DNA of 64,000 nucleotides from Candidatus Nitrosocosmicus oleophilus. Its GTDB lineage: Archaea; Thermoproteota; Nitrososphaeria; Nitrososphaerales; Nitrososphaeraceae. The stretch is from positions 1,860,001 to 1,924,000 of the forward strand of contig NZ_CP012850.1 in NCBI RefSeq assembly GCF_000802205.1. The letters run 5' to 3'. The translations under genes were made by a program, and so were the position numbers. Below the pieces are notes generated by a model. That model was not told where the DNA came from. It searched no databases and was given only the letters and a program-made list of their open reading frames with translations. Positions 1 through 64,000 of this stretch are shown piece after piece; position 1 is the first letter of the stretch; the number at the start of each line of letters is the position of its first letter.

Positions 1-169
1 TTCTGTCAGGGTCAAGTTGTGGCAGCTTGACATCGGCAGAATCATTAACCGTAGAACTAAATACCATATTATTTGTTGACAAGGGGGATTGAAACAGGAT
101 AGAGAAGAAAAGAATTGTCAATGACGAATTTAATAATAAATTCTTACAGCTTGGCATAACTACTTTCAT
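1..169 (-). CDS. exported protein, truncated at window edge
   Basis: Only the first 56 codons lie in the window; the gene runs off the left edge. From an ATG at 169 the product has a short basic start (MKVVMPSCKN), a hydrophobic stretch of about 20 residues, and then a polar Ser/Asn-rich region, which reads as a signal peptide followed by the mature part of an exported protein. A TATA-like box lies about 28 nt upstream, so the start is well supported. Nothing in the visible part identifies a family. Confidence 0.6.
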   Translation of the reverse strand, partial: MKVVMPSCKNLLLNSSLTILFFSILFQSPLSTNNMVFSSTVNDSADVKLPQLDPDR

Positions 170-497
170 CACAGATAAAATTCTACACGGTGTATATTAT
201 ATCAATTTTACCTTTATCCTATTTTAATAATGCTCTATTCAAAGCGTGAACTGAAGAACGATAAACCCTAGCGACGACGGGTGAAAGTTTACTTGATAGT
301 TCTATCCTTCATGCCAGGCGCCATTTTTACGTAATGTCTCTTGGGGTTGACCTCATAGCAAATCTAACAAACCAAATAATTTTTCAGATTAGATATTGTA
401 TAACGGTAACAAAGGCAGAAAAACGACAGACTCCTATCTTGGTTTATTATCAATTTTTTCTAGGTTAAGTTTACGTCATCATTTTTTCAAAAACCGA
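170..497. other. gene-free stretch
   Basis: Apart from the TATA box at 192-203 I see no coding or RNA signal here. It separates the divergent edge gene from the tail of the small gene at 498-851. Confidence 0.5.
192..203 (-). promoter_or_regulatory. TATA box for the exported protein
   Basis: On the minus strand the AT-only stretch GATATAATATAC is centred about 28 nt before the ATG at 169. This spacing fits an archaeal TATA box that drives a nearly leaderless transcript. Confidence 0.45.
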
Positions 498-851
498 TTA
501 TCTATTCTGATAATTCTCTTCTAGCTCAAAATACTTTTTTTTCAAACTCTCATATTCAGTGGGTTGTATGTCTGGAGCATTCATATACAAGTAATTTTTC
601 ACAGATTGATTGTTCCTAAGATTTTTCCAGTTTGAAAGGAATTTCTTTATAAAATCATCAATAACCTCCTTGTTGGTTAATCCAGTTGAATCAATTTTAA
701 GACTCTCATTGATAAAACATATCTCTTCTTTATTGTCGCCGCTTATGTATTCGATAGGGATAGGTTTAAATTTTTTTCCTTCGACCTTATTTGGAATTAT
801 TACTGCGATGTAAGGTTTTTTTTCAAATTCTAATCTCTTTTTTTCACCCAT
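498..851 (-). CDS. small hypothetical protein, 117 aa
   Basis: I do not recognise a family. The ATG at 851 (MGEKKRLEFEKK) is preferred over one 14 codons upstream because the upstream extension is hydrophobic and low-complexity, while a T-rich TATA-like stretch lies about 25 nt before 851. The product is charged and soluble, with an N-terminal half that looks beta-rich (KPYIAVIIPNKVEGKKF) and a C-terminal half of amphipathic helices ending in a Glu/Lys-rich segment. It has no Cys pairs, no membrane segment and no catalytic motif. It sits alone just upstream of the tRNA-Ala gene, outside the integrated segment. Confidence 0.55.
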   Translation of the reverse strand: MGEKKRLEFEKKPYIAVIIPNKVEGKKFKPIPIEYISGDNKEEICFINESLKIDSTGLTNKEVIDDFIKKFLSNWKNLRNNQSVKNYLYMNAPDIQPTEYESLKKKYFELEENYQNR

Positions 852-1041
852 TATGCATATTAGTGCATAAAAATTAAAAATTAATTGGAACAAAAAAAAT
901 AATAGACAATTTATGCAAGTTTTGCCGTTTGATTCATACCGTTTTCCGATATTAGTGAAAACTATTTCAGAAATTCATCAACGGAAATGACTCTCATCTC
1001 AACAAATATTAATGCGTCACAAAAATTAATGTAAATAGTAG

Positions 1042-1115
1042 GGGCCGATCGTCTAGCCTGGTAGGATACGGCATTGGCATTGCCGAGGTCGTGGGTTCGA
1101 ATCCCACTCGGTCCA
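1042..1115 (+). tRNA. tRNA-Ala (anticodon GGC)
   Basis: A full cloverleaf can be drawn. The acceptor stem GGGCCGA pairs with TCGGTCC. It includes the G3-U70 wobble pair that is the identity element for alanyl-tRNA synthetase. The anticodon stem CGGCA/TGCCG closes the 7-nt loop TTGGCAT with anticodon GGC. The T arm is GTGGG-TTCGAAT-CCCAC, and the discriminator base is A. There is no intron and CCA is not encoded, as is common in archaea. The 3' end doubles as the left attachment site of an integrated segment: its last 18 bases are repeated exactly at 8862. Confidence 0.95.
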
Positions 1116-1117
1116 TA
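1098..1117 (+). repeat. attL: 20-bp direct repeat at tRNA 3' end
   Basis: The sequence CGAATCCCACTCGGTCCATA covers part of the T loop, the 3' side of the T stem and the acceptor stem of tRNA-Ala, plus two bases beyond it. An identical copy lies at 8862-8881 in the same orientation. Tyrosine recombinases of archaeal integrative elements typically use this part of a tRNA gene and leave the tRNA intact on one side. Confidence 0.85.
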
Positions 1118-1240
1118 TCATTTCTGTATGGATTTATGGTTCCTTCTCCATTACAATGGTATCCTCAATGCAGATATCACCAATTGAAAATCAGCAAAAT
1201 TTTCACGTACATATAGATCCATATTCAAAGTTTATGTAGT

Positions 1241-1250
1241 CTTAAATACT
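1241..1250 (+). promoter_or_regulatory. TATA box for the MFS gene
   Basis: CTTAAATACT is centred about 26 nt before the TTG start at 1272. This spacing predicts a leaderless transcript beginning at or next to the start codon and supports the TTG choice. Confidence 0.5.
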
Positions 1251-1271
1251 TGCACGTGATGATAATGCCAA

Positions 1272-2804
1272 TTGTCTGCAACTGCTGATCCCGGATCTCC
1301 TCCTACAGAACAAATATCATTTAATGCGTGGAAAACGCTTTTATTATTGGCCAGTACTATTGTGATGTTTCTCTTTCTCAATACTGCCATGGCACCGGCT
1401 ATTCCGGTTATAGCTGAGGATTTTCAAATTTCCGAAGCTCTTTCATCCTGGGTGATGACAGCATACATGGTGTCAGGAGCTGTTATGACAGTGGTAATGG
1501 GAAGGTTGTCAGACCTTGTTGGAGCCAAGAAAATGCTAATGATTATGATGACATGTTTTACTGTAGGAACTATCTTGGCACCATTTGCTAATGACATATC
1601 AACCCTCATTGCCATTAGAGCACTTCAGGGAATAGCAATAGCTAGTACTCCGATTTCAACTAAATTAATAAGAGACCAGTTCCCTAAGAGCAAATTTCCA
1701 ATCGGCATGAGTATATATCTTGCCGCCTATTCTGGTGGCATGGCGCTAGGGGCCGTGTTAGGACCCGTAGTAGCTGCAAACGCAGGTTGGCAGGCTAATT
1801 TCTACTTCTGCGCTCCTATTGCAGTAGTTTTGTTACTTGCATGCTGGAAGTTCATTCACGTCGATGAAAGTAAGAAGATACACGAGCATGATCATGTTGA
1901 CACAGCTTCAAATGATATTCCTACTAAGGCTCAGAAGCAGACTGGAAAACAACGTATAGACTTTATAGGTATTATAACTATGGCTGTGACACTCGTCAGT
2001 TTTCTCATAGCAATAACATATAGTGGATCAATGGCCACTAATCCAATAGCGTTTGTAGTTCCTCTCGCCATAGGTGCTATCTTTCTTATGCTTTTCCTAA
2101 TTGTGGAAAAGCGAGTAAAATATCCGTTGGTTAACTTGAAATTAGTTTTTCATCCAGTTATTTTTGTTGGAAACATCACAATGTTAATGTTCGGTATTTT
2201 ACAGTATTTCGTTATTACAGGCATACCGGCGTTGGGATCTGCTCCTTCCCCATCAGGGTTAGGTCTAGAACCAGAAAATGTGGGATTTCTACAGTTGGCT
2301 TTTGGTCTATCAATGATGATCTTTGGGCCAATTTTCGGGTTGATTATAGCAAAAAGAAGAGGACTCAATACGAAGTTATTGGTACCTGGTATTGTAATTG
2401 CCGCTGTTTCATTTTTGTTGCTTTTGTTATTCCATTCCTCATCACAAGCTATTAATGGTGCACTCTTCATATTTGGTATCGCTGGAGCACTATTACCAAC
2501 CACATTTATTAACACGATTATAGCATTTTCACCTAAAGAATTTACTGGAATTTCCTCAGCTGTTACTAATATGATGAGAATTGTAGGAGGTGCAATAGGT
2601 CCAGTGATCACAACTGTAATTCTAACATCTGTTACGGTCTCTATTACCGTTGATAATGTTGAGGGAAGTTATCCAAGTCCAGTTGCATTTAACATTGTCT
2701 TTGGGATTGGGCTTGTAATGGCAATTGTATCTGTGGTCCTAGCTCTCAGGATGAAACACCTTGCTACTAAGATGACGCCGTTAACAACCAAAGACATCAC
2801 GTGA
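1272..2804 (+). CDS. MFS transporter, DHA2-like, 14 TM
   Basis: This is a proton-coupled drug or metabolite exporter of the major facilitator superfamily, in the inner membrane. The 510-residue length and about 14 hydrophobic segments fit the 14-TM DHA2 group. The loop between TM2 and TM3 carries motif A (GRLSDLVGAKK, about residues 77-87). A TM4 motif (RALQGIA) and a TM5 Gly-rich stretch (GMALGAVLGPVV) follow. The loop near residues 197-211 is rich in His and Asp (HEHDH), a possible metal-binding patch. The TTG start is set by the TATA box at 1241, and the nearby ATG at 1265 is out of frame. The gene is clearly related to the one at 16959-18479 but lies inside the tRNA-bounded island. The substrate is unknown. 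Confidence 0.85.
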   Translation: MSATADPGSPPTEQISFNAWKTLLLLASTIVMFLFLNTAMAPAIPVIAEDFQISEALSSWVMTAYMVSGAVMTVVMGRLSDLVGAKKMLMIMMTCFTVGTILAPFANDISTLIAIRALQGIAIASTPISTKLIRDQFPKSKFPIGMSIYLAAYSGGMALGAVLGPVVAANAGWQANFYFCAPIAVVLLLACWKFIHVDESKKIHEHDHVDTASNDIPTKAQKQTGKQRIDFIGIITMAVTLVSFLIAITYSGSMATNPIAFVVPLAIGAIFLMLFLIVEKRVKYPLVNLKLVFHPVIFVGNITMLMFGILQYFVITGIPALGSAPSPSGLGLEPENVGFLQLAFGLSMMIFGPIFGLIIAKRRGLNTKLLVPGIVIAAVSFLLLLLFHSSSQAINGALFIFGIAGALLPTTFINTIIAFSPKEFTGISSAVTNMMRIVGGAIGPVITTVILTSVTVSITVDNVEGSYPSPVAFNIVFGIGLVMAIVSVVLALRMKHLATKMTPLTTKDIT

Positions 2805-2898
2805 AGTCTCTGGAGTCTCACAACAATCTCCAATGCCATTAAAGATTCAGATAGCTAATAGGCGTGTTACAAACTTTAGGCGTACACCAACTTCCTGT

Positions 2899-3465
2899 TT
2901 AAGATGAAGAGATAGTTCTTGTAAATCGTTCTTTACCAGATATTCCCGATACCATCATCTCTATTCCGCTTATTAGAAATGCAATAGAGATCATAATAGC
3001 GAATAGAACCAACCCAAAAGACACTGGTTGTGCTATCACCAGAATAGACACTGTAACACAGAGAACTCCTACGCCTATACTAAAAGCTCTCGACGAACCT
3101 AAAGACTTGAATGTTATACCCTGTATTATCCTCGCAATACCATTTATGAGTAAGGCGATTGCAGCCAAAACAACTAAAACCGCTGATGTGAATACGGGGA
3201 ATTGCATAAGTACAACAGAAAAGGCTATCACCAGCAGACCAATTCCAATATTAGCGTAGCGTGATCCTTTGGAAGATGTAGGCATAGCAATCCCAACAGC
3301 TATCCTTTCAATTCCGATGATCAGCAAAACCACCGAAAGAATCAAAATAATTGTCAATATTGCAGGACCAATGTATGCTAAAATAACGAGGGATAACAAT
3401 ATGCATATTCCGCCTAATACGATCTGAAGCATTCTAAGCCAAGGCTGAGACTCGGAAGTTTGCAA
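2899..3465 (-). CDS. HdeD/DUF308 family membrane protein
   Basis: The 188-residue protein consists almost entirely of six hydrophobic helices arranged as three similar hairpins, each ending in a pattern like LLINGIARIIQGI or LISGIEMMVSGI. That is the hallmark of the HdeD/DUF308 family, whose bacterial namesake is tied to acid resistance; the molecular role is unclear. It converges on the MFS gene with a gap of about 95 bp and has no cytoplasmic domain. Two relatives occur in this window: a free-standing copy at 27898-28452 and the N-terminal part of the glycosidase fusion at 24489-26840. Confidence 0.8.
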   Translation of the reverse strand: MQTSESQPWLRMLQIVLGGICILLSLVILAYIGPAILTIILILSVVLLIIGIERIAVGIAMPTSSKGSRYANIGIGLLVIAFSVVLMQFPVFTSAVLVVLAAIALLINGIARIIQGITFKSLGSSRAFSIGVGVLCVTVSILVIAQPVSFGLVLFAIMISIAFLISGIEMMVSGISGKERFTRTISSS

Positions 3466-4696
3466 TATATTAACTGTTTTTAGGCGACCTTTATAAGGTT
3501 ACACTTAGTTGTTCAATATATGGTTTGATGCAAAAATAACAAAATTGCATAAGCAAAATGGGAATAAAAATTGTAAAGATGATTGTATCTTTAATGACTC
3601 CACGTTCTTCTAATGTGATCTCCAAGGCTAGACTAATGAATTATGCAGCACAAGACAACACTTTCTAATGGAAGTCTTTATGTAACGTGCTCTTGAAGCC
3701 CGCGCTTGATGCAGTCGCCGGCGACCACTGCAACATCAACCTCTGAGGACTGGGTTGTCATGGAAACCCCTTTGCGCTCAACCAGTTACTGCACTGGGCA
3801 ACTATCCGCTATGTCATAATATTCATTACAATTCTTCCAGAGCAGTGTATCTGAATTTACAACAACGTAAGCGGGTACGACGTGTGTCTAACAAAGATGG
3901 TTCCTTTAAAATTGACGAATATAAATATGGATACGTTGTAAGCATTAAGAAGATGGACTGCTCTAGGATTTCAAACTAAGTTTTGTTAATTTCTCATATC
4001 GAGTATTCGTTTATCGTAATATTCTGGTAGAGGTTATTAGTAAAGGATAGAGAAGTATGTGATATAGAGCGATTAAAATTGCATTCGTGTATCATCTAAG
4101 TAAATTACCATTAGAGAGATTTATATTTCAGGTATTTCTGAAGAGTTGGAGTAGATGGGGGATGGTTCCTTCAGATTAAATTCTTGTTATTCTTAATCAC
4201 CTTCGCAAATTTTTTCATTAATCTACTAACCTATCAAAATCTACTTTTTTAACCAAAAAATATATCAAATCTAAGAAAAATTGTGAAATTCTGGTTGAAT
4301 TAAAGATTAATCAAAAAAGGGCTTATAGTTCGAGAGCTGTTATCACCTACTTTCCTATTGTTGCATTTAGAATGAAAATAGTTATCTCGTTTGGATGTGA
4401 TACATGACGTATGGTAAGACTGACGTAGTGATAGAGGGGTTATATTCATTCGTTCTGCATACGTCTGTTGAACATCTGGGGAATCATTGATCGGACTCAG
4501 ATATCTGATACTGTGTTGGTATTTCTTTCAAGATGTGGGGGCTGATTCCTAAATATCTTTGATTTGACCCCATTGCAAGAATGGTTAGAATTATCAAAAT
4601 AATTTAAACATGGACATCGAAATTTATCAAACAGCACAAAAAAAAGAGTGGTGAGAACGTACCACCATTATGAGGTTGTTTGAAGTAGTGGATTGG
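3466..4696. other. gene-poor stretch inside the island
   Basis: No convincing gene is present in 1.2 kb. A GC-richer patch at about 3678-3990 keeps short coding-like frames: a 27-codon minus-strand frame at 3678-3761 (MTTQSSEVDVAVVAGDC...) and a 74-codon plus-strand frame at 3755-3979 that lacks any recognisable domain. A perfect 12-bp palindrome GTCGCCGGCGAC lies at 3714-3725. These look like scraps of former genes. The rest (4000-4696) is AT-rich with no signal that I can name. Confidence 0.45.
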
Positions 4697-5748
4697 TCAG
4701 TGTAGATATGGCAATATTGTATTGTTGAGTGGTGGCATCAGACCAATTTGTTGTAACAAGGTCATTCTGTCGTAAAAGATCTTACCTGCCTTTACCTTTC
4801 CTGCGCTGTCCCAGTCAAGAACTTCAACTGCATCAAGTTAGAATTTGTTACCAGTAGCAGGAGTGCCTTCATAAGACTGATCATTTGTGCCATATATGGT
4901 AACCTTTGAGAAGGTTTGGTCGCCGGATAGGTAATACTGGTAGTTGGCTATCTTTGCATCACTAGACATATTTGATGGCTTGGTAACTCCTCTGGTGTTA
5001 TCAGGATTTGGCCTGTTGCTTGATCTGCATATTGAATTTTAGGTATTATGTATGGTAATACTGCAGATAAGTCTAGCTCACTCCATTTCTAATGTAACCA
5101 ATTATGACGTTGTCTGAGATCGTCTGATGGGGCTGCTGTTGGGCCCGGAGGTAGAGTCTCAGGTGGAGCTGATGCCATACGTGTTGGTACTGGGGTATCA
5201 GGGACTGTCCGGTTGGCCTTACCAAGTTGATCTAGGAAACCCAACCTATCATAATATATATCCCCACCAATGACTCTCTCACTATCATCCCATAGGATGA
5301 ACTCGGCAAGTGGTACTTCAAACGTGTTGCCGGTAGCCGGGCCGACAATTGAAACGTCGTTTGTGGCATTCATTATACCATTCATTAGAATCATATCGTT
5401 GGTATTTTCTTTGATGTATTGACGGTCTACCAACTTTGCATCGCTAGAGAAATTCCAAACAGAACTTGCATAGGTTTTCATCTGTGGTATGGTGTAGACA
5501 TGATGTCCCGTAGGATGATCTACATAGTAGAATATTGACTCAAAGAACGGAAGAAACGCGGAAATATTCTGGGCATTCTACAATTCGTGTGACCAATTGT
5601 AAATTCCAATAAGACTACCTGGGGCCTCCATATCTGTTACGTTAGGCATATAGGTAGTAGGCGGAGAGGTTGTTGCGTAAACTGTCATAGTTTGCAATAA
5701 TAATAAACTTGCAATGACTGTACTAACAATAACTTTGGATAAGATCAT
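4697..5748 (-). pseudogene. exported tandem SnoaL/NTF2-like protein, broken
   Basis: Reading the minus strand from an ATG at 5748 gives a signal peptide (MILSKVIVSTVIAS...) and then two related SnoaL/NTF2-like domains. The first spans about 5650-5180 and the second about 5105-4700. The two align along their length: the NWSHEL / KWSELD entry, FSSDAKLVDRQYI / MSSDAKIANYQYY, the shared PATGN turn, and the closing signature IYYDRLGFLDQLG / IFYDRMTLLQQIG. At least four lesions are visible: TAG at 5578-5580, TAG at 5089-5091, a frameshift near 4961-4980 and TAA at 4838-4840. A Pro-rich linker separates the domains. Known: SnoaL/NTF2 folds serve as small-molecule cyclases or binding domains. Inferred: a once-exported two-domain protein, now dead. 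The 130-residue open frame at 5089-5481 is only a piece of it. Confidence 0.75.
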
Positions 5749-6389
5749 GAGTAGTTGACAATAGCCATTGTATATAAAGGGACCTAAAGGAATCTATATT
5801 AAAATCATCTCCAAAAATATACAAACCTCATATTTACTAATATTCTCAGCTTGACAACCTAATCCATTTGAACCTGATCCTGTTCTACGGAACTAAATAA
5901 ATGACTAGTGAATCGGCGTTCTATACCAAACTTTCCATGATTTACTTTGATCTGAGCCGTGCGATTTGACTTATTCTTTTTTTATAAGATCGAGGCTACT
6001 GATTTGGGCGCCCTTAAAAGCAGTTTTAAGCAAGATAAACACCATTTTGACTCTTTTTGGCCTAACGGATACAGGTCAAGGAAACCAAAGATTGAGGCTT
6101 CTCATTAAAACTTTTTTCTAAAATAGGAGGCTTTAAGACAAGTTATAGAACCGATATCGACACTCCTCCCTCCGGTCCCGTACCTAGAATAATCATTTAG
6201 TTCCAGGTCACTTTTACAGTGAAATATTTCTTTTTTTAACGCCCGGATTGTAATACTTGTCATAATTCTGGGATTTTCCAAAGATTCTGGTCATGATTTA
6301 ACATTTACTTTGGTCTTTTGTATCTATGGTCAAAAAATGGCAAAATCACACAACCGTTATATATCCATTACTATAAATGAGTATTAGTA
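5749..6389. other. intergenic, upstream of the MCO operon
   Basis: No gene is seen. The left side holds the promoter of the broken exported protein and the right end holds the TATA box of the oxidase operon (6356-6364). Runs such as TTTTTGGCC and several T tracts are present but nothing forms a recognisable element. Confidence 0.45.
6356..6364 (+). promoter_or_regulatory. TATA box of the sORF-MCO operon
   Basis: GTTATATAT is centred about 29 nt before the ATG of the small frame at 6390 and 135 nt before the oxidase ATG. Transcription is therefore predicted to begin at or next to the small frame. Confidence 0.5.
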
Positions 6390-6494
6390 ATGAGACAGAT
6401 TAGAAAAACCTACTTTATTCATAAACAGAACAATGTAGAATTTGAACTTATAAGAAATAATTCGGAAATATCAAAACAAGGTGGATGTAATTAA
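6390..6494 (+). CDS. 34-aa leader ORF upstream of multicopper oxidase
   Basis: An ATG placed where a leaderless transcript from the TATA box at 6356 would start opens a 34-codon frame (MRQIRKTYFIHKQNNVEF..., ending QGGCN). Its TAA directly abuts the ATG of the oxidase, with no intervening base. The peptide is basic at its N-terminus and has one Cys next to the C-terminus. A ribosome-binding sequence AGGTGG, 10 nt before the oxidase ATG, lies inside its last codons, so translation of the two frames is probably coupled. No homologue is recognised. It could be a metal- or translation-sensing leader peptide, or simply a short cistron. Confidence 0.45.
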   Translation: MRQIRKTYFIHKQNNVEFELIRNNSEISKQGGCN

Positions 6495-8006
6495 ATGATC
6501 CACCGAATAGGATCCTCCGTTAATACCTTTGGATTGTTATCCACCTTTTCCATCTCCATGTTTGTTTTGATAATGATGTTTGCATTTGATCATTCGAATC
6601 TTAATGCTTTCGCTCAAAATCAATCCTTGCCTTTTTCTGATATTTATAGCGACCAAGTGTTAGGAAAAATAAATGATAAAGATCATTTGGCTGAAATGAA
6701 CTTTTCAAAGCCTGTAGACGTATACAGTAAAGACGGAGTTTTGAAAACTACACTGGTTGCAGATTATAAGATAGGTAAAGTGGACAACAAGACAACCACT
6801 GCAATGGTATACAATGGTTCTCTCGTGGGGCCCGCTTTCCATGTTTATCCTGGAGACAGAGTGGAGATTGATTTGGTAAACAATCTCAGAGAGTCTACCA
6901 ACCTCCATTTCCATGGACTTCATGTGTCTCCTGGAAATACATCTGATAATATATTTCTGGATGTTCAGCCTGGCAAAACGCTGCACTATATTCTAGATAT
7001 TCCAAAAGATCATGAACCGGGCACGAATTGGTATCATTCACATTTGCATATGCTTTCTTATGGACAAGTTTCGGGAGGCCTGTCTGGGTTGTTCATTATT
7101 GAAGGTTTAGAAGAGTTATTGCCAGAGCCATTACAGAATATCACACATCAAACCATTGCCATAAAGGATTTTCCATTTGACAATCTATGGGTAACTACGC
7201 ATGATTTGAGTAACACAATGTCAGGCCATGAAAGCCTAACCGTTAACGGGGAAGTCAATCCTACCATCAACATTACATCAGGCGAGACCCAGTTATGGCG
7301 CCTGGCCAACATCGGTTCTGAGAATGAATATATAATTAAACTCCCAGGCAATACATTCCATGTTATCGCAGAAGATGGAAGCCCGGTTTGGGAGGTGTGG
7401 AATAATGATAGTCTTTTCTTTCCCTCTGGTAAACGGTTTGATGTATTGGTGACTGCCAACGGTAGCGGGTTTCTTCCATTAGGAGTTCCTCCTAACCCCT
7501 TTACTGCACCGTATGATTCACATGTTGCGACTGTGAATATACAAGGTAACCAAACCAATGAAAAACCTGCCGATATCCTTCCAACAAGCTTAATTCCAAG
7601 GAGTGACCTCAGTAATGCCACCATCGCTGAACATAGAGTCCTTAATTTCTCATCAAACGATAGAGATTATATCTACAAGATAAATAACAAAACATTTGAT
7701 GTCAACAGAACAGACTTTAAACCTAAACTTGGAACTGTAGAGGAGTGGAAGTTAGTAAACCTTGATAAAATCTCATCTGGCAACATTCATCCGTTTCATA
7801 TTCATATAAATGATTTTCAGGTAATGTCAGTTAATGGTCAGCCTTATAACGCACACGGATTACAAGATACAGTTATGATTCCAACTGAAGGCGATGTGGT
7901 CATTCGAATCCCATTTGATGATTTTGTGGGAAAATCTGTCTTTCACTGCCACCTGATGTTTCATGGAGACTTTGGCATGATGGGGATCTTTGAGGTCGTT
8001 AAATAG
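6495..8006 (+). CDS. secreted multicopper oxidase (laccase-like)
   Basis: This exported three-cupredoxin-domain multicopper oxidase couples one-electron oxidation of a substrate to reduction of oxygen to water. The signal peptide covers about residues 1-41 (ending NAFAQN). All four copper motifs are intact: HFHGLH (138-143), HSHLH (181-185), HPFHIH (432-437), and HCHLMFHGDFGM (484-495), which gives the type 1 Cys485, His490 and axial Met495. The 503-residue length is normal. The ATG is preceded by AGGTGG and directly abuts the stop of a 34-codon leader frame. A small Cys-containing exported protein follows 28 bp downstream, probably in the same operon. Possible substrates are Cu(I), Mn(II), phenolics or nitrogen oxides; the sequence does not decide. 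Confidence 0.93.
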   Translation: MIHRIGSSVNTFGLLSTFSISMFVLIMMFAFDHSNLNAFAQNQSLPFSDIYSDQVLGKINDKDHLAEMNFSKPVDVYSKDGVLKTTLVADYKIGKVDNKTTTAMVYNGSLVGPAFHVYPGDRVEIDLVNNLRESTNLHFHGLHVSPGNTSDNIFLDVQPGKTLHYILDIPKDHEPGTNWYHSHLHMLSYGQVSGGLSGLFIIEGLEELLPEPLQNITHQTIAIKDFPFDNLWVTTHDLSNTMSGHESLTVNGEVNPTINITSGETQLWRLANIGSENEYIIKLPGNTFHVIAEDGSPVWEVWNNDSLFFPSGKRFDVLVTANGSGFLPLGVPPNPFTAPYDSHVATVNIQGNQTNEKPADILPTSLIPRSDLSNATIAEHRVLNFSSNDRDYIYKINNKTFDVNRTDFKPKLGTVEEWKLVNLDKISSGNIHPFHIHINDFQVMSVNGQPYNAHGLQDTVMIPTEGDVVIRIPFDDFVGKSVFHCHLMFHGDFGMMGIFEVVK

Positions 8007-8034
8007 GTGATGATGTGATTTGGAGATAAGTAAA

Positions 8035-8703
8035 ATGTTAAAGACAGATATATCCCAAAAAGGAAAAACAGTGGCTTTGTTCGTAATGCTAGTCTTCGCC
8101 ATAGCTGGACTCACAGCAGTAACATCTCTTTCAAATTCGTCTGTGGCAGCACAAGGCCCAGTAAATCTTTCAGATCCGTCTGTGGTAGCGGAATTATCTG
8201 GATTGAACAAACATCCCAATTTAACCCCCGGTAATGTTTCAAAATCGTCTGTGGAAGCACAAACCCAAGATTCCGACCCAAATGATTGTTTCAGGACAAA
8301 CAATAACTTAGATACTTGTCCTATGCATTCACACTTCAAAGGCCTCAGTAACTCCACAACGGATTGTTTCAAGATAGTTGGAGAAGGGAAGGTAAGCACC
8401 GGCGATGCTCAAAACTACACAAACAGTGTACAGAGCTTTTTCTCCTTACTAGCTGCAAACAATAAACTAACATCAATAAATGAAAATATAGCTGAAGGCA
8501 GCGGTCCAATTACTAATATGAAGGGTATATGGGATTTAATGGGAAATGAGGTCATGACTCGAAATGACAGACAAATGGTATTGGACGAAATTGATAGCAT
8601 CTTGGCAGCCGCCCAACCCGGGTTTACCCAAATACAACAGGATGGGCTAAATTTCTGTTTCACAGATGAAACCGATGCTTTAGGCGCTTCACCTAACTAT
8701 TAG
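8035..8703 (+). CDS. exported Cys-containing protein, MCO operon partner
   Basis: No family is recognised. The ATG at 8035 follows a GGAG-type ribosome site with 7-9 nt spacing and gives 222 residues; a TTG at 8020 would add five. A basic N-terminus and a hydrophobic segment (VALFVMLVFAIAGL) form a signal peptide or anchor. The next region carries three imperfect copies of a short unit around SSV(A/V/E)A, also visible in DNA (TCGTCTGTGG and CCGTCTGTGG), at about 8138, 8176 and 8250. The mature part has four Cys (in FRTNN, DTCPMHSH, TTDCFKI and LNFCFTD contexts) and a Met/His cluster, CPMHSH, that could bind copper. Its position directly behind the oxidase suggests an accessory or electron-transfer role; this is inference. 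Confidence 0.75.
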   Translation: MLKTDISQKGKTVALFVMLVFAIAGLTAVTSLSNSSVAAQGPVNLSDPSVVAELSGLNKHPNLTPGNVSKSSVEAQTQDSDPNDCFRTNNNLDTCPMHSHFKGLSNSTTDCFKIVGEGKVSTGDAQNYTNSVQSFFSLLAANNKLTSINENIAEGSGPITNMKGIWDLMGNEVMTRNDRQMVLDEIDSILAAAQPGFTQIQQDGLNFCFTDETDALGASPNY

Positions 8704-8861
8704 GTCCATAATCTTTTTCTTTAGGCAAGAAAATAGTCTGTAAGATTATCCCTTTTCATTTATTCATTTTTGTTTAGCAAACCTCTAGACACTTAGAGAG
8801 ACTGACCACAGAACTTTCCTGAACTATTAATATACCTTATAATTCCATGTCATTTTTGCCG

Positions 8862-8881
8862 CGAATCCCACTCGGTCCATA
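8862..8881 (+). repeat. attR: orphan copy of tRNA-Ala 3' end
   Basis: This is an exact 20-bp copy of 1098-1117 with no tRNA 5' half next to it: the bases before it (TTTTTGCCG) do not form a T stem. It marks the distal boundary of the segment inserted behind tRNA-Ala. Confidence 0.85.
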
Positions 8882-9123
8882 ATAGTAACAATACTGAAAT
8901 ACGGTAGTTTCAATATTAATACTAAAAAAGAACAGTAAATAGATAGTCTCGGATAATCTGGCAAACTTAGACTTTGTATGATGCTAGTCCCCATCGTCTT
9001 GACCTTTTTCTTTGAAGGAATACTCCTTTTTTTACCCAATTTTTAAGTTAAATTACTTAGATTTTTGTAATTTTTTTAAATACATATCTAATAAACAATG
9101 AATTTTTTAATCTATGGGAAAAA

Positions 9124-9133
9124 GTATAAAAGG
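9124..9133 (+). promoter_or_regulatory. TATA box of the MEDS operon
   Basis: GTATAAAAGG, a strong archaeal TATA match, lies about 31 nt before the TTG start at 9160. Confidence 0.5.
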
Positions 9134-9159
9134 ATTGTAGTCGGTATTTAATTATTAAT

Positions 9160-10431
9160 TTGACTGGTGCTGACCTTGATTCTTCCTTGGTAAGATCCTC
9201 TAATCATATCCTAGCTATATATCTTAATAGTGGAGAGAAATTAGATGCTGCATTCAGATTCTTACACGATGGGCTCTTGAATAATGAAGCCGTTTTGTTG
9301 ATAACTGACGAGATAACAAAGGAGGATGCAATTACACGCATGGAAAAGGATTACGCCGGGTTCGATGTCTTAGATCTATTAGAGAGGGGGGTAATTTCCA
9401 TAAAATCAACTGGTCAATGTCATCTTATAGATGATTATTTTGATGGTAACAGGACTCAGATCAAATGGAAAAAGGATGCGGTAGGATCACTATTAAATAG
9501 TTTCTTTATAGAAAATTCATCAAGAAAAGGAAAAGTTAGTGGACTGAGGGCATTTGGCGACACCAAATCTTTCTTTAATAAGGATAAAAGATCAAGCAAT
9601 GAAAAGACTCCTTTTAGTTTTATTGATAATCTTGTAGAATATGAATGCTCTTTGAAAAAGCGTTTTCCGTTTCCATTGAAAGTTATTTGTGCATATGAGG
9701 AAGCAGACATAGTTCAGCTTAGCAATCTGGAATTTAAATCACTCTTAAAACATCATGGAGTATTTCATAAAGATAGTATCAAGGAACTCGCTTACCCTTT
9801 ACAAAATGCGCATATCATGTTATTATATAATAATCAACAGGACTTGAATGATGCCTACATCACATATATCAATGAAGGTTTGGCTCAAGGTCAGCTATGT
9901 GTTTTTGCCTCTGTTCTTCTACAAAACAATGATTTCTTAAAAGATATTTCCTCGAGAATAATAAATTTTGAAGAAAATGTACAGAATGAGAATCTGATGC
10001 TGGTCGATATGGCCAAATACTACATTCAAGCGATGATGGATAACCTACAGGAGTTTGACAATCTTAAGAATAAGTTGATGGATAAAGTTAGAAACGATAT
10101 AAAGAGAAATGATAAACATGTTCGACTTATCGATGATTGCAGTGAGTTTCTCTTCAAAAACAAACACTTTGAAGAATGTATTAACTTAGAAAATTGGATA
10201 CACCAAAAACGATTTGAAGGTTCGGTCCTTTGCCCTTATTCAAAATCTTTGTTTGATCAGTTTCCTTATTGCTATTATCTTTTTAGGGTTTTCCACAGCG
10301 ATGATATAGTTATTGATTCACGTGGTAATTTTCTCCTTGACTATGTAAGGAATTCTGAGCATCAATCTAAACTTATTTCCTATATGATGAAAAGAATGGA
10401 TATCTTTAATGTGGGGTTGAATGGAGAGTGA
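9160..10431 (+). CDS. tandem MEDS-domain sensor protein
   Basis: This 423-residue soluble protein carries two copies of the MEDS fold (sensory domain of methanogens, methylotrophs and DcmR). The first is at about residues 14-205 (HILAIYLNSGEKLDAAFRF...) and the second at about 215-405 (HIMLLYNNQQDLNDAYITY...INEGLAQGQLCVFAS). Each starts with the His-hydrophobic strand and the helix ending in a Gly-Leu turn, typical of the family. There is no histidine kinase, receiver or DNA-binding domain. The TTG start is placed by the TATA box at 9124. The gene overlaps the next one by 4 bp (GTGA), so the two are co-translated. Inferred role: ligand sensing for the receiver partner; the ligand is unknown. 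Confidence 0.75.
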   Translation: MTGADLDSSLVRSSNHILAIYLNSGEKLDAAFRFLHDGLLNNEAVLLITDEITKEDAITRMEKDYAGFDVLDLLERGVISIKSTGQCHLIDDYFDGNRTQIKWKKDAVGSLLNSFFIENSSRKGKVSGLRAFGDTKSFFNKDKRSSNEKTPFSFIDNLVEYECSLKKRFPFPLKVICAYEEADIVQLSNLEFKSLLKHHGVFHKDSIKELAYPLQNAHIMLLYNNQQDLNDAYITYINEGLAQGQLCVFASVLLQNNDFLKDISSRIINFEENVQNENLMLVDMAKYYIQAMMDNLQEFDNLKNKLMDKVRNDIKRNDKHVRLIDDCSEFLFKNKHFEECINLENWIHQKRFEGSVLCPYSKSLFDQFPYCYYLFRVFHSDDIVIDSRGNFLLDYVRNSEHQSKLISYMMKRMDIFNVGLNGE

Positions 10432-11465
10432 GTACGCCAACACAGGATCCAAAAAAATACCCATTTAATGAAAATAAAGTCGAGCATGACATAAAAATAA
10501 CCAATTTATACGCTGCAAATAAGAAAAAGATCAGTATCCTTGTCTTTGATACGGATCCTGATATTCAATATCTTTACCAAGAATATATGAAGGTCATATC
10601 ACCTCATGTTTCATGTACTATTGCAGACGATATTGAGAAAATGATTTTTGGTAATGATAGTTTAAATGTCAACAAATTCAACCCTCCTCAAAAATCTAAC
10701 TTCGACACTATCATTGTTGATGTTAATGTTGGTGACTATGATATAATTAGAGCTGTCAAGAAAATACTTCAGAATATACCTAAACAAAAAATAGTCTTTA
10801 CAACAACGGCAGACCTTCATATAATAAAAAATGAAATGATTTGTCAAGGTTTAGTATCTGGTGTAGTTATACTACGAAAGCCATTTAGTTTTTCAGATTT
10901 ACTCGCAGTTATATCTCCTACTAAGGACAAATTTGCTAAACTGAAATTGACAGACCATGTCTTGGCTTCTTATAACTCTATGCAGGAAGAATTAACGGAT
11001 GCGGTAGATTTCATTAAGAAAGGCGTTGATTCAGACGAATTAAATCTGCTTTTGATAAGAAATGATATGGACATTGAAAATACTATTTGTACCTTACGAT
11101 CAAAAGGATTATCAAACGTTGATACTTTGATAGAAGATGAATCTCTTATTATTATTAGGAATTCAAAGTGGTATATTCCAGATGGCAGAGTCGACGTACC
11201 TAGAATAATGAATCAGTGGGATGCTTTAGTAAACCGATCAATACAGCAAAAGAAAATAGGCCTAAGGGCATTTTGTATGATGGATTGTTTTTTCGAAAAT
11301 GGGTTTTCATCAGAGCTTGTAGATTATGAGTGTAATTTGCCTTCACAATTTCAGATACCTATTATTCCGTTATGTGCATATCGACAGATGGATTTAGACT
11401 GTTTAACGGAGAAAGATAAAAAGAGATTGATTGAATGTCATAATCATATGATCATTTGCGAATAA
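10428..11465 (+). CDS. receiver-MEDS two-domain regulator
   Basis: The protein has an N-terminal response-regulator receiver domain at about residues 34-165. The acidic pair lies in ILVFDTDPD (around 41-45), a probable phospho-Asp98 in IIVDVNVGDYD, a Thr-rich strand at 123-128, and the conserved Lys151 in LRKPF. A MEDS domain follows at about 172-340 (DHVLASYNSMQEELTDAVDF..., ending in LCAYRQMDLDCL). There is no output DNA-binding domain, so it probably acts through protein contacts. Translation starts at a GTG that overlaps the stop of the upstream MEDS gene. No histidine kinase is nearby. The insertion sequence begins less than 100 bp downstream. Confidence 0.75.
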   Translation: MSTPTQDPKKYPFNENKVEHDIKITNLYAANKKKISILVFDTDPDIQYLYQEYMKVISPHVSCTIADDIEKMIFGNDSLNVNKFNPPQKSNFDTIIVDVNVGDYDIIRAVKKILQNIPKQKIVFTTTADLHIIKNEMICQGLVSGVVILRKPFSFSDLLAVISPTKDKFAKLKLTDHVLASYNSMQEELTDAVDFIKKGVDSDELNLLLIRNDMDIENTICTLRSKGLSNVDTLIEDESLIIIRNSKWYIPDGRVDVPRIMNQWDALVNRSIQQKKIGLRAFCMMDCFFENGFSSELVDYECNLPSQFQIPIIPLCAYRQMDLDCLTEKDKKRLIECHNHMIICE

Positions 11466-11550
11466 AATTTACCATTAATTTTAAAGTGTTACAATATTAC
11501 TATGGATGAAAACATTTACTGTATCAAAGGATACTGTCTTGTTTTTCATA

Positions 11551-11558
11551 ATTATATC
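11551..11558. repeat. target site duplication, left copy
   Basis: ATTATATC directly precedes the insertion sequence. The same 8 bp directly follow it at 12556-12563. Confidence 0.8.
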
Positions 11559-11576
11559 TGCTTTGTCGCCTAACTC
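11559..11576 (+). repeat. IS left terminal inverted repeat
   Basis: TGCTTTGTCGCCTAACTC pairs with the right end at 12538-12555 with three mismatches. Confidence 0.85.
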
Positions 11577-11611
11577 AACATATTTAGCTGGAATGAACAG
11601 ATTGATTATTT

Positions 11612-12505
11612 GTGATAGACTGGCCCTCTTACAATCGCTCATTAGTTCAACGCGGTGAGATCCTCTTCTCGTATGATTTCCTTGATGGTTGGGGTTCAGA
11701 GATAGAGAATATGAATATAAACAAAAAGGGTAAACCATTTGTATTTCCAGATTCTTTCATCTTGGCCATTGGTTACATTCGCTATTTATTTCACCTACCA
11801 TACAGACAAACCCAAGGTATAATTAAGGCCACAGGAAAAAGGTTACCTGCTAATCCACCAAGTTATGGTCACATCTGTAAACGAATCAACAAGCTAAACA
11901 TCGATATTAAAAGAGACAAGATGGATGACGATGATGACCTAATAATATCAATAGACAGTACAGGTATCAAGATTACTACCAGAGGTCAGTGGATGGATGA
12001 GAAATGGAATACACAAAATAGAAAAGGATATCTCAAGATCCACGTTGCTGTAGACATAAAGACCAGGAAAATCATTGCTTTGGAAGTGACAGATGAGAAG
12101 GTACATGATGGGAAAATGCTAAAGAAACTAGTCAATCATGTTTTGGATTCGAGAGAACCAAACACTGTAAAGATAAAATCGGTACTAGCTGATGGAGCCT
12201 ATGATTCAAATCCAAACTTTGTGTATCTTGAGGACAAAAAGATCAATCCAGGTATAAAGGTAAGAAGGAACTCTATTGTTTCTCCTAAAAACAATAGGTT
12301 AAGGAACAACGAAGTAAAGTTACAAGCAAAGGATCTGTTGAAATGGAAGACAAAAAGAAAATACGGACAGAGATGGATATCTGAAACTGTGTTCTCAGCT
12401 ATAAAGAGAATGTTTGGTGAATACACATCAGCAAACAGGTTTCAAAACATGGTAAAGGAGATCATGATAAAAGTATCATTGTATAACATTTTTAGAAGAA
12501 TATAA
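11612..12505 (+). CDS. IS903-group DDE transposase
   Basis: This 297-residue transposase of the IS5 family, IS903 group, catalyses cut-and-paste or replicative movement of the element. The N-terminus has the group's typical opening (DWPSYNRSLVQRGEI). The catalytic acids are visible as Asp in SIDSTGIKI (near residue 117), Asp in LADGAYD (near 194) and Glu in ISETVFSAIKRMFGE (near 261). The C-terminal Y-(2)-R-(3)-E-(6)-K-like region is present. The GTG at 11612 is the first start codon after an in-frame stop. Length and motifs are complete, so the enzyme is probably functional. Confidence 0.88.
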   Translation: MIDWPSYNRSLVQRGEILFSYDFLDGWGSEIENMNINKKGKPFVFPDSFILAIGYIRYLFHLPYRQTQGIIKATGKRLPANPPSYGHICKRINKLNIDIKRDKMDDDDDLIISIDSTGIKITTRGQWMDEKWNTQNRKGYLKIHVAVDIKTRKIIALEVTDEKVHDGKMLKKLVNHVLDSREPNTVKIKSVLADGAYDSNPNFVYLEDKKINPGIKVRRNSIVSPKNNRLRNNEVKLQAKDLLKWKTKRKYGQRWISETVFSAIKRMFGEYTSANRFQNMVKEIMIKVSLYNIFRRI

Positions 12506-12537
12506 CATGATGATCATGATGATAACCGGAGAATAAG

Positions 12538-12555
12538 GAATTATGCAACAAAGCA
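12538..12555 (-). repeat. IS right terminal inverted repeat
   Basis: Read on the minus strand this is TGCTTTGTTGCATAATTC, the partner of the left end. Confidence 0.85.
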
Positions 12556-12563
12556 ATTATATC
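12556..12563. repeat. target site duplication, right copy
   Basis: ATTATATC directly follows the right terminal repeat and matches 11551-11558. Confidence 0.8.
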
Positions 12564-13306
12564 GGTAAATTCCTCCAAAGTACGTGGTTTACGGTCTAAC
12601 TAAGAAATTATTTGCAGTTCGGTCTACCTAGGAAATATTTTTTGACTCAATCCTTTTACCATGGATTATTCTATTATGTAACTAAAGTACTGTTCTTTAG
12701 GTTTTAAATTGATAATAGACTTTTACTATCTGGCTATACCTTGGTATATGTAAAAATATTCCTATAGGAGAAATTAAAATACAAGAAACTAGTCTTGGGA
12801 ATATTTAGTTAAGAGTGAACGTTTCTGTAATTGTCCTAAGTACGGAACGCCAGAAATATTAGATATTCAATCAAATGATCTGAAGTAAGATACATGTAGG
12901 CAGGATATTTGGAAATTCCTAAATACAATATAAGAAAAAAGCGATTTTGAAACGGGTAAAACAATAACCTACAGGGATGAGTTAAACCGCATGTTGGACT
13001 TACAAAAGTAATAAGGATTCAAAATCATAATGATGATTATGAGGATGGTTTATCTTGCAAGGTGCAGACGTTAACAATAAGACAATTAAGGGTCTATAAG
13101 AAAGGGAAACAGAGGATTCATAATGCTTGTTGGACAGAATGGGGGAAGGTTTATAGACCACCCACCCATCTTTTTGGATTTGCTTATTGATATGGAAAAC
13201 GTAGACGATTTAAATCCCATAATTCAATACAGATTTCAATAGGTTGAGAACCCATAATAGATGCGTAATCTATCCTGTCATTAATATACTTAAAGCACAA
13301 CAAATC
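12564..13306. other. intergenic right of the IS, possible gene scraps
   Basis: This holds an imperfect direct repeat: CGGTCTAACTAAGAAAT at 12592 and CGGTCTACCTAGGAAAT at 12620. Short coding-like but broken stretches lie around 12825-13020. A 39-codon frame sits at 13123-13242 (MLVGQNGGRFIDHPPIF...), with no ribosome site or family match. I cannot assign a gene with confidence. Confidence 0.4.
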
Positions 13307-14779
13307 TTACCGGAGTTCTGTTTGGACCCTTTGTGTAACCCCTTTCATCTGCTCCTTAGCCTCTTTGTACCCATCTTGTATTAACTGTCTTATTGTGGTT
13401 TCGGAAAAATCAAATGTCTTGTTTGAAACAGTATGGCTATCGTTTTTTCTCTCTAGACGAACGACGAAATCAACATCTACCCTACCCTTCAGTAAATCCT
13501 CGTATTTTAGTTTTTTTCCAGTTGCAAGATAAACGCCCTTAGTTTTCTCTGCAAAGAGAAGCTTTAGTTCCTCATCGCTTACTCCTTTTTTTTCTGCTAA
13601 TTTGATTAGAGATTCTGCGAACGCCGCAAAATCAGAGAGGAGAATTGCGATATTTTCATCAAACAATGTTCTGTCGTGATAGATAATGTCATTCTTTCTG
13701 TCAACAACCCCATCATAGTCGGTGGGAAGATATTCTTGTTTTGCTGGATGAAGATTTATTATACCATATCTAAGCGTGGGAATTCCATATTCTAATTTCT
13801 TCACCTTGTACCAATATTCCCTATGAGAAACTATCGTCTGCCTTAATGGTGTATTAGCTAAAAGCCCACCATCCCAAAAAGAGTGCAAGCTAATATTATT
13901 GTTTTTTAAGGCGGATTTTCCGTCGTTTTCAGGATCTATAATGTCGTCACGTCCCTCGAATATCAACGGACGAGTTTCAACGCTGATCTTAGTGTAATCA
14001 TAATTTACAGGCACTGAACAGCTAGCCAGTACAAAGTCTGATGTAATGCCGTCATTATATCTTATGATATGTTCAAACCCTTCATTTTCTGGATTCTTTT
14101 CCGAACCTCCATATTTCAGTCTACCGTATCTACCATATTCGGATTTTCTTGTTCCATCTTCCTTTTCATAACTATCAAAGATTACCGGAGATCCCTCTTG
14201 AACATCCACAGCAACCAGCAAGAGCCTTGGTTCTCCATTCTCAAGGCTCGTGGAAATAGGAAATTTGGCAAACTTTTCGAGGCTCTCTCTTAACGGCTTA
14301 TTATCATAGGTATACCATGTATTTGAAGGGTCAAAAAATCGATTGTCATGTATAGGCTTGTTGGGAACAAACACTTTAGGAACACCATTAAAAATAAATT
14401 GCTTTGTGCTAAAATATCTTCTAGCGGACTCACCTGATGCGACTCGACTATTCACCTTATGCCAAGAATCCCAATAGTCTACAAAATTTGGAATATTATC
14501 TACCCAGGATCGCGTAGAAAGATACTCCCAAAATTCAACTAACCTTTCACCAGATCCTTCCCATGTTTTATTTTCCTTTACATAGCTTACCAAAATCGCA
14601 GCGTTTATCGAACCTATCGAAGTTCCAGATACGATATGAAAATGTGGTTCGTTTTCCCTACCTTCAATTTTAAATAATTTTGACAGAGACTCCTTGATGG
14701 CAGTATAAACTCCAGCTTCGTATGCTCCAAGTGAACCTCCCCCCTGAAATATCAGTGCTCTATTGACATTGGACTTCAC
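13307..14779 (-). CDS. patatin-like phospholipase
   Basis: This is a serine lipid acyl hydrolase with a Ser-Asp dyad. The oxyanion-hole loop GGGSLGAYEAG (residues 13-23), the nucleophile elbow GTSIG (Ser54) and the catalytic DGG (Asp303, in FWDGGLLANTP) are all present. The 490-residue length and long C-terminal part fit patatins that carry an extra C-terminal domain such as DUF3734. There is no signal peptide, so it probably works in the cytoplasm or at the inner membrane face, perhaps in turnover of ether or acyl lipids. A paralogue of similar length lies at 22540-23970. The gene has no close co-directional partner. Confidence 0.88.
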   Translation of the reverse strand: MKSNVNRALIFQGGGSLGAYEAGVYTAIKESLSKLFKIEGRENEPHFHIVSGTSIGSINAAILVSYVKENKTWEGSGERLVEFWEYLSTRSWVDNIPNFVDYWDSWHKVNSRVASGESARRYFSTKQFIFNGVPKVFVPNKPIHDNRFFDPSNTWYTYDNKPLRESLEKFAKFPISTSLENGEPRLLLVAVDVQEGSPVIFDSYEKEDGTRKSEYGRYGRLKYGGSEKNPENEGFEHIIRYNDGITSDFVLASCSVPVNYDYTKISVETRPLIFEGRDDIIDPENDGKSALKNNNISLHSFWDGGLLANTPLRQTIVSHREYWYKVKKLEYGIPTLRYGIINLHPAKQEYLPTDYDGVVDRKNDIIYHDRTLFDENIAILLSDFAAFAESLIKLAEKKGVSDEELKLLFAEKTKGVYLATGKKLKYEDLLKGRVDVDFVVRLERKNDSHTVSNKTFDFSETTIRQLIQDGYKEAKEQMKGVTQRVQTELR

Positions 14780-15425
14780 AGATCGTGATGTGGGCTAGTC
14801 TGTTATAATGATTATCCCCCATGCATGATTCCAGTATCAACCCTAATATTGAAATCAGTAACTTGGATCAACTTTATGAATTGCAATCTGAATAACCCAT
14901 AACTATATCTTGTGAAAAATTATATGATATCCTTGTTGAATATGGATATTGAAGCTCGGCAAAAAGCTAAGCCCAACCCATGGAAGGCTGAGAATACCAT
15001 CATAATTTTAAGTGGAATATCATTGGAGGATGGATGGACAAATTATTATTTTGGGGTGATATGATTTTAGTATGAGGGACTATAGACTAAGATGAAAATG
15101 AGATTAGTAAAGATTAATGGGATATCCCTAGTTAATTAGACGTAACATTCCATGAGCTTAAATGAAATTGGCCTGAAGTGTATTTCTTTTATCAGCACTA
15201 TGCCATGACGAAATTATTGCAATATATAATAACCAAAGTTTAGATACATTCATAATTCAAATCTCTATCTTTATGATTTGAACAAAAAAGCAAACTTGAA
15301 ATTTGAAGGTTGTTTCTTGTTGATTCAACCTGATTGCGATTAGATTTAGTGACTTCTAAATATAGGTAATGGGTAAGGGTCTACAGGCTGGAGATACAAT
15401 TTCTCTATAATAATCCTTGTTTATC
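14780..15425. other. gene-free stretch
   Basis: 646 bp between the patatin start and the cupredoxin stop; no coding frame, repeat or RNA-like structure stands out. Confidence 0.45.
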
Positions 15426-16121
15426 TCACCTTACTGTTATACTTCCGGTCATCCAAGGATGCAGTATGCAGAGATAGTTGTAAGTTCCAGGTTTCTCAAA
15501 TGTTACTGTAAATGTGTTTCCTGCACCTGGAAATTGTTGCTCCATGCCTTTTGGAAGGAACCACCCTGAATTGACATATTTTTCGGTACCGTCCATGGTA
15601 TAGTTTGCATTGGGGTTCATGAATTCAACATTCCCGGAGGAGTCAATTGCAACTGGGTTGAATGTTCTTGCATTTACGGCAATCACTGTATTGGTTCCAT
15701 TTTGACCTGGTATTATTATTGGCTCGTTATTGGAGTTTGGGGGTAGAGCTGCAAATGTTGTGACATTTGAAACGGCTAAGGGGGAAACTACTCCTGCCAT
15801 TGTGCTGTTATCCATTACAAATGTTACTGTATGCGGTTCGCCTACATCTGTGGGATTATACCAATTCACGGTTTGACCTACATTCACTTCGACCTTTTCA
15901 GGTATAAACATGGTATATGGGGCACTATAGTTGCCTCCACCAGCTGCAATCTCAATTATGTTCTTTTCTTGTTGTTGTTGTTGCTGTGAGGTTGCAAACA
16001 CATAGACATCGTTGCCCCATGATTCAGTTCCATATAAAAGCGATAGAGATGAAATGAGTACCATTGAAGTCATGATCCCAAATCCTACTGTAAAGATAGG
16101 TAAAGATGATTTATTGGTCAT
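15426..16121 (-). CDS. exported blue-copper (cupredoxin) protein
   Basis: This is a periplasm-side electron carrier of the plastocyanin type. An N-terminal hydrophobic segment (about residues 8-30) is a signal peptide or membrane anchor, followed by a Gln run (46-51). The type 1 copper ligands are visible as His97 (GEPHTVTF) and the C-terminal loop C-x2-H-x2-M (Cys218, His221, Met224 in CILHPWM). The 231-residue length allows an insertion (about 105-190) between the two ligand-bearing parts. A TTAAATAAGC-type TATA box lies about 30 nt upstream. Ammonia-oxidising archaea use many such proteins in their copper-based respiratory chain; the partner of this one is unknown. Confidence 0.88.
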   Translation of the reverse strand: MTNKSSLPIFTVGFGIMTSMVLISSLSLLYGTESWGNDVYVFATSQQQQQQEKNIIEIAAGGGNYSAPYTMFIPEKVEVNVGQTVNWYNPTDVGEPHTVTFVMDNSTMAGVVSPLAVSNVTTFAALPPNSNNEPIIIPGQNGTNTVIAVNARTFNPVAIDSSGNVEFMNPNANYTMDGTEKYVNSGWFLPKGMEQQFPGAGNTFTVTFEKPGTYNYLCILHPWMTGSITVR

Positions 16122-16958
16122 AGTAATATTTTTGATGCTATTGTATCGCTTATTTAATTTTTATTTTTTCAGACCTTTTTGTTGGAGAATGGTAAATCCA
16201 ATGTTATGATTGATGATATAAGCCTGATTCCATTACTCTGGTTAAAAGTCGTAATTTCATTCTAACAAGGTCTAAAGATAATTCAATTCCAGATCTGCTT
16301 TACCCGATATCTTGTCATGCTTACTATTGAAAAAGTACTCTTAAAATTTTTGTAGACCTGATAAGTAAGGAACTACGATTGGTAAGGAAATATGATACCA
16401 ATGTACAGCTGAAATTATCAATTGATCTCACACTCACGACTAAAAATTTTCTAATACCGAATTAACTAGCAGAGTTAGGAGGATTAAATTTAACCGTGAG
16501 GTTTATTTCATGTACTAAACTCGTTCCCTTTTAACGTTAATTTCAAATTCCAAGTTCGTAAGTAATAAAACTAAAAAATGATTACAGAATTTTTTTAGTT
16601 CTAGCTAGATGTACTATCAATCAATTTAATAACGTTTGATCTAGCAAGGGACAAGGAATAATTTGATGTCCGACTATGCTATTTAATTTCAAGTATAAGG
16701 TTTAGAAATCCAAAAAATAGATCTAATGAAGGTCTTACAAAGACCAACACCAGATCAAATTAGAGTTTGCCTAAAAAATCAGAATCAAGGATAATCTGAG
16801 AGGTACTTAATACTGATCAAGTCATGAATTGGCTTATCGGGTGTCAAATCGGGTGGAAATATCTTGCCACAAAATATACCAAAGATATGATCTCTGAAAA
16901 TGAAAATGCATCCGTTGTTGAGGTATGGATATTTACCCAACATTTGGATTGTTTGACA
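16122..16958. other. gene-free stretch
   Basis: 837 bp that hold the promoter of the cupredoxin gene at the left end. A GGAGG near 16470 is followed only by a very short frame. I see nothing else. Confidence 0.45.
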
Positions 16959-18479
16959 TTATTGCTTTGGCTTGGTTTGCTCTGATTCTGCTCCCATTTT
17001 GATTGCGGTTCGCCTCATCATTATACAGAGGACTATGGTAACAAATGAAAGGATTGCACCGGTCAAGAATACCAAGTTAAAGGCCATTGCACTAGGCGTT
17101 GGATCAGTTGTACCTGGGAGATCCGAAGCAGGGACAATAAAAAGGGATAAGAATACGCCTGAGATCACAGGGCCAATTGCTCCACCTATAATTCTCATGG
17201 TTGCGTTTGTTGCAGAAACCATTCCTGTTGACTCCTTTGGTGTAAAACTTAGCATTATGTTTGGTACGAGTGTGATAAAGATTCCTCCCAATGCGAAGCC
17301 TAGAAGAACAATTGCTGTTTGCAAGGGTGTATCGTGAAAAGCGAGTAGAGCAAACATTCCGATCGTAAGGATTATGGCTCCTGGTACGATAAATCTAAGA
17401 TTACCACGTTTGACTGCCATAAAACCCACTATAGGGCCAAGAACTACGAATAACAAAGCCTGTGGCAATTGTAGCAATCCAACACTAGCTGTACTCATTC
17501 CTAATCCATACGGTTCGGGTGTTTGACCTAAAGTAGGAATTGTAGTGAAAATCAAGTACTGAATAATTCCCAGCATTAGAAAAGTCATATTGGCGATCAA
17601 GACGATCTTACCAAACGCTAACTTTAGGTTAACAAGGGGGATCTTACTTCTCTTTTCAATTATCAAGAATGCTGCAAGTGAAGCTACAGCTAATACCAAA
17701 AATGTCCAGAACTTTGTAGCTCCCTCTGCCCCCATCCCTAAGAATGTAAAAGTCAGCATGAAGGATGAAATAGTTAGAACAAGGGTAATCAGTCCTGGTA
17801 TGTCTACTAGTTCTGTAAATTTTTGTTTCTTGACTTTGCCATTTGAAGCTCCATTTGCATTATTACTAACTGTAGGAGTTCCAATATTGGGGATAAATTT
17901 CCAAAGTAGGAACAATAAGATTAGGGAGAACGGAATAGCAGAAAGAAATACTCCTTCCCAACCTCCAATAGCAACAACTACAGCTCCTAATACCAGCCCA
18001 ACTGCACTACCGCCTTGATACATAGATAAGATTACGCCCTGAGCCATGGGTATTTTCTTTACTCCAAAAACTTCTCTTGCGATTCTTATACTGACTGGTA
18101 CAAGCGCTACAGCTATCCCTTGTAATATTCTAAGCGCAATGAGGGAATAGAACTCTTGAGCTAGAGGAGCAAGCATTACCCCAACCGTATAACATATAAA
18201 AACTATAAGTAGCATTTTTTTGGCACCATAGAGGTCGGCCAGCCTTCCAATTACAATAGTTACGGCAGCTCCTGAAACAAGATAGGCAGTAAGTGTCCAA
18301 GTGACTAAACTATAATCTACATTAAATTCTGTAGCCATCGAGGGTAAGGCAGGGGTTAAAGATGTATGAACATACAATACTAAAACTATGCTAAATCCCA
18401 TTGTCCATAAAATCAAGTTTGGATGTTTATATTTGGTGTTACCACTGTCAACATCCTTGGTATCGCCTACTTTGGCCAT
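16959..18479 (-). CDS. MFS transporter, DHA2-like, 14 TM
   Basis: This 506-residue integral membrane exporter has about 14 hydrophobic segments, motif A between TM2 and TM3 (GRLADLYGAKK, about residues 78-88), and the TM4 signature ALRILQGIAVALVPV. The central loop (about 198-220) is short and polar. It is more similar to the island-borne transporter at 1272-2804 than to the EmrB-like one at 50476, sharing for example the block from the N-terminal SSWVMTAY/VTWTLTAY region through the TM5 repeat. A TATA-like AATATTTATATAC lies about 30 nt before the ATG. The substrate is unknown. Confidence 0.85.
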   Translation of the reverse strand: MAKVGDTKDVDSGNTKYKHPNLILWTMGFSIVLVLYVHTSLTPALPSMATEFNVDYSLVTWTLTAYLVSGAAVTIVIGRLADLYGAKKMLLIVFICYTVGVMLAPLAQEFYSLIALRILQGIAVALVPVSIRIAREVFGVKKIPMAQGVILSMYQGGSAVGLVLGAVVVAIGGWEGVFLSAIPFSLILLFLLWKFIPNIGTPTVSNNANGASNGKVKKQKFTELVDIPGLITLVLTISSFMLTFTFLGMGAEGATKFWTFLVLAVASLAAFLIIEKRSKIPLVNLKLAFGKIVLIANMTFLMLGIIQYLIFTTIPTLGQTPEPYGLGMSTASVGLLQLPQALLFVVLGPIVGFMAVKRGNLRFIVPGAIILTIGMFALLAFHDTPLQTAIVLLGFALGGIFITLVPNIMLSFTPKESTGMVSATNATMRIIGGAIGPVISGVFLSLFIVPASDLPGTTDPTPSAMAFNLVFLTGAILSFVTIVLCIMMRRTAIKMGAESEQTKPKQ

Positions 18480-18917
18480 TAATAAAATTTACATGCTTGG
18501 TCGTGTATATAAATATTGGTTCAGGGATTCAGATGGTAATTAAAAGAAATCCAAGTCTTTTCGAATCATCCATATCCAAAAAGTATCTTAATTGAAAGGA
18601 CCTTTGTAATGTGAGATACTCTGACTTAAGTGTCTTTCATCTCTTAAATTGCAGAGAAGTATTTGAAAAATTATCTATTATTATCGGTATACTCCCACTT
18701 TATTTGCCAATAATTATCCAAATTCTAGTAACGTTAGCTAGCACTTTGCAAATCAAGGACAAGAGTCCTGGATACCTCAAGGTAATATGATCTTAAAGGG
18801 GTATTTAACATGGTATGCTTATTTGGATCAACCCGTTTTAATCTAGATCCAAGTATTTTGAAAGTATATATGCAGAACAAGACTTCTTTGATACCAAATC
18901 AATATTAGTTTCAAAAG
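18480..18917. other. gene-free stretch
   Basis: 438 bp with the promoter of the MFS gene at its left end; nothing else is recognised. Confidence 0.45.
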
Positions 18918-20177
18918 CTAGGAATTTCCGTCTGTTGTTGCATCCACATTTAACTTTGATTTTCTTAAATATCTACTCAACAGTATTGGATTTACAAGTA
19001 GATTAACTAGGATTAGGGAAAACACCAAAGTAACAAAAAGAGCCTTGTATTCATAGTCAGTTGGGAGAGAAAGCACTAAAGCCACACATATTCCGCCTCT
19101 CAATCCCCCATATATGAGAACTTTTTGCCATTTAGTAGGTATTCTAACGTGTGCTATACGCAATAATGCGTCTCCTCCAAGAACCAGGACTACTCTTGCC
19201 AGTATTACTATACCAATTGGGGCAAGGGTGATAAGAATCCATGACCAGATATCAGTTAGGTGTAAATAATAAATCGCCATGGATACTCCCATTAGATAGA
19301 ATAAAAGTGCATTTAGCATAAAAGCCAGGTAATCCCAATACAAGTGAAATGATTGCATCATTTCTGAAAGTAGATCCTTATGTGTTTTTATCAAAACCAA
19401 AGCAAGAAAAACTATTGTTACTACACCTGAGACGTGCAAAAAGTGATCCGCTATTACATATCCTCCAATGACCATTGCTATTGACAATGTAAAACTTACA
19501 AATTCAGTTCCTTTCCAACGATTCAGCACTTTACCACCTGCATACCCTATAGCGCTCCCAAGGATAACAGAACCAACCATGGACCAAACGAAAGAAATGG
19601 ATGTATTTACAAATGAGAAAGCAAGACTTGAAAATACGATACCAGATATGACACTAAAAGAAATCAAGGAGGTGGCATCATTCAAAAGTGATTCCCACTC
19701 TATAAGTACATTAAGTCTGTAAGGAATGGGAAACTTCTTAAAGATTGTTGACACAGCTACAGGATCGGTGGATGCAACTATGGCTCCAAAGAGTAATGCA
19801 TGGATAAGCGGAATACCAAAAATTACACTAATACCTATTCCTATCAGGAACAATGTAATGATCACCCCAGCTACAGCATAAAATCCAATTGGGATTATTT
19901 CTTTTCTAAGATCCTGCAATTTCAAACTTCTGGCAGATTCAAAAACCAAAAGTGGAATGAAAATTAACAAAATGATTTCCGGTAGGCTGTGTTCAACAAA
20001 ACTATAAATCTCTTGCGTCTCAGCAAGATCTTGTGGTGCTGCAATTATGATCAGCCCAGCTATCATCATGATGGTTACCCATGGAATAATAAAATTCCGA
20101 GTATAATAATAAACAACGCTAGCTATTAGCAAATAACCAGATACTATGAGAAGATAATTAATGAAAACATCAACCAT
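18918..20177 (-). CDS. Na+/H+ antiporter, CPA1/NhaP family
   Basis: This is a monovalent cation:proton antiporter of the inner membrane that exchanges cytoplasmic Na+ or K+ for H+. It has twelve or thirteen hydrophobic helices. The ion-binding core is clear: ASTDPVAVSTIFKKF in the unwound helix and EWESLLNDATSLI in the following one (family form E-x-E-S-L-x-N-D). The ATG at 20177 (MVDVFINYLLIVSGYL) is preferred because it begins the first membrane helix directly; an upstream in-frame ATG at 20348 would add 57 residues rich in Cys and Lys that look untranslated. No C-terminal regulatory domain is present. Confidence 0.87.
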   Translation of the reverse strand: MVDVFINYLLIVSGYLLIASVVYYYTRNFIIPWVTIMMIAGLIIIAAPQDLAETQEIYSFVEHSLPEIILLIFIPLLVFESARSLKLQDLRKEIIPIGFYAVAGVIITLFLIGIGISVIFGIPLIHALLFGAIVASTDPVAVSTIFKKFPIPYRLNVLIEWESLLNDATSLISFSVISGIVFSSLAFSFVNTSISFVWSMVGSVILGSAIGYAGGKVLNRWKGTEFVSFTLSIAMVIGGYVIADHFLHVSGVVTIVFLALVLIKTHKDLLSEMMQSFHLYWDYLAFMLNALLFYLMGVSMAIYYLHLTDIWSWILITLAPIGIVILARVVLVLGGDALLRIAHVRIPTKWQKVLIYGGLRGGICVALVLSLPTDYEYKALFVTLVFSLILVNLLVNPILLSRYLRKSKLNVDATTDGNS

Positions 20178-21049
20178 TAAGATCCAGTATAATAACTTAG
20201 TGTTAATATGTATTTTATAATGCTTACACCACATGAATAATTTTTTATTTACTGTTACATGACTCTGAAAATTTGCTTGACAACAGCAAGATAGACTCCG
20301 TATACAAAAACTCTGGAAGCAACCCTTTTTAGTATGAATGTACCTCACAAAGGTATCTTGATTTTTTTTTGGTCATATTGGTCTGCTATCTAGTGTTAAA
20401 AACTAATTTGTAGGAATTGACTGTGCACCAGAGGTTATGTAAAATTTAAACTCATCCAAGTTTGATCTTATAGGGGTCTTGAATCCTATTTTAAATCACT
20501 GGGCTTTTAATTTGCCTCATATCAGTGATTATTCCATGGAGGGTTTGGGGAAAATATCAAGAAAAACTCTTTTTTATAGCCTTAGTAGAGTGAATATATA
20601 CGGAGACTTATCTGCTCCTTTGAATTGACCATATCATTTGTCATTTTGATTCTCTTTTATTATGTCAAATCTTAAGAGATGAAGTGAATATGTACTCACC
20701 AACATATAGTGAGATTGTAATCCTCAGACTGCGGGGTATGGAAATTAAGAATAATAATATCTCTCAATTGTTTCTTGTATCAAATTGATATGTTCTCCTG
20801 CCAGAAAATCTTGAAGCAATTAGGAGTTTTCATGTATCATAAGTCTAAACAAGAACTAATTCTCAAGTTGGAGAGTTCATAATTTAGCTGGTCTAAATTC
20901 TTGTTCCATAGTCATATTCATTTGGGCTATCTATTCGAGTCTGGGTACAAGTATCTAGGGTGGTGATGTGAACATAGGATCTTACCCTTAGATTAGACAA
21001 ATTAAACCATGACGATCTAATATTAACCATAATGTGTAACTTTCCTCAG
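20178..21049. other. gene-free stretch
   Basis: 872 bp; the left end holds the antiporter promoter (a TTATAAAATAC-like box near 20210). No other signal is visible. Confidence 0.4.
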
Positions 21050-21556
21050 TCATGAAGGAGGTGACCTGATTGTATCATGTCTGACCTTTACTCCCATCAA
21101 TATATATGAAGCCGTTATTGGGATTATAAGTAAAAACGCGACAACAAGTAATGGATCATTTAGTTGTCCCGCAATCAACTGTGTTACAATGAATCTTACT
21201 AATATTACCGTAACTGGAACAATTAGGGAAAAATATGCAAGCAGATAAAGGCGCTTTGTAAAAAGGGAAAGCTTGTGCTCTTGCCCTATGTATAAACCAA
21301 ATATCACAAAAGCCAATCCTGTCATAAATACAATTATGGTAATGTAAAGTGCAAAGGTACTCCCACGTCTTGACTGTTCTAAAAGCTCTATAATTCTATC
21401 GAGCTGCGCTGCAGTTTGATTAGCTGTTTTATCTGATGCACTAGGATTTTCAGACGATTGGGCAAGAATTACTGGAGTTAAAAAGAAAGTTGGAGCTAGT
21501 ACCAATAATATTAGCGGAAGGAAATAAATAGATAATATTAGCAGCCTTTGTACCAC
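21050..21556 (-). CDS. four-helix membrane protein, unknown
   Basis: The 168-residue product begins with a signal-peptide-like helix (LLILSIYFLPLILLVLAPTFF, then a cut-like ILAQSS). A polar region of about 35 residues with a helical LDRIIELLEQSRRG segment follows, then three more membrane helices (about 70-90, 103-125, 135-155). I do not recognise the family. The topology suggests an external or luminal loop with a coiled-coil tendency anchored by a helical bundle. It stands alone, with gaps of over 250 bp on both sides. Confidence 0.65.
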   Translation of the reverse strand: MVQRLLILSIYFLPLILLVLAPTFFLTPVILAQSSENPSASDKTANQTAAQLDRIIELLEQSRRGSTFALYITIIVFMTGLAFVIFGLYIGQEHKLSLFTKRLYLLAYFSLIVPVTVILVRFIVTQLIAGQLNDPLLVVAFLLIIPITASYILMGVKVRHDTIRSPPS

Positions 21557-21822
21557 AAAAGGATTTGTAACTAGTCTTTATTAAGTGGTATCTAGTGAGG
21601 AGCAAGATATTTTTGGATATTCAATTCCTTATTGCCAAAAGCAAGATACTTCCATGATCATAACAAAAAATGATATTGCGTTACATATCAATAGATAAAA
21701 AGTACAAACTCCACTTTGGCTTAGAGGTTCACAATTAAATCAGCTTTATGTCTATTGTACAACCATGTTTTGACAATGCTTAGATATGTTGAATAATTAT
21801 GTATTTTTTACAAAGAAAAAGA

Positions 21823-22254
21823 TTATTTAGGAGGTTCAGGCACCACTGCCTCCACTAGACCCATCTTCATTGCGGGTGTAAGTGCATCAAATACTGTCCA
21901 TACTTCTTTGATTTTATTACCATCAAAATGAAAAATCTCCATACCATAGGTATCAAACTTCTCATGACTGGCTGGGATTCCCATGAATTCTCCTTCCTGT
22001 GTTGCTGCTACAATCCATCTAATAACGACCTTGTTTTCTTCTGCAAATGAATCTTGGATCTTGAATTTTATATCGGGCCATGTTTCTCTTGTTTCCTTAA
22101 TAGATTGTTTAAAATCGATAATCCCAGTAACATATTCTCCACCATGCCAAATTATGTCTTCAGTAAATAATTCATCAATTTCGTTCAATTCTCCTTTATT
22201 GCAGACATTTTCTATAAATCTCGTGACAGCATTCAAATTGTCGGTTTCAGACAT
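21823..22254 (-). CDS. SnoaL-like (NTF2-fold) protein
   Basis: A small soluble alpha+beta-barrel protein of 143 residues with the SnoaL/ester-cyclase pattern. It has an N-terminal helix pair (VTRFIENVCNKGELNEIDELFTEDIIWHG), a WPDIKFKIQDSFAEENKVVIRW strand hairpin, a GIPAS turn, and a closing strand IFHFDGNKIKEVWTVFD. Family members bind or isomerise small hydrophobic compounds, but many have no known reaction, and no catalytic residue can be assigned here. There is no signal peptide, unlike the related broken gene at 4697-5748. The ATG at 22254 is the first start; the gene is followed by a T-rich stretch. Confidence 0.8.
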   Translation of the reverse strand: MSETDNLNAVTRFIENVCNKGELNEIDELFTEDIIWHGGEYVTGIIDFKQSIKETRETWPDIKFKIQDSFAEENKVVIRWIVAATQEGEFMGIPASHEKFDTYGMEIFHFDGNKIKEVWTVFDALTPAMKMGLVEAVVPEPPK

Positions 22255-22539
22255 ATCGTTGTTTTAATACATGTTGCATTTAAGGTTTCTGTTTAGCAGT
22301 ACATTGAGTAATTATTCAGAAACAAATGTAGAAAATACTTCTACCTAAACCTGACGACGATGTAAAGCTAAAAGATAAAAAAATCTTTTACACTCATTTG
22401 CTCTATTTTTTGAATGCTTTTTACTCTGCCCTCTTTGATAAATAATTTTACAAGCGCTAAAGTAAGCTTGTATTCTCGTTGCACAAATTAGCTAGATTTG
22501 AACCTCATTTTACCTTACCAAAATACTTGCTGACATAAT

Positions 22540-23970
22540 CTAACCTGGTTTAGTAAAAGTTTGTTTTAACCGGTCAAATTCGCTGATTGCATCGTCATAA
22601 CCACGCTGTAGCAACAAATCTATCGTCTTTTTTGAAAAATCGAATATCTTATTTGAAATGGTGTGTTCATCATTTTTGCGGTTTACTCGAATAAGCTCAT
22701 CTATTTGAAATCTTCCTGCAAGAAGATCTGAATATTTCTTAAGTCTTGGAAAAAAACTAGGATTTGCTGTCTTTTCATCTAAAAGCTGATCGATAATCTC
22801 TTTCTTTACTCCGTTCTCTGTTGATACTTTGATTAATCTCCTAACTAAATTTACGTAATCTGATATTATTAATAATGTTTGTTCTTCTTGGGAGCTCCGA
22901 TCAGAAAATGTAATATCATTATTTCTGTTGATGGCTGCATCCCTATCCTGTGGAATTTCATCTTGTCTTGTTGGGTGTAGATTAACAATACAAACACCCA
23001 ATCTTGGTACATTTTCTTTCAGTCCTCTGGTTTTGTACCAGTACCATCTATGTTTTAATACTAATTGCATTAATGGCGTATTTGTCATAAGGCCTCCATC
23101 CCAGAAATATCGAATATCTTTTCTGGGTTTATTTTGAGGTGAAGAAGATGTCAATCCAGTGTGATTATCTTCTACGAGGATTTTGCAATAATCAAAATTT
23201 ACAGGAAATGACCCACTAGCAATGACATGATCAGCAGTAATTCCATCATCATATCTTATTGTATACTTAAAAACTGGTTCTTTTTCATCTCTCATTAAAA
23301 ATTCCCCATATTCAGATTTTCTTGAACCGTCCTCAGTCGCATGACTATCAAACGTTACCGGAATTCCTTCAGCAACATCAACCGCAACAAGTAGTAGCCT
23401 AGGTTGATCGGCCTCTTCCGATGTAGCTATGGGAAATTTCACAAATCGCTCCAGGCTCTTTTTTAATGGTTCGTTACTATATCTATACCACACGTTATCT
23501 GAATCAAAGAACTTATGATCATAGGTAGGGGTATGAAGATAAAAAGCATTGGGTACTCCATAAAGGGCAAATTCCTTTGCTGAGTAATATCTCCGGGCAG
23601 CTTCGGAAGTAGCAGTATTCTTATTGAACTTGTGGAAATAATCCCACCACATTTCAAAGAACGGATTTTTATCTACTTTTGATTCTTTAGAAAGATAATG
23701 CCAAAATTCTATGAGCCGTTCTGCTGACCCCTCATAGGTTTGATTTTCTATAACATAACTTACCAATACTGCAGAATTTATCGCACCAATTGATGTCCCT
23801 GCAACAATATCAAATGTGGATTTTTTCTCATTCCCGTGATCTCTATCCCACTTGGACAAGAATTCATAAATGCCTCTGTATGCCCCAGCTTCATAAGCAC
23901 CCAACGAACCCCCACCCTGAAGTACCAATGCTCTCTCTTTTGTTGGAATAGTATTGATTTTATTACTCAT
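22540..23970 (-). CDS. patatin-like phospholipase (paralogue)
   Basis: This is the second patatin of the window, 476 residues, with intact active-site parts: oxyanion loop GGGSLGAYEAG (19-29), GTSIG with Ser60, and the catalytic Asp in FWDGGLMTNTP. It aligns along its whole length with the enzyme at 13307-14779, including the blocks RLIEFWHYL, RRYYSAKEF, RLLLVAVDVAEG and the C-terminal HTISNKIFDFS. That argues for gene duplication rather than separate acquisition. There is no signal peptide. The lipid substrate is unknown. Ten kilobases and several unrelated genes separate the two copies. Confidence 0.88.
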   Translation of the reverse strand: MSNKINTIPTKERALVLQGGGSLGAYEAGAYRGIYEFLSKWDRDHGNEKKSTFDIVAGTSIGAINSAVLVSYVIENQTYEGSAERLIEFWHYLSKESKVDKNPFFEMWWDYFHKFNKNTATSEAARRYYSAKEFALYGVPNAFYLHTPTYDHKFFDSDNVWYRYSNEPLKKSLERFVKFPIATSEEADQPRLLLVAVDVAEGIPVTFDSHATEDGSRKSEYGEFLMRDEKEPVFKYTIRYDDGITADHVIASGSFPVNFDYCKILVEDNHTGLTSSSPQNKPRKDIRYFWDGGLMTNTPLMQLVLKHRWYWYKTRGLKENVPRLGVCIVNLHPTRQDEIPQDRDAAINRNNDITFSDRSSQEEQTLLIISDYVNLVRRLIKVSTENGVKKEIIDQLLDEKTANPSFFPRLKKYSDLLAGRFQIDELIRVNRKNDEHTISNKIFDFSKKTIDLLLQRGYDDAISEFDRLKQTFTKPG

Positions 23971-24488
23971 ATGATCTATCTTGAATATGATATCCTTTGG
24001 ATTAAACTTTTAGACATTAAAGTAACCTTCAAATCCTCATAACTGACCGATTTCAATATGAAACCTCATTTAATTTCTACATTATGGTGACAGGGGAAGC
24101 CTAATGTAAAAAATTGTAGGGTTTGCACATGACCGCATGGGGATATTCAAACAACAAGGGAGCACGTTTGTTTTGAACATAATATGAATATCTACAAATC
24201 TATAAATTGATGACTGTACTATTTATGGTAACTAAATATCTTGGCGAGTTTCCAAACCAACAATGGTTGGCAGGATATGAAACTTAAAATCATTTATTAT
24301 CACAAATTGCAAAGCGATGATAAATTTAATACGAGCGTACCTAAGGAATTGGTGCATATCAAAATACTCAAGAATTAATTTAAAGCGGTTATTTTGACAT
24401 AATAATTTTTTTTTACCAAAGTCTATTCGTGGTCTGAGTGAAGAAAAAAAGATGTAATGCTACTATCGGTTTAAAAAAGATAATTATA
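23971..24488. other. gene-free stretch
   Basis: 518 bp between the patatin promoter region and the stop of the glycosidase gene; nothing is recognised. Confidence 0.45.
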
Positions 24489-26840
24489 TCATTTAAAATT
24501 AAATGTCGTAAAGGTGACATTATTGGCCATTTCGCTTATCTTTTTAGGCAAATTTTTCATATCCAGTTGATCAATTTTTCCTTTTGCAACTATCAGGTAA
24601 TTAAACTGAAGGTCGTTTGATGGTTGCCAATACAAAAGCTGATTATCTTTATCCCATTTTATCTCATTACTAGAGGTGGCCCAGACTGTGAACTCTGGGG
24701 TATAATGAGTATCAAACGGTATAAAAATGACAGTTGGCTTTTCGGAAACAACTTTCCCTTTTAGAACAATGGCTGCATATTTTGAATCAACGTCAAAAAA
24801 TAAAGCGTATGGCTTTGCCGAACTCCTCATTGGGTATGGACGTGCCACTACGTCCATATTCCGTGGTCTTCTTTCTGGTCCAAGGAGTGAGTAATTTTCT
24901 AGGTTCCAATTATCTTTTAACTCTTCGGTATTATACAGATCATAATTCCAAATTGTTGAATTTAGCAAGAGCGCGTCTATTTGATCATATTGTAGATTCA
25001 GATACTCTCTGACTTGTTCTCCTTCTTGAAACGCTCCAAATTCTGTTAGAAAAGGAATAAATCCTCTTTCGATAGCAGCATTGTGTAGCTGTCTAAACAT
25101 TTCAGGAAATTGTTTCTTGTACGTGTATATACTTTCAGGAATCGGTACAAAAGAGCTAGCAACTGCCATCGGATCATAAAAATGAAACGACAAGACACCG
25201 TTAGAATCAAAATTAGAAATCGATGATGGATCTTTGGGAAGATATGTAAGCAATTTCATTTCTACTGTCTTCTTATCAGCCATCACCTTTTTTATAAAAT
25301 TCATGTTAAATGATTGTTTAATCTCAAGTGGTGCTGCCCCATAGGCCATAGGCGATCCTTCCGCAGGGAAAGTCCAGTCTACCCGAGGTTCAATAAATAT
25401 AAAGAGATTCTGGTCAACTTTTCCGATGTTAGAATTTACATCTCGATAAAAGTCCATAAGATACTTTTGCTCAAATTCTTCTTTTGGTATCAGCCCTGGA
25501 TGGGGTTCATTAAAAGGCTCGACTCCTAATATAGCGGGGTGGGTATTTCCGTTGTTTAACCACTGTAAATGCTTGACAGTTAGTTCAATTGTCTTTTCTA
25601 GGTGCGTACGTACTGGGTAATGTACTAAACCTTCATCTTTGTTTGTCAAGTCATTTTCCCAAAAGGATTTGAAAGTATGTTTTAGGGATTTATTTGTCAT
25701 GTACTTTATTTGCCATTTCTTGTCAGGGGGTGGTGGGATCTGAGTCAGCGCTGGTTTGGGATGTTCTTCATCTACCGCTATTGTCCAGTCAGGAAACCCA
25801 TCTCCTCCATATATCTCGTTTGCAACGTCTTGATGAAAATCAAGGATAACGTAGATATTTCTTTTATAAAGCTCTTTTATTATTCTATTTAAGAATGACA
25901 GATATTCTTTACCTTCTTCGGAGAGGTCATTTAGGTCTGAATTTGGCTTGGACTCTAATGCTTTCCACGATACAAGAAGACGTGCTACATTAAAACCACT
26001 AGTCTTTAGAAGGTCCAGTCCAGGCTTGACCGAATGAATTTCATCATCTAAATCTAGCTTTGATAATTCCTTTACCTCAAGCGGCGAAATGGGAAGGTAT
26101 GGTGGCAGTTTACTCCGGCCTCCAAAATTTACTCCCCGAAATATGGTGTACCTTCCATGCTCATCTCTAAACCATGAGCCATCTTTCCAAAATCCCTTAA
26201 CGTCCTTTGGTAAAGGCATGACACTCTCATTGTCGCTAGCCTCTTTTGTAACTAAATTGTCAGAATTAGTCTGAGACTTAGCTGCCTGCTTTCTAGATCT
26301 AATTCCAGCCAAAATTACTTGTATGCCACTTACTGCCAGTGCTATTGCCGTCATTATGAGAAGAAGTGCTAACCCAAATTTTTCAGAAACTATTACCAAA
26401 ATAGATAGGGAAGTTATTAATATTCCCAAAAGCATGGCTTCATAATCATAACCCTCTTCTTTTTTCTTCTTTAGACTTTTTACTATCCTTATAGCCCCAT
26501 TGGCAAGTAAGCCAAACCCAAGAAATAATATTAGGTATTTAGTCGCGAATTCTGGAAAGAAAAAACCTGAGCCAATGTAGATGATAAGCCCAAGACCAAT
26601 GCCAATATTGATTAACCGAGATCTTTTCTTGACACCCTTGGAGGTCAAACCGCTTATCAGCCTTTCTGCCCCGAGCATCATAAGACCTATCCCAGCCAAG
26701 AATAGCCAGATATATGCGCCCGCCGCAGTGTGGGTTCCATAAAACACAACTACTCCTGAAAGGATCAAACAAATGGTCCCTACAATAATCTGGAAAATCC
26801 AAAAGAATGAATGTCTTAAAGCGGGTGTCGGTCGGTGCAT
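24489..26840 (-). CDS. HdeD-like membrane domain fused to GH5 glycosidase
   Basis: This is a 783-residue fusion. Residues 1-185 are six hydrophobic helices of the HdeD/DUF308 type (compare 2899-3465 and 27898-28452). A polar linker spans 185-215. Residues 216-690 form a TIM-barrel glycoside hydrolase of family 5 with DFHQD (334-338), the acid/base Glu445 in FNEP, HFYDP (553-557), the nucleophile Glu600 in FLTEFGA, and Trp631. The GDG.PDW insertion and a C-terminal beta domain (about 695-765) resemble endoglycoceramidase-like members. These cleave glycan from glycolipid, which would fit a membrane-bound enzyme acting on glycolipid headgroups. An even helix count with N-in topology would leave the catalytic part in the cytoplasm, an open point. 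The ATG lies about 25 nt after a TATA box. Confidence 0.85.
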   Translation of the reverse strand: MHRPTPALRHSFFWIFQIIVGTICLILSGVVVFYGTHTAAGAYIWLFLAGIGLMMLGAERLISGLTSKGVKKRSRLINIGIGLGLIIYIGSGFFFPEFATKYLILFLGFGLLANGAIRIVKSLKKKKEEGYDYEAMLLGILITSLSILVIVSEKFGLALLLIMTAIALAVSGIQVILAGIRSRKQAAKSQTNSDNLVTKEASDNESVMPLPKDVKGFWKDGSWFRDEHGRYTIFRGVNFGGRSKLPPYLPISPLEVKELSKLDLDDEIHSVKPGLDLLKTSGFNVARLLVSWKALESKPNSDLNDLSEEGKEYLSFLNRIIKELYKRNIYVILDFHQDVANEIYGGDGFPDWTIAVDEEHPKPALTQIPPPPDKKWQIKYMTNKSLKHTFKSFWENDLTNKDEGLVHYPVRTHLEKTIELTVKHLQWLNNGNTHPAILGVEPFNEPHPGLIPKEEFEQKYLMDFYRDVNSNIGKVDQNLFIFIEPRVDWTFPAEGSPMAYGAAPLEIKQSFNMNFIKKVMADKKTVEMKLLTYLPKDPSSISNFDSNGVLSFHFYDPMAVASSFVPIPESIYTYKKQFPEMFRQLHNAAIERGFIPFLTEFGAFQEGEQVREYLNLQYDQIDALLLNSTIWNYDLYNTEELKDNWNLENYSLLGPERRPRNMDVVARPYPMRSSAKPYALFFDVDSKYAAIVLKGKVVSEKPTVIFIPFDTHYTPEFTVWATSSNEIKWDKDNQLLYWQPSNDLQFNYLIVAKGKIDQLDMKNLPKKISEMANNVTFTTFNFK

Positions 26841-26860
26841 TTAGAAGGGGAGTACAATGT

Positions 26861-26871
26861 ATCATAAATAG
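26861..26871. promoter_or_regulatory. TATA box, possibly shared by divergent genes
   Basis: ATCATAAATAG reads as CTATTTATGAT on the minus strand, centred about 26 nt before the glycosidase ATG (26840), as expected for a leaderless transcript. On the plus strand it is about 19 nt before the ATG of a small frame at 26885. Confidence 0.45.
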
Positions 26872-26884
26872 TTTTAGAACAATC

Positions 26885-27046
26885 ATGGATTCTGATCAAA
26901 GTAGCGAGATAAATCTCAGGTGTATTATTTTTCATATTCTTAAAAGAAACAGACTGGCTTCAGAACATAGAGTTTGGGTCGAATTTGTAGATGATACGTT
27001 ATATTTAGTAACACATCAAAGGCCGTATCTCCATCTTATAAGCTAG
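26885..27046 (+). CDS. possible small protein, 53 aa
   Basis: A 53-codon frame from an ATG just downstream of a TATA-like element, divergent from the glycosidase gene. The peptide (MDSDQSSEINLRCIIF... ending THQRPYLHLIS) has an acidic start, a basic middle and a strand-like RVWVEFVDDTLYLVT segment. No family is recognised. The short distance to the TATA box and the lack of a ribosome site make it uncertain. Confidence 0.35.
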   Translation: MDSDQSSEINLRCIIFHILKRNRLASEHRVWVEFVDDTLYLVTHQRPYLHLIS

Positions 27047-27897
27047 GTCACATATCAAATGTGAAAATTTACAGTGTTACAAATCCAAGAAGAAGATTAA
27101 AAAGGAAACATAATTTCAATTCAGATTTGAAAAGATTACTCACAATCAAATCTAATAGCTAGCCCACTAAATCTTGATGACCGAATCTGTGATATTTCAT
27201 ATCCCTCATTGACAATTTCAAATCTCAGTGAATTACTAATTCCTTTTGGTTATAGCCACTAAAGTATCATGAAGATCTCTCTGAATACATGGTTGGAACA
27301 TCCAATTAATTGGATCGAAATCTTGTGATCTTCCGATAATTTAACATATCGAATACATCATTTTCGTAAAAAAATTATATTCGTCCAACTAATATGATAT
27401 TAATTTTTGACCGTTCTAGCTTAATTCTTTAATAATTTCCTTTTTGATACATTGACCTATTGAAAATGATTATTCTAAAGTAAATGTCTTGTTGTGCAAG
27501 AAAAAGTAATTGAAATATCTTACATATACTTAATACCTGATTTCTAGACTGATAAAAAAGAGGGTGGACGTTAAGATAATCCAAACATTAAGGGATCTTA
27601 TCAAATTTGATACCTAATATGCTTTTGTCCAATAGAACTACAACCTAGTCTTTGATTAGTGGATTGTTTTTCAATTCTACTGGAAATTTTGACTAATTTG
27701 TGATTCACAATTTTTGATGTATACTAATCTTTATTATTTATAAAACTTTATATTTCCAGCAACCTATTACTACCAAGTAGTATTATGAAGTATTTGAATA
27801 CATATGCAATAAATGCATTTCATATCCAACAATGCTGGGTTCTAATGTCTGGCATTCCAAAGTTTAGTTCCAACCTTTCTCAAATGGGGGTTTCCAT
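27047..27897. other. gene-free stretch
   Basis: 851 bp of AT-rich DNA with TATA-like runs (for example TTATTTATAAAAC near 27735) but no frame or structure that I can support. Confidence 0.4.
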
Positions 27898-28452
27898 TTG
27901 AATATTGATAAATCACCTGGCTGGATACGTATGGCCCAGATCGGTCTGGGAGCAGTTATCTTAATCCTGTCTATACTGGTCTTGCTCAATCCAATTATGG
28001 GAGGTATCTCAGTAATCTTCATCTTAGCACTTTTATTGTTCTTTGCCGGAATCGAAAAAGTCGTTTCTGGTATCATTGGAAGGGGAAGGGCTCGCTTAGC
28101 CAGCATAGGGTTAGGGATTATCGTAATCGTCATTTCCCTGTTAGCTATGACATACCCACAAGGAGCAACCGCTATCATAGTAATATTGCTTGGTATTGCA
28201 CTGCTAGTTGATGGTATATCAAGAATATTTCACGCATTCCAGGGCAGAAAAGAAACTGGAAAGTCAAATATATTTGGCATTGGTGTAGGTGTTCTAGAAA
28301 TAATCTTTGCAATTGCAGTGATTGTTTACCCGAATATTGGGATCGCCCTAGCAGGAATCTTGATAGGTATAGCTCTACTTATAACAAGCATCCAAATAAT
28401 CGCAGCTGGGCTTACTGGTCATTCCAGAAGGAGAAATACATTGACAAAGTAG
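27898..28452 (+). CDS. HdeD/DUF308 family membrane protein
   Basis: A 184-residue, six-helix membrane protein built of three hairpins with the recurring end pattern LLLFFAGIEKVVSGI, ALLVDGISRIFHAF and LLITSIQIIAAGL, typical of HdeD/DUF308. A short Arg/Gly-rich loop (GRGRARLAS) separates hairpins 1 and 2. The start is a TTG; the ATG just upstream is out of frame. It is the stand-alone counterpart of the membrane part of the neighbouring glycosidase fusion, on the opposite strand about 1 kb away, and of the island copy at 2899. Function is unknown. Confidence 0.8.
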   Translation: MNIDKSPGWIRMAQIGLGAVILILSILVLLNPIMGGISVIFILALLLFFAGIEKVVSGIIGRGRARLASIGLGIIVIVISLLAMTYPQGATAIIVILLGIALLVDGISRIFHAFQGRKETGKSNIFGIGVGVLEIIFAIAVIVYPNIGIALAGILIGIALLITSIQIIAAGLTGHSRRRNTLTK

Positions 28453-29134
28453 CAGGGATATTTTTATACCCCAAAATGTTTTTTCCATTTTTTTAAGACT
28501 ATTGCCTAGTTTGATCCATTCTATTGGTAGAAGATCGATTTCGCTTTTTCAAAAATACATCTAAATATTACTATTCTTACTTACATTATGATAGTTACTT
28601 TTTTCCTTTGATTGACTAGAACCCAAGGGGGGAAATAACCATCTTTGGTAATCAACCAAATATCATAAAACACCAGCGAATATACGAGTATGATAATTTG
28701 TACCCACACCGATAGCTGTGAATCAACCATTTGACTAATTGATAAACTTGATTGCTTTGTTCACTGATAACAAGAAAAGCAAAGGTATTACGTAATTAAG
28801 GAAATCCTTTTTTATATGATAATGTGGTGGATTGATTGGGGCCACAAATTAAAAATTCGAATGTTAGTATTATGACTAGGTTGATGCGAATTTTATTGTA
28901 GAAAATTCAATATATGGGTATGAAAATATATACTACCATACTGACTTAAAACCAAAGCAGATATTTCTTTAATACATTGTCATATGGATCAAACCTACCG
29001 TGGCAGAGTATCAGTAAGAAAAAGTAGAGTGTATTTGTAGGAGTGAGCATCGGATTTTCTGAATTAATGGAATTTGCATTGTTTGCAAATGAGGTTAATA
29101 TTGCAGATTAGGTTTTATTAATTTTATCCGTATT
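28453..29134. other. gene-free stretch
   Basis: 682 bp with no supported feature. A GGAGG at 29137-29141 lies just past its right end, at the next gene. Confidence 0.4.
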
Positions 29135-29590
29135 TTGGAGGATAAAGATACTAGGATCAGTTATATTTTTTTATGTCTGATTTTAAAAGTATTTGTGTTG
29201 GATCCTGGTGAAGGCAGCTTAGCGGAACTTATAACACATCTAATGGAGTATGTTGTTCTTGCGCTAGAAGTGGTAATCGCGATATTTATCATAGTGATCG
29301 TTTCCCGAACATTATTTGACCTATTCAAAAAATATGTTACAGGATTTGGAAAGAAGCAAGTATTGCAACAGCAGCAATTGTATAACAGTCAAATAGTAAC
29401 ACGAATGCTAAGGGGGTTACTGTATTCATTGGATTTCTTAATAGCTGTAGATATCTTAAAAACCATTATGACTCCATCACAAAGCGAACTCTTGTACTTT
29501 TTGGCTATAGTGGTGATAAGAATACTACTCAGCTGGGCAATGTCAAAAGAATTAGAAAAAAGTGATCCAGTAAATTACAATACTGATTAA
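29135..29590 (+). CDS. DUF1622 family membrane protein
   Basis: Three or four membrane helices and the layout of the DUF1622 family are visible: a first helix LALEVVIAIFIIVIVSRTLF, a Gln-rich amphipathic loop (QVLQQQQLYN), a second conserved block RMLRGLLYSLDFLIAVDILKT, and a last helix (LAIVVIRILLSWAMSKELE). The family is a small inner-membrane protein of unknown function, usually 110-130 residues. The TTG at 29135 overlaps a GGAGG, so the true start may be the GTG at about 29201, which would give a family-like length. The gene stands alone. Confidence 0.7.
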   Translation: MEDKDTRISYIFLCLILKVFVLDPGEGSLAELITHLMEYVVLALEVVIAIFIIVIVSRTLFDLFKKYVTGFGKKQVLQQQQLYNSQIVTRMLRGLLYSLDFLIAVDILKTIMTPSQSELLYFLAIVVIRILLSWAMSKELEKSDPVNYNTD

Positions 29591-30006
29591 TTAGAATTCA
29601 ACCGTGTCTATTAATAATAGGCCTAAATGATCAATAACATAAACATGGTCAATTTGCAAAATTTTGACCTGATGCGAACACTTTCAAATTCAATATTTGT
29701 TGAATCAGCTAATGATGCCAGTTTTAATCAAGATTTGAAGCTGAGATACCTTGAATGAGCATCACACACATAAAAATTTAAAGACAAATATCGAAAACTT
29801 TATCCAAATAAACACTTTTCAAATATCTCCATTTCCACAGAAAATTGTATCAAAATTGAGATTTCATTACAGGAATACTGTAAAAGCAATAGTTATAAAA
29901 TAAAAAAATTAAACGATTTTTCTGCTATATGACAATTCGCAGATCAATTTGACTACCCTAAAGTCAGGATTGTACTATATTCTAAATCCGCTTTTCAATG
30001 ATCACA
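29591..30006. other. gene-free stretch
   Basis: 416 bp between two convergent genes; AT-rich, nothing recognised. Confidence 0.45.
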
Positions 30007-30414
30007 TTACATTTGTGATAGCAATTGCATCTTCATCTTTGCAAACTCTTCGTCAGTCAACAAACCTTTTTGATGAAGATCTCCAAGTTTTTGAATCTTT
30101 TCGGTCACATCCCCTTGGGAACTAGATGATTGTACATTTTGAGTCTGTTGTGATTGTTGTGCTCTCAATCTATCTATTTCGGCTTGTTGTGCTTGTGCTT
30201 GTTGCTGTGCTAACTGTTGTTGTTGTTGCATTGCCATGTCTGCTTGTTGTTGTTGTTGTTGCATTGCGGCTTGACTTCTGCTATTAGCTGCAGCTCTTCC
30301 AACTGCAAATGCTGCCCATCTTCCTCTCATATCTATATCAAAGTGTTCGTAACTAAAATAGTTATCTGGATATTCTAATTCATTCCTTTGGATAATATCT
30401 TGTTGAAACTCCAA
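30007..30414 (-). CDS. poly-Gln protein with C-terminal SHOCT domain
   Basis: 135 residues in three parts. The N-terminal 45 residues are globular (FSYEHFDIDMRGRWAAFAVGRAAANS). The middle (about 46-90) is a Gln/Ala tract with runs of six and five Gln. The C-terminal 30 residues form a SHOCT domain (KIQKLGDLHQKGLLTDEEFAKMKMQLL), a short helical hairpin thought to mediate oligomerisation. The Gln runs are encoded by repeated CAA/CAG triplets, so their length may vary between strains. No signal peptide or membrane helix is present. Inferred role: a scaffold or self-assembling protein. Confidence 0.7.
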   Translation of the reverse strand: MEFQQDIIQRNELEYPDNYFSYEHFDIDMRGRWAAFAVGRAAANSRSQAAMQQQQQQADMAMQQQQQLAQQQAQAQQAEIDRLRAQQSQQTQNVQSSSSQGDVTEKIQKLGDLHQKGLLTDEEFAKMKMQLLSQM

Positions 30415-30673
30415 GGATTACGATATTTGTATTGAAATTATTTTTGCCTATCTTTATGAGAATCTTAACATCCAAAATTTCTCGTTTTTTTGAAGATGTC
30501 TTTGATGGTGTATGATTACTTGTAAAGAGGCAGTATATACATTTCTAGATAGTAATGAAATATAAGAGAAAATCATAGGTGGGATATAGCGTTGGTCTTT
30601 AACCAATCACTATTTTTATGCACTAATTATTTTCTTACCAGATCTTGATTTTGATGAATTAATTTATTCAGCG

Positions 30674-31096
30674 TTATGCTTCATGTCTCCTATCGTGTAC
30701 CCAAATATAAATTCCAATTATCATGGCCAACAGCCCATTAATCAAAAGTACAATACCCGAGACTATGGCAAAGAACAATATTCCTGCATCAATCATTAAT
30801 TTTTGTTTAATATTTTGAGTAGACACATCTTCGGTATCAGTGGATGTATTCAGGAAAGCATTAACACTAGCAGTAACCCTGTCAGCTAATCTATCAGGAA
30901 TTTTGGCTGAAGCATTAATTCTATCAGTTACCTTGCCTGCTAATTTTTCAGTAGCCTTGTCTGCTAATCCTTTGGCTGATATATCGGGGAAATTTTCGAT
31001 CATTAAAATAGCTTTATATGCTGATAATCCAAATATAATCGCGCTTGATACAAGAATGATTATACCTGCTAGCAGTATTTTATTGCCACGTTGCAT
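30674..31096 (-). CDS. two-helix membrane protein, unknown
   Basis: 140 residues: a first membrane helix (LLAGIIILVSSAIIFGLSAY), an extended helical region of about 60 residues with repeated Lys/Asp/Ala patterns (KGLADKATEKLAGKVTDRI, IPDRLADRVTASV) that suggest an amphipathic or coiled segment, and a second membrane helix (LFFAIVSGIVLLINGLLAMIIGIYIW) before a basic tail. The two ends are probably cytoplasmic with the helical loop outside. I recognise no family. A TATA-like stretch lies upstream. Confidence 0.6.
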   Translation of the reverse strand: MQRGNKILLAGIIILVSSAIIFGLSAYKAILMIENFPDISAKGLADKATEKLAGKVTDRINASAKIPDRLADRVTASVNAFLNTSTDTEDVSTQNIKQKLMIDAGILFFAIVSGIVLLINGLLAMIIGIYIWVHDRRHEA

Positions 31097-31397
31097 TTAC
31101 ATTAGTTAGTAAAAGGTGTTAATAAACAATGTATATAAAAAGGAAAATTATTAGTGTTGCAAATTCAAATTGTGGTTTTATGAGGTACCTAGACGGGGAA
31201 ACTCAAAAGCCAGAATTGGTTAAATCCTGTAATTAGTTATTCTAAATACCCCAAAAGATGGGTCTAATGATAATCCAGGTTTCTAAAGCCCTTTTCCAAT
31301 GCTGGTGTTATAGTGCTTGAATCTAGCGTTATCCTTAAAACCTAAACTCGGTTTCATCATGATGTTAGAGAAACTCCAACGCCGTGAAAACCTGAAC
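31097..31397. other. gene-free stretch
   Basis: 301 bp between two co-directional minus-strand genes; no feature beyond the likely promoter of the upstream one. Confidence 0.4.
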
Positions 31398-31826
31398 TTA
31401 GCTGGTTAAATTTTGCTTTAGTTCATTGAACTTTTGTGCAAGCATTGATAGGTCGCCAGCATATTTTTCCTTCAGTCCTTGAGTTGTATTTGCAACGCCT
31501 GCTTCTTCAAGGGCTTGATTGTATGCATCCGATACTGCTGCAACTACTTTGGCTGCAACTATCTTTTGTAATTCTTGAGAAATATCTGAGCTGTTAGACA
31601 CTGTTAGAGATGTAATGTTAATTCCATTATTTCCAACTATCTCTTTAAATTTTGATATAACCTTATCCAGATTATCGGTAGGTTCTTGAACTGAAGTTGA
31701 GTTTACCCCTTGGGCAAATACTTTGTTAGTGTATAATCCATCACTATTCAATAGTACCACTGAGACTGCAAAAACAAGTATACCAAGAGCAATCCCGATT
31801 CCTTCTTTTTTATAAATGATTTTCAT
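31398..31826 (-). CDS. small exported helical protein, unknown
   Basis: 142 residues starting with a clear signal peptide (KKEGIGIALGILVFAVSVVLL..., cut near VFAQG). The mature part of about 105 residues is predicted as helices: a Val/Ser-rich section (ITSLTVSNSSDISQEL), a Val/Ala-rich helix (KIVAAKVVAAVSDAYNQALEEAG) and a final helix (DLSMLAQKFNELKQNL). It has no Cys and no known domain. A TATA-like run lies upstream in the T/A-rich DNA near 31850. Several other exported proteins of the window share the ending FAQ at the cleavage site. Confidence 0.6.
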   Translation of the reverse strand: MKIIYKKEGIGIALGILVFAVSVVLLNSDGLYTNKVFAQGVNSTSVQEPTDNLDKVISKFKEIVGNNGINITSLTVSNSSDISQELQKIVAAKVVAAVSDAYNQALEEAGVANTTQGLKEKYAGDLSMLAQKFNELKQNLTS

Positions 31827-32055
31827 GATTTGACTTATAGAAACAAGTATAAAGGTTTAATTCTTATTCACGCCAAAAAAACATCCATACAATTAATTCA
31901 TACAGACTTACCTTATTTATGCGAGTCAATTAGAATGATTGCGAAATATTGAATAGATTACATATTATCGTTGAAAATATTATTTTCAACTCTAAAATTC
32001 AATTGGATTGAATTGAACTAAAGATTTAGAATTTCAAAGGCAAGAGTTCTTCTAT

Positions 32056-32066
32056 CTTTATATATT
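32056..32066 (+). promoter_or_regulatory. TATA box
   Basis: CTTTATATATT is centred about 27 nt before the ATG at 32088, the classic archaeal spacing for a leaderless transcript. Confidence 0.5.
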
Positions 32067-32087
32067 AGATCTATTTAATAAACCGTA

Positions 32088-32525
32088 ATGTTATCTCTAA
32101 AAATATCTATCGTTTTTACATCTTTGATAGTTTTAATAGGATCAGTATACGTATCTAATGCTTACAGTCAGGTAAGTGACTCAAGTGGCATTATTGTTGG
32201 GCGAGAGGGAAGTGTCTTTGGATTAGTTGATATTGATTCTGATGGCCACTCGTTAAACATTGCTGGGGTTGCAAATTATATCCCACCAACTGACAAAGTA
32301 TTTGAAGTTTGGCTATATGATGGAAACTATCGTGCATCAGGATATCCATTAAGTGTTGGGATGATAAAGGCTGATGGATCTTTTAGTATGGAATCCACCC
32401 AGGTTTATCCATACACATACACTGACTTATTTGTGACCATGGAACCCAAAGATGATAAAGATCCAAAGCCATCCTATTCCAACCAAGTAGGCATTTACGT
32501 CTTACCAGCACCATTTGGACAATAA
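32088..32525 (+). CDS. exported anti-sigma K-like (RskA-C) domain protein
   Basis: 145 residues: signal peptide (SIVFTSLIVLIGSVYVSNAYSQ) followed by a single beta-sandwich resembling the C-terminal domain of RskA anti-sigma factors, which recurs in archaeal exported proteins. Recognisable parts are a central strand FEVWLYDG, a GMIKADGSFSM hairpin, and the closing DLFVTMEPKDDKDPKPS stretch (family form: VT-x-EP...PS). There is no cytoplasmic part, so it cannot bind a sigma factor, and archaea lack sigma factors; the domain is probably reused for surface contacts. A T-rich terminator follows. Confidence 0.7.
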   Translation: MLSLKISIVFTSLIVLIGSVYVSNAYSQVSDSSGIIVGREGSVFGLVDIDSDGHSLNIAGVANYIPPTDKVFEVWLYDGNYRASGYPLSVGMIKADGSFSMESTQVYPYTYTDLFVTMEPKDDKDPKPSYSNQVGIYVLPAPFGQ

Positions 32526-32546
32526 TTTCTTTTTTTTCTATCTTTT
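32526..32546 (+). terminator. T-rich terminator
   Basis: A run of T residues broken by one C directly after the stop codon of the RskA-C protein fits archaeal intrinsic termination. Confidence 0.4.
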
Positions 32547-32768
32547 TGAGTAGACATTTTTTTTCAGTTTATCAGGCCCTAGTATCCTACGTTTTGAATT
32601 TTTGATTACTCAGCCTGCTTTAGAGTAGAAGGGTAGAAAGATAAAATTCTCTAGACTGAAAATAGACACCAAAAAATAGCCTGAATGCACCATTTGGATA
32701 TATTCACTAATGTTAAAAGCAAAACAAGATTACATGAATTTTTCGACGTCGAAAAATTTGAGTGATTC

Positions 32769-33662
32769 TTATGGCATTTTATATTTCAATTTTTGATTAA
32801 ATCTTTTTTGCTCTCTTATCATGATGTCTATTTGATTATTTATCAGATTCTTGTGATGCATTAGTGTCTCATAGATGATCCAGTTATCGTCGACTTCTTC
32901 AATAATCGTTCCAATTCTATTTTGAGTAATCTTAAGAGTTGTAAGAATTTTGTCAAAACACCTGTTTATTTTTAAATCTCTATTTTCTTTTGAATCCATT
33001 AGTGAATTATACTCAAGGCTTTCAGTAGCATCAGCGATAGATAGTGCATTTGCAAGTTTCCTAACTTCTTTTACTGTCAAATCCTTGTTTACTATTTCGA
33101 TAGCCATTTCATGTCGAGTTGCATGATTCTTTACATAAACTAATTCTTCGGCCACACTCGGGCTTATTTTAGATTTTGAAATCTCATCAACTATCTCTAC
33201 TGCTAATTCTAAGAGTGAAAGCCTTTTTGATACATATGATGGACTTTTGGAGATCTTATGGGCTAGTTCGGATACGCCTCCCCATCCAAAATCGGTGATA
33301 TAGACTTTGAACGCTCTTGCTTCTTCTATAGGATTGAGATTTTTTCTTTGAATATTTTCAGCCAAGGATATTTCAAAACTGTCTTTATCGTCTACCTCTA
33401 TCACATGACAGGGTATTTTTTTCCATCTCAGTTTCTTGCAAGCAAGGTATCGACGGATTCCAGAAATGATTTCAAACTGGCTTTCTTTGATTCTTATAAT
33501 AATTGGGTGTAGCAAACCATGTTGTAAGATTGATAGGGCTAATTCATCTGTTGACTCCTTCCCCCTTTCATGAATCGTGTAATTGGGTAAAATCAAATTA
33601 CTAATCTCAACTTCCTCCACTATTCCTTTCATCATAGGGCTAGCAGAGAAATTTTTCATCAT
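32769..33662 (-). CDS. ParB/Spo0J-like DNA-binding protein
   Basis: The 297-residue protein has the ParB layout. The N-terminal ParB/sulfiredoxin domain (about 18-115) has the C-motif GIRRYLACKKL, corresponding to the NTP-binding GxRR box, and ENIQRKNLNPIEEA. A helix-turn-helix (about 130-165, VSELAHKISKSPSYVSKRLSLL) and a linker/dimerisation part follow. In bacteria ParB is a CTP-dependent clamp on parS; archaeal homologues can act in chromosome segregation or as regulators. No ParA partner lies nearby, so this is a solo copy. The second Met (about 10 residues in) is an alternative start. Confidence 0.82.
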   Translation of the reverse strand: MMKNFSASPMMKGIVEEVEISNLILPNYTIHERGKESTDELALSILQHGLLHPIIIRIKESQFEIISGIRRYLACKKLRWKKIPCHVIEVDDKDSFEISLAENIQRKNLNPIEEARAFKVYITDFGWGGVSELAHKISKSPSYVSKRLSLLELAVEIVDEISKSKISPSVAEELVYVKNHATRHEMAIEIVNKDLTVKEVRKLANALSIADATESLEYNSLMDSKENRDLKINRCFDKILTTLKITQNRIGTIIEEVDDNWIIYETLMHHKNLINNQIDIMIREQKRFNQKLKYKMP

Positions 33663-34992
33663 ATTTTATCCAGTCATCTGAGGTATTTAACGGTTTAATA
33701 AAATTTTCACATTTAGACAAATTAAGTTATAAAATTTCCACTTAATTTCAAATTAGACCAAATATATGGATGCCCGTACTATGCTTAAATCTGACTGGAG
33801 CAGTTCTTCGTTGGGCCTATTTAAGGAAATCCTTTGAAAAAATCATCAGAAACTTACAAAAAATCAAAAAAGTAGGGCATATGCCTATCTATAAAAATGA
33901 ATTGAAGAATTTGTGAATAGCACAGACAGGACTGACTATAATTTTTTCATAAAGTACTCTTCAACCCTGAATTGATAAAGATAATTTCTGTTACCAGTTT
34001 AATTATTTTACTATTTGTGATTTAAGTCCATGGAGTTCTTTTGAGTAAGTACATCTTTATTTTCCTACCTGAAGTCTGTATTTTGAAGTAACCTCTTTGT
34101 TTATTATGTATCCTATATTGGGTAATATTTAAAACAAAAAGAAGTTTATCGAAAGTCTGTATATATGATAGTTAGGTAACGTTTTTCTATAATAAGCTCT
34201 ACTGATTTCGAAGAATAGATCCTCTTAAATATTTTGTTTCAGGAATATGTTTAGTACTTATTTCACATCGGATACTTTTTGTCAGTACATCTATGAGATC
34301 TGATTTAGAGATAAGTGGATTTAATGACAAGTGTAACCACCTTGCCTGTGACCTCAACATATGGGATCGGATAAGTTGAGAATCCAGATGATAAAATAGC
34401 AACCAACTCATCTGAAGAAAAGCATGGAGTGCTGAGCTCCGAACTATTCAATCTTATCACATTTTTATGGATGAAAAGAATTTACGAATTTATCTGTTTT
34501 TTTAGTAAGAGATATGTGGAGAATAGCGTAATCTAAAGTACATCGCAAATTATACCTTTTCAAATCTTAAAAGGCGTAGTAAGTCCTAAAAAAAGTTTTC
34601 GATCGCTCAAAATTCTATAATGAGTCCTCTACTATCTTACTTGAGGGATTAAAATTTGTTTTATCAATCTCAAAATTTGTGAAACATTACCAGAATTGGA
34701 TTTCCAAATAACTCAGATAGAAAATTGGTTTCATCTATTGTTTCTAAATTTGTCTCGAGTCCCCGAATTTATTGAAAGGACCTAGTGATTTTACAAAAAA
34801 TTTTGTTTGTGCATCATTTACTATGCATCGGTATATTTACTGTGCTAATGTTGACTCAAAAAATGTACCTTTTTTAGGAGCATTAGTCAGATGATATTCT
34901 TGCTTGCTTTTTCGAACCTTATTTCCCATAAAAATATGCTTTACGGGCCAGTTTTAGGATTTTTCGGTATAGGTGTCTCTGTTACTAACATT
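33663..34992. other. long gene-poor stretch
   Basis: 1.3 kb with only one questionable feature: a 70-codon minus-strand frame at 34199-34411. Its C-terminal half looks protein-like (ISKSDLIDVLTKSIRCEIS), while an overlapping second frame (DELVAILSSGFSTYPIP..., ending about 34310) looks just as protein-like. This suggests a small frameshifted gene remnant. I see nothing in the rest. Confidence 0.4.
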
Positions 34993-37107
34993 CTAGTCAT
35001 TTGTTAACTTCGATAAAATGTTGCTGACCCCTTTACTCTTACCTAATTTTTCTTCAGCCAAATGTTTGTTATTTTTAGCCTGAACATTTTTAGGATCCAA
35101 CTTTAACGCCTTGTCATACCATTCTATAGCCTCATTGTACTTACCTAGGTTAAACAGGGATGCGCCTTTATTGAATGTGGCATTAACATGTTCCGGATAT
35201 ATTTTTAACGCCTTGTCATACCATTCTATAGCCTCATTGTATTTACCTAGTTCGTCAAGAGCTGAGCCCTTGTTGTTTAAAGCGTTTACATGTTTAGGAT
35301 CTATCGCTAACGCCTTGTCATACCACTCCATAGCCTCATTGTATTTACCTAATTCGTCTAATGCTACACCCTTGTTGTTTAAAACATTAGCATTTTGTGG
35401 TTTTAGCTTTAGTGCCTCATCAAAGTACTCTATAGCCTTACTGTGTCTTCCTAAAGTATAATACACCCATCCTTTGTTATTTAGAGCGTTTACATGTCTA
35501 GGATCTATTTTTAACGCCTTGTCATACCAGTCTATAGCCTCAATGTACTTTCCGAGACTTTGTAAGGCCCTGCCCTTGTTATTTAAAGAATCAGGATCAT
35601 TGGGTTCCAACTTTAACGCCTTGTCATACCACTCTATAGCCTCACTGTACCTACCAAGGCTGTAGAATGCTGCGCCCTTGTTGTTTAGAGATATTGTATA
35701 TGTTGATTTTATCTCCAAAGCCTTGTCATACCATTCTATAGCCTCGATGTATTTACCTAGCTCATCATATGCCGCACCCTTGTTATTCAGAGCGTTAACA
35801 TTTTTAGGATCTATTTTTAACGACTTGTCATACCACTCTATAGCCTCACTATACTTTCCGAGACTATGTAGGGCCCTGCCCTTGTTATTTAGAGCGTTAG
35901 CATTTTTAGGATCTACATCTAAAGCTTTGTCATACCACTCTATAGCTTCTATGTATCTACCTAATTTATCAAATGCCGCACCCTTATTGTTTAAAGCGTT
36001 TACATTCTTAGGATCTACCTCCAAAGCCTTGTCATACCACTCTATAGCTTCATTATATCGTCCGAGACTATATCGAGCCTTTCCTTGGTTGTTTAAGGAA
36101 ATCGCATCATCTGGTTCTATTTTTAACGCCTCATCATACCACTCTATAGCCTCATCATATCTTCCTAAAGTATAGTAAACCCAACCCTTGTTGTTTAAAG
36201 CATTTGCATGGTTAGGATATATTTTTAGTGTCCTGTCAAAGTACTCTATTGCATCACTATATCTTTCATGCTTATAAAGTCCAGTACCTTTGTTATTCAA
36301 AGCGTTTACATAATTAGGATTTACCTGCAATGCCCGGTCAAAGTACTCTATTGCATCACCGTATCTTTCAAGGGTATAGAGTACTTCACCTTTGTTATTT
36401 AGTGCGTTTACATGGTTGGGATGTATTTTAAGCGCCTTGTCATACCAGTCTATTGCTTCACTGTATCTTCCTACCTTATTCAATGTAAATGCCTTATTGA
36501 GTATCGCCTCAAAATAACGGACATCAATGTGTAGAATCCTGTCGTAGCATTCAAGGGCGTAATCATACTTGCCCAGATAGAAATATTGGTTACCCATTAA
36601 TATTAAATGCTTTAGCTCGAGGTCGTGTTTTGAAATTTGTAATTCCCCTATCTTAATATCGATTATCCTGGTTTTGCATTCGGCCTCAATTTTTTCGACT
36701 TCATCTAATATGTCTTGACATGGTTTGACCAACGCAATAGAAGAGTCCTGTAATTCTTGAGCCTTATTTTCATTTTTTTGATAGTTATCCGCTAATAATT
36801 GGTACAACAGGTTAGATTTATGGGATAATCTTTGAAATAGATCTAAAACCTTTACTGAAGCATCTCCTTTGTCATCAAAAATAATTGTGTTTTCAACTAT
36901 TGTATAATTTAGCGATTGATTATCGAAAGTTGCTGTTCCAGAAGAAGGAGTATTATTTATATCATTTATAGATTCTGAGGAGGAGATATTACCTGCTTCA
37001 TTTGTGCTGTTCTGATCATTAGAAGGTCTCAGATCGATTCCACAGCCGGGGCATATGGTCTCATTATCCGATTCAAGAGAATAACCACATTGATGACAGA
37101 ATGACAT
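34993..37107 (-). CDS. zinc-ribbon TPR-array protein
   Basis: 704 residues. The N-terminus is a zinc ribbon (CHQCGYSLES...CPGCG, residues 4-25), followed by a Ser/Asn-rich linker and a helical segment. About 15 consecutive 34-residue tetratricopeptide repeats fill roughly residues 168-690, with consensus ALNNKG-x4-LG(K/R)Y-x-EAIEWYDKAL-x-(I/L)-(D/H)P. The repeats are so alike that the 102-bp DNA unit is also repeated, which favours copy-number change by recombination. Known: TPR arrays form superhelical protein-binding scaffolds. The ATG at 37107 begins the zinc ribbon directly; an upstream start at 37233 would add 42 residues with no domain. Binding partners are unknown. Confidence 0.87.
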   Translation of the reverse strand: MSFCHQCGYSLESDNETICPGCGIDLRPSNDQNSTNEAGNISSSESINDINNTPSSGTATFDNQSLNYTIVENTIIFDDKGDASVKVLDLFQRLSHKSNLLYQLLADNYQKNENKAQELQDSSIALVKPCQDILDEVEKIEAECKTRIIDIKIGELQISKHDLELKHLILMGNQYFYLGKYDYALECYDRILHIDVRYFEAILNKAFTLNKVGRYSEAIDWYDKALKIHPNHVNALNNKGEVLYTLERYGDAIEYFDRALQVNPNYVNALNNKGTGLYKHERYSDAIEYFDRTLKIYPNHANALNNKGWVYYTLGRYDEAIEWYDEALKIEPDDAISLNNQGKARYSLGRYNEAIEWYDKALEVDPKNVNALNNKGAAFDKLGRYIEAIEWYDKALDVDPKNANALNNKGRALHSLGKYSEAIEWYDKSLKIDPKNVNALNNKGAAYDELGKYIEAIEWYDKALEIKSTYTISLNNKGAAFYSLGRYSEAIEWYDKALKLEPNDPDSLNNKGRALQSLGKYIEAIDWYDKALKIDPRHVNALNNKGWVYYTLGRHSKAIEYFDEALKLKPQNANVLNNKGVALDELGKYNEAMEWYDKALAIDPKHVNALNNKGSALDELGKYNEAIEWYDKALKIYPEHVNATFNKGASLFNLGKYNEAIEWYDKALKLDPKNVQAKNNKHLAEEKLGKSKGVSNILSKLTND
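35020..36600 (-). repeat. tandem 102-bp TPR-coding repeats
   Basis: About 15 head-to-tail copies of a 102-bp unit encode TPRs. Blocks such as GCCTTGTCATACCA recur every 102 bp with few changes. Confidence 0.8.
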
Positions 37108-37597
37108 TAATATCCTTATGGTCTCTCTATATAAAAGATAATTGCAAAAGTTTACTATTAAAAATTCAGAATTAGAGCTCCTAAAATGAAAATACAAGAA
37201 AAAAGCTTCTAAATTAGTTACACAATGGATCACAGCATCGACAAGATCAGACAGCTTTACATTAACCGTAAATCCAACTAATTCACCTTCGGCCTTCCAA
37301 TGTACTTACTAGAGTTTACTTGTACACTACCATTGGCCTTGTAATGGTTGATAAGAATTTGTTTCATTATTATAAATTAGATCAACTTGGTCACAAACAC
37401 GATTTTTTGAACCTATCAATATTTGAAAAAACTTTGTACATCAAATAAATGACATTCATTGTTTCAGTTTAAAAGTCTTCAAAAAGTGTTCTAATACAAT
37501 CAAATGAATGTTAACCACCAATTACAAAAACCCAAAAGCATTCAAAAATCAAAATCATCTGAATCTAATTTATTAACCATCCAAGTGAAACAAGGGA
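37108..37597. other. intergenic between divergent genes
   Basis: 490 bp holding promoters for the TPR gene (minus) and the CDF gene (plus; AATTTATTAACC about 25 nt before its GTG). Nothing else is recognised. Confidence 0.45.
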
Positions 37598-38539
37598 GTG
37601 ACAGGCGGAGGTGAATCAAAGAAGGCAGTCTATGCTGCATTATTTGGTAATTTGGCAATTGCCATTTCGAAGCTCTTTGCAGCGTTATTTACTGGCAGTA
37701 CATCTATGTGGGCTGAAACCTACCATTCATTCTCAGATACCTTCAATCAGGTACTACTTTTGGTGGGTGTGAAGACAAGCAAGAGGGAGGCAAATGAAAA
37801 GTATCCTTTTGGATTTGGCAAGGAACAATTTTTTTGGTCGTTTGTTGTAGCCATACTTATTTTTGGTATATCAGGAGTGTTATCTTTGGAACATGGGATA
37901 AGTTATTTTTTAAGCGATCACGCTACTCATGAGGTAAAAGATTACATAGTAAATTATGTGATTTTGGCAATAGCTCTAGTATTTGAAGTCTATTCGCTTA
38001 GGGTAGCATTTAGAATATTTAGCAAGATGATAGAAGATAGGGGTGAAAAATTAACTCTACCCGTATTGTTTGCGGAACTGAAAGAAAATAAAGATACTAT
38101 TATCATAACAGTACTTGTAGAAGATTCCGCTGCTCTTTTGGGAATATTGATCGCTATAGTAGCGTTGGCCCTTTCTGAAATTACTGGAAATCTTGCTTAT
38201 GATGCAATAGGTTCTCTCCTGATTGGAGTAGTATTAATGGGTTTTGCTTTATTTTTGGCCAGGGAGAACCGAGGCATGCTTATTGGTGAAGCAATGTCTA
38301 AAGGAGATCTAAAAAAGATAAATAACGTAATTTCTAGCATCCCTGAAGTTGAAAAAATAAAATCAATACGGACTATGCACCTTGCGGCCGAAGATGTTCT
38401 GATAGCAATTGAAGTTAGTTTGATTGAGAATTTAAGTACCGATGCGATCGAATCTATCATTGATAATATTGAAAATAAAATCAAAGAGGCCATACCCTAT
38501 ACTGACCGTTCAAAAATATACGTTGAGCTATCGCAATAG
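37598..38539 (+). CDS. cation diffusion facilitator (metal exporter)
   Basis: This is a CDF transporter that exports divalent metal (Zn, Fe, Mn, Co) in exchange for protons. It has six membrane helices and the TM2 metal site AETYHSFSDTFNQ (His43, Asp47), the family YPFGFGKEQFFWS stretch, and an acidic TM5 motif EDSAALLG in place of the usual HxxxD. This resembles the SLC30A9-like branch. A C-terminal cytoplasmic ferredoxin-like domain (about 225-313) ends in YVELSQ. The GTG start is supported by a TATA box about 25 nt upstream. The 313-residue length is typical. The gene stands alone, divergent from the TPR gene. Confidence 0.87.
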   Translation: MTGGGESKKAVYAALFGNLAIAISKLFAALFTGSTSMWAETYHSFSDTFNQVLLLVGVKTSKREANEKYPFGFGKEQFFWSFVVAILIFGISGVLSLEHGISYFLSDHATHEVKDYIVNYVILAIALVFEVYSLRVAFRIFSKMIEDRGEKLTLPVLFAELKENKDTIIITVLVEDSAALLGILIAIVALALSEITGNLAYDAIGSLLIGVVLMGFALFLARENRGMLIGEAMSKGDLKKINNVISSIPEVEKIKSIRTMHLAAEDVLIAIEVSLIENLSTDAIESIIDNIENKIKEAIPYTDRSKIYVELSQ

Positions 38540-39096
38540 AATAAATAAAAATCTGTACTTTAACTTGAATCGGGACATATTCCCATCTGAACCAAAATAT
38601 ACTTGTCCCAATTAATTGGTAACAAAAAATTATGAAATCACTATATTTTAGTTGCTAAATAAACAATGTGCCCTCGGTATCATGTGTATACTTTTCGTGC
38701 GGAATTATCGACAATTTTCTTTTAGGTATATTCTATCAGCTAACCAGTATATTGTTAAAGTGTTAATTAACAATCTCACAATATATTTTGACCGGATTAC
38801 CTTATTTAGATCAAATAGATGGGAAATCTCTGAGTGGATTAAACGATAAGAAAGCTAGTGAATTTTTGAGTTTGTATTGAGTATTGCTCAAATATCGTTC
38901 ACATGAGATTCATAACCAATTATATGGAAATTTTTTATAAGAAGACAGATTATTAGAAAAGTTAAGCCACTCCAAGCGATTGAATTAATGGGATATAACA
39001 TATGGAACCCTTGATTGAATACTCTGTCAATAAATTAACTGAAAATTAATTAGAATAATCATTTTTTCTTTATGATACACCCCATGTAACAAATAA
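38540..39096. other. gene-free stretch
   Basis: 557 bp between convergent genes; a 65-codon frame at 38652-38849 lacks domain, start context and codon support and is not counted as a gene. Confidence 0.4.
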
Positions 39097-39984
39097 CTAT
39101 TCTATTCTTAATGTTTGAATTGTATCATCTAGAATTGGTTGGAATTTAGATAGATACGCCTCATTTACGATCTTATCTGAAGAATATTCGCTAGACAACA
39201 CTAATTGTAGAACATAAATTTTGGTCAAAGTATCAAATTTGTAAGACTTTGTTATTTCATTGTGACCAAAGTCAATACCTCCTGGGACAGGCTCTTTATC
39301 TGCTGTCAAGCATTTCATCGTTGAGATTTGAAATTGCTTACCATTTATTGTGGAGGTCGAATTTGGATTTAGCTCTGTACACTTTGTAGAAAGAGATGAT
39401 GGTCCAGAATCAGCGAACGCTTCACTTTGTCGTTCCTTGAGATCCTCTTTATCTTGTACTACCAAATTAATTATAGGAAGGGTATCATTGTTTGAGAGAG
39501 AATTTAGGTCAGTAAAAAACTCTTGTGTTGTGGAAGGAAGTATGGTAAGGATAATGCCATTATCGCCATTCATGCTATCTGTTGCATACCAGCCTGTTGG
39601 AATCTCAAATTCCGATATACCATATTTGGGATTTGTATATTTTCCACTAAGATCTTGTCTAAAGTCTGGGGTGCCTGAACCATTACTAGCCGTGTTGTTA
39701 GAATTGCTTCCGACATTTGGATTGGCAAAAGAATTTTTAGAAAAAGATTCTTCGTCCTGGTTATTAGTTGAAATAATTTCTGGCTGATAGAAATTTTCTT
39801 GTTCTATTTGAGAAATTGAATTCGTAGAGTCATATTGTGCAAAGGTAGCGATACTTTCAACATCGTATCCAATAGAAATGATCACGAAAATTCCAATCAA
39901 CATTAAAAAAGTATAATAAAATTTGATTGATATCTTATGTGAAACTTCAATGTCTATTGCCATTGGATTGTTTAAAACATTCAA
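39097..39984 (-). CDS. exported PsbP-like protein
   Basis: 295 residues. A membrane helix after about 18 polar residues (FYYTFLMLIGIFVIISIGY) anchors or exports the protein. A low-complexity Asn/Ser-rich region (50-110) is followed by a globular domain of the PsbP/Mog1 type (about 115-290). This starts YTNPKYGISEFEIPTGW, with the typical entry strand and the P-x-GW turn, and ends SEYSSDKIVNEAYLSKFQPILDDTIQTL. A related protein lies at 54708-55349. Two Cys (CTELN, CLTAD) may form a disulfide. In archaea this fold occurs in many exported proteins of unknown role. Confidence 0.65.
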   Translation of the reverse strand: MNVLNNPMAIDIEVSHKISIKFYYTFLMLIGIFVIISIGYDVESIATFAQYDSTNSISQIEQENFYQPEIISTNNQDEESFSKNSFANPNVGSNSNNTASNGSGTPDFRQDLSGKYTNPKYGISEFEIPTGWYATDSMNGDNGIILTILPSTTQEFFTDLNSLSNNDTLPIINLVVQDKEDLKERQSEAFADSGPSSLSTKCTELNPNSTSTINGKQFQISTMKCLTADKEPVPGGIDFGHNEITKSYKFDTLTKIYVLQLVLSSEYSSDKIVNEAYLSKFQPILDDTIQTLRIE

Positions 39985-40156
39985 ATATATATGAATGTCT
40001 GCAAAACTAATGACCTTTAGTGATAAAACCTGGATTCATAGATTTACTGCATTAAGGGATCAATAATTCCGGGTTTGTAAAATACTTCAATGGGCCGGAA
40101 ATAAATAAAATTATTACAAGCAAGACAAAACCGGTGTTGACTGCGTTGATAAAGAC

Positions 40157-40396
40157 TTAAAGTCCAGACAAATACTTGTAAAATCTTGCATTCATTGCAT
40201 GATACTGAGCCTTGAAAAGATCATTATTATCAAGGGCGTGATTCACTTGGTCAATTTCATGTCTCAGATTATTTAAATTCTTTTCTTTCATTTTGTCCAT
40301 ATTTTGTTTAAATTCAGAAGAAACCTTATCATTGACTTTACGCATTGTTTCTTCATAACTTTTATTTAAATCGTCCAAATTGTTATTGCTTGCCAT
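40157..40396 (-). CDS. small coiled-coil protein, 79 aa
   Basis: The ATG at 40396 (MASNNNLDDLNKSYEETMRK) gives a charged, wholly helical 79-residue protein with heptad-like spacing of hydrophobics through VNDKVSSEFKQNMDKMKEKNLNNLRHEIDQVNHAL. It ends in an aromatic stretch (KAQYHAMNARFYKYLSGL). An upstream start at 40429 would add 11 hydrophobic residues and looks less likely. No family is recognised. It could be a small dimerising adaptor. Confidence 0.6.
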   Translation of the reverse strand: MASNNNLDDLNKSYEETMRKVNDKVSSEFKQNMDKMKEKNLNNLRHEIDQVNHALDNNDLFKAQYHAMNARFYKYLSGL

Positions 40397-40840
40397 GGTG
40401 ATCATGAATATGTCAATTATAAAAAGCATTTTCTCATCCCAACATAATTAATATTTTATCAAAATTGTATCTTATTGTCATTTTTTGGCTTATATTGGCA
40501 TATTTACTGAATGGTATTAAATCATTAATGTACCCTATAAAGTAACTCATTCTTTTGTCAATAATTTTTATGCCAGGCAATCTATTCTTTAAAAAAAGAT
40601 ATGCTATCGATATTTTCAACTCTCGAGCTGGCTCCTTAATGTTAATATTGCTTGTTAAGAATTATATACAGTTTAATAATTAGGTAACAGTTAAGAGGAC
40701 CAAAGATACTAGTGTCTTTTCGTTGAATACCAAAGCAATAATTTTTTCATTTTTCTCTAATCTAGTAGTGGTCATACTCATTTGATGATAATTTCAAAAT
40801 AAATAGAAAATGTTATAAAATAGGTTTGAATCAATAATGT
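40397..40840. other. intergenic
   Basis: 444 bp; the right end holds the TATA box of the next gene. A 61-codon minus-strand frame at 40434-40619 has no supporting signal. Confidence 0.4.
40811..40820 (+). promoter_or_regulatory. TATA box
   Basis: TGTTATAAAA is centred about 25 nt before the GTG at 40841, predicting a leaderless transcript. Confidence 0.5.
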
Positions 40841-41407
40841 GTGACAATAAAAAAACAGGCCTCGAAGAAAAATGAGAAGGTGGCAATTAACCGCAAATTT
40901 GGACAAATTATCATAATACCGTTAGGGGCAATACTACTTATTTCCGCTCTCCTCGTTATTCCATTAGGCCAAGATCATAACGCATATTCCCAATCTTTCA
41001 ACACTAGTTCCACAGTGAATTCAGCAAGTTCTGGAGTCGACCTATTAAATATTCATCCCACACCATCAAATGTAAAAACGGGCAACACTTTTGAACTATT
41101 GGCAACAGTAATTAACAATTCCACAGGGTCAATAATGTTACCTGCTGGGGTTTGCGATTCACCGTTAACAGCGTTCTTTATGGCAAATGTGGTTATAAGA
41201 CCGGATCAATTCCAAGGTTGTACCGCTCCTTCATCCCCATTTGAATTAAAGCAGGGAGAAAAGGTTACGGTTGCCGGTCCAGTTCCTGGAACATTATACC
41301 AAGCAATCAAAGCCGGGAAAACTCCAGCGACTGCCACTGTATATTACCTAACAGAGAATATGCAGCCCAGTAACGTTACAAAACCATTTGTATTTACCAT
41401 TAGTTAG
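40841..41407 (+). CDS. exported beta-sandwich protein, unknown
   Basis: 188 residues from a GTG that coincides with the predicted transcript start. It has a Lys-rich N-terminus (KKQASKKNEKVAINRKFGQ), one membrane helix (IIIIPLGAILLISALLVIPL), and a mature domain of about 130 residues with alternating hydrophobics. Visible strands include FELLATVINNSTGSIML, KVTVAGPVPGT and the closing NVTKPFVFTIS, giving the look of an immunoglobulin-like fold. Two Cys (GVCDSP, QGCTAP) may form a disulfide. I do not recognise a family; similar small exported sandwiches are common in ammonia-oxidising archaea. Confidence 0.65.
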   Translation: MTIKKQASKKNEKVAINRKFGQIIIIPLGAILLISALLVIPLGQDHNAYSQSFNTSSTVNSASSGVDLLNIHPTPSNVKTGNTFELLATVINNSTGSIMLPAGVCDSPLTAFFMANVVIRPDQFQGCTAPSSPFELKQGEKVTVAGPVPGTLYQAIKAGKTPATATVYYLTENMQPSNVTKPFVFTIS

Positions 41408-42142
41408 AGCCAAGATGACACTACTATGATATAAGATGGCTAAAGATCGTTCCTTTCTAAAGTATATATGTGGTGGGATTTCATAGAATAGTCAAATTGA
41501 AGTTTCGGATGTCCACTATTTTGGACTCTTAATGTAAAGAAAATCTCTAAGGCACTCGGGTAAGTATCTGTCGTTATGGCAGATCTCATTCATTTTAAAT
41601 ATAAGGAATCTGCATTTTATTACTCTTCATTTTTTATGTCTTCCCTATTTTTATTTTAAAGCACATTTAGAGTTCGTTTTTTCTTTTGAGCCTTTGGTAT
41701 CTTTGACTTGTAAAACCATGAGGTGCCTTCTTAAGTGGTATGATCTTGACATGTAATCCAGATTCTTTACCCTCATCTTGCGACATAGCGTACAGAATGT
41801 TTCTTTTATCATCAGAAATCAACCTGAGGATTGTATACCTCGTGATGATATCCAAAATGGTTAGATAAAGGTGTTTTGGTGTCTAATTGAAAAGTATGGG
41901 TTTACACAACTGTCGGTAAATGTCCTAAGACATGGGAAGTGTTGGGAGATATTGCATATGCAATTGCGCCAAAGTATTTCATTTGTCTTAATTCAGATTT
42001 AGTTGCCTAAAAGATTTGTATGTTGTAAGATTTCTTAATGTGCGGATTACTCGTTGTTTGTCTGTTTTTAACTCCTCCCCTAACATGCTGAATTCTAGTA
42101 CTGCAACATGGTTCATTCGGTCATATCTGCCGTTAGCGGAAT
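41408..42142. other. intergenic with a possible small gene
   Basis: 735 bp; apart from the frame at 41667-41855 (listed separately) nothing is recognised. Confidence 0.4.
41667..41855 (-). CDS. possible small basic protein, 62 aa
   Basis: A TTG-initiated frame with a CTTTATCTA TATA-like stretch about 20-25 nt upstream. The peptide has a strand-helix look at the start (ITRYTILRLISDDKRNILYAMSQDEGKES), a strand HVKIIPLKKAP and a basic tail (RYQRLKRKNEL). The composition is protein-like, but no family is recognised and the start is not standard. Confidence 0.4.
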   Translation of the reverse strand: MDIITRYTILRLISDDKRNILYAMSQDEGKESGLHVKIIPLKKAPHGFTSQRYQRLKRKNEL

Positions 42143-42469
42143 TCAGAAGTTGCGTTTGATCGTGTTGGACTTGTGGTGAAATGCGCCAGGATAAGTATAG
42201 TATACGTCGGCAAAGATCTCGTCTTGGCCTCCCCAGTCCTCGTTCAAGTTCGCACCGATAGCACTATCAGTGAAGAATACCGTCCCATCTGGGCCTACAA
42301 CGCCGCCTCCACTAGGTGCACTGATAAAATCTTCATGCCCTAGGTCTTCGCCCCGTAAACGCCAATACACAGTCTGATTTGGTATGAAGCCAGAACCCCT
42401 AACTTCCACCTTGTAGACCCCGGGAGACCCTCCAATCGGAGTAATGGAAAGCTCTACTACTTCTGCCAT
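42143..42469 (-). CDS. IPT/TIG-like single-domain protein
   Basis: 108 residues with an immunoglobulin-like, IPT/TIG-type pattern: VELSITPIGGSPGVYKVEVRGSGFIPNQTVYW, where a GSGF turn sits between strands as in many such domains, then a GPDGTVFFTD hairpin. There is no signal peptide. The gene is clearly richer in GC than its surroundings. It is also one of few here with a strong Shine-Dalgarno (GGAGGT, 8 nt before ATG). Base composition and signal type suggest acquisition from another genome. Function is unknown; the neighbours are distant. Confidence 0.65.
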   Translation of the reverse strand: MAEVVELSITPIGGSPGVYKVEVRGSGFIPNQTVYWRLRGEDLGHEDFISAPSGGGVVGPDGTVFFTDSAIGANLNEDWGGQDEIFADVYYTYPGAFHHKSNTIKRNF

Positions 42470-43324
42470 AATGTTACCTCCTTTATAAATTCCATTTTTC
42501 TGTCATAAATGTTCTTACTCAATGAACTGTGAAAACGGACGATAGAATATAAGTTTATATTAACAGCGAAGAACTTTTACAGGACACGGATATTTTTTAG
42601 TTGATTTCTGACTAATATGGGAATTAGGTAACCGCTTATTAAAATAGAGTTTAGTTTAGTTTAGTCCTGCTGTTTCATAACCTCATAATTTTCTTGCGCG
42701 GAAGGCATAAACTCTTCAATTTTCATAGTTTTGATCTTGTACTTTCATTCGTTTTGGGCAGGAACATTCCGAGGTAATCGGATCTAAATCTATTTTCAAG
42801 AATTTACTTTATAGAATCTTTCTGACGTAAATCGTTTATTTTTCAAAAATGGAGTTACATGTCTGGTTATTTTTAGCTTAACCAATTGTCAAAATATTTG
42901 AAATTTGATCCAAGGTATTGATTTGAAAAGTATTTGTTATTTGACATACATGGGTAGCTGTACTTTCATTTTCTTTGTTGAACTTGTTCTGTAACCAAAA
43001 TTCATCATTCATGTTCATTTAAGGTAGTATCTTATTTTTGCAATTCGATCAAGTTTAAATCCTATCTCCATTCATTTTTCTTAAGTTCATAATCATAATG
43101 ATAGTAGTTAGGTAATGAGTCAAATGAAAGAGGTTATTATCCAGGTCTTATCTTCACCACTTTCTTGGTTTCGGAATTTCAATTTAGTTCCCATATTTTG
43201 GGAGAATTGCCAAATACTATTTGAAACGTCTTCCCTTTGTTTGTAATCGACTATTTCCACATAAAAAATTTGAGACCGTCTTATTAATATAATAGTTCTG
43301 CGTATAATACTTATTCAGCAACAA
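42470..43324. other. gene-free stretch
   Basis: 855 bp with a short direct repeat TTTAGTTTAG near 42650; no gene is supported. Confidence 0.4.
42476..42481 (-). promoter_or_regulatory. strong Shine-Dalgarno of the IPT-like gene
   Basis: GGAGGT on the minus strand, 8 nt before the ATG at 42469, with a TTTATAAAG TATA-like stretch directly upstream. Confidence 0.5.
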
Positions 43325-43852
43325 ATGAATATGAAATTGCAAGATTTTATATGCTTTCTTTACAATAACAAAATGATAAATGTACCCAATCTATTGAAAG
43401 ACGATGAAAACGGCTTCATAAATCGACTAAAATTACAGAAATATGTATTTTTAGCGCAAACCTCTTTACAAAATGACTTTGGCTATGAGTATAATATTTA
43501 TAGAAATGGTCCATATTCGCCAGACTTGACAAATTATTGTTATGAAGGATTAGATCTTGATAGGATATCTTCTGACACAAACGAGAAGAAGTGGACTAAT
43601 TACTCGGCCTTTACCGACAGATTTTTGACCCTGTTTAAAGACAAGGAACCCGAGTGGTTGGAGGTAGCATCAACTCTAGTAGACAGCACTAATTATTGTG
43701 AAGATGAACAAGAATCTCTAAACAAGGTCTACGCAATTAAATCGATGTATAGTAGAGAATACATTGATAATATTTGGAATGAATTAAAGGACAAAAGTCT
43801 AGTTCATTACGAATCTGGTCTCAAATCAAAAAACTTTCTATCCATATTCTGA
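43325..43852 (+). CDS. YwgA/Panacea-like protein
   Basis: 175 residues, soluble, mostly helical. The central block NRLKLQKYVFLAQTSLQNDFGYEYNIYRNGPYSPDL matches the pattern of YwgA-type proteins and the related Panacea (SocA/GepA-like) antitoxin fold: a LQKYVFLA helix followed by a Y-x2-Y-x-NGPYS turn. Panacea proteins neutralise many toxins, while YwgA-like proteins have no known role. No adjacent toxin-like gene is visible, so an orphan or housekeeping role is possible. The ATG at 43325 is the first start after the gap. Confidence 0.65.
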   Translation: MNMKLQDFICFLYNNKMINVPNLLKDDENGFINRLKLQKYVFLAQTSLQNDFGYEYNIYRNGPYSPDLTNYCYEGLDLDRISSDTNEKKWTNYSAFTDRFLTLFKDKEPEWLEVASTLVDSTNYCEDEQESLNKVYAIKSMYSREYIDNIWNELKDKSLVHYESGLKSKNFLSIF

Positions 43853-44216
43853 TTATTATTTATCTGTATAGCAGGTTTATTACTATAGGATTTTGAATCG
43901 ATTATCAAAGTACACCGCTTAAGAACATCGACCCTATTCTCTTCTTATGTGATTATAAATAGCATTAATAGTATTAAATAGATCTTATGCTTGGAAATAT
44001 GCTATAATTATTTTTTTAAACAAGTGGTCACCTTAGACCTTATTTATCATATTTGTACATCCGGCCACCTTTGTTAGTTTCAAATCTAAAATCTATAGCG
44101 TAATCCTATTGATTGTCAATTGCTGGAAAACAATACCTTGAGTAATAAAGTAGCGTTGAGGAATGTCATTATGGGTTTAAGAATACCTAGGTGGGTCTGT
44201 GCAATGGATATGTAAA
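43853..44216. other. gene-free stretch
   Basis: 364 bp between convergent genes; nothing is recognised. Confidence 0.45.
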
Positions 44217-44432
44217 TTATTCTATCTTATTTTTTCGTATAAATTCTCTTAAGGCATTTGACTCTTCCTTATATGCTTTAATTGTGTAAACTTTTCCATC
44301 CGGGCATTTTACCGATACCCTTACTATAGTGGTTTCAATGTCTGAAGCATACACTGGTGGTTCAACCTTTTCTATTTTGCAGCCTGCATCAAGTAATTTC
44401 TTTAATTCGGAAATACTCTTAAATTCTGACAA
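44217..44432 (-). CDS. small conserved-looking protein, 71 aa
   Basis: 71 residues with an alpha-beta-beta-alpha look: a first helix ISELKKLLDAGCKI, two strands (TIVRVSVKCPDGKVYTIKAY) and a final helix (ESNALREFIRKNKIE). Two Cys are present but too far apart for a simple zinc site. No family is recognised. It lies about 110 bp downstream of the winged-helix membrane gene, on the same strand, and could be co-transcribed with it. Confidence 0.6.
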   Translation of the reverse strand: MSEFKSISELKKLLDAGCKIEKVEPPVYASDIETTIVRVSVKCPDGKVYTIKAYKEESNALREFIRKNKIE

Positions 44433-44541
44433 GAGAAATCAATTATTAGTATTAGTTACTAGTTCATAAAAAGGATTTAGGATGCCATGATTCTATCCAT
44501 CAATACAGGCAGGTTGTGATCGTAGTAATTTGCGATGGTTA

Positions 44542-45123
44542 CTAAAAGGAATCAAATCCTCCGGTATCCATCCCTCCAACGTCCATATCGCTATAATCAC
44601 CTGTATCGCCTGTATCAGAAGCCGCTCCTGAATCTTCAGCACCTGATCCTCCTGATTCAGATGCTTGTGCTTCACTCTGAACATTTTCAGCTGGATTCAT
44701 TGACATTCCCATAAAAGACATCATAGAAGTAAACATTACTGCATTTATCAATCCAGAAAATAACATCATCGGCATCCACATCCTGTTATCGTTCATATAA
44801 CTTTGCATTTGACCTCTGTTACCAGTTTCATAGAGTTGTTGAAGATATTTGGATTTGTTGACTAGTTCTTGTTTTTTTGATTCTAGTATTTTGAATCCTG
44901 TGTCAGCAACATAAACTTCAATTTTCTTATTACCAAAAAAGCCTTTTTTTGTCTGTTTAATGACTAGTTTTTGGGTTTGTAGATCATTTATGATCAATTC
45001 TACCTCATCTTTAGATAACTTTGTAACCTTGGCAATGTCTTCTATCTTTTTCATACCTCTAGAGATTGCGTCTAATACCATGAAATGATTGGGACTTTCA
45101 TTAAAATTATTATTTGATGACAT
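44542..45123 (-). CDS. winged-helix protein with membrane segment, copy 1
   Basis: 193 residues in three parts. The N-terminal winged helix (about 12-85) has HFMVLDAISRGMKKIEDIAKVTKLSKDEVELIINDLQTQKLV, followed by a wing with GFFGNKKIEVYVADTG. A helix with Lys/Gln repeats precedes a Met-rich hydrophobic segment (WMPMMLFSGLINAVMFTSMMSFMGMSM, about 121-147). The tail is acidic and Gly/Asp/Ser-rich and ends GGFDSF. This looks like a membrane-tethered DNA-binding protein. It is a close duplicate of 46843-47457. An exported repeat protein is encoded divergently about 930 bp upstream. Confidence 0.75.
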   Translation of the reverse strand: MSSNNNFNESPNHFMVLDAISRGMKKIEDIAKVTKLSKDEVELIINDLQTQKLVIKQTKKGFFGNKKIEVYVADTGFKILESKKQELVNKSKYLQQLYETGNRGQMQSYMNDNRMWMPMMLFSGLINAVMFTSMMSFMGMSMNPAENVQSEAQASESGGSGAEDSGAASDTGDTGDYSDMDVGGMDTGGFDSF

Positions 45124-46053
45124 GTATGTGTATAACTAGGAAATTATTTAAGTTTTGAATGAGCAATAGGTAATTTCTCAAGATACTGACAAATCAATTC
45201 ATTTGTCAAATTAGAATATAAGGAATCTAAAGTAGTAACTTTATGTATTTTCTACATTGAAACTCGGTACATTTGTAGTTTTGTTACCCAAGCGAGGTTC
45301 TATCGGGTTTTGGGATGTAGCTTCGAGCATTATTTGATATGACTCAAAAGAAAAGCATACTGGTTTTATCTATTTGAACAAATTCATAGCAAAGCCCAAA
45401 ATGTATTGAATCATTCTTCTGTTTAGGCCTCCTTTTTTTGTCATTTCTATGCCACAAAAAAAAGGGGTAGGCAATGGGTGATCTTTTCTCAAATCCGATC
45501 ATTGTAGTATTTACATTTATTTTCAAATACAGTAGTCTTTGAACTCAGGTTTTAATTTATCAAAAAATAAACATGGCAACCTGACAAAGTTCCAACCTGT
45601 ACAAAATAAATTAAAGCTCAGATGAGTTTTTGTGATGCCCTACAAGAAATAGAGATTGAGAACTGCTCCTGCTAACAATGATTGAAGTATACAAGAGTTT
45701 TGTAACGTCTGACTTTCTTTTTAATAATGAGGTTACCAATCAATTTCCAACTGCCACTTCACAAAGTAAGTTACCTCAAAATGCAATATGTTAACCCCGA
45801 AGGGGAATGATCGTTTATTAAATACTTGTAAGATTTCACGGCCAGTAAAAGCACTGGTTACGAGTGATTGGGGCAATATAAATTTCATTTTTTACAATGT
45901 ATGTTAATAAATTACCTATTCTTGTTAGATAAGGTTAATTGTAAATTAATAGCCATAATAAAAAAGCGTAATTTTGTTATTTGATATTATTCTGGTAGAA
46001 GGATTTAGTATCATGTATCTAAGCTATAATATAGTTAATTCTAACTAAATAGA
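45124..46053. other. intergenic between divergent module genes
   Basis: 930 bp; holds a small CCCCGAAGGGG hairpin near 45796 and, at the right end, the TATA box of the repeat protein. A 60-codon frame at 45344-45526 is not supported. Confidence 0.4.
46023..46033 (+). promoter_or_regulatory. TATA box
   Basis: GCTATAATATA is centred about 26 nt before the ATG at 46054. Confidence 0.5.
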
Positions 46054-46335
46054 ATGATTATATTGAGTAACATAACAAGAATACATAAGAAAAGAATTGT
46101 ATTTGCAACACTTTTGGCTGTTTCTATGATTACCGCGCTTGCTACATTTGATCATAAAATGGTTCAAGCAACTAGTGAGAAAAACGAAAATGCAGGACAG
46201 CAAGTTGATAAGCAAGGCCAATGGGTTAGTCAAGGAGCACAATGTGTATCTGGAGAGGCTGTTTTGTTTTCATGTAACAATGTTGGAATACAATCGCAAG
46301 ATCAACACGGTCACCTGGCTGCAGGTCAACAGTGA
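46054..46335 (+). CDS. small exported Gln/Asn-rich repeat protein
   Basis: 93 residues: a basic N-terminus and signal peptide (IVFATLLAVSMITALATF, cut near VQATS), then one copy of a repeat unit: Q-x2-Q, CVSGEAVLFSCNN, VGIQSQDQHGHLAAGQQ. The same unit occurs four times in the protein at 49203-50009, for example CVSGDGTLISCNN followed by QNQEN. The two Cys are spaced ten residues apart within the unit. The alternating pattern of Gln/Asn and hydrophobic residues resembles curlin-type or beta-solenoid repeats. It may add to a surface fibre. A T-run follows the stop. Confidence 0.65.
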   Translation: MIILSNITRIHKKRIVFATLLAVSMITALATFDHKMVQATSEKNENAGQQVDKQGQWVSQGAQCVSGEAVLFSCNNVGIQSQDQHGHLAAGQQ

Positions 46336-46337
46336 CC

Positions 46338-46346
46338 TTTTTTTTA
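46338..46346 (+). terminator. T-run terminator
   Basis: Eight consecutive T residues directly after the stop codon of the small repeat protein. Confidence 0.4.
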
Positions 46347-46842
46347 ATACTATTTCATCCTTGATAAAGTGTTCTAACATCATGAAAGGTTTTTGATTCT
46401 AATACTGAGTTGTTAGTAATTCAATGTCTTGATTTATTCAAAATTGATCTAGCTGATGTTCCTTGAATCATAATTTATCTTTCGATCATCAAAGCAAATA
46501 GCAGAAACATCGAAAATGTGAACTAAATCAGCAAATTCTTATCTTCTTTAGTGTGGTTTAATACTTTGTAGTGGATCCATTTATTTCAAGGGGCAATCGC
46601 TTCTGGTATACTAGATGTAGTAAAAATACCTTATAATCTCTTTTAGGACGATGGGCTTATCTTATGTAAGGAATTACTTTAACAGTTATGATTTAGTAAC
46701 GAACAGTGTCATATATCATCTTCATAAGCTATGCATAACAATATTTGCCTTCCGCATGTTACTTAAGATGGTTCTAATCCATTATATAAAAAAATTTGTT
46801 TTTTGGTCGATATAAATAAAAAATCGTATTTGAATTATCATT
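46347..46842. other. gene-free stretch
   Basis: About 500 bp between convergent genes; nothing recognised. Confidence 0.45.
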
Positions 46843-47457
46843 CTAGAATGAATCAAATCCCCCCGTATCCATTCCACCATCAGCACCCATATCGCTGAAC
46901 CCGCCAGTATCGCCCGTGTCCGAAGCACCCGTGTCCGAAGCACCCGTATCCGATGCTGCCCCTGAATCTTCAGCACCTGATCCTCCTGATTCATCCACCT
47001 GACCCTCAGTCTGAGCACTTTCGGCTGGATTCATAGCCATTCCCATAAAAGCCATCATAGATCCAAACATTACCATGCTCATTATGCCCGAAAACAGCAT
47101 CATCGGCATCCACATCCTGTTATCGTCCATATAACTTTGCATTTGACCTCTGTTACCAGTTTCATAGAGTTGTTGAAGTCGCTGTGATTTATGTGATAAT
47201 TCCTGTTTTTTTGAATCCAACAATTTCAGGCCCGTTTCTGAAATATGAAACTCCGTTTTCTTATTACCAAAAAACCCCTTCTTGACAACCGCGTTTATTA
47301 ATTTCTGATTTCTTAAGTCATTTATGATCAATTCTACTTCATCTTTAGATAACTTTGTAACCTTGGCAATGCTGTCTATCTTTTTCATACCCCTAGAGAT
47401 TGCGTCTAATACCATGAAATGATTGGGACTTTCATTAAAATTATTATTTGAAGACAT
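46843..47457 (-). CDS. winged-helix protein with membrane segment, copy 2
   Basis: 204 residues, a duplicate of 44542-45123 with the same three parts: winged helix (about 12-85), Met-rich hydrophobic segment (WMPMMLFSGIMSMVMFGSMMAFMGMAM) and an acidic Gly/Asp/Ser tail ending GGFDSF. Parts of the two genes are identical in DNA, for example 57 bp at 45061-45117 and 47395-47451, which suggests recent duplication or gene conversion. The longer tail comes from copies of a 15-bp unit that encodes SDTGA near 46915-46950. Inferred role: a membrane-bound regulator or sensor for the neighbouring repeat-protein genes. Confidence 0.75.
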   Translation of the reverse strand: MSSNNNFNESPNHFMVLDAISRGMKKIDSIAKVTKLSKDEVELIINDLRNQKLINAVVKKGFFGNKKTEFHISETGLKLLDSKKQELSHKSQRLQQLYETGNRGQMQSYMDDNRMWMPMMLFSGIMSMVMFGSMMAFMGMAMNPAESAQTEGQVDESGGSGAEDSGAASDTGASDTGASDTGDTGGFSDMGADGGMDTGGFDSF

Positions 47458-47552
47458 ACTTATTTATGGACAGATAATTATTTAAACTATAGATGCTTTT
47501 GTGTGTGCATGCTGTAAATATGATGATGAAAATTTAAAGAAATAATATCATA

Positions 47553-47753
47553 TTACCTGTGTGAGGCTGGACTAGTTTCATTGGTATTGTTCGAACCTAG
47601 ACTTAATGTCATATTCCCTCCTAGTAACGATTCAAGAGTTGGTTGTGTTTGATTACTGTCAAGAGGTTGTGCCAGTGCTGGGATCATAACCCCACTTATC
47701 GCAGTGATGGATACTAAAAGACCGATTAAAGCAATAAGATTAAAAATCTTCAT
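47553..47753 (-). CDS. small exported protein, 66 aa
   Basis: The ATG at 47753 (MKIFNLIALIGLLVSITAISGVMIPALAQ) starts a textbook signal peptide with a cut after LAQ. The mature peptide is about 37 residues, polar and Asn/Thr/Ser-rich (LGGNMTLSLGSNNTNETS). A TATA box lies 25 nt upstream. An upstream start at 47852 would put 33 unrelated residues before the signal peptide. It sits about 100 bp behind the winged-helix gene's start, so the two may share a regulatory region. Function unknown. Confidence 0.6.
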   Translation of the reverse strand: MKIFNLIALIGLLVSITAISGVMIPALAQPLDSNQTQPTLESLLGGNMTLSLGSNNTNETSPASHR

Positions 47754-47772
47754 ATAAATAAGAGGGAAATGT

Positions 47773-47782
47773 AGTATAAAAG
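47773..47782 (-). promoter_or_regulatory. TATA box of the small exported protein
   Basis: CTTTTATACT on the minus strand, centred 25 nt before the ATG at 47753. Confidence 0.5.
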
Positions 47783-48220
47783 TATTGTTATTGAATCCAT
47801 TTTTCTTGCAATACCATCTTGTAATGAAAAATAGATGAATAGATACGGCCATTCATATTAGACACTAACCCTTTGAAGCCTCATGCTTACAACTGATCTT
47901 TATTATCATAAATATTGAAAGTTCTGTCTGCTCCTATCTCATCTGTTGATGACTTGTGTTTGCAAATAATTGCATTTGAAGCTTAAAGTTTAATTCTCAT
48001 CAGCTGAGCTTGTTTTGTATTGGGTTGTAAAGGACTATGCATAAGATACGATAGAGTAGGCGGAGGAAAAGAATCTGTTTATGCTTTGGGATATAAGCGG
48101 TGCTCAGGATGCAGTTTATATATTAAATTTAGTGGTACGCGCTGTCCATGTTGTAATTACCCTTTGCGAACTAAAAAAAGAAATTAATAAGCCAAGTTCA
48201 AATTTAAACAAACAAAGGAT
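47783..48220. other. gene-free stretch
   Basis: About 440 bp. Frames that extend the next gene upstream to 48081 carry no domain and lie before its TATA box, so I treat this as non-coding. Confidence 0.4.
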
Positions 48221-48230
48221 ATTATTATAT
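48221..48230 (+). promoter_or_regulatory. TATA box of the ribbon-helix-helix gene
   Basis: ATTATTATAT is centred about 26 nt before the ATG at 48252 and supports that start over one at 48081. Confidence 0.45.
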
Positions 48231-48251
48231 TACCAGGAAAAATTCTATTGG

Positions 48252-48803
48252 ATGCATGACATTGGTAATCCAAGTTCGGGCGAATCCAAAAAAACTGCTA
48301 CCATGACATTTAGGATTGATGAAAACGTCTTAAATGTGCTGAGAACAGAATCGGATAGGGGTCAAATAACCTTAAACAGTCTGGTAAATCAGCTCCTCAA
48401 ACGCTATGTTGATTGGGATATGTTCGAACCTAAAGTTGGCATGATACCAATAGCAAAACCAATTGTTGTTGAATTATTTAAAAAGATGAGTAAAGAGGAA
48501 ATCACGAACATGGCTGTAAATATCGGTAAGGACGTAGTTCATGATATCGCATTATTTATGAAGAATCGGATGGACCTTGAATCATTTCTTTCTTGGTTTG
48601 AGACAAGAATGGCTAGTTCATTGACTGAAACTAATCACACGTTGCAAGATGGTTATCAAGTCTACGTATTAAAGCATGAACTCGGTGAAAATTGGTCATT
48701 ATATCATAAAATCATATTAGAATTAATGTTTAATGAAATATTCAATATGAAAGTAGATATTACGATAAGCAGTACAACAATCAGGTTCAAGTATAGAAGT
48801 TGA
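48252..48803 (+). CDS. ribbon-helix-helix-like DNA-binding protein
   Basis: 183 residues. Near the N-terminus, TATMTFRIDENVLNVLRTESDRGQITLNSLVNQLLKRYVDW (about 14-55) has the ribbon-helix-helix form: a short strand with alternating polar side chains, then two helices. A helical C-terminal part of about 125 residues follows (MSKEEITNMAVNIGKDVVHDIALFMKN, SFLSWFETRMASSL) and ends in a beta hairpin (FNMKVDITISSTTIRFKYRS). That part may bind a ligand or partner. The ATG at 48252 is chosen by the TATA box. No operator or toxin partner is visible. Confidence 0.7.
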   Translation: MHDIGNPSSGESKKTATMTFRIDENVLNVLRTESDRGQITLNSLVNQLLKRYVDWDMFEPKVGMIPIAKPIVVELFKKMSKEEITNMAVNIGKDVVHDIALFMKNRMDLESFLSWFETRMASSLTETNHTLQDGYQVYVLKHELGENWSLYHKIILELMFNEIFNMKVDITISSTTIRFKYRS

Positions 48804-49202
48804 ATTCCAAAAACAGATAATCCTTTTGATGTCGATTTATGCTACTCATAAAGATTTCTTCACCTTACAAATTTATATTATGTCGTTTATAGAAAGATCT
48901 TGGTTACACTTATCTAAGGATTTTAGAGAAAAAAGGCAAATATTAAACCAGCATTAGCTTCCAGTAATGACATGATGACATTGGAGGTGGACCTAAAGTT
49001 TGTGATATTCATATAAGGTTATTCTACTTCATAAAAAATGTGCAACTAGATCTTGGAATTGCCTTCCAATTTCTTTTTGTTTAGTGTATCATTATTACTT
49101 ATCAAGGCTACGTTACTAAATTACAAAATAATATTCTATAACTTTTTTACTATATAATTTTCTATAAATGTCTTTATATAGTTTTTTATGTAGTATAATT
49201 AG
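48804..49202. other. intergenic
   Basis: 399 bp; holds the promoter of the repeat protein (49172-49181) and nothing else I can name. Confidence 0.45.
49172..49181 (+). promoter_or_regulatory. TATA box of the repeat protein
   Basis: CTTTATATAG is centred about 27 nt before the ATG at 49203. Confidence 0.5.
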
Positions 49203-50009
49203 ATGAATAACAGATCATTAGCAAATAAAGCTATAATTACAACAACAGCGCTCGCAATCTCATTCATTCTTTTGATGGGACCTACATCGATGACACTGGG
49301 TGTTTTCGCACAAGGCAACTCACTTAATCAAGGAATCGGACAATCACAGGCTTCAACCCAACTAGGAATTTGTGTATCAGGCGATGGGACTTTAATTTCA
49401 TGTAATAACCTTAGCGTGCAAAACCAAGAAAATGAAGGTAACAATGCAGCAGCACAAAGTGGAGGAAGTGGTGATGATGACGATGACGGCGGCAACAGCG
49501 CCAACCAAGGAATCGGCCAATCACAAGAATCAGAACAAAGTGCATTATGTGTTTCTGGAGAAGGGACATTCATATCTTGTAACAACTTGAACTTCCAAAA
49601 CCAAGAAAATAGTGGAAGCAATGCACTATTACAAAGTGGAGGAAATGGTGGTGATGATGACGATTATAACGGCGGCAACAGCGCCAACCAAGGAATCGGC
49701 CAATCACAATCATCCAGTCAAAAAAGTGGAGTAGTCTCTGGTGACGATTCAGTATTATCAGGTAACAACATAAACGTACAAAACCAAGAAAATAGTGGAA
49801 ACAATGCAGCAGCACAAAGTGGAGGAAGTGGTGATGATGACGGTGACGATAACGGCGGCAACAGCGCCAACCAAGGAATCGGCCAATCACAAGACTCTGA
49901 TCAAAAAAGTGGAGTAGTCTCTGGTGACGATTCAGAAGGATCAGGGAACAACATAAACGTACAAAACCAAGAAAATGAAGGTAACAATGCAGCAGGACAA
50001 CAAGATTAG
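49203..50009 (+). CDS. exported four-repeat Gln/Asn/Gly-rich protein
   Basis: 268 residues: signal peptide (ending GVFAQG, about residue 38) and four units of about 60 residues. Each unit begins NQGIGQSQ, continues with a VSG-(D/E)-x(5)-S-x-NN core and QNQEN-x-G-x-N, and ends in an Asp/Gly linker (such as GGSGDDDDDGG). The first two units carry paired Cys (CVSG...SCNN); the last two have V and G instead. The pattern of regularly spaced Gln/Asn and small residues resembles curlin repeats, which form amyloid fibres or beta-solenoids. The Asp linkers could bind calcium. It is related to the one-unit protein at 46054. Inferred: a surface fibre or matrix protein. Confidence 0.7.
   Translation: MNNRSLANKAIITTTALAISFILLMGPTSMTLGVFAQGNSLNQGIGQSQASTQLGICVSGDGTLISCNNLSVQNQENEGNNAAAQSGGSGDDDDDGGNSANQGIGQSQESEQSALCVSGEGTFISCNNLNFQNQENSGSNALLQSGGNGGDDDDYNGGNSANQGIGQSQSSSQKSGVVSGDDSVLSGNNINVQNQENSGNNAAAQSGGSGDDDGDDNGGNSANQGIGQSQDSDQKSGVVSGDDSEGSGNNINVQNQENEGNNAAGQQD
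49320..49990 (+). repeat. four tandem repeat units within the exported protein
   Basis: Near-identical DNA blocks recur about every 180 bp, for example AACCAAGGAATCGGCCAATC at 49503, 49686 and 49869, and AACCAAGAAAAT at each unit end. Confidence 0.75.
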
Positions 50010-50025
50010 ACTAAAATAAACTTCG

Positions 50026-50056
50026 TTTTTTATTCTTTCATTTTTTTTGAATTTTT
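50026..50056 (+). terminator. T-rich terminator region
   Basis: Three T runs of five to eight residues lie within 30 bp directly behind the repeat-protein gene. Confidence 0.45.
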
Positions 50057-50475
50057 CACCGTATATTACAAATCATAATTTCATACCTTCTTTATACAAT
50101 TTCTTGTACAATTAGAAAGTGGAGGTATCATCTATGTGGAAATCCGATTGAAATGTTACTAATTAGTTAAACAATATTTGCTTATTAAAAAGTTGGTCCG
50201 ATAGATCTCTAAATGTAGGACTGCATCCTGATGTCCTATTGTTATTATCAAATTGAAAAAAAGGCTGTGATGGTAATGTGTTCAAATAGAATAGCTAAAT
50301 TCCCATCAAGTCTGGTGAAAACTCATGATTTTTTGCTCAGTTTTCAGTCAAATTGATAATCAATTTTAAAAAAAAGAGGTGTTCTTTTGTCTTGTTTTCA
50401 TCTACTCTGTGAATTGTTTATACTGTGTTGTGAAGCATTTGTATATGATGGTTTTGCTAAAATACTTAAAGAATT
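50057..50475. other. gene-free stretch
   Basis: About 420 bp; holds the promoter region of the following transporter (AAATACTTAAAG near 50460). Nothing else. Confidence 0.45.
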
Positions 50476-51894
50476 TTGAATTACAAATGGCTAGCATTAA
50501 GTAATACAACTATCGGCACCCTAATGGCGTCTCTTGATAGAAATATCGTCATAATCGCTCTTCCATCAATTGCTAACGAATTGCACACTTCACTGATTAC
50601 ACTTGTCTGGATAGCAATTGGGTACTGGGTAGTAACGGCTTCAATGTTATTGACATTTGGAAGACTTGCTGATATGTTTGGGCGAGTCAAATTGTATAAT
50701 CTCGGATTTGCATTATTTACGATCGGATCTGGACTTTGTTGTGTATCTCAAACCGGAGAACAATTAATTGTTTTTCGAATTATCCAAGCACTTGGGGCCG
50801 CTTTCATTTTTTCAAACAGCTCTGCCATTTTATCGGACTCATTTCCAGAATCTGAGAGAGGAAAAGCTTTGGGAATAAATCAAATATCCATTGTCGTGGG
50901 GTCGGTCATGGGTTTAGTGATTGGTGGGGCTTTAACCTCATATTTTGGATGGAGGTCTATATTCTGGATTAATATTCCGATTGGAATTTTTGCTACAGTA
51001 TGGGCATTCTCAAAACTAAAAGAATTGGGAACGATAAAAAAGGAAAAAATTGATTGGCTCGGAAATTTGTTATTTGCTGGGGGATTAATTTCCATCTTAC
51101 TCGGAATAACATTTGGGTCTTTTCATCTATTAAACATATTCGAAATAACTCTGTTTATACTGGTAGGAATCTCCTTGTTGGTACTATTTTACAAGAATGA
51201 GAAAAAAGTTAGTTTTCCAATGATGGATCTTAGCTTATTCAAACTTAGACTATTTACTAGTAGTAATATTGCGATTTTTTTTAACTCTCTTGCTCGTGGA
51301 GCCTTTACCTTCGTGATGGTGTTTTTTCTTCAAGGTCCAACAATGCTTTTAAACCCATTGGAATCGGGTATTTATTTAATTCCAGTCTCTCTAGCATTGG
51401 CCATAGTAGCTCCGATAACTGGTTGGTTTTATGATAAATACAGGTCTCAGATTATCTCTCAGACTGGATTGATAATATCTGCGATAGGTTTTATCTTACT
51501 GGCTACCCTGGGGTCAAGGATTTCATATGCAGATGCTATACTGCCACTAGCACTCATAGGAGCAGGATTGGGAATATTTACATCGCCTAACAGAGCCACC
51601 ATAATGAACTCTGTACCACCCAACAGGAGAGGGGTTGCTGCCGGTATCAGCACTACCTTGGTTATGGCTGGAAGCGCATTTAGTATCGGGTTGGTTTTTT
51701 TGATATTCTCTGCTTTATTACCAGCCGAAGTAGTCGTTGTGCTCTTCTCAGGATCGACAAACAGCACTCATCAAGATTCAATTCAATTCAATGACGCCGA
51801 CCTTGATAGATTTATTTTATCTATTCACGGGATATTCATTATTTCTGCTGTTTTGATGGTAATTTCAGTTTTGATTCAGCGCAAAATGAAATGA
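50476..51894 (+). CDS. MFS multidrug exporter, EmrB/QacA type
   Basis: A 472-residue, 14-TM proton-driven drug exporter. It has the DHA2 hallmark D1 region (LMASLDRNIVIIALPSIANEL), motif A GRLADMFGRVK (about 62-72), the TM4 motif FRIIQALGAAFIFSNSSAI and a TM5 motif with Gly and Pro (GLVIGGALTSYFGWRSIFWINIPIG). It is more similar to bacterial EmrB/QacA proteins than the other two MFS genes of this window are. The start is a TTG. No EmrA-type adaptor or TetR regulator lies next to it. The substrate is unknown. Confidence 0.87.
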   Translation: MNYKWLALSNTTIGTLMASLDRNIVIIALPSIANELHTSLITLVWIAIGYWVVTASMLLTFGRLADMFGRVKLYNLGFALFTIGSGLCCVSQTGEQLIVFRIIQALGAAFIFSNSSAILSDSFPESERGKALGINQISIVVGSVMGLVIGGALTSYFGWRSIFWINIPIGIFATVWAFSKLKELGTIKKEKIDWLGNLLFAGGLISILLGITFGSFHLLNIFEITLFILVGISLLVLFYKNEKKVSFPMMDLSLFKLRLFTSSNIAIFFNSLARGAFTFVMVFFLQGPTMLLNPLESGIYLIPVSLALAIVAPITGWFYDKYRSQIISQTGLIISAIGFILLATLGSRISYADAILPLALIGAGLGIFTSPNRATIMNSVPPNRRGVAAGISTTLVMAGSAFSIGLVFLIFSALLPAEVVVVLFSGSTNSTHQDSIQFNDADLDRFILSIHGIFIISAVLMVISVLIQRKMK

Positions 51895-52159
51895 GCGGAT
51901 TTTGAATCGAGCCTTTCTTTTGTAATATTGGGTTTGGAAAGGAAATGAACAAATACAATCGTTCTCCTTTTTTTTAGTAGGGGTTTTGTAGAAAATTGGT
52001 CATTAGATTTAACTATACTATTTATATTAGACGACTTCCATTAATCTTACTAGTGATAAAAAAATTATCATCGATAACAAATGAGCATTCGCTAGTATAT
52101 TTGTTAAATCCATTATGCTTTTCTGATGTACTGGGTATCAGCCTCCGGTTATCATTAAA

Positions 52160-52165
52160 GGAGGG
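52160..52165 (+). promoter_or_regulatory. Shine-Dalgarno pointing to a non-standard start
   Basis: GGAGGG lies 9-12 nt before the two ATA codons at 52175-52180 that open the HtrA reading frame, but about 100 nt before its first ATG (52265). Confidence 0.4.
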
Positions 52166-52264
52166 GTTTTCTAAATAATACCATTTGATTATGAGAATGA
52201 AAACATAATCATAAATGCAGTTGAAAAAGTTAACAAAGATGTAGTAAATATAGCCAGCGTAAGA

Positions 52265-53134
52265 ATGGTCAAGGATCAATTATTAAGAATTTTTCCAGTA
52301 GAAGGGGTAGGCTCTGGAGTAATAATAGACAAGAAGGGGTACATATTGACAAATAATCATGTCATTGAGAAGGCAAACAAGTTAAAAGTTACAACCACAG
52401 ATGGAAACGTTTATGACGGAACCGTGGTTGGAACAGACAGTATTACTGATTTAGCTATAATAAAGATCGAATCCAAAGACGCATTATCTTATGCCGAACT
52501 AGGTAATTCGGATGAATTGAAAATAGGACAAATAGTAATTGCGATTGGAAATCCCTTTGGGTTGGATGGGGGTCCATCTGTTACCGCGGGAATCATAAGC
52601 TCATTAAGCAGAAAATTACAATTTGAACGAGGTATCATGGAACTTGTTCAAACTGATGCATCGATCAACCCTGGTAATTCAGGGGGGCCACTCATAAATA
52701 CCAGAGGGCAGGTAATTGGCATAAATACTGCAAAAATGCCTTATGCGCAAGGTATAGGATTTGCAGTGCCAATAAATGTTGCAAAGTTGATAATAAATGA
52801 TCTAATTGTTAATGGACGCGTTACCAATAGACCATGGATAGGCATATCCACAATAAAGATTACAAGTGAATTAGCACATTCTTATGGACTACCGACCAAC
52901 CAGGGATCTTTAATTGCAGAGGTACAAAGTGATGGTCCAGCCTACATTGCTGATCTGCGTAAAGGAGATATCATAGAATCAGTGGATGGAATTAAGATAA
53001 CTGATCCATATCAGATTTCTAATCATATACGAAAGAGGAACATTAAAGACCGAATATTTATTCAAATCAATAGATATGGAAAAAAAATGAATAAGGAAAT
53101 CCAATTGATGCCTCATCCCACGAATTTTAATTAA
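52265..53134 (+). CDS. HtrA/DegP-like serine protease with PDZ domain
   Basis: A trypsin-fold protease with the catalytic triad His32 (TNNHV), Asp62 (TDLAII) and Ser139 (NPGNSGGPL), and one C-terminal PDZ domain (about 195-283, carboxylate-binding loop ISTIK and GPAYIADLRKGDII). It cleaves misfolded proteins. The first ATG (52265) begins inside the domain: the in-frame DNA back to 52175 encodes ENENIIINAVEKVNKDVVNIASVR, which matches the first strand of HtrA proteases (VVNI), yet it contains no ATG, GTG or TTG. A strong GGAGG precedes two ATA codons there, so initiation at ATA is possible. As read, no signal peptide or anchor is present. Confidence 0.85.
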   Translation: MVKDQLLRIFPVEGVGSGVIIDKKGYILTNNHVIEKANKLKVTTTDGNVYDGTVVGTDSITDLAIIKIESKDALSYAELGNSDELKIGQIVIAIGNPFGLDGGPSVTAGIISSLSRKLQFERGIMELVQTDASINPGNSGGPLINTRGQVIGINTAKMPYAQGIGFAVPINVAKLIINDLIVNGRVTNRPWIGISTIKITSELAHSYGLPTNQGSLIAEVQSDGPAYIADLRKGDIIESVDGIKITDPYQISNHIRKRNIKDRIFIQINRYGKKMNKEIQLMPHPTNFN

Positions 53135-53345
53135 GTAATTCCTAGAGTAGCATTTTCTAGCTTGACTTTAATAAGAAAAGAACATTTCTTTTTTTGGATA
53201 CATACATACCCATAATTTTGATCTATTCTTTAGACGAATTTGTGCGGTACGTTACTGATATGAGTATCTTATTCAGATAAAATTGCAAAATTAGTGTGGA
53301 CTCCAAAATTTTCTCTAAAATAGAACACAAAATTTTTCTTGTTTA

Positions 53346-53966
53346 TTACTGGTCTATGGTATCTTGTAAACCGTGTTCCAAGTCTTCTGAGAATGCTATT
53401 TGAGAAAGTGGTTTTCTCTGCCTGGGTTTTGTATTCTTGATTTTTAATTTTTCTGGTAAGCTATCATTAGTACCTTGGTAACCTATCGCGATCATAATTC
53501 CGACTTCAAATTCATCAGGTATTTTAAATACCTCTTTAGCCAAAGATACATTAAATCCGCCCATCTCATGCATAATTAAACCTTGGTTAAAACTTTCTAA
53601 GAACATATTTTCATTCGCGGCTCCCAGGTCATGAAAATAAAGTCTATTTGGGTCTTGACTTTCTGTATAGGACTTTTTTGTGATGGCACAAATCAAAATA
53701 GGTGCTTGTTTTGCAAAGGAATTTGATTCTAGAAGGACAGACTGGGCCTCAGATAATTTACTGGGATTATTGCTAGTAAAAACAATATAACGCCAAGGTT
53801 GTTCGTTTCTGGATGATGGTGTCCATCTCGCTGCCTCTAATATCGAAAAAAGCTTTGTTTTTTCCACCTTTCTGGTCGAAAATGCACGAGCACTCCATCT
53901 TTTTCTTAAAAGATCATGAATAGGATAGTCGTTTACCGCATGATTGTCTATGACGCTCTTCTCCAA
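53346..53966 (-). CDS. nitroreductase family flavoprotein
   Basis: An FMN-dependent NAD(P)H oxidoreductase of the nitroreductase fold, 206 residues. The N-terminal FMN-phosphate motif RKRWSARAFS (22-31) and the following AARWTPSSRNEQPWRYIVFT block are typical, as are the dimer helix LGAANENMFLESFNQGLIMHEMGGF and the GIMIAIGYQG strand that contacts FMN. Members reduce nitro-aromatics, quinones or flavins; the exact substrate cannot be told. The start is a TTG. It is a free-standing gene, convergent with the protease. Confidence 0.85.
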   Translation of the reverse strand: MEKSVIDNHAVNDYPIHDLLRKRWSARAFSTRKVEKTKLFSILEAARWTPSSRNEQPWRYIVFTSNNPSKLSEAQSVLLESNSFAKQAPILICAITKKSYTESQDPNRLYFHDLGAANENMFLESFNQGLIMHEMGGFNVSLAKEVFKIPDEFEVGIMIAIGYQGTNDSLPEKLKIKNTKPRQRKPLSQIAFSEDLEHGLQDTIDQ

Positions 53967-54078
53967 ATTCGATCAATAAGTAAATCCATGAATAACTAAT
54001 TAAAGTTCTTGATGGCTCCACTAATTTGAAAAATCCTGTGATTGGACCCTGATAAACCCAACACCACATTATTCAGTA

Positions 54079-54537
54079 TCATTTTCTTGAAATTGTGGAT
54101 TTCCTTCTCTTATTGTTTGTTAATTTCCTTACTTGTTGTCCATCTACTTCAATTTCTTGATCGGCTTGTTGGTTTCTTATGTTCAATTTTGCAACACGGG
54201 GGGTGGCCATGGCAAATTGAACGTGAAAACAAGTAGATGACTGACAGAGTGAGCACCGCAATTTTTCTTCATTAAAATGGATTTCCGTAACCTTATTTTC
54301 TTTAGAGTCTTTAATGTAGAGAGTATCCCTAGTGCAACCCTCCTCTGACAAGAAAGGGGCATAGTGTTTCAAAAATTCATCCTTTTCTAGTATCTCATGT
54401 AGTAACTCGTTTACAAATCCTCCAAAGTGTTCATTAATATAGGGATTTCTCTCTCTTTCCCTCTTCCATTTACTTCTTAACTCTTTTACAATGTTAACTC
54501 TTAAAGTAATTAATTCAGCAGAATTTGATCTAGGCAT
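54079..54537 (-). CDS. possible zinc-binding protein, unknown family
   Basis: 152 residues. The N-terminal part (1-70) is helical and charged (ELITLRVNIVKELRSKWKRERERNPYINEHF...LLHEILEKDEFL) and has the feel of a ribbon-helix-helix or other small DNA-binding unit. A central cluster C-x2-C-x4-C-x-H (LRCSLCQSSTCFHVQFAM, about 94-111) could bind zinc in a SWIM-like way. The tail is basic (NNKRRKSTISRK). I do not recognise the family. It sits between the nitroreductase (convergent side) and a divergent exported protein. Confidence 0.65.
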   Translation of the reverse strand: MPRSNSAELITLRVNIVKELRSKWKRERERNPYINEHFGGFVNELLHEILEKDEFLKHYAPFLSEEGCTRDTLYIKDSKENKVTEIHFNEEKLRCSLCQSSTCFHVQFAMATPRVAKLNIRNQQADQEIEVDGQQVRKLTNNKRRKSTISRK

Positions 54538-54675
54538 CTTTCTTTCTAGTCATTTTACATTATAGTGATATATAACTTTAATAATCAATGAAGTACAGCA
54601 AATATAGTACGTTATGCAGCGTAAAATGAGTTGATTTTATTCCTATTTCCTTATGTTCTATTCTCCGAACAGATG

Positions 54676-54685
54676 ATATTAAATA
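54676..54685 (+). promoter_or_regulatory. TATA box
   Basis: ATATTAAATA is centred 27 nt before the ATG at 54708. Confidence 0.5.
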
Positions 54686-54707
54686 CCTAGTGATTCTTTT
54701 GTTAATA

Positions 54708-55349
54708 ATGCATATTAAGCTCGTTATTTTTGCTATACTCCTTCCTTCATCTTTATTGCTATTATTGATGGGAACAACGAATTTTCAACAAGGTTATGTC
54801 GAAGCACAAACAAATTCGACCCAAGTATTCACCTCACCAAATCATACATTCAGTCTAAATTATCCTTTAGACTGGGAAATAGCCCCAAGAAATTCAACTT
54901 TCCCATATTATGGAGAGACTACAGCCTTAGTCCTTCGACCAATAATGAACGAGACTGTCACTCCATTAAATGAAATATTTTTTAGCATTTCTGTTAGCGA
55001 TGTAAAAAGGTTGCTAGAAGACAATAAGTCGTTACCAGCAGAGTTCCTAGACAAGTTAGTCGCTGATAAGATAAGTTCTTTTGAAGATCCATCATCGATT
55101 TATGGAAACTTGAATGTCAAGCTACTCGGAAATAATTACACCAGACTTGGTGATCACCCTGCCAAAGAGTTGACCTTTCTTACCCAAAATCTTGGAACAT
55201 TCGAAGTGGATACATATACAATCTATAATGACCAATTGTATCACGTCAATTTCATGGGTCCACAGTCAAAGGTGTCCCAACTGTACGAAGAGTTTCAACA
55301 AATCAAAGATTCATTTAGATTCTTGCCAAAGGATTTTGTCTCTGAGTAA
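54708..55349 (+). CDS. exported PsbP-like protein
   Basis: 213 residues from the ATG at 54708, chosen by the TATA box; a TTG 18 nt upstream is an alternative. A signal peptide (VIFAILLPSSLLLLLMG, cut near EAQTN) precedes a single PsbP/Mog1-like domain. It starts VFTSPNHTFSLNYPLDWEI, the classical entry strand with P-x-DW, continues through a long helix (LPAEFLDKLVADKISSF) and ends YEEFQQIKDSFRFLP. It is a shorter relative of 39097-39984. The role of these proteins in archaea is unknown; the plant and cyanobacterial members attach to photosystem II. Confidence 0.72.
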   Translation: MHIKLVIFAILLPSSLLLLLMGTTNFQQGYVEAQTNSTQVFTSPNHTFSLNYPLDWEIAPRNSTFPYYGETTALVLRPIMNETVTPLNEIFFSISVSDVKRLLEDNKSLPAEFLDKLVADKISSFEDPSSIYGNLNVKLLGNNYTRLGDHPAKELTFLTQNLGTFEVDTYTIYNDQLYHVNFMGPQSKVSQLYEEFQQIKDSFRFLPKDFVSE

Positions 55350-55364
55350 GTTAAGATCGAATGA

Positions 55365-56201
55365 TTAGCTACTCATATTCTTTATCATATTGTGAAAATC
55401 TTCATCTGACATCTTATTTTTTATTTCCATAATTTGTTCAACATCTTTGCCTGCAAGATATCTCAACTTTGGATTGCTGTCGTTTATAGCATCTAATACA
55501 ACCCTAGCAACATATTCAGGGCTTTCGCTATTCTCAATTAACTTTTTCATCCCTTCATCCATATTATTCATAAATTGAAAATATGGTGAATTAGGGTCTT
55601 TGGATTTTTGTGCCAGTACTGCAGCCTTAATGAAGTTGGTTTTGATTATCCCGGGCTCTACAAGTATAGTTTTAATCCCAAATGGCTCAAGCTCATAAGA
55701 CATGGATTCAGTCAATCCCTCTACGGCAAATTTTGAACTTGCATAGGCTGAACTAGTTGCGATACCAAAACGGCCTAAACCAGAGCTTATGTTGACAATT
55801 ATCCCAGATCCATGATTTCTCATTATTGGTAACACTGCCTGTGTAGCTCTTATCAATCCAAAAAAATTTGTGTCAAATTGTAACTTTATTTCATCTATCA
55901 AAAGATCTTCGAGAGCTCCACTCAATCCATATCCTGCATTGTTAATCAGAATGTCTATATTATGAGATTCATTTACTATAGTTTCGATAGCCTGCTTAAC
56001 TGACATATCGTCTGTAACATCAAGTTGAACACATCTCAAGGGAATTTTCTCTTTGTCTGCAATAGATGTCAGCATTGAACTTTTATGTAAATCCCTCATC
56101 GTTGCATATGTTGTCAATCCGTTTCTTGCTAGCATCAAAGATATTTCAAAACCTATTCCACTCGAACTTCCAGTCACAATTGCAACTCTCTTCTCATTCA
56201 T
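55365..56201 (-). CDS. short-chain dehydrogenase/reductase (SDR)
   Basis: A classical SDR, an NAD(P)-dependent oxidoreductase with a Rossmann fold. From the ATG at 56201 the parts are TGSSSGIG (10-17), NNAG (87-90), catalytic Ser139/140 and Y153-x3-K157 (SAYASSK), and the substrate-side loop VEPGIIKTNF. Acidic Asp61 (DVTDD) and the basic start RDLHK hint at NADP preference. An upstream ATG at 56222 would add seven residues. The substrate is unknown; the C-terminal region of about 80 residues is extended and helical. It converges with the PsbP-like gene, 15 bp apart. Confidence 0.88.
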   Translation of the reverse strand: MNEKRVAIVTGSSSGIGFEISLMLARNGLTTYATMRDLHKSSMLTSIADKEKIPLRCVQLDVTDDMSVKQAIETIVNESHNIDILINNAGYGLSGALEDLLIDEIKLQFDTNFFGLIRATQAVLPIMRNHGSGIIVNISSGLGRFGIATSSAYASSKFAVEGLTESMSYELEPFGIKTILVEPGIIKTNFIKAAVLAQKSKDPNSPYFQFMNNMDEGMKKLIENSESPEYVARVVLDAINDSNPKLRYLAGKDVEQIMEIKNKMSDEDFHNMIKNMSS

Positions 56202-56651
56202 GGTTTTATTTAAAAATCCCAAATTAATAAATTATTCAAAAGCAAAGAGGTTGACTCAAGTCAAATTTCTTATCTTGTTTAACTTCTGTATAGTGTTCTT
56301 TTGGTCATACTGATGGAAATGTCTAATATTAGGAAAAAGTCTTATCCAATATTCCTAATAGACAGCTCTTTACGTCACCAAGCCTCAAAAATACTCTGAA
56401 CAAAGAGCCAATTTATTGAGGTTTTTGTGTCAAGATTTACTCCACAGATATGAGTTTTCAGAATTCCTTTATCTCTACCTCATTACCAATTGATCAAAGA
56501 AATAAAGATTCTTAAATTAACCAAAAAGATGGAATATTTAGAACGTATCTAGTCAAAGGTACATAATCAACAAAATTAATACGGAGTCATAGGTTGTGAA
56601 TCTATCAGTTGCAGAATCTATTAAGATAAATATTCGATCATTTAATTGTTA
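56202..56651. other. gene-free stretch
   Basis: About 450 bp; nothing is recognised. Confidence 0.4.
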
Positions 56652-56945
56652 CTATTGTAAGGGACTGTTATGATGACCGATGACAGTGTCTTCTTTGATA
56701 ATGATACAACAATGACAACGAGAATCCAGACAAATCTTTGATTTTGTGTGATTACAGATAGAACACATACATATCTTGGCCGGATCTGTTTTTGTCCTCA
56801 TCTTTTGGAATGAAGGGTAACGGCTATACAACGTCATTAAGATTCCTAATATGATTACAACAGAGCCAGGGAGAAAGGTTCTACCTACCATAAGAAGTAT
56901 GCCTAGCCCCATCATGATTATGCTTCCAATCATTAAAACATTCAT
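56652..56945 (-). CDS. membrane protein with cytoplasmic Cys cluster
   Basis: 97 residues: two membrane helices (VLMIGSIIMMGLGILLMVG and FLPGSVVIILGILMTLYS), then a basic link and a Cys-rich segment of 24 residues with eight Cys and one His, containing CMCSICNH and CLDSRCHCC. This can bind one or two zinc ions or an Fe-S or copper cluster. The tail is HHNSPLQ. I do not recognise the family; the arrangement suggests a small membrane-bound metal sensor or chaperone. It is on the same strand as the next gene upstream, about 50 bp away. Confidence 0.6.
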   Translation of the reverse strand: MNVLMIGSIIMMGLGILLMVGRTFLPGSVVIILGILMTLYSRYPSFQKMRTKTDPAKICMCSICNHTKSKICLDSRCHCCIIIKEDTVIGHHNSPLQ

Positions 56946-56994
56946 GAATTACTCATGCTCCCATATTGTCCCATTAATTATCACACAGTTCTTA

Positions 56995-57231
56995 TTAATT
57001 AGTAATCTCATTCTCATTCTCAGGATTCACTTTCTTTTTTCTAATTTTCCTGACTTTTTCAAGAATCTGTGCTAACTGTTCTTCAGAAATTTTTGATATC
57101 CTTGAGTCACATTCAATACCTTCTGCATCCAAAACGTGTTCAGTAATATCAACAATCTCGTTCTTATGTGCTATTTCCTCTTCTGTTAACAGGTTCAAAC
57201 TTGCAAATCTGAAAAAGGCGAAATCGCTCAT
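56995..57231 (-). CDS. small helical protein, 78 aa
   Basis: 78 residues, charged and helical (LLTEEEIAHKNEIVDITEHVLDAEGIE, SEEQLAQILEKVRKIRKKK), with an acidic tail (NPENENEITN). No motif or family is recognised. It lies about 50 bp upstream of the Cys-rich membrane protein on the same strand and probably shares a transcript with it. Confidence 0.55.
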   Translation of the reverse strand: MSDFAFFRFASLNLLTEEEIAHKNEIVDITEHVLDAEGIECDSRISKISEEQLAQILEKVRKIRKKKVNPENENEITN

Positions 57232-57651
57232 GAAATAATACTATGTGTAGTACTAGTTATATTTATGGACTCTATGATGCCTCCTTCAGTTCACTATACC
57301 CCACAATTGATATTAGACGGTCTAGTCCATTTCCCAGAAACCCCTTTGGGTTAAACCCTATAGCATACTATTAGCAGGCTAGATACCAATATCCAATTCT
57401 TATTGCCAAAATGGACCTTAAAGAACAGCTTTGATTTTATCCAAAACAGTAGACATTGCAATTGCCACCCCGTAATGCAATCAGATCTCTTCTGAACGCC
57501 TTTAAATCAATCTATTTTGTCTTTTTGGTTGTAATACCTTAAGGATTAGGTGTGAATCAATTTCATGGTTTGAAATTCATCCAAACTAAAATATGCTTGA
57601 GAGCAATATGGTTAAAGTAGAAATTAGTCATGAGTTTTCTGTAGTTTCATA
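57232..57651. other. gene-free stretch
   Basis: 420 bp; T- and A-rich, with a CCCCTTTGGG patch near 57340 but no supported feature. Confidence 0.4.
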
Positions 57652-57699
57652 ATGTTTATTTATTGCGAGAATTCCAACTTAGATGGTGAACGGGATAAG

Positions 57700-57981
57700 G
57701 TGGCTGATAAAATTAAATGTTATCATATTTTAGTAAAGAAACAAAGTGAAGCATTGTTGATATTAGAGAAATTGAAAAAAGGGGAAGGATTTTCAAATCT
57801 GGCTAAGGAATTTTCTATTGACAAAGGGAGTGGCAAGAAAGGAGGAGACCTAGGTTTCTTTGGAAAAGGGATGATGGTCAAACCCTTTGAAGAAGCAGCA
57901 TTCAAGTTAAAAAAAGGAGAAGTTACCGCTGAGCCTGTAAAGACAGAATTCGGATATCATATAATAAAACGATCTGGATAA
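57700..57981 (+). CDS. parvulin-type peptidyl-prolyl isomerase (CsPinA-like)
   Basis: A single-domain rotamase, 93 residues, that speeds cis/trans change at prolyl bonds. The GTG at 57700 gives ADKIKCYHILVKKQSEAL, the same opening as the well-studied archaeal parvulins CsPinA and NmPin. Further parvulin marks are FSNLAKEFSIDKGSGKKGGDLGFFGKGMMVKPFEEAAFKL and the closing EFGYHIIK. A T-rich TATA-like stretch about 40 nt before the GTG and this start homology argue against an ATG at 57652, which would add 16 unrelated residues. No signal peptide is present; some archaeal parvulins are found at the cell surface anyway. Confidence 0.9.
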   Translation: MADKIKCYHILVKKQSEALLILEKLKKGEGFSNLAKEFSIDKGSGKKGGDLGFFGKGMMVKPFEEAAFKLKKGEVTAEPVKTEFGYHIIKRSG

Positions 57982-58589
57982 TAGTAAAATAATATTTGGC
58001 TTGAGTCTAGATGGATTGAGATTGAATAATTTTAAACAAGCTAACAAGTCTTTGAAATTGTAAATAACTACTCAAATAATGTTATATTCCTGCAAGCAGG
58101 TGAAATTGACTAATTATCAACAAGCTTGTCTTGCCAATTAAAGTTTCTTTTTTTATCGTTTCTTCTGCAATGGCAAGAAAATAGTTAAGAGGTTTCATTT
58201 TATCTAATTGGTTGTTGGATCCCAAATGATCCAAGAGGGTTATCGATCATACGGCTTAATTATATTTTAGATTCAGACCCTGGATACAGTCCATACGTCA
58301 TGCTCAAGCTGACATTCAAATTTCTATCAAAAAAATATTATTTGCATTATGACAGCAGTCCTGTCTGAATAACAATTTTACACGGGAACACGAGTACACT
58401 TGCTATCCAGCAGGGATCATAATGCAAACACGATTTATAACACTACAGGTAATATAAACTGAAATATCGTTGAAAGATTAGGAGCAGATTTCAACAGATT
58501 TGCGATGATTAAACCATGAAACATGAACGCTTCAATATGGGCGGATCTTTACAATATTGACAGGGGCAAATGAAATGCTAATCATAAAA
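57982..58589. other. gene-free stretch
   Basis: About 610 bp between the parvulin and the nuclease pseudogene; I see no frame or structure. Confidence 0.4.
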
Positions 58590-59448
58590 TCAGAGGATTA
58601 TCAATTCCTATAACTTACGTACAAATATCGAGATTCTATTTAACTCTAGGAAAAGAAAGCCCTGGGACAGGATTCATGTTTCTGATATACTCTCTGGTTC
58701 GCGCTTACTTAAAGCATTATATGCTCACACCGCTAAAGACTACGAATTAACTGTTGAAGATATCGACTATTTTGTGAGAGGTGAACCTTCTGAATATATA
58801 CTAGTGGGGCTTGCAGACATTGGTATAAGTCAAAATGAATTCTCGTTTGAAGGTAATCTTATCGCAAGACTTGACCTAATGACAGGAGTCCAATCTCAAA
58901 AGACAGAGTATCAAGACATGGTTTCAACAAATAAAGGTAAATAGGCCGAATTTATCGTTGAATTTAATATACAATGAGCTTTGAGAAATTAAAACCAGAT
59001 AGCAAGCGATTCAAATCCTATCTTCGTCAATTACTGTATTATTAGGTCATTTATGGATATGATACAGGGATACTTCGTATTCGTTGTGCAATTTACCAAA
59101 GAATGGTTTGGATAATAAGGGACAGTCATGGAGACTATTATGTTTGTCCAAGAACAAAAAATCAAGATGGTGAGAGGTTTGACAGAGATCGAATCGTGAA
59201 CAGTGATATTAGAAAATGGATCTCCTATCCGTGATTTTTTAATAGAAGAAATTCGAAGCAAGATTTCATTACTACAATCTGCCTTCGATGCCATTAACGA
59301 CGCTCTCTTGCCCAAGGTGGCCGAAGAATGGAAATGTATCAAATGCTCATTTAAACATATTTGTAAACCCTCAAGTGTAATCAGGCAGGATTCAGAGATA
59401 GCCGTCTTACATGAAAAAGGGTTGGTAATAACAATAGAATCCCCTTAG
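58590..59448 (+). pseudogene. PD-(D/E)XK nuclease of Cas4/RecB type, decayed
   Basis: Three frames together spell one protein. Part 1 (to a TAG at 58942) has the entry PWDRIHVSDIL, where Cas4-like proteins keep a Cys-x-Arg (here GSRL), then a catalytic Asp in LIARLDLM. Part 2 in a shifted frame holds IVEFN, the expected E-x-K with Lys lost. Part 3 in a third frame has the RecB-family Q-x3-Y helix (RQLLYY), an in-frame TAG at 59043-59045 and then a Tyr/Cys-containing beta region. After another frameshift near 59215, part 4 ends in a cluster with three Cys (WKCIKCSFKHICKP). Known: such nucleases trim DNA 5' ends, in CRISPR adaptation or repair. No CRISPR array or cas genes lie here. Confidence 0.7.
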
Positions 59449-59610
59449 CTCAATTACCATTTAAGGGTAGATATTAGTCAACAAAATAATTGTCAGCCGA
59501 TTTATGTGCAATGAGCACTTCTAAATATGGTTTTATTTTAGTCACATATTCAGACTTGCTATATAAGCAAATTTCCGAAATCAAATTAATTTGCCTTGAT
59601 ACCTGACATT

Positions 59611-60177
59611 CTAATAGATTCTCTTAAATGCCCATACCAATCTTCCATTTGTACCTGTAAAGTTAAATTGGTATTTTGGGAAATAGATTTTCTCGGCCAA
59701 CGACTTTGTTGTCTTAAATAAAACCAGCTTGATTTGTTTATCCTTGTTTATTGTTTGGGCCAGGCCGCTACAGAATAGCATTATGTATTTACCAATCCCA
59801 AAACACCTGTATCGTTGATCAATACCTATTTTCTTTATTAAAAGTGCGCAAGTTGGTTCTTGGTAATCTTTTTCGCTGTTCCCTTTATCATCGCATCGAG
59901 GAATCGATTCAGATTGTTCAGCATACAACCGTGTCAGATCAATAGAAAAAAAACCGATCCAATCATCAAAGTACTTTATCACATATTTTACTTCATTAGT
60001 GTCAGATTTACCGCTAAAGATGCAATTCTCAAAATATTCTTGAACTGATAGCGGGTCCTCACCATTTGTTTGTCTGAAATCTATTTTTGGAAGTTGATGT
60101 CTCTTGGGATTAAAAACCTTAAATTTTAATCCGTTTGGATTAAATTGAGTCGTCTGTGTCATGTCTATGCTTCTCAT
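59611..60177 (-). CDS. GNAT acetyltransferase, possible toxin
   Basis: 188 residues with the GNAT fold: a strand YVIKYFDDWIGFFSIDL, acceptor loop, then PTCALLIKKIGIDQRYRCFGIGKYIML. In the last, the R-x3-GIGKY stretch is the acetyl-CoA pyrophosphate loop. The closing part FKTTKSLAEKIYFPKYQFNFTG is like the catalytic Tyr region of TacA-type toxins that acetylate aminoacyl-tRNA. The gene overlaps the end of a small upstream gene (60140-60307). Size, overlap and order (small gene first) fit a GNAT toxin-antitoxin pair, though the antitoxin here is not of the ribbon-helix-helix type. An ordinary metabolic acetyltransferase is the alternative. Confidence 0.72.
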   Translation of the reverse strand: MRSIDMTQTTQFNPNGLKFKVFNPKRHQLPKIDFRQTNGEDPLSVQEYFENCIFSGKSDTNEVKYVIKYFDDWIGFFSIDLTRLYAEQSESIPRCDDKGNSEKDYQEPTCALLIKKIGIDQRYRCFGIGKYIMLFCSGLAQTINKDKQIKLVLFKTTKSLAEKIYFPKYQFNFTGTNGRLVWAFKRIY

Positions 60178-60307
60178 AAAACTCGATAGCTTCAGTTAAG
60201 AATTCTTGCTCTTTGGGATTAATTTGATTTTTCAAATATTCATTAATTTGATGGTATTCATCGCATTCCAGGAAAATATCAGAACGTAAATTAAACAATT
60301 TTGACAT
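60140..60307 (-). CDS. small acidic protein overlapping GNAT, possible antitoxin
   Basis: 55 residues from the ATG at 60307 (MSKLFNLRSDIFLECDEYHQINEYLKNQ). It is helical and acidic with a short strand-like start (SDIFLEC) and a final helix EQEFLTEAIEFYEKHRHDTDD. It ends 38 bp inside the GNAT gene, so the two are translationally coupled. The peptide has no recognised DNA-binding motif. If the pair is a toxin-antitoxin module, this is the neutralising partner; the assignment is from context only. Confidence 0.55.
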   Translation of the reverse strand: MSKLFNLRSDIFLECDEYHQINEYLKNQINPKEQEFLTEAIEFYEKHRHDTDDSI

Positions 60308-60640
60308 GATTATATATCGATAAAGCACTATTAAAATATCGTTAGTCAACGTTTATTGTCTCTAATTTTTAGTGATTTGATACAAGCAGGTTAAGATGGT
60401 ATTCTATCATCAAAATATTGCAATATTATTCCATTATCCCTAGAATCAATATTGCCTCTCTGATTTCTTAGCAAAGTATTATTTTATCTTTTAAAGTTAT
60501 ATCGATCTTAGCCAATGTCTATTAAATCTGAAAAAATATAGTCTCAATGCAATTGGGACTCATATCTTTTTTGTTCCTCATCCATTTTTTGTCCTGATTT
60601 AGGCCCACTTTGAAGATTCGATTTTCGTTTGACATTGTGT
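60308..60640. other. gene-free stretch
   Basis: About 330 bp between divergent genes; holds their promoters. Confidence 0.45.
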
Positions 60641-60647
60641 TTAAAAA
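60640..60647 (+). promoter_or_regulatory. TATA box
   Basis: TTTAAAAA is centred about 30 nt before the ATG at 60674. Confidence 0.4.
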
Positions 60648-60673
60648 CCATGGTGAAAAATAATCTATGTACT

Positions 60674-61084
60674 ATGAGTCAACATCAACCCGATATTAAT
60701 GAGCCACTTGTCAAAAATCTTTTAGAAGACAAAAACCTAGCGTTTGTTTCTACCTTAATGAAAGATGGATCTCCTCAAATAACTCCTACCTGGATCGATA
60801 TCCAAGGCAATGAAATCCTGATTAATACTGCTATAGGTAGAGTAAAACAAAAGAATGTAACTAGGGATCCAAGGATAGCGGTATCAATAGCAGATCGCAA
60901 TAATCCTTATCATATGGTAACCTTGAGAGGACAAGTGATTGACCAGATTACAGGCGAATTGGCTGACAGTCACATCGATAAAATGGCAAAAAAATATCTA
61001 AACAAGGACAAATATCCCTTCAGAGCACCAGGTGAAAAAAGAGTCATTTTAAAGGTAAAACCTACACGAGTGGCGTACATATAA
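60674..61084 (+). CDS. PPOX-fold F420/flavin-binding oxidoreductase
   Basis: 136 residues from the ATG at 60674, chosen by the TATA-like box. A split-barrel protein of the pyridoxamine-phosphate-oxidase superfamily: entry LVKNLLEDKNLAFVSTLMKDGSPQITPTWIDIQGNEILINTAIGRVKQKNVTRDPRIAVSIAD. The TP-x-W strand, the N-T-A-x-GR-x-K phosphate-binding loop and the helix KNV-x-R-x-PR are those of F420- or FMN-dependent small reductases. The closing strand ILKVKPTRVAYI is typical. Archaeal members more often bind F420, which this group makes. Substrate unknown; it is a free-standing gene. Confidence 0.85.
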   Translation: MSQHQPDINEPLVKNLLEDKNLAFVSTLMKDGSPQITPTWIDIQGNEILINTAIGRVKQKNVTRDPRIAVSIADRNNPYHMVTLRGQVIDQITGELADSHIDKMAKKYLNKDKYPFRAPGEKRVILKVKPTRVAYI

Positions 61085-61441
61085 AATCCGTTCAAAATCT
61101 GCACAGAAAAGAACAGAAAAAGTTAAAATGGATTCGATCAAAAGAGGAACAGCTACGCTGATTTTTAACACGTCAAATTCAAGTATTAGGCTTACAAATC
61201 AACAGCCTTTGAAGCAGATGCGAGATATTCAGAATTATTTACAATGAGTGCCACGAATTTGTCCGCCTAGAATATTAAGGACAATTTGGAAATGTTTGAT
61301 TTTCTGTCCATACCTAATTTCATGTCATAGGTCTTAATTGCCAAAATTTTTGTTATTTTTTACATTTTTCCTTGTCTCCTAATTATCACAAATGCTCTAT
61401 CGTTCTTTGAGAAAATCAAAAATGTTAGATAGGTAACATAT
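61085..61441. other. gene-free stretch
   Basis: 357 bp between convergent genes; nothing recognised. Confidence 0.45.
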
Positions 61442-62884
61442 CTACAACATATAGAATACGTCTGATGCATGGGTTGGATAGGCATACAGGATGGGATCAT
61501 TGAGATCTTTGACGGTCAGCCCTAGTCTGATAGCTATAGAAAATATGTTTATGACCTCCTCTGCATGAGGTCCAATCAAATGCGCACCCAAAATTCTGTC
61601 GCTCCCTTGCTCAATTAAGATCTTGAATCCAGAATGAGTTTCACCTAAACGTCTAGAAGAAGACCATTTAGAAGTGTTCTCATGATTGGTCCTAAATTGT
61701 AGTCCTTGTTCTTTTGCATCTTTTTCTGTTAATCCTACCGTAGCAAGGGGTGGGATGGTAAAAACAACACTTGGGAGTCCGGCATAATTAGACTTAATAC
61801 TGTTTCCCTTTAGAATATTAGTTGATACAATATTTCCTTCATAGGTTGCTACCGGCGTTAACGGCGTACCTCCACTCGATGCAGCATCTCCGGCTGCATA
61901 AACAATAGGATTAGAAACACTTTGGAGATATTCATTAACCTTTATCCCTTTGGAGGTGTGTTCAATGTAAGCTGCCTTCAGATCAAGTTCTTCAATATTT
62001 GGCACTCTACCAGCACCATGTACTACCAGATCAACTTCCAGTGTTTTTGGCAATTTGTAGTCTGTTGGGGAATTTGCTACTGAAGAATAGTGTACGACTA
62101 ATTTACCTTTTCTTTCTGCTGAAGGAGAAGTTATTTTATCTATTTTCTCAACCTTGGTTTCCAATCGGACATCTATACCAATATTTTTGCTCTTCTGCAC
62201 CAGTAGACTAACGAGGTCGGAGTCAAAGTGCTCTAAGGGTTGTTTTCCACGATGAAAAATTGTGATCTTTTTGACACCGGAGCGAGCTGCAATGTGTGCA
62301 AACTCAAAAGATATGTACCCGCCACCAATGAATGCAATATTATCAGGTAGTCTATAACTTTCAAGATCCAAAAATTGATCACTTGTGATTACATTCTCTA
62401 AACCTGGGAAACCTAAATTAACGGGACTTGCTCCAGTTGCTATTAAGATGTATTTTCCTTTTATAATATCATTACCTGTATCTTCATCCGTCTCATTGAA
62501 TCTTACTTTAATTGCATCTTTATCAATAAATTTGGCTTTTCCATGAATAGGGACAATTCCAGCTTTGACGTAACTGTCTTCCCTTTGTTTTGGAAAAGGC
62601 TCAGTAAACGTTCTCTTAAAGTTTATCAAGTCACGCCAATTCAAATGAACTTTATCTATATCGCTTATGCTTTTGTTTTCAAGTCTATGATTTGCATCAA
62701 TTGTTTTTGCTGCCTCAACAAGAACTTTTTTAGGCTCACAACCACGCAAAGCACAAGTACCACCAAATGGTTTGGAATCTATAATGGCAACTTTTAGTCC
62801 CTTAGAGCGGCAATTTGTTGCTACGGTAGTGCCTGCTGTTCCTGTTCCTATTACAACTAAATCATATGTGGTTCTATTGTCCAA
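61442..62884 (-). CDS. FAD/NAD(P) pyridine nucleotide-disulfide oxidoreductase
   Basis: A group I flavoprotein disulfide reductase, 480 residues, in the cytoplasm. It has the FAD Rossmann motif VIGTGTAGTT (GxGxxG, 13-18) and redox-active Cys44 and Cys49 in GGTCALRGCEPKK (the usual form is GGTCLNVGCIPSK). The NAD(P) motif is GGGYISFEFA and the second FAD strand is YAAGDAA. The dimer domain ends in AYPTHASDVFY, which replaces the usual HPT-x2-E. This changes the His-Glu pair that serves as acid/base in dihydrolipoamide and glutathione reductases, so the disulfide substrate is probably different. The start is a TTG at 62884. Confidence 0.87.
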   Translation of the reverse strand: MDNRTTYDLVVIGTGTAGTTVATNCRSKGLKVAIIDSKPFGGTCALRGCEPKKVLVEAAKTIDANHRLENKSISDIDKVHLNWRDLINFKRTFTEPFPKQREDSYVKAGIVPIHGKAKFIDKDAIKVRFNETDEDTGNDIIKGKYILIATGASPVNLGFPGLENVITSDQFLDLESYRLPDNIAFIGGGYISFEFAHIAARSGVKKITIFHRGKQPLEHFDSDLVSLLVQKSKNIGIDVRLETKVEKIDKITSPSAERKGKLVVHYSSVANSPTDYKLPKTLEVDLVVHGAGRVPNIEELDLKAAYIEHTSKGIKVNEYLQSVSNPIVYAAGDAASSGGTPLTPVATYEGNIVSTNILKGNSIKSNYAGLPSVVFTIPPLATVGLTEKDAKEQGLQFRTNHENTSKWSSSRRLGETHSGFKILIEQGSDRILGAHLIGPHAEEVINIFSIAIRLGLTVKDLNDPILYAYPTHASDVFYML

Positions 62885-63318
62885 TTATTACTCAATCCTA
62901 AATAAATCAAAAAAAGCAAACTCCTTTAAAAGTTTGAGGTTTGACCGATGTTGCTACTCATGTTATCAATTTGCATCACCTGAGTTGATATGCAATTTTT
63001 CTTTTGGATTTAATAGAACCTCTATCATTGAATTTTTATCAAATAATCATATCATATTATGGTGTGTTATCCAGACTCCGATACTTTAGCTGAACCTTTC
63101 CTTGCCATAATCCTAAGAAGATCGAAGAGAATTGAAAAGATTGTTCCAAGCACTCCATTACATGTTAGAATGGGTTAATAGCAAAAACCCTGTCCAATTT
63201 GGATTAGTAGGACCCAATAATTATGTAAATATGAAAAAATAAAGTCCTTTTGATATATGGTTTCCTAACCTATCATTATTACCTTTACAAAAGTGACAGG
63301 AATACCATTCTGCAAAAA
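62885..63318. other. gene-free stretch
   Basis: About 430 bp; holds the promoter of the oxidoreductase (a CCTAAATAAATC stretch at 62897) and nothing else. Confidence 0.4.
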
Positions 63319-63534
63319 ATGGAGAAAAGGAACAACAAAAGTGCAACAGTGGATTCTATAGCGTCAAAAACTTTTGAAATAAAATCTGAAATCAAAAAGT
63401 TATTAATTTTTTTTGGCTTCCTTCTGGCAATTATTGTCCTTATCCACCAAATGGACGTGATCTGGCTTCATATGTGTTATGCATGGTTGAATATGAAGCC
63501 TATAAAACACCCTGCAAAAGTTTTTATCTACTAA
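63319..63534 (+). CDS. small single-helix membrane protein
   Basis: 71 residues from the ATG at 63319. A basic Lys/Asn-rich start (MEKRNNKSATVDSIASKTF) is followed by one membrane helix (LLIFFGFLLAIIVLI) and a short tail with aromatic residues and one Cys (VIWLHMCYAWLNM). An upstream start at 63250 would add 23 Tyr-rich residues. No family is recognised. Confidence 0.5.
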   Translation: MEKRNNKSATVDSIASKTFEIKSEIKKLLIFFGFLLAIIVLIHQMDVIWLHMCYAWLNMKPIKHPAKVFIY

Positions 63535-63594
63535 TGATAAGATCATGTTATCAGGTCATACTATTCCTTATTTAGGCACATACAAAAGGAAATT

Positions 63595-64000
63595 ATTAAG
63601 ATTAATTTTACTACGATTATATTTTATTTAATTTTGTTTATATCTGTGGGTGCCTTCTCAGCCACCTCTAATCATAAATCAGTCAATGCATTATCTTCTC
63701 CTTCATTTGAATTGCAGGAAATGATAAACGAAAATCATGATTGGTTTCAAACTTATGGTAATAGCGATCTTAATTTAAAAAACAACTACACCGACATATT
63801 AGCTGTAAATTATCTTAGCGACGGTGAAACCCTAAATGCCACTCTTTGGTTGAACGCCGGCATTAGTAATTATACGGACTTTAGCTACAAAAAACCCCTT
63901 AACAAAGTGAGTTATGGAATGCTTATAGATGCTGATTCTAATTCCGAGACAGGATATAGAGGGGCAGATTATGATTTCTATGTGGAATTAACGGGTGGTC
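63595..64000 (+). CDS. exported protein, truncated at right edge
   Basis: The frame continues past the window. The visible part has a signal-peptide-like segment (KINFTTIIFYLILFISVGAFS), then a polar globular start (SFELQEMINENHDWFQTYGN...) and a D-x-D-x-N stretch in YGMLIDADSNSETGYRGADYDFYVEL, which looks like a calcium-binding loop. The frame has no ATG before 63721. An ATT at 63595 would start the signal peptide directly and lies about 25 nt after CTTATTTAGG, a TATA-like box. A TTG at 63634 would cut the signal peptide in half. A frameshift from an ATG frame at 63546 is the alternative. Confidence 0.55.
   Translation, partial: MKINFTTIIFYLILFISVGAFSATSNHKSVNALSSPSFELQEMINENHDWFQTYGNSDLNLKNNYTDILAVNYLSDGETLNATLWLNAGISNYTDFSYKKPLNKVSYGMLIDADSNSETGYRGADYDFYVELTGG

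Follow-up and report, generated by a model that had tools for sequence, protein, structure and literature searches.

What separates the 3' end of a tRNA-Ala(GGC) gene of Candidatus Nitrosocosmicus oleophilus from a second, perfect copy of that end 7.74 kb downstream, and how could such a segment have come to lie there when no integrase is visible in it? We addressed this question in a window of 64,000 nucleotides, the whole stretch of DNA analysed here, which corresponds to positions 1860001-1924000 of a genome assembled as a single contig of 3.43 Mb.

An insertion behind tRNA-Ala(GGC)

A repeat search in the window recovered the perfect 20-nt direct repeat (CGAATCCCACTCGGTCCATA) reported in the original prediction, with one copy forming the 3' end of the tRNA gene and 7744 bp enclosed between the two copies. 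The repeat is far beyond chance expectation (exact 20-mer copies expected from base composition: 2.5e-8 per 64 kb and 1.3e-6 per 3.43-Mb genome), and its 18-nt tRNA part has exact matches at these two sites only in the 3.43-Mb genome. The target and the boundaries are as follows.

1042-1115, plus strand: intact tRNA-Ala(GGC), the integration target (ARAGORN; homologous gene at the matching locus in relatives)
1098-1117, plus strand: attL core, copy 1 of the 20-bp direct repeat (repeat search, empty-site alignment)
1118-1143, plus strand: left arm of the element (TCATTTCTGTATG...GGTTCC), common to the integrase-bearing elements of genomes G003, G010 and G012
8843-8861, plus strand: right arm of the element (TTCCATGTCATTTTTGCCG), identical in the islands of G009 and G010
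8862-8881, plus strand: attR core, copy 2 of the 20-bp direct repeat (repeat search, empty-site alignment)
8882-11558, plus strand: right flank of the host chromosome, which in G013 directly adjoins the tRNA (90.6% identity)

The comparison with related genomes that had been proposed as a check was run, and an uninterrupted tRNA-Ala locus with one repeat copy was found in G013, a sister species whose rpoB region is 96.4% identical to that of the window genome. Window positions 1-1117 align to it at 89.5% and positions 8862-11558 at 90.6%; the two alignments abut, sharing a single copy of the repeat with nothing between, and the attB of G013 reads as the tRNA followed by CGAATCCCACTCGGTCCATAATAGTAACAATACTG, that is, the window tRNA joined straight to the window right flank. 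Because these flanks abut with a single repeat copy, the 7744 bp are an insertion bounded by the repeat, and the segment is a real foreign insertion behind tRNA-Ala(GGC). A degenerate tRNA gene as the source of the second copy is ruled out by the same empty site. The 3' flank of the tRNA looks empty in G005 too, where 60 bp match the window right flank (78%). Further downstream, the window holds an IS element (about 11559-12556) with a DDE transposase (11612-12505); G013 has no IS there, and its flanks are joined at that point.

Contents and mixed origin of the island

The transporter, HdeD, copper oxidase and broken genes listed in the original prediction are all present, together with a possible relic in the middle of the island:

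1272-2804, plus strand: DHA2-like MFS transporter (Pfam; DNA match to another genus)
2899-3465, minus strand: DUF308/HdeD-like membrane protein that moved together with the MFS gene (Pfam, DNA comparison)
about 4700-5750, minus strand: decayed secreted gene with in-frame stops and a frame change, called SnoaL-like in the original prediction
6150-6218, plus strand: possible relic of an internal right end (weak sequence match to G006 C257)
6495-8006, plus strand: three-domain multicopper oxidase (MCO), laccase/CueO-like (Pfam; copper-ligand motifs intact by eye)
8020-8703, plus strand: 227-aa protein without a family assignment; a signal peptide is likely (by eye), and the gene adjoins this MCO type elsewhere in the genus

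The SnoaL label of the broken gene is not borne out by any Pfam match and goes back to the first reading of the sequence. The claim that no recombinase is visible was confirmed by profile search and by tblastn with the tRNA-Ala integrases of relatives: inside 1098-8881 there is no PF00589 match and no homologue. Judged from its sequence, the decayed gene and the long non-coding middle point to an island that is degrading. The relic matches, over 66 bp at 73% identity (E 3e-5; best reversed-query control, E = 0.017), a sequence that runs from upstream of the G006 C257 motif into the motif itself, and would give a hint of a tandem or composite island.

The segment carrying the MFS and HdeD genes (1235-3519) is 92.7% identical at the DNA level over 2295 bp to a Nitrososphaerales genome of another genus, TH5895 (G035), whose rpoB region is 72.8% identical to that of the window genome. 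TH5895 (G061) and G035 were taken as one genome because their tRNA-Ala match coordinates and E-value coincide. Above 41% amino acid identity, the pair is absent from the other 14 Nitrosocosmicus genomes. At the level of sequence comparison, this documents a movement of the pair between genera, and the island is a mosaic of cargo.

The MCO has three cupredoxin domains (Cu-oxidase_3, Cu-oxidase and Cu-oxidase_2 in Pfam) and the copper motifs HFHGLH, WYHSHLH, HPFHIHI and HCHLMFH, read by eye in the translation; its best solved relative is a laccase (E 2e-54), and the protein is probably an oxidase of the laccase/CueO type. Copper tolerance as its function would be a guess, as would the putative role in NO production discussed for thaumarchaeal MCOs (PMC6563490). 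Together with the 227-aa protein gene (window 6274-8874), it is 84% identical to a segment of G010 that lies beside an arsR-arsM-arsC-aquaporin cluster (gene names given by eye from translations). In the phylogeny, the island MCO joins this G010 copy (94/97, just under the star threshold) and not the resident ars-locus copies of its own genome and of G013. The idea that an element brought a copper oxidase into the chromosome thus holds insofar as the island MCO is of another lineage than the resident one, but homologues were already present, one 73% identical about 47 kb upstream and adjoining an ars-like operon, and another at 56%. The resident MCO and small-protein pair by the ars-like operon (G000:C1:1813882-1822400, L123) is followed by a degenerate att-like motif. 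The same locus also holds a fragment that shares 87% identity with the C-terminal end of the patatin-like protein of the window (13307-14779), suggesting a possible old duplication of the region downstream of the tRNA-Ala.

Related elements at the same tRNA

In G003, G010 and G012, the left arm of the window island lies behind tRNA-Ala and is followed by an intact tyrosine integrase gene starting about 55 bp from the tRNA. These integrases (412-431 aa) show a weak but recognisable PF00589 match and HGFRK and YY catalytic motifs in their sequences, and form one clade (96/94). The G010 element spans 36.7 kb and ends in the right arm and core of the window island, matching them over 29 bp with 0 mismatches. 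At the same tRNA-Ala, G001 carries an integrase that is more distantly related (43%). In G009, a 4.3-kb island has a 38-bp right end identical to that of the window island; what remains of its integrase, a stub interrupted by a stop (51% over 37 aa), occupies exactly the position of the intact gene elsewhere. A truncated integrase lies at tRNA-Ala in G004. The tRNA-Ala(GGC) gene is thus a recurrent integration spot, and more than one species shows islands at this tRNA that have lost the integrase. Between the window island and the other tRNA-Ala islands no cargo genes are shared, and the match is confined to the ends; no relatives of the MCO or of the integrases were found in viral contigs or phage records. 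In G004 (L038, C43), the island right end at tRNA-Ala is directly followed by an arsR-arsM-arsC-aquaporin cluster, and the core with its flank is present several times.

The integrases of the window genome itself reach no more than 48% identity with the tRNA-Ala ones and lie at tRNA-Lys, tRNA-Arg or elsewhere; none was found to group with the tRNA-Ala-targeting clade. Related integrases of the genus lie directly behind tRNA-Val(GAC), tRNA-Arg(GCG), tRNA-Arg(TCG) and tRNA-Lys(TTT) (L066, L067, L068, L070, L162 and L164). Since related enzymes sit behind differing tRNAs, the family appears to have switched targets.

These features recall the thaumarchaeal cryptic integrated elements (CIE), which range from 2.6 to 98 kb, frequently carry multicopper oxidases and are defined by their integrase gene (PMC6563490, Krupovic et al. 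2019); among thaumarchaeal att sites, the median is 17 bp long, and 57% lie in tRNA genes (PMC6563490). Like CIE, the window island has short att repeats, an insertion at a tRNA 3' end and MCO cargo, and its relatives carry a tyrosine integrase next to attL; unlike them, it has no integrase, and its cargo is mosaic and partly decayed. It thus displays att repeats at a tRNA and ends common to integrase-bearing elements, but lacks an integrase of its own. Because none lies inside 1098-8881, the island can be named only as a CIE remnant, and it is a decayed member of this already known kind. The integrases of the relatives resemble the SSV1-type (suicidal) archaeal enzymes, a class known from a review (PMC8371274), as archaeal tyrosine recombinases that target tRNA 3' ends; they differ in that the gene is unsplit by integration and lies whole inside attL.

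Explanations for an island without an integrase

We regard the segment as very probably the remnant, probably immobile, of a site-specifically integrated Nitrosocosmicus tRNA-Ala element from which the integrase was deleted. In this family of elements, a tyrosine integrase encoded just inside the left end would recombine the element core with the 3' end of tRNA-Ala(GGC), regenerating the tRNA and placing another copy of the core at the opposite end of the element. Judging from its ends, an integrase encoded by the window copy itself would have carried it in. That gene would later have been lost when sequence between about 1144 and 1234 was deleted or replaced, which would also have set the MFS-HdeD pair beside the left arm, with the MCO and the small protein as cargo at the right end. 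The match of both island ends to integrase-bearing relatives (left arm in G003, G010 and G012, right arm in G009 and G010) argues for this reading, and the decayed remnant envisaged in the original prediction is well supported by such relatives at the same tRNA and by the intermediate that the G009 stub provides. Against it stand the lack of any integrase residue in the window island, so that we infer loss, as opposed to original absence, from the relatives; the cargo, which is not common to other tRNA-Ala islands; and the right-end motif, some copies of which lie where there is no tRNA. Since the island lacks an integrase and the others in the genome sit at tRNA-Lys, tRNA-Arg and elsewhere, it is most likely stranded.

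Integrase-less genomic islands and satellites at tRNA genes are known to combine tRNA-bounded direct repeats with cargo and no recombinase, and bona fide satellites recur together with a helper. The window island shares the former traits but differs in that no helper is seen. A true satellite that never had an integrase, and was moved through its matching att ends when a tRNA-Ala element in the same cell supplied the enzyme, is an unlikely origin. The two island ends do agree with those of autonomous elements, the genus does contain such elements at tRNA-Ala, and the cargo is mosaic and without replication genes. However, the integrases of the window genome are distant from the tRNA-Ala ones and lie at other sites, the same island was not found a second time, and the stub of G009 and the truncated gene of G004 show that decay occurs in comparable islands. 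No helper integrase for this site was found in the same cell; such a helper could have been lost or reside in another strain. With no own-genome integrase grouping with the tRNA-Ala ones and no second island copy, mobilisation in trans, the other proposal of the original prediction, is not supported.

The right end itself belongs to a dispersed family. Its 37 bp (window 8843-8879) consist of TTCCATGTCATTTTTGCCGC and a tRNA-Ala-like core; the left 20 bp occur in 1-4 copies (≤3 mismatches) in 9 of the 15 Nitrosocosmicus genomes, and arm plus core in the same nine and in 0 of 55 other genomes of the family (reversed-pattern controls, 0). Copies of the motif (L119, L120, L121, L123, L151-L154, L156, L158 and L159) often have no tRNA nearby. 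One lies behind the MCO pair at the ars locus of G010, with degenerate counterparts in the window genome and G013, and another behind the small-protein gene in G012 C338; between MCO-pair copies at different loci, homology ends inside the core. The plain reading of these sequences is that the dispersed motifs would be old att scars. A transcription terminator of the MCO pair is disfavoured: the motif holds 17-18 bp of the tRNA 3' end, lies beside many different genes and marks the boundary of the insertion. A second motif family combines the arm TTCCATGTCATTTTTGCCGC with another tail (CTCTTGTT.CAAAT..CTGATTCA; G010 L118 3620-3640 and L117 14902-14928, window genome L160 8684-8710), and two of its copies lie within the G010 element.

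It is also conceivable, if rather improbable, that the 37-bp right end serves as a portable site for mobilisation: a tRNA-Ala integrase working in trans would take up modules tailed with it, such as the MCO pair of the ars loci, and place them behind the tRNA as integrase-less cassettes. If true, this would amount to a cassette system in archaea whose landing site is a tRNA. We give still less credence to an island built in place, in which homologous recombination or gene conversion would have brought the MCO pair and its tRNA-like 37-bp tail from an ars locus without site-specific integration; the homology of window 6274-8874 to the G010 ars locus does end inside the core, and the tail is dispersed, but the element left arm at 1118-1143 and the exact 20-bp boundary at both sides are left unexplained. 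Finally, an ancestral segment lost from G013 by precise excision, which would yield an identical empty site, is highly implausible, as the tRNA flank of G005 looks empty too, the MFS-HdeD pair is missing elsewhere in the genus and has a nearly identical counterpart in another genus, and excision would itself imply a mobile element.

The suggestive repeat now marks an insertion that has been demonstrated, with both an empty site and autonomous relatives known for it. Among soil ammonia oxidisers of the Nitrosocosmicus type, elements have integrated at this tRNA-Ala(GGC) repeatedly, and their islands decay until cargo without an integrase is left, which surveys based on integrases can miss.
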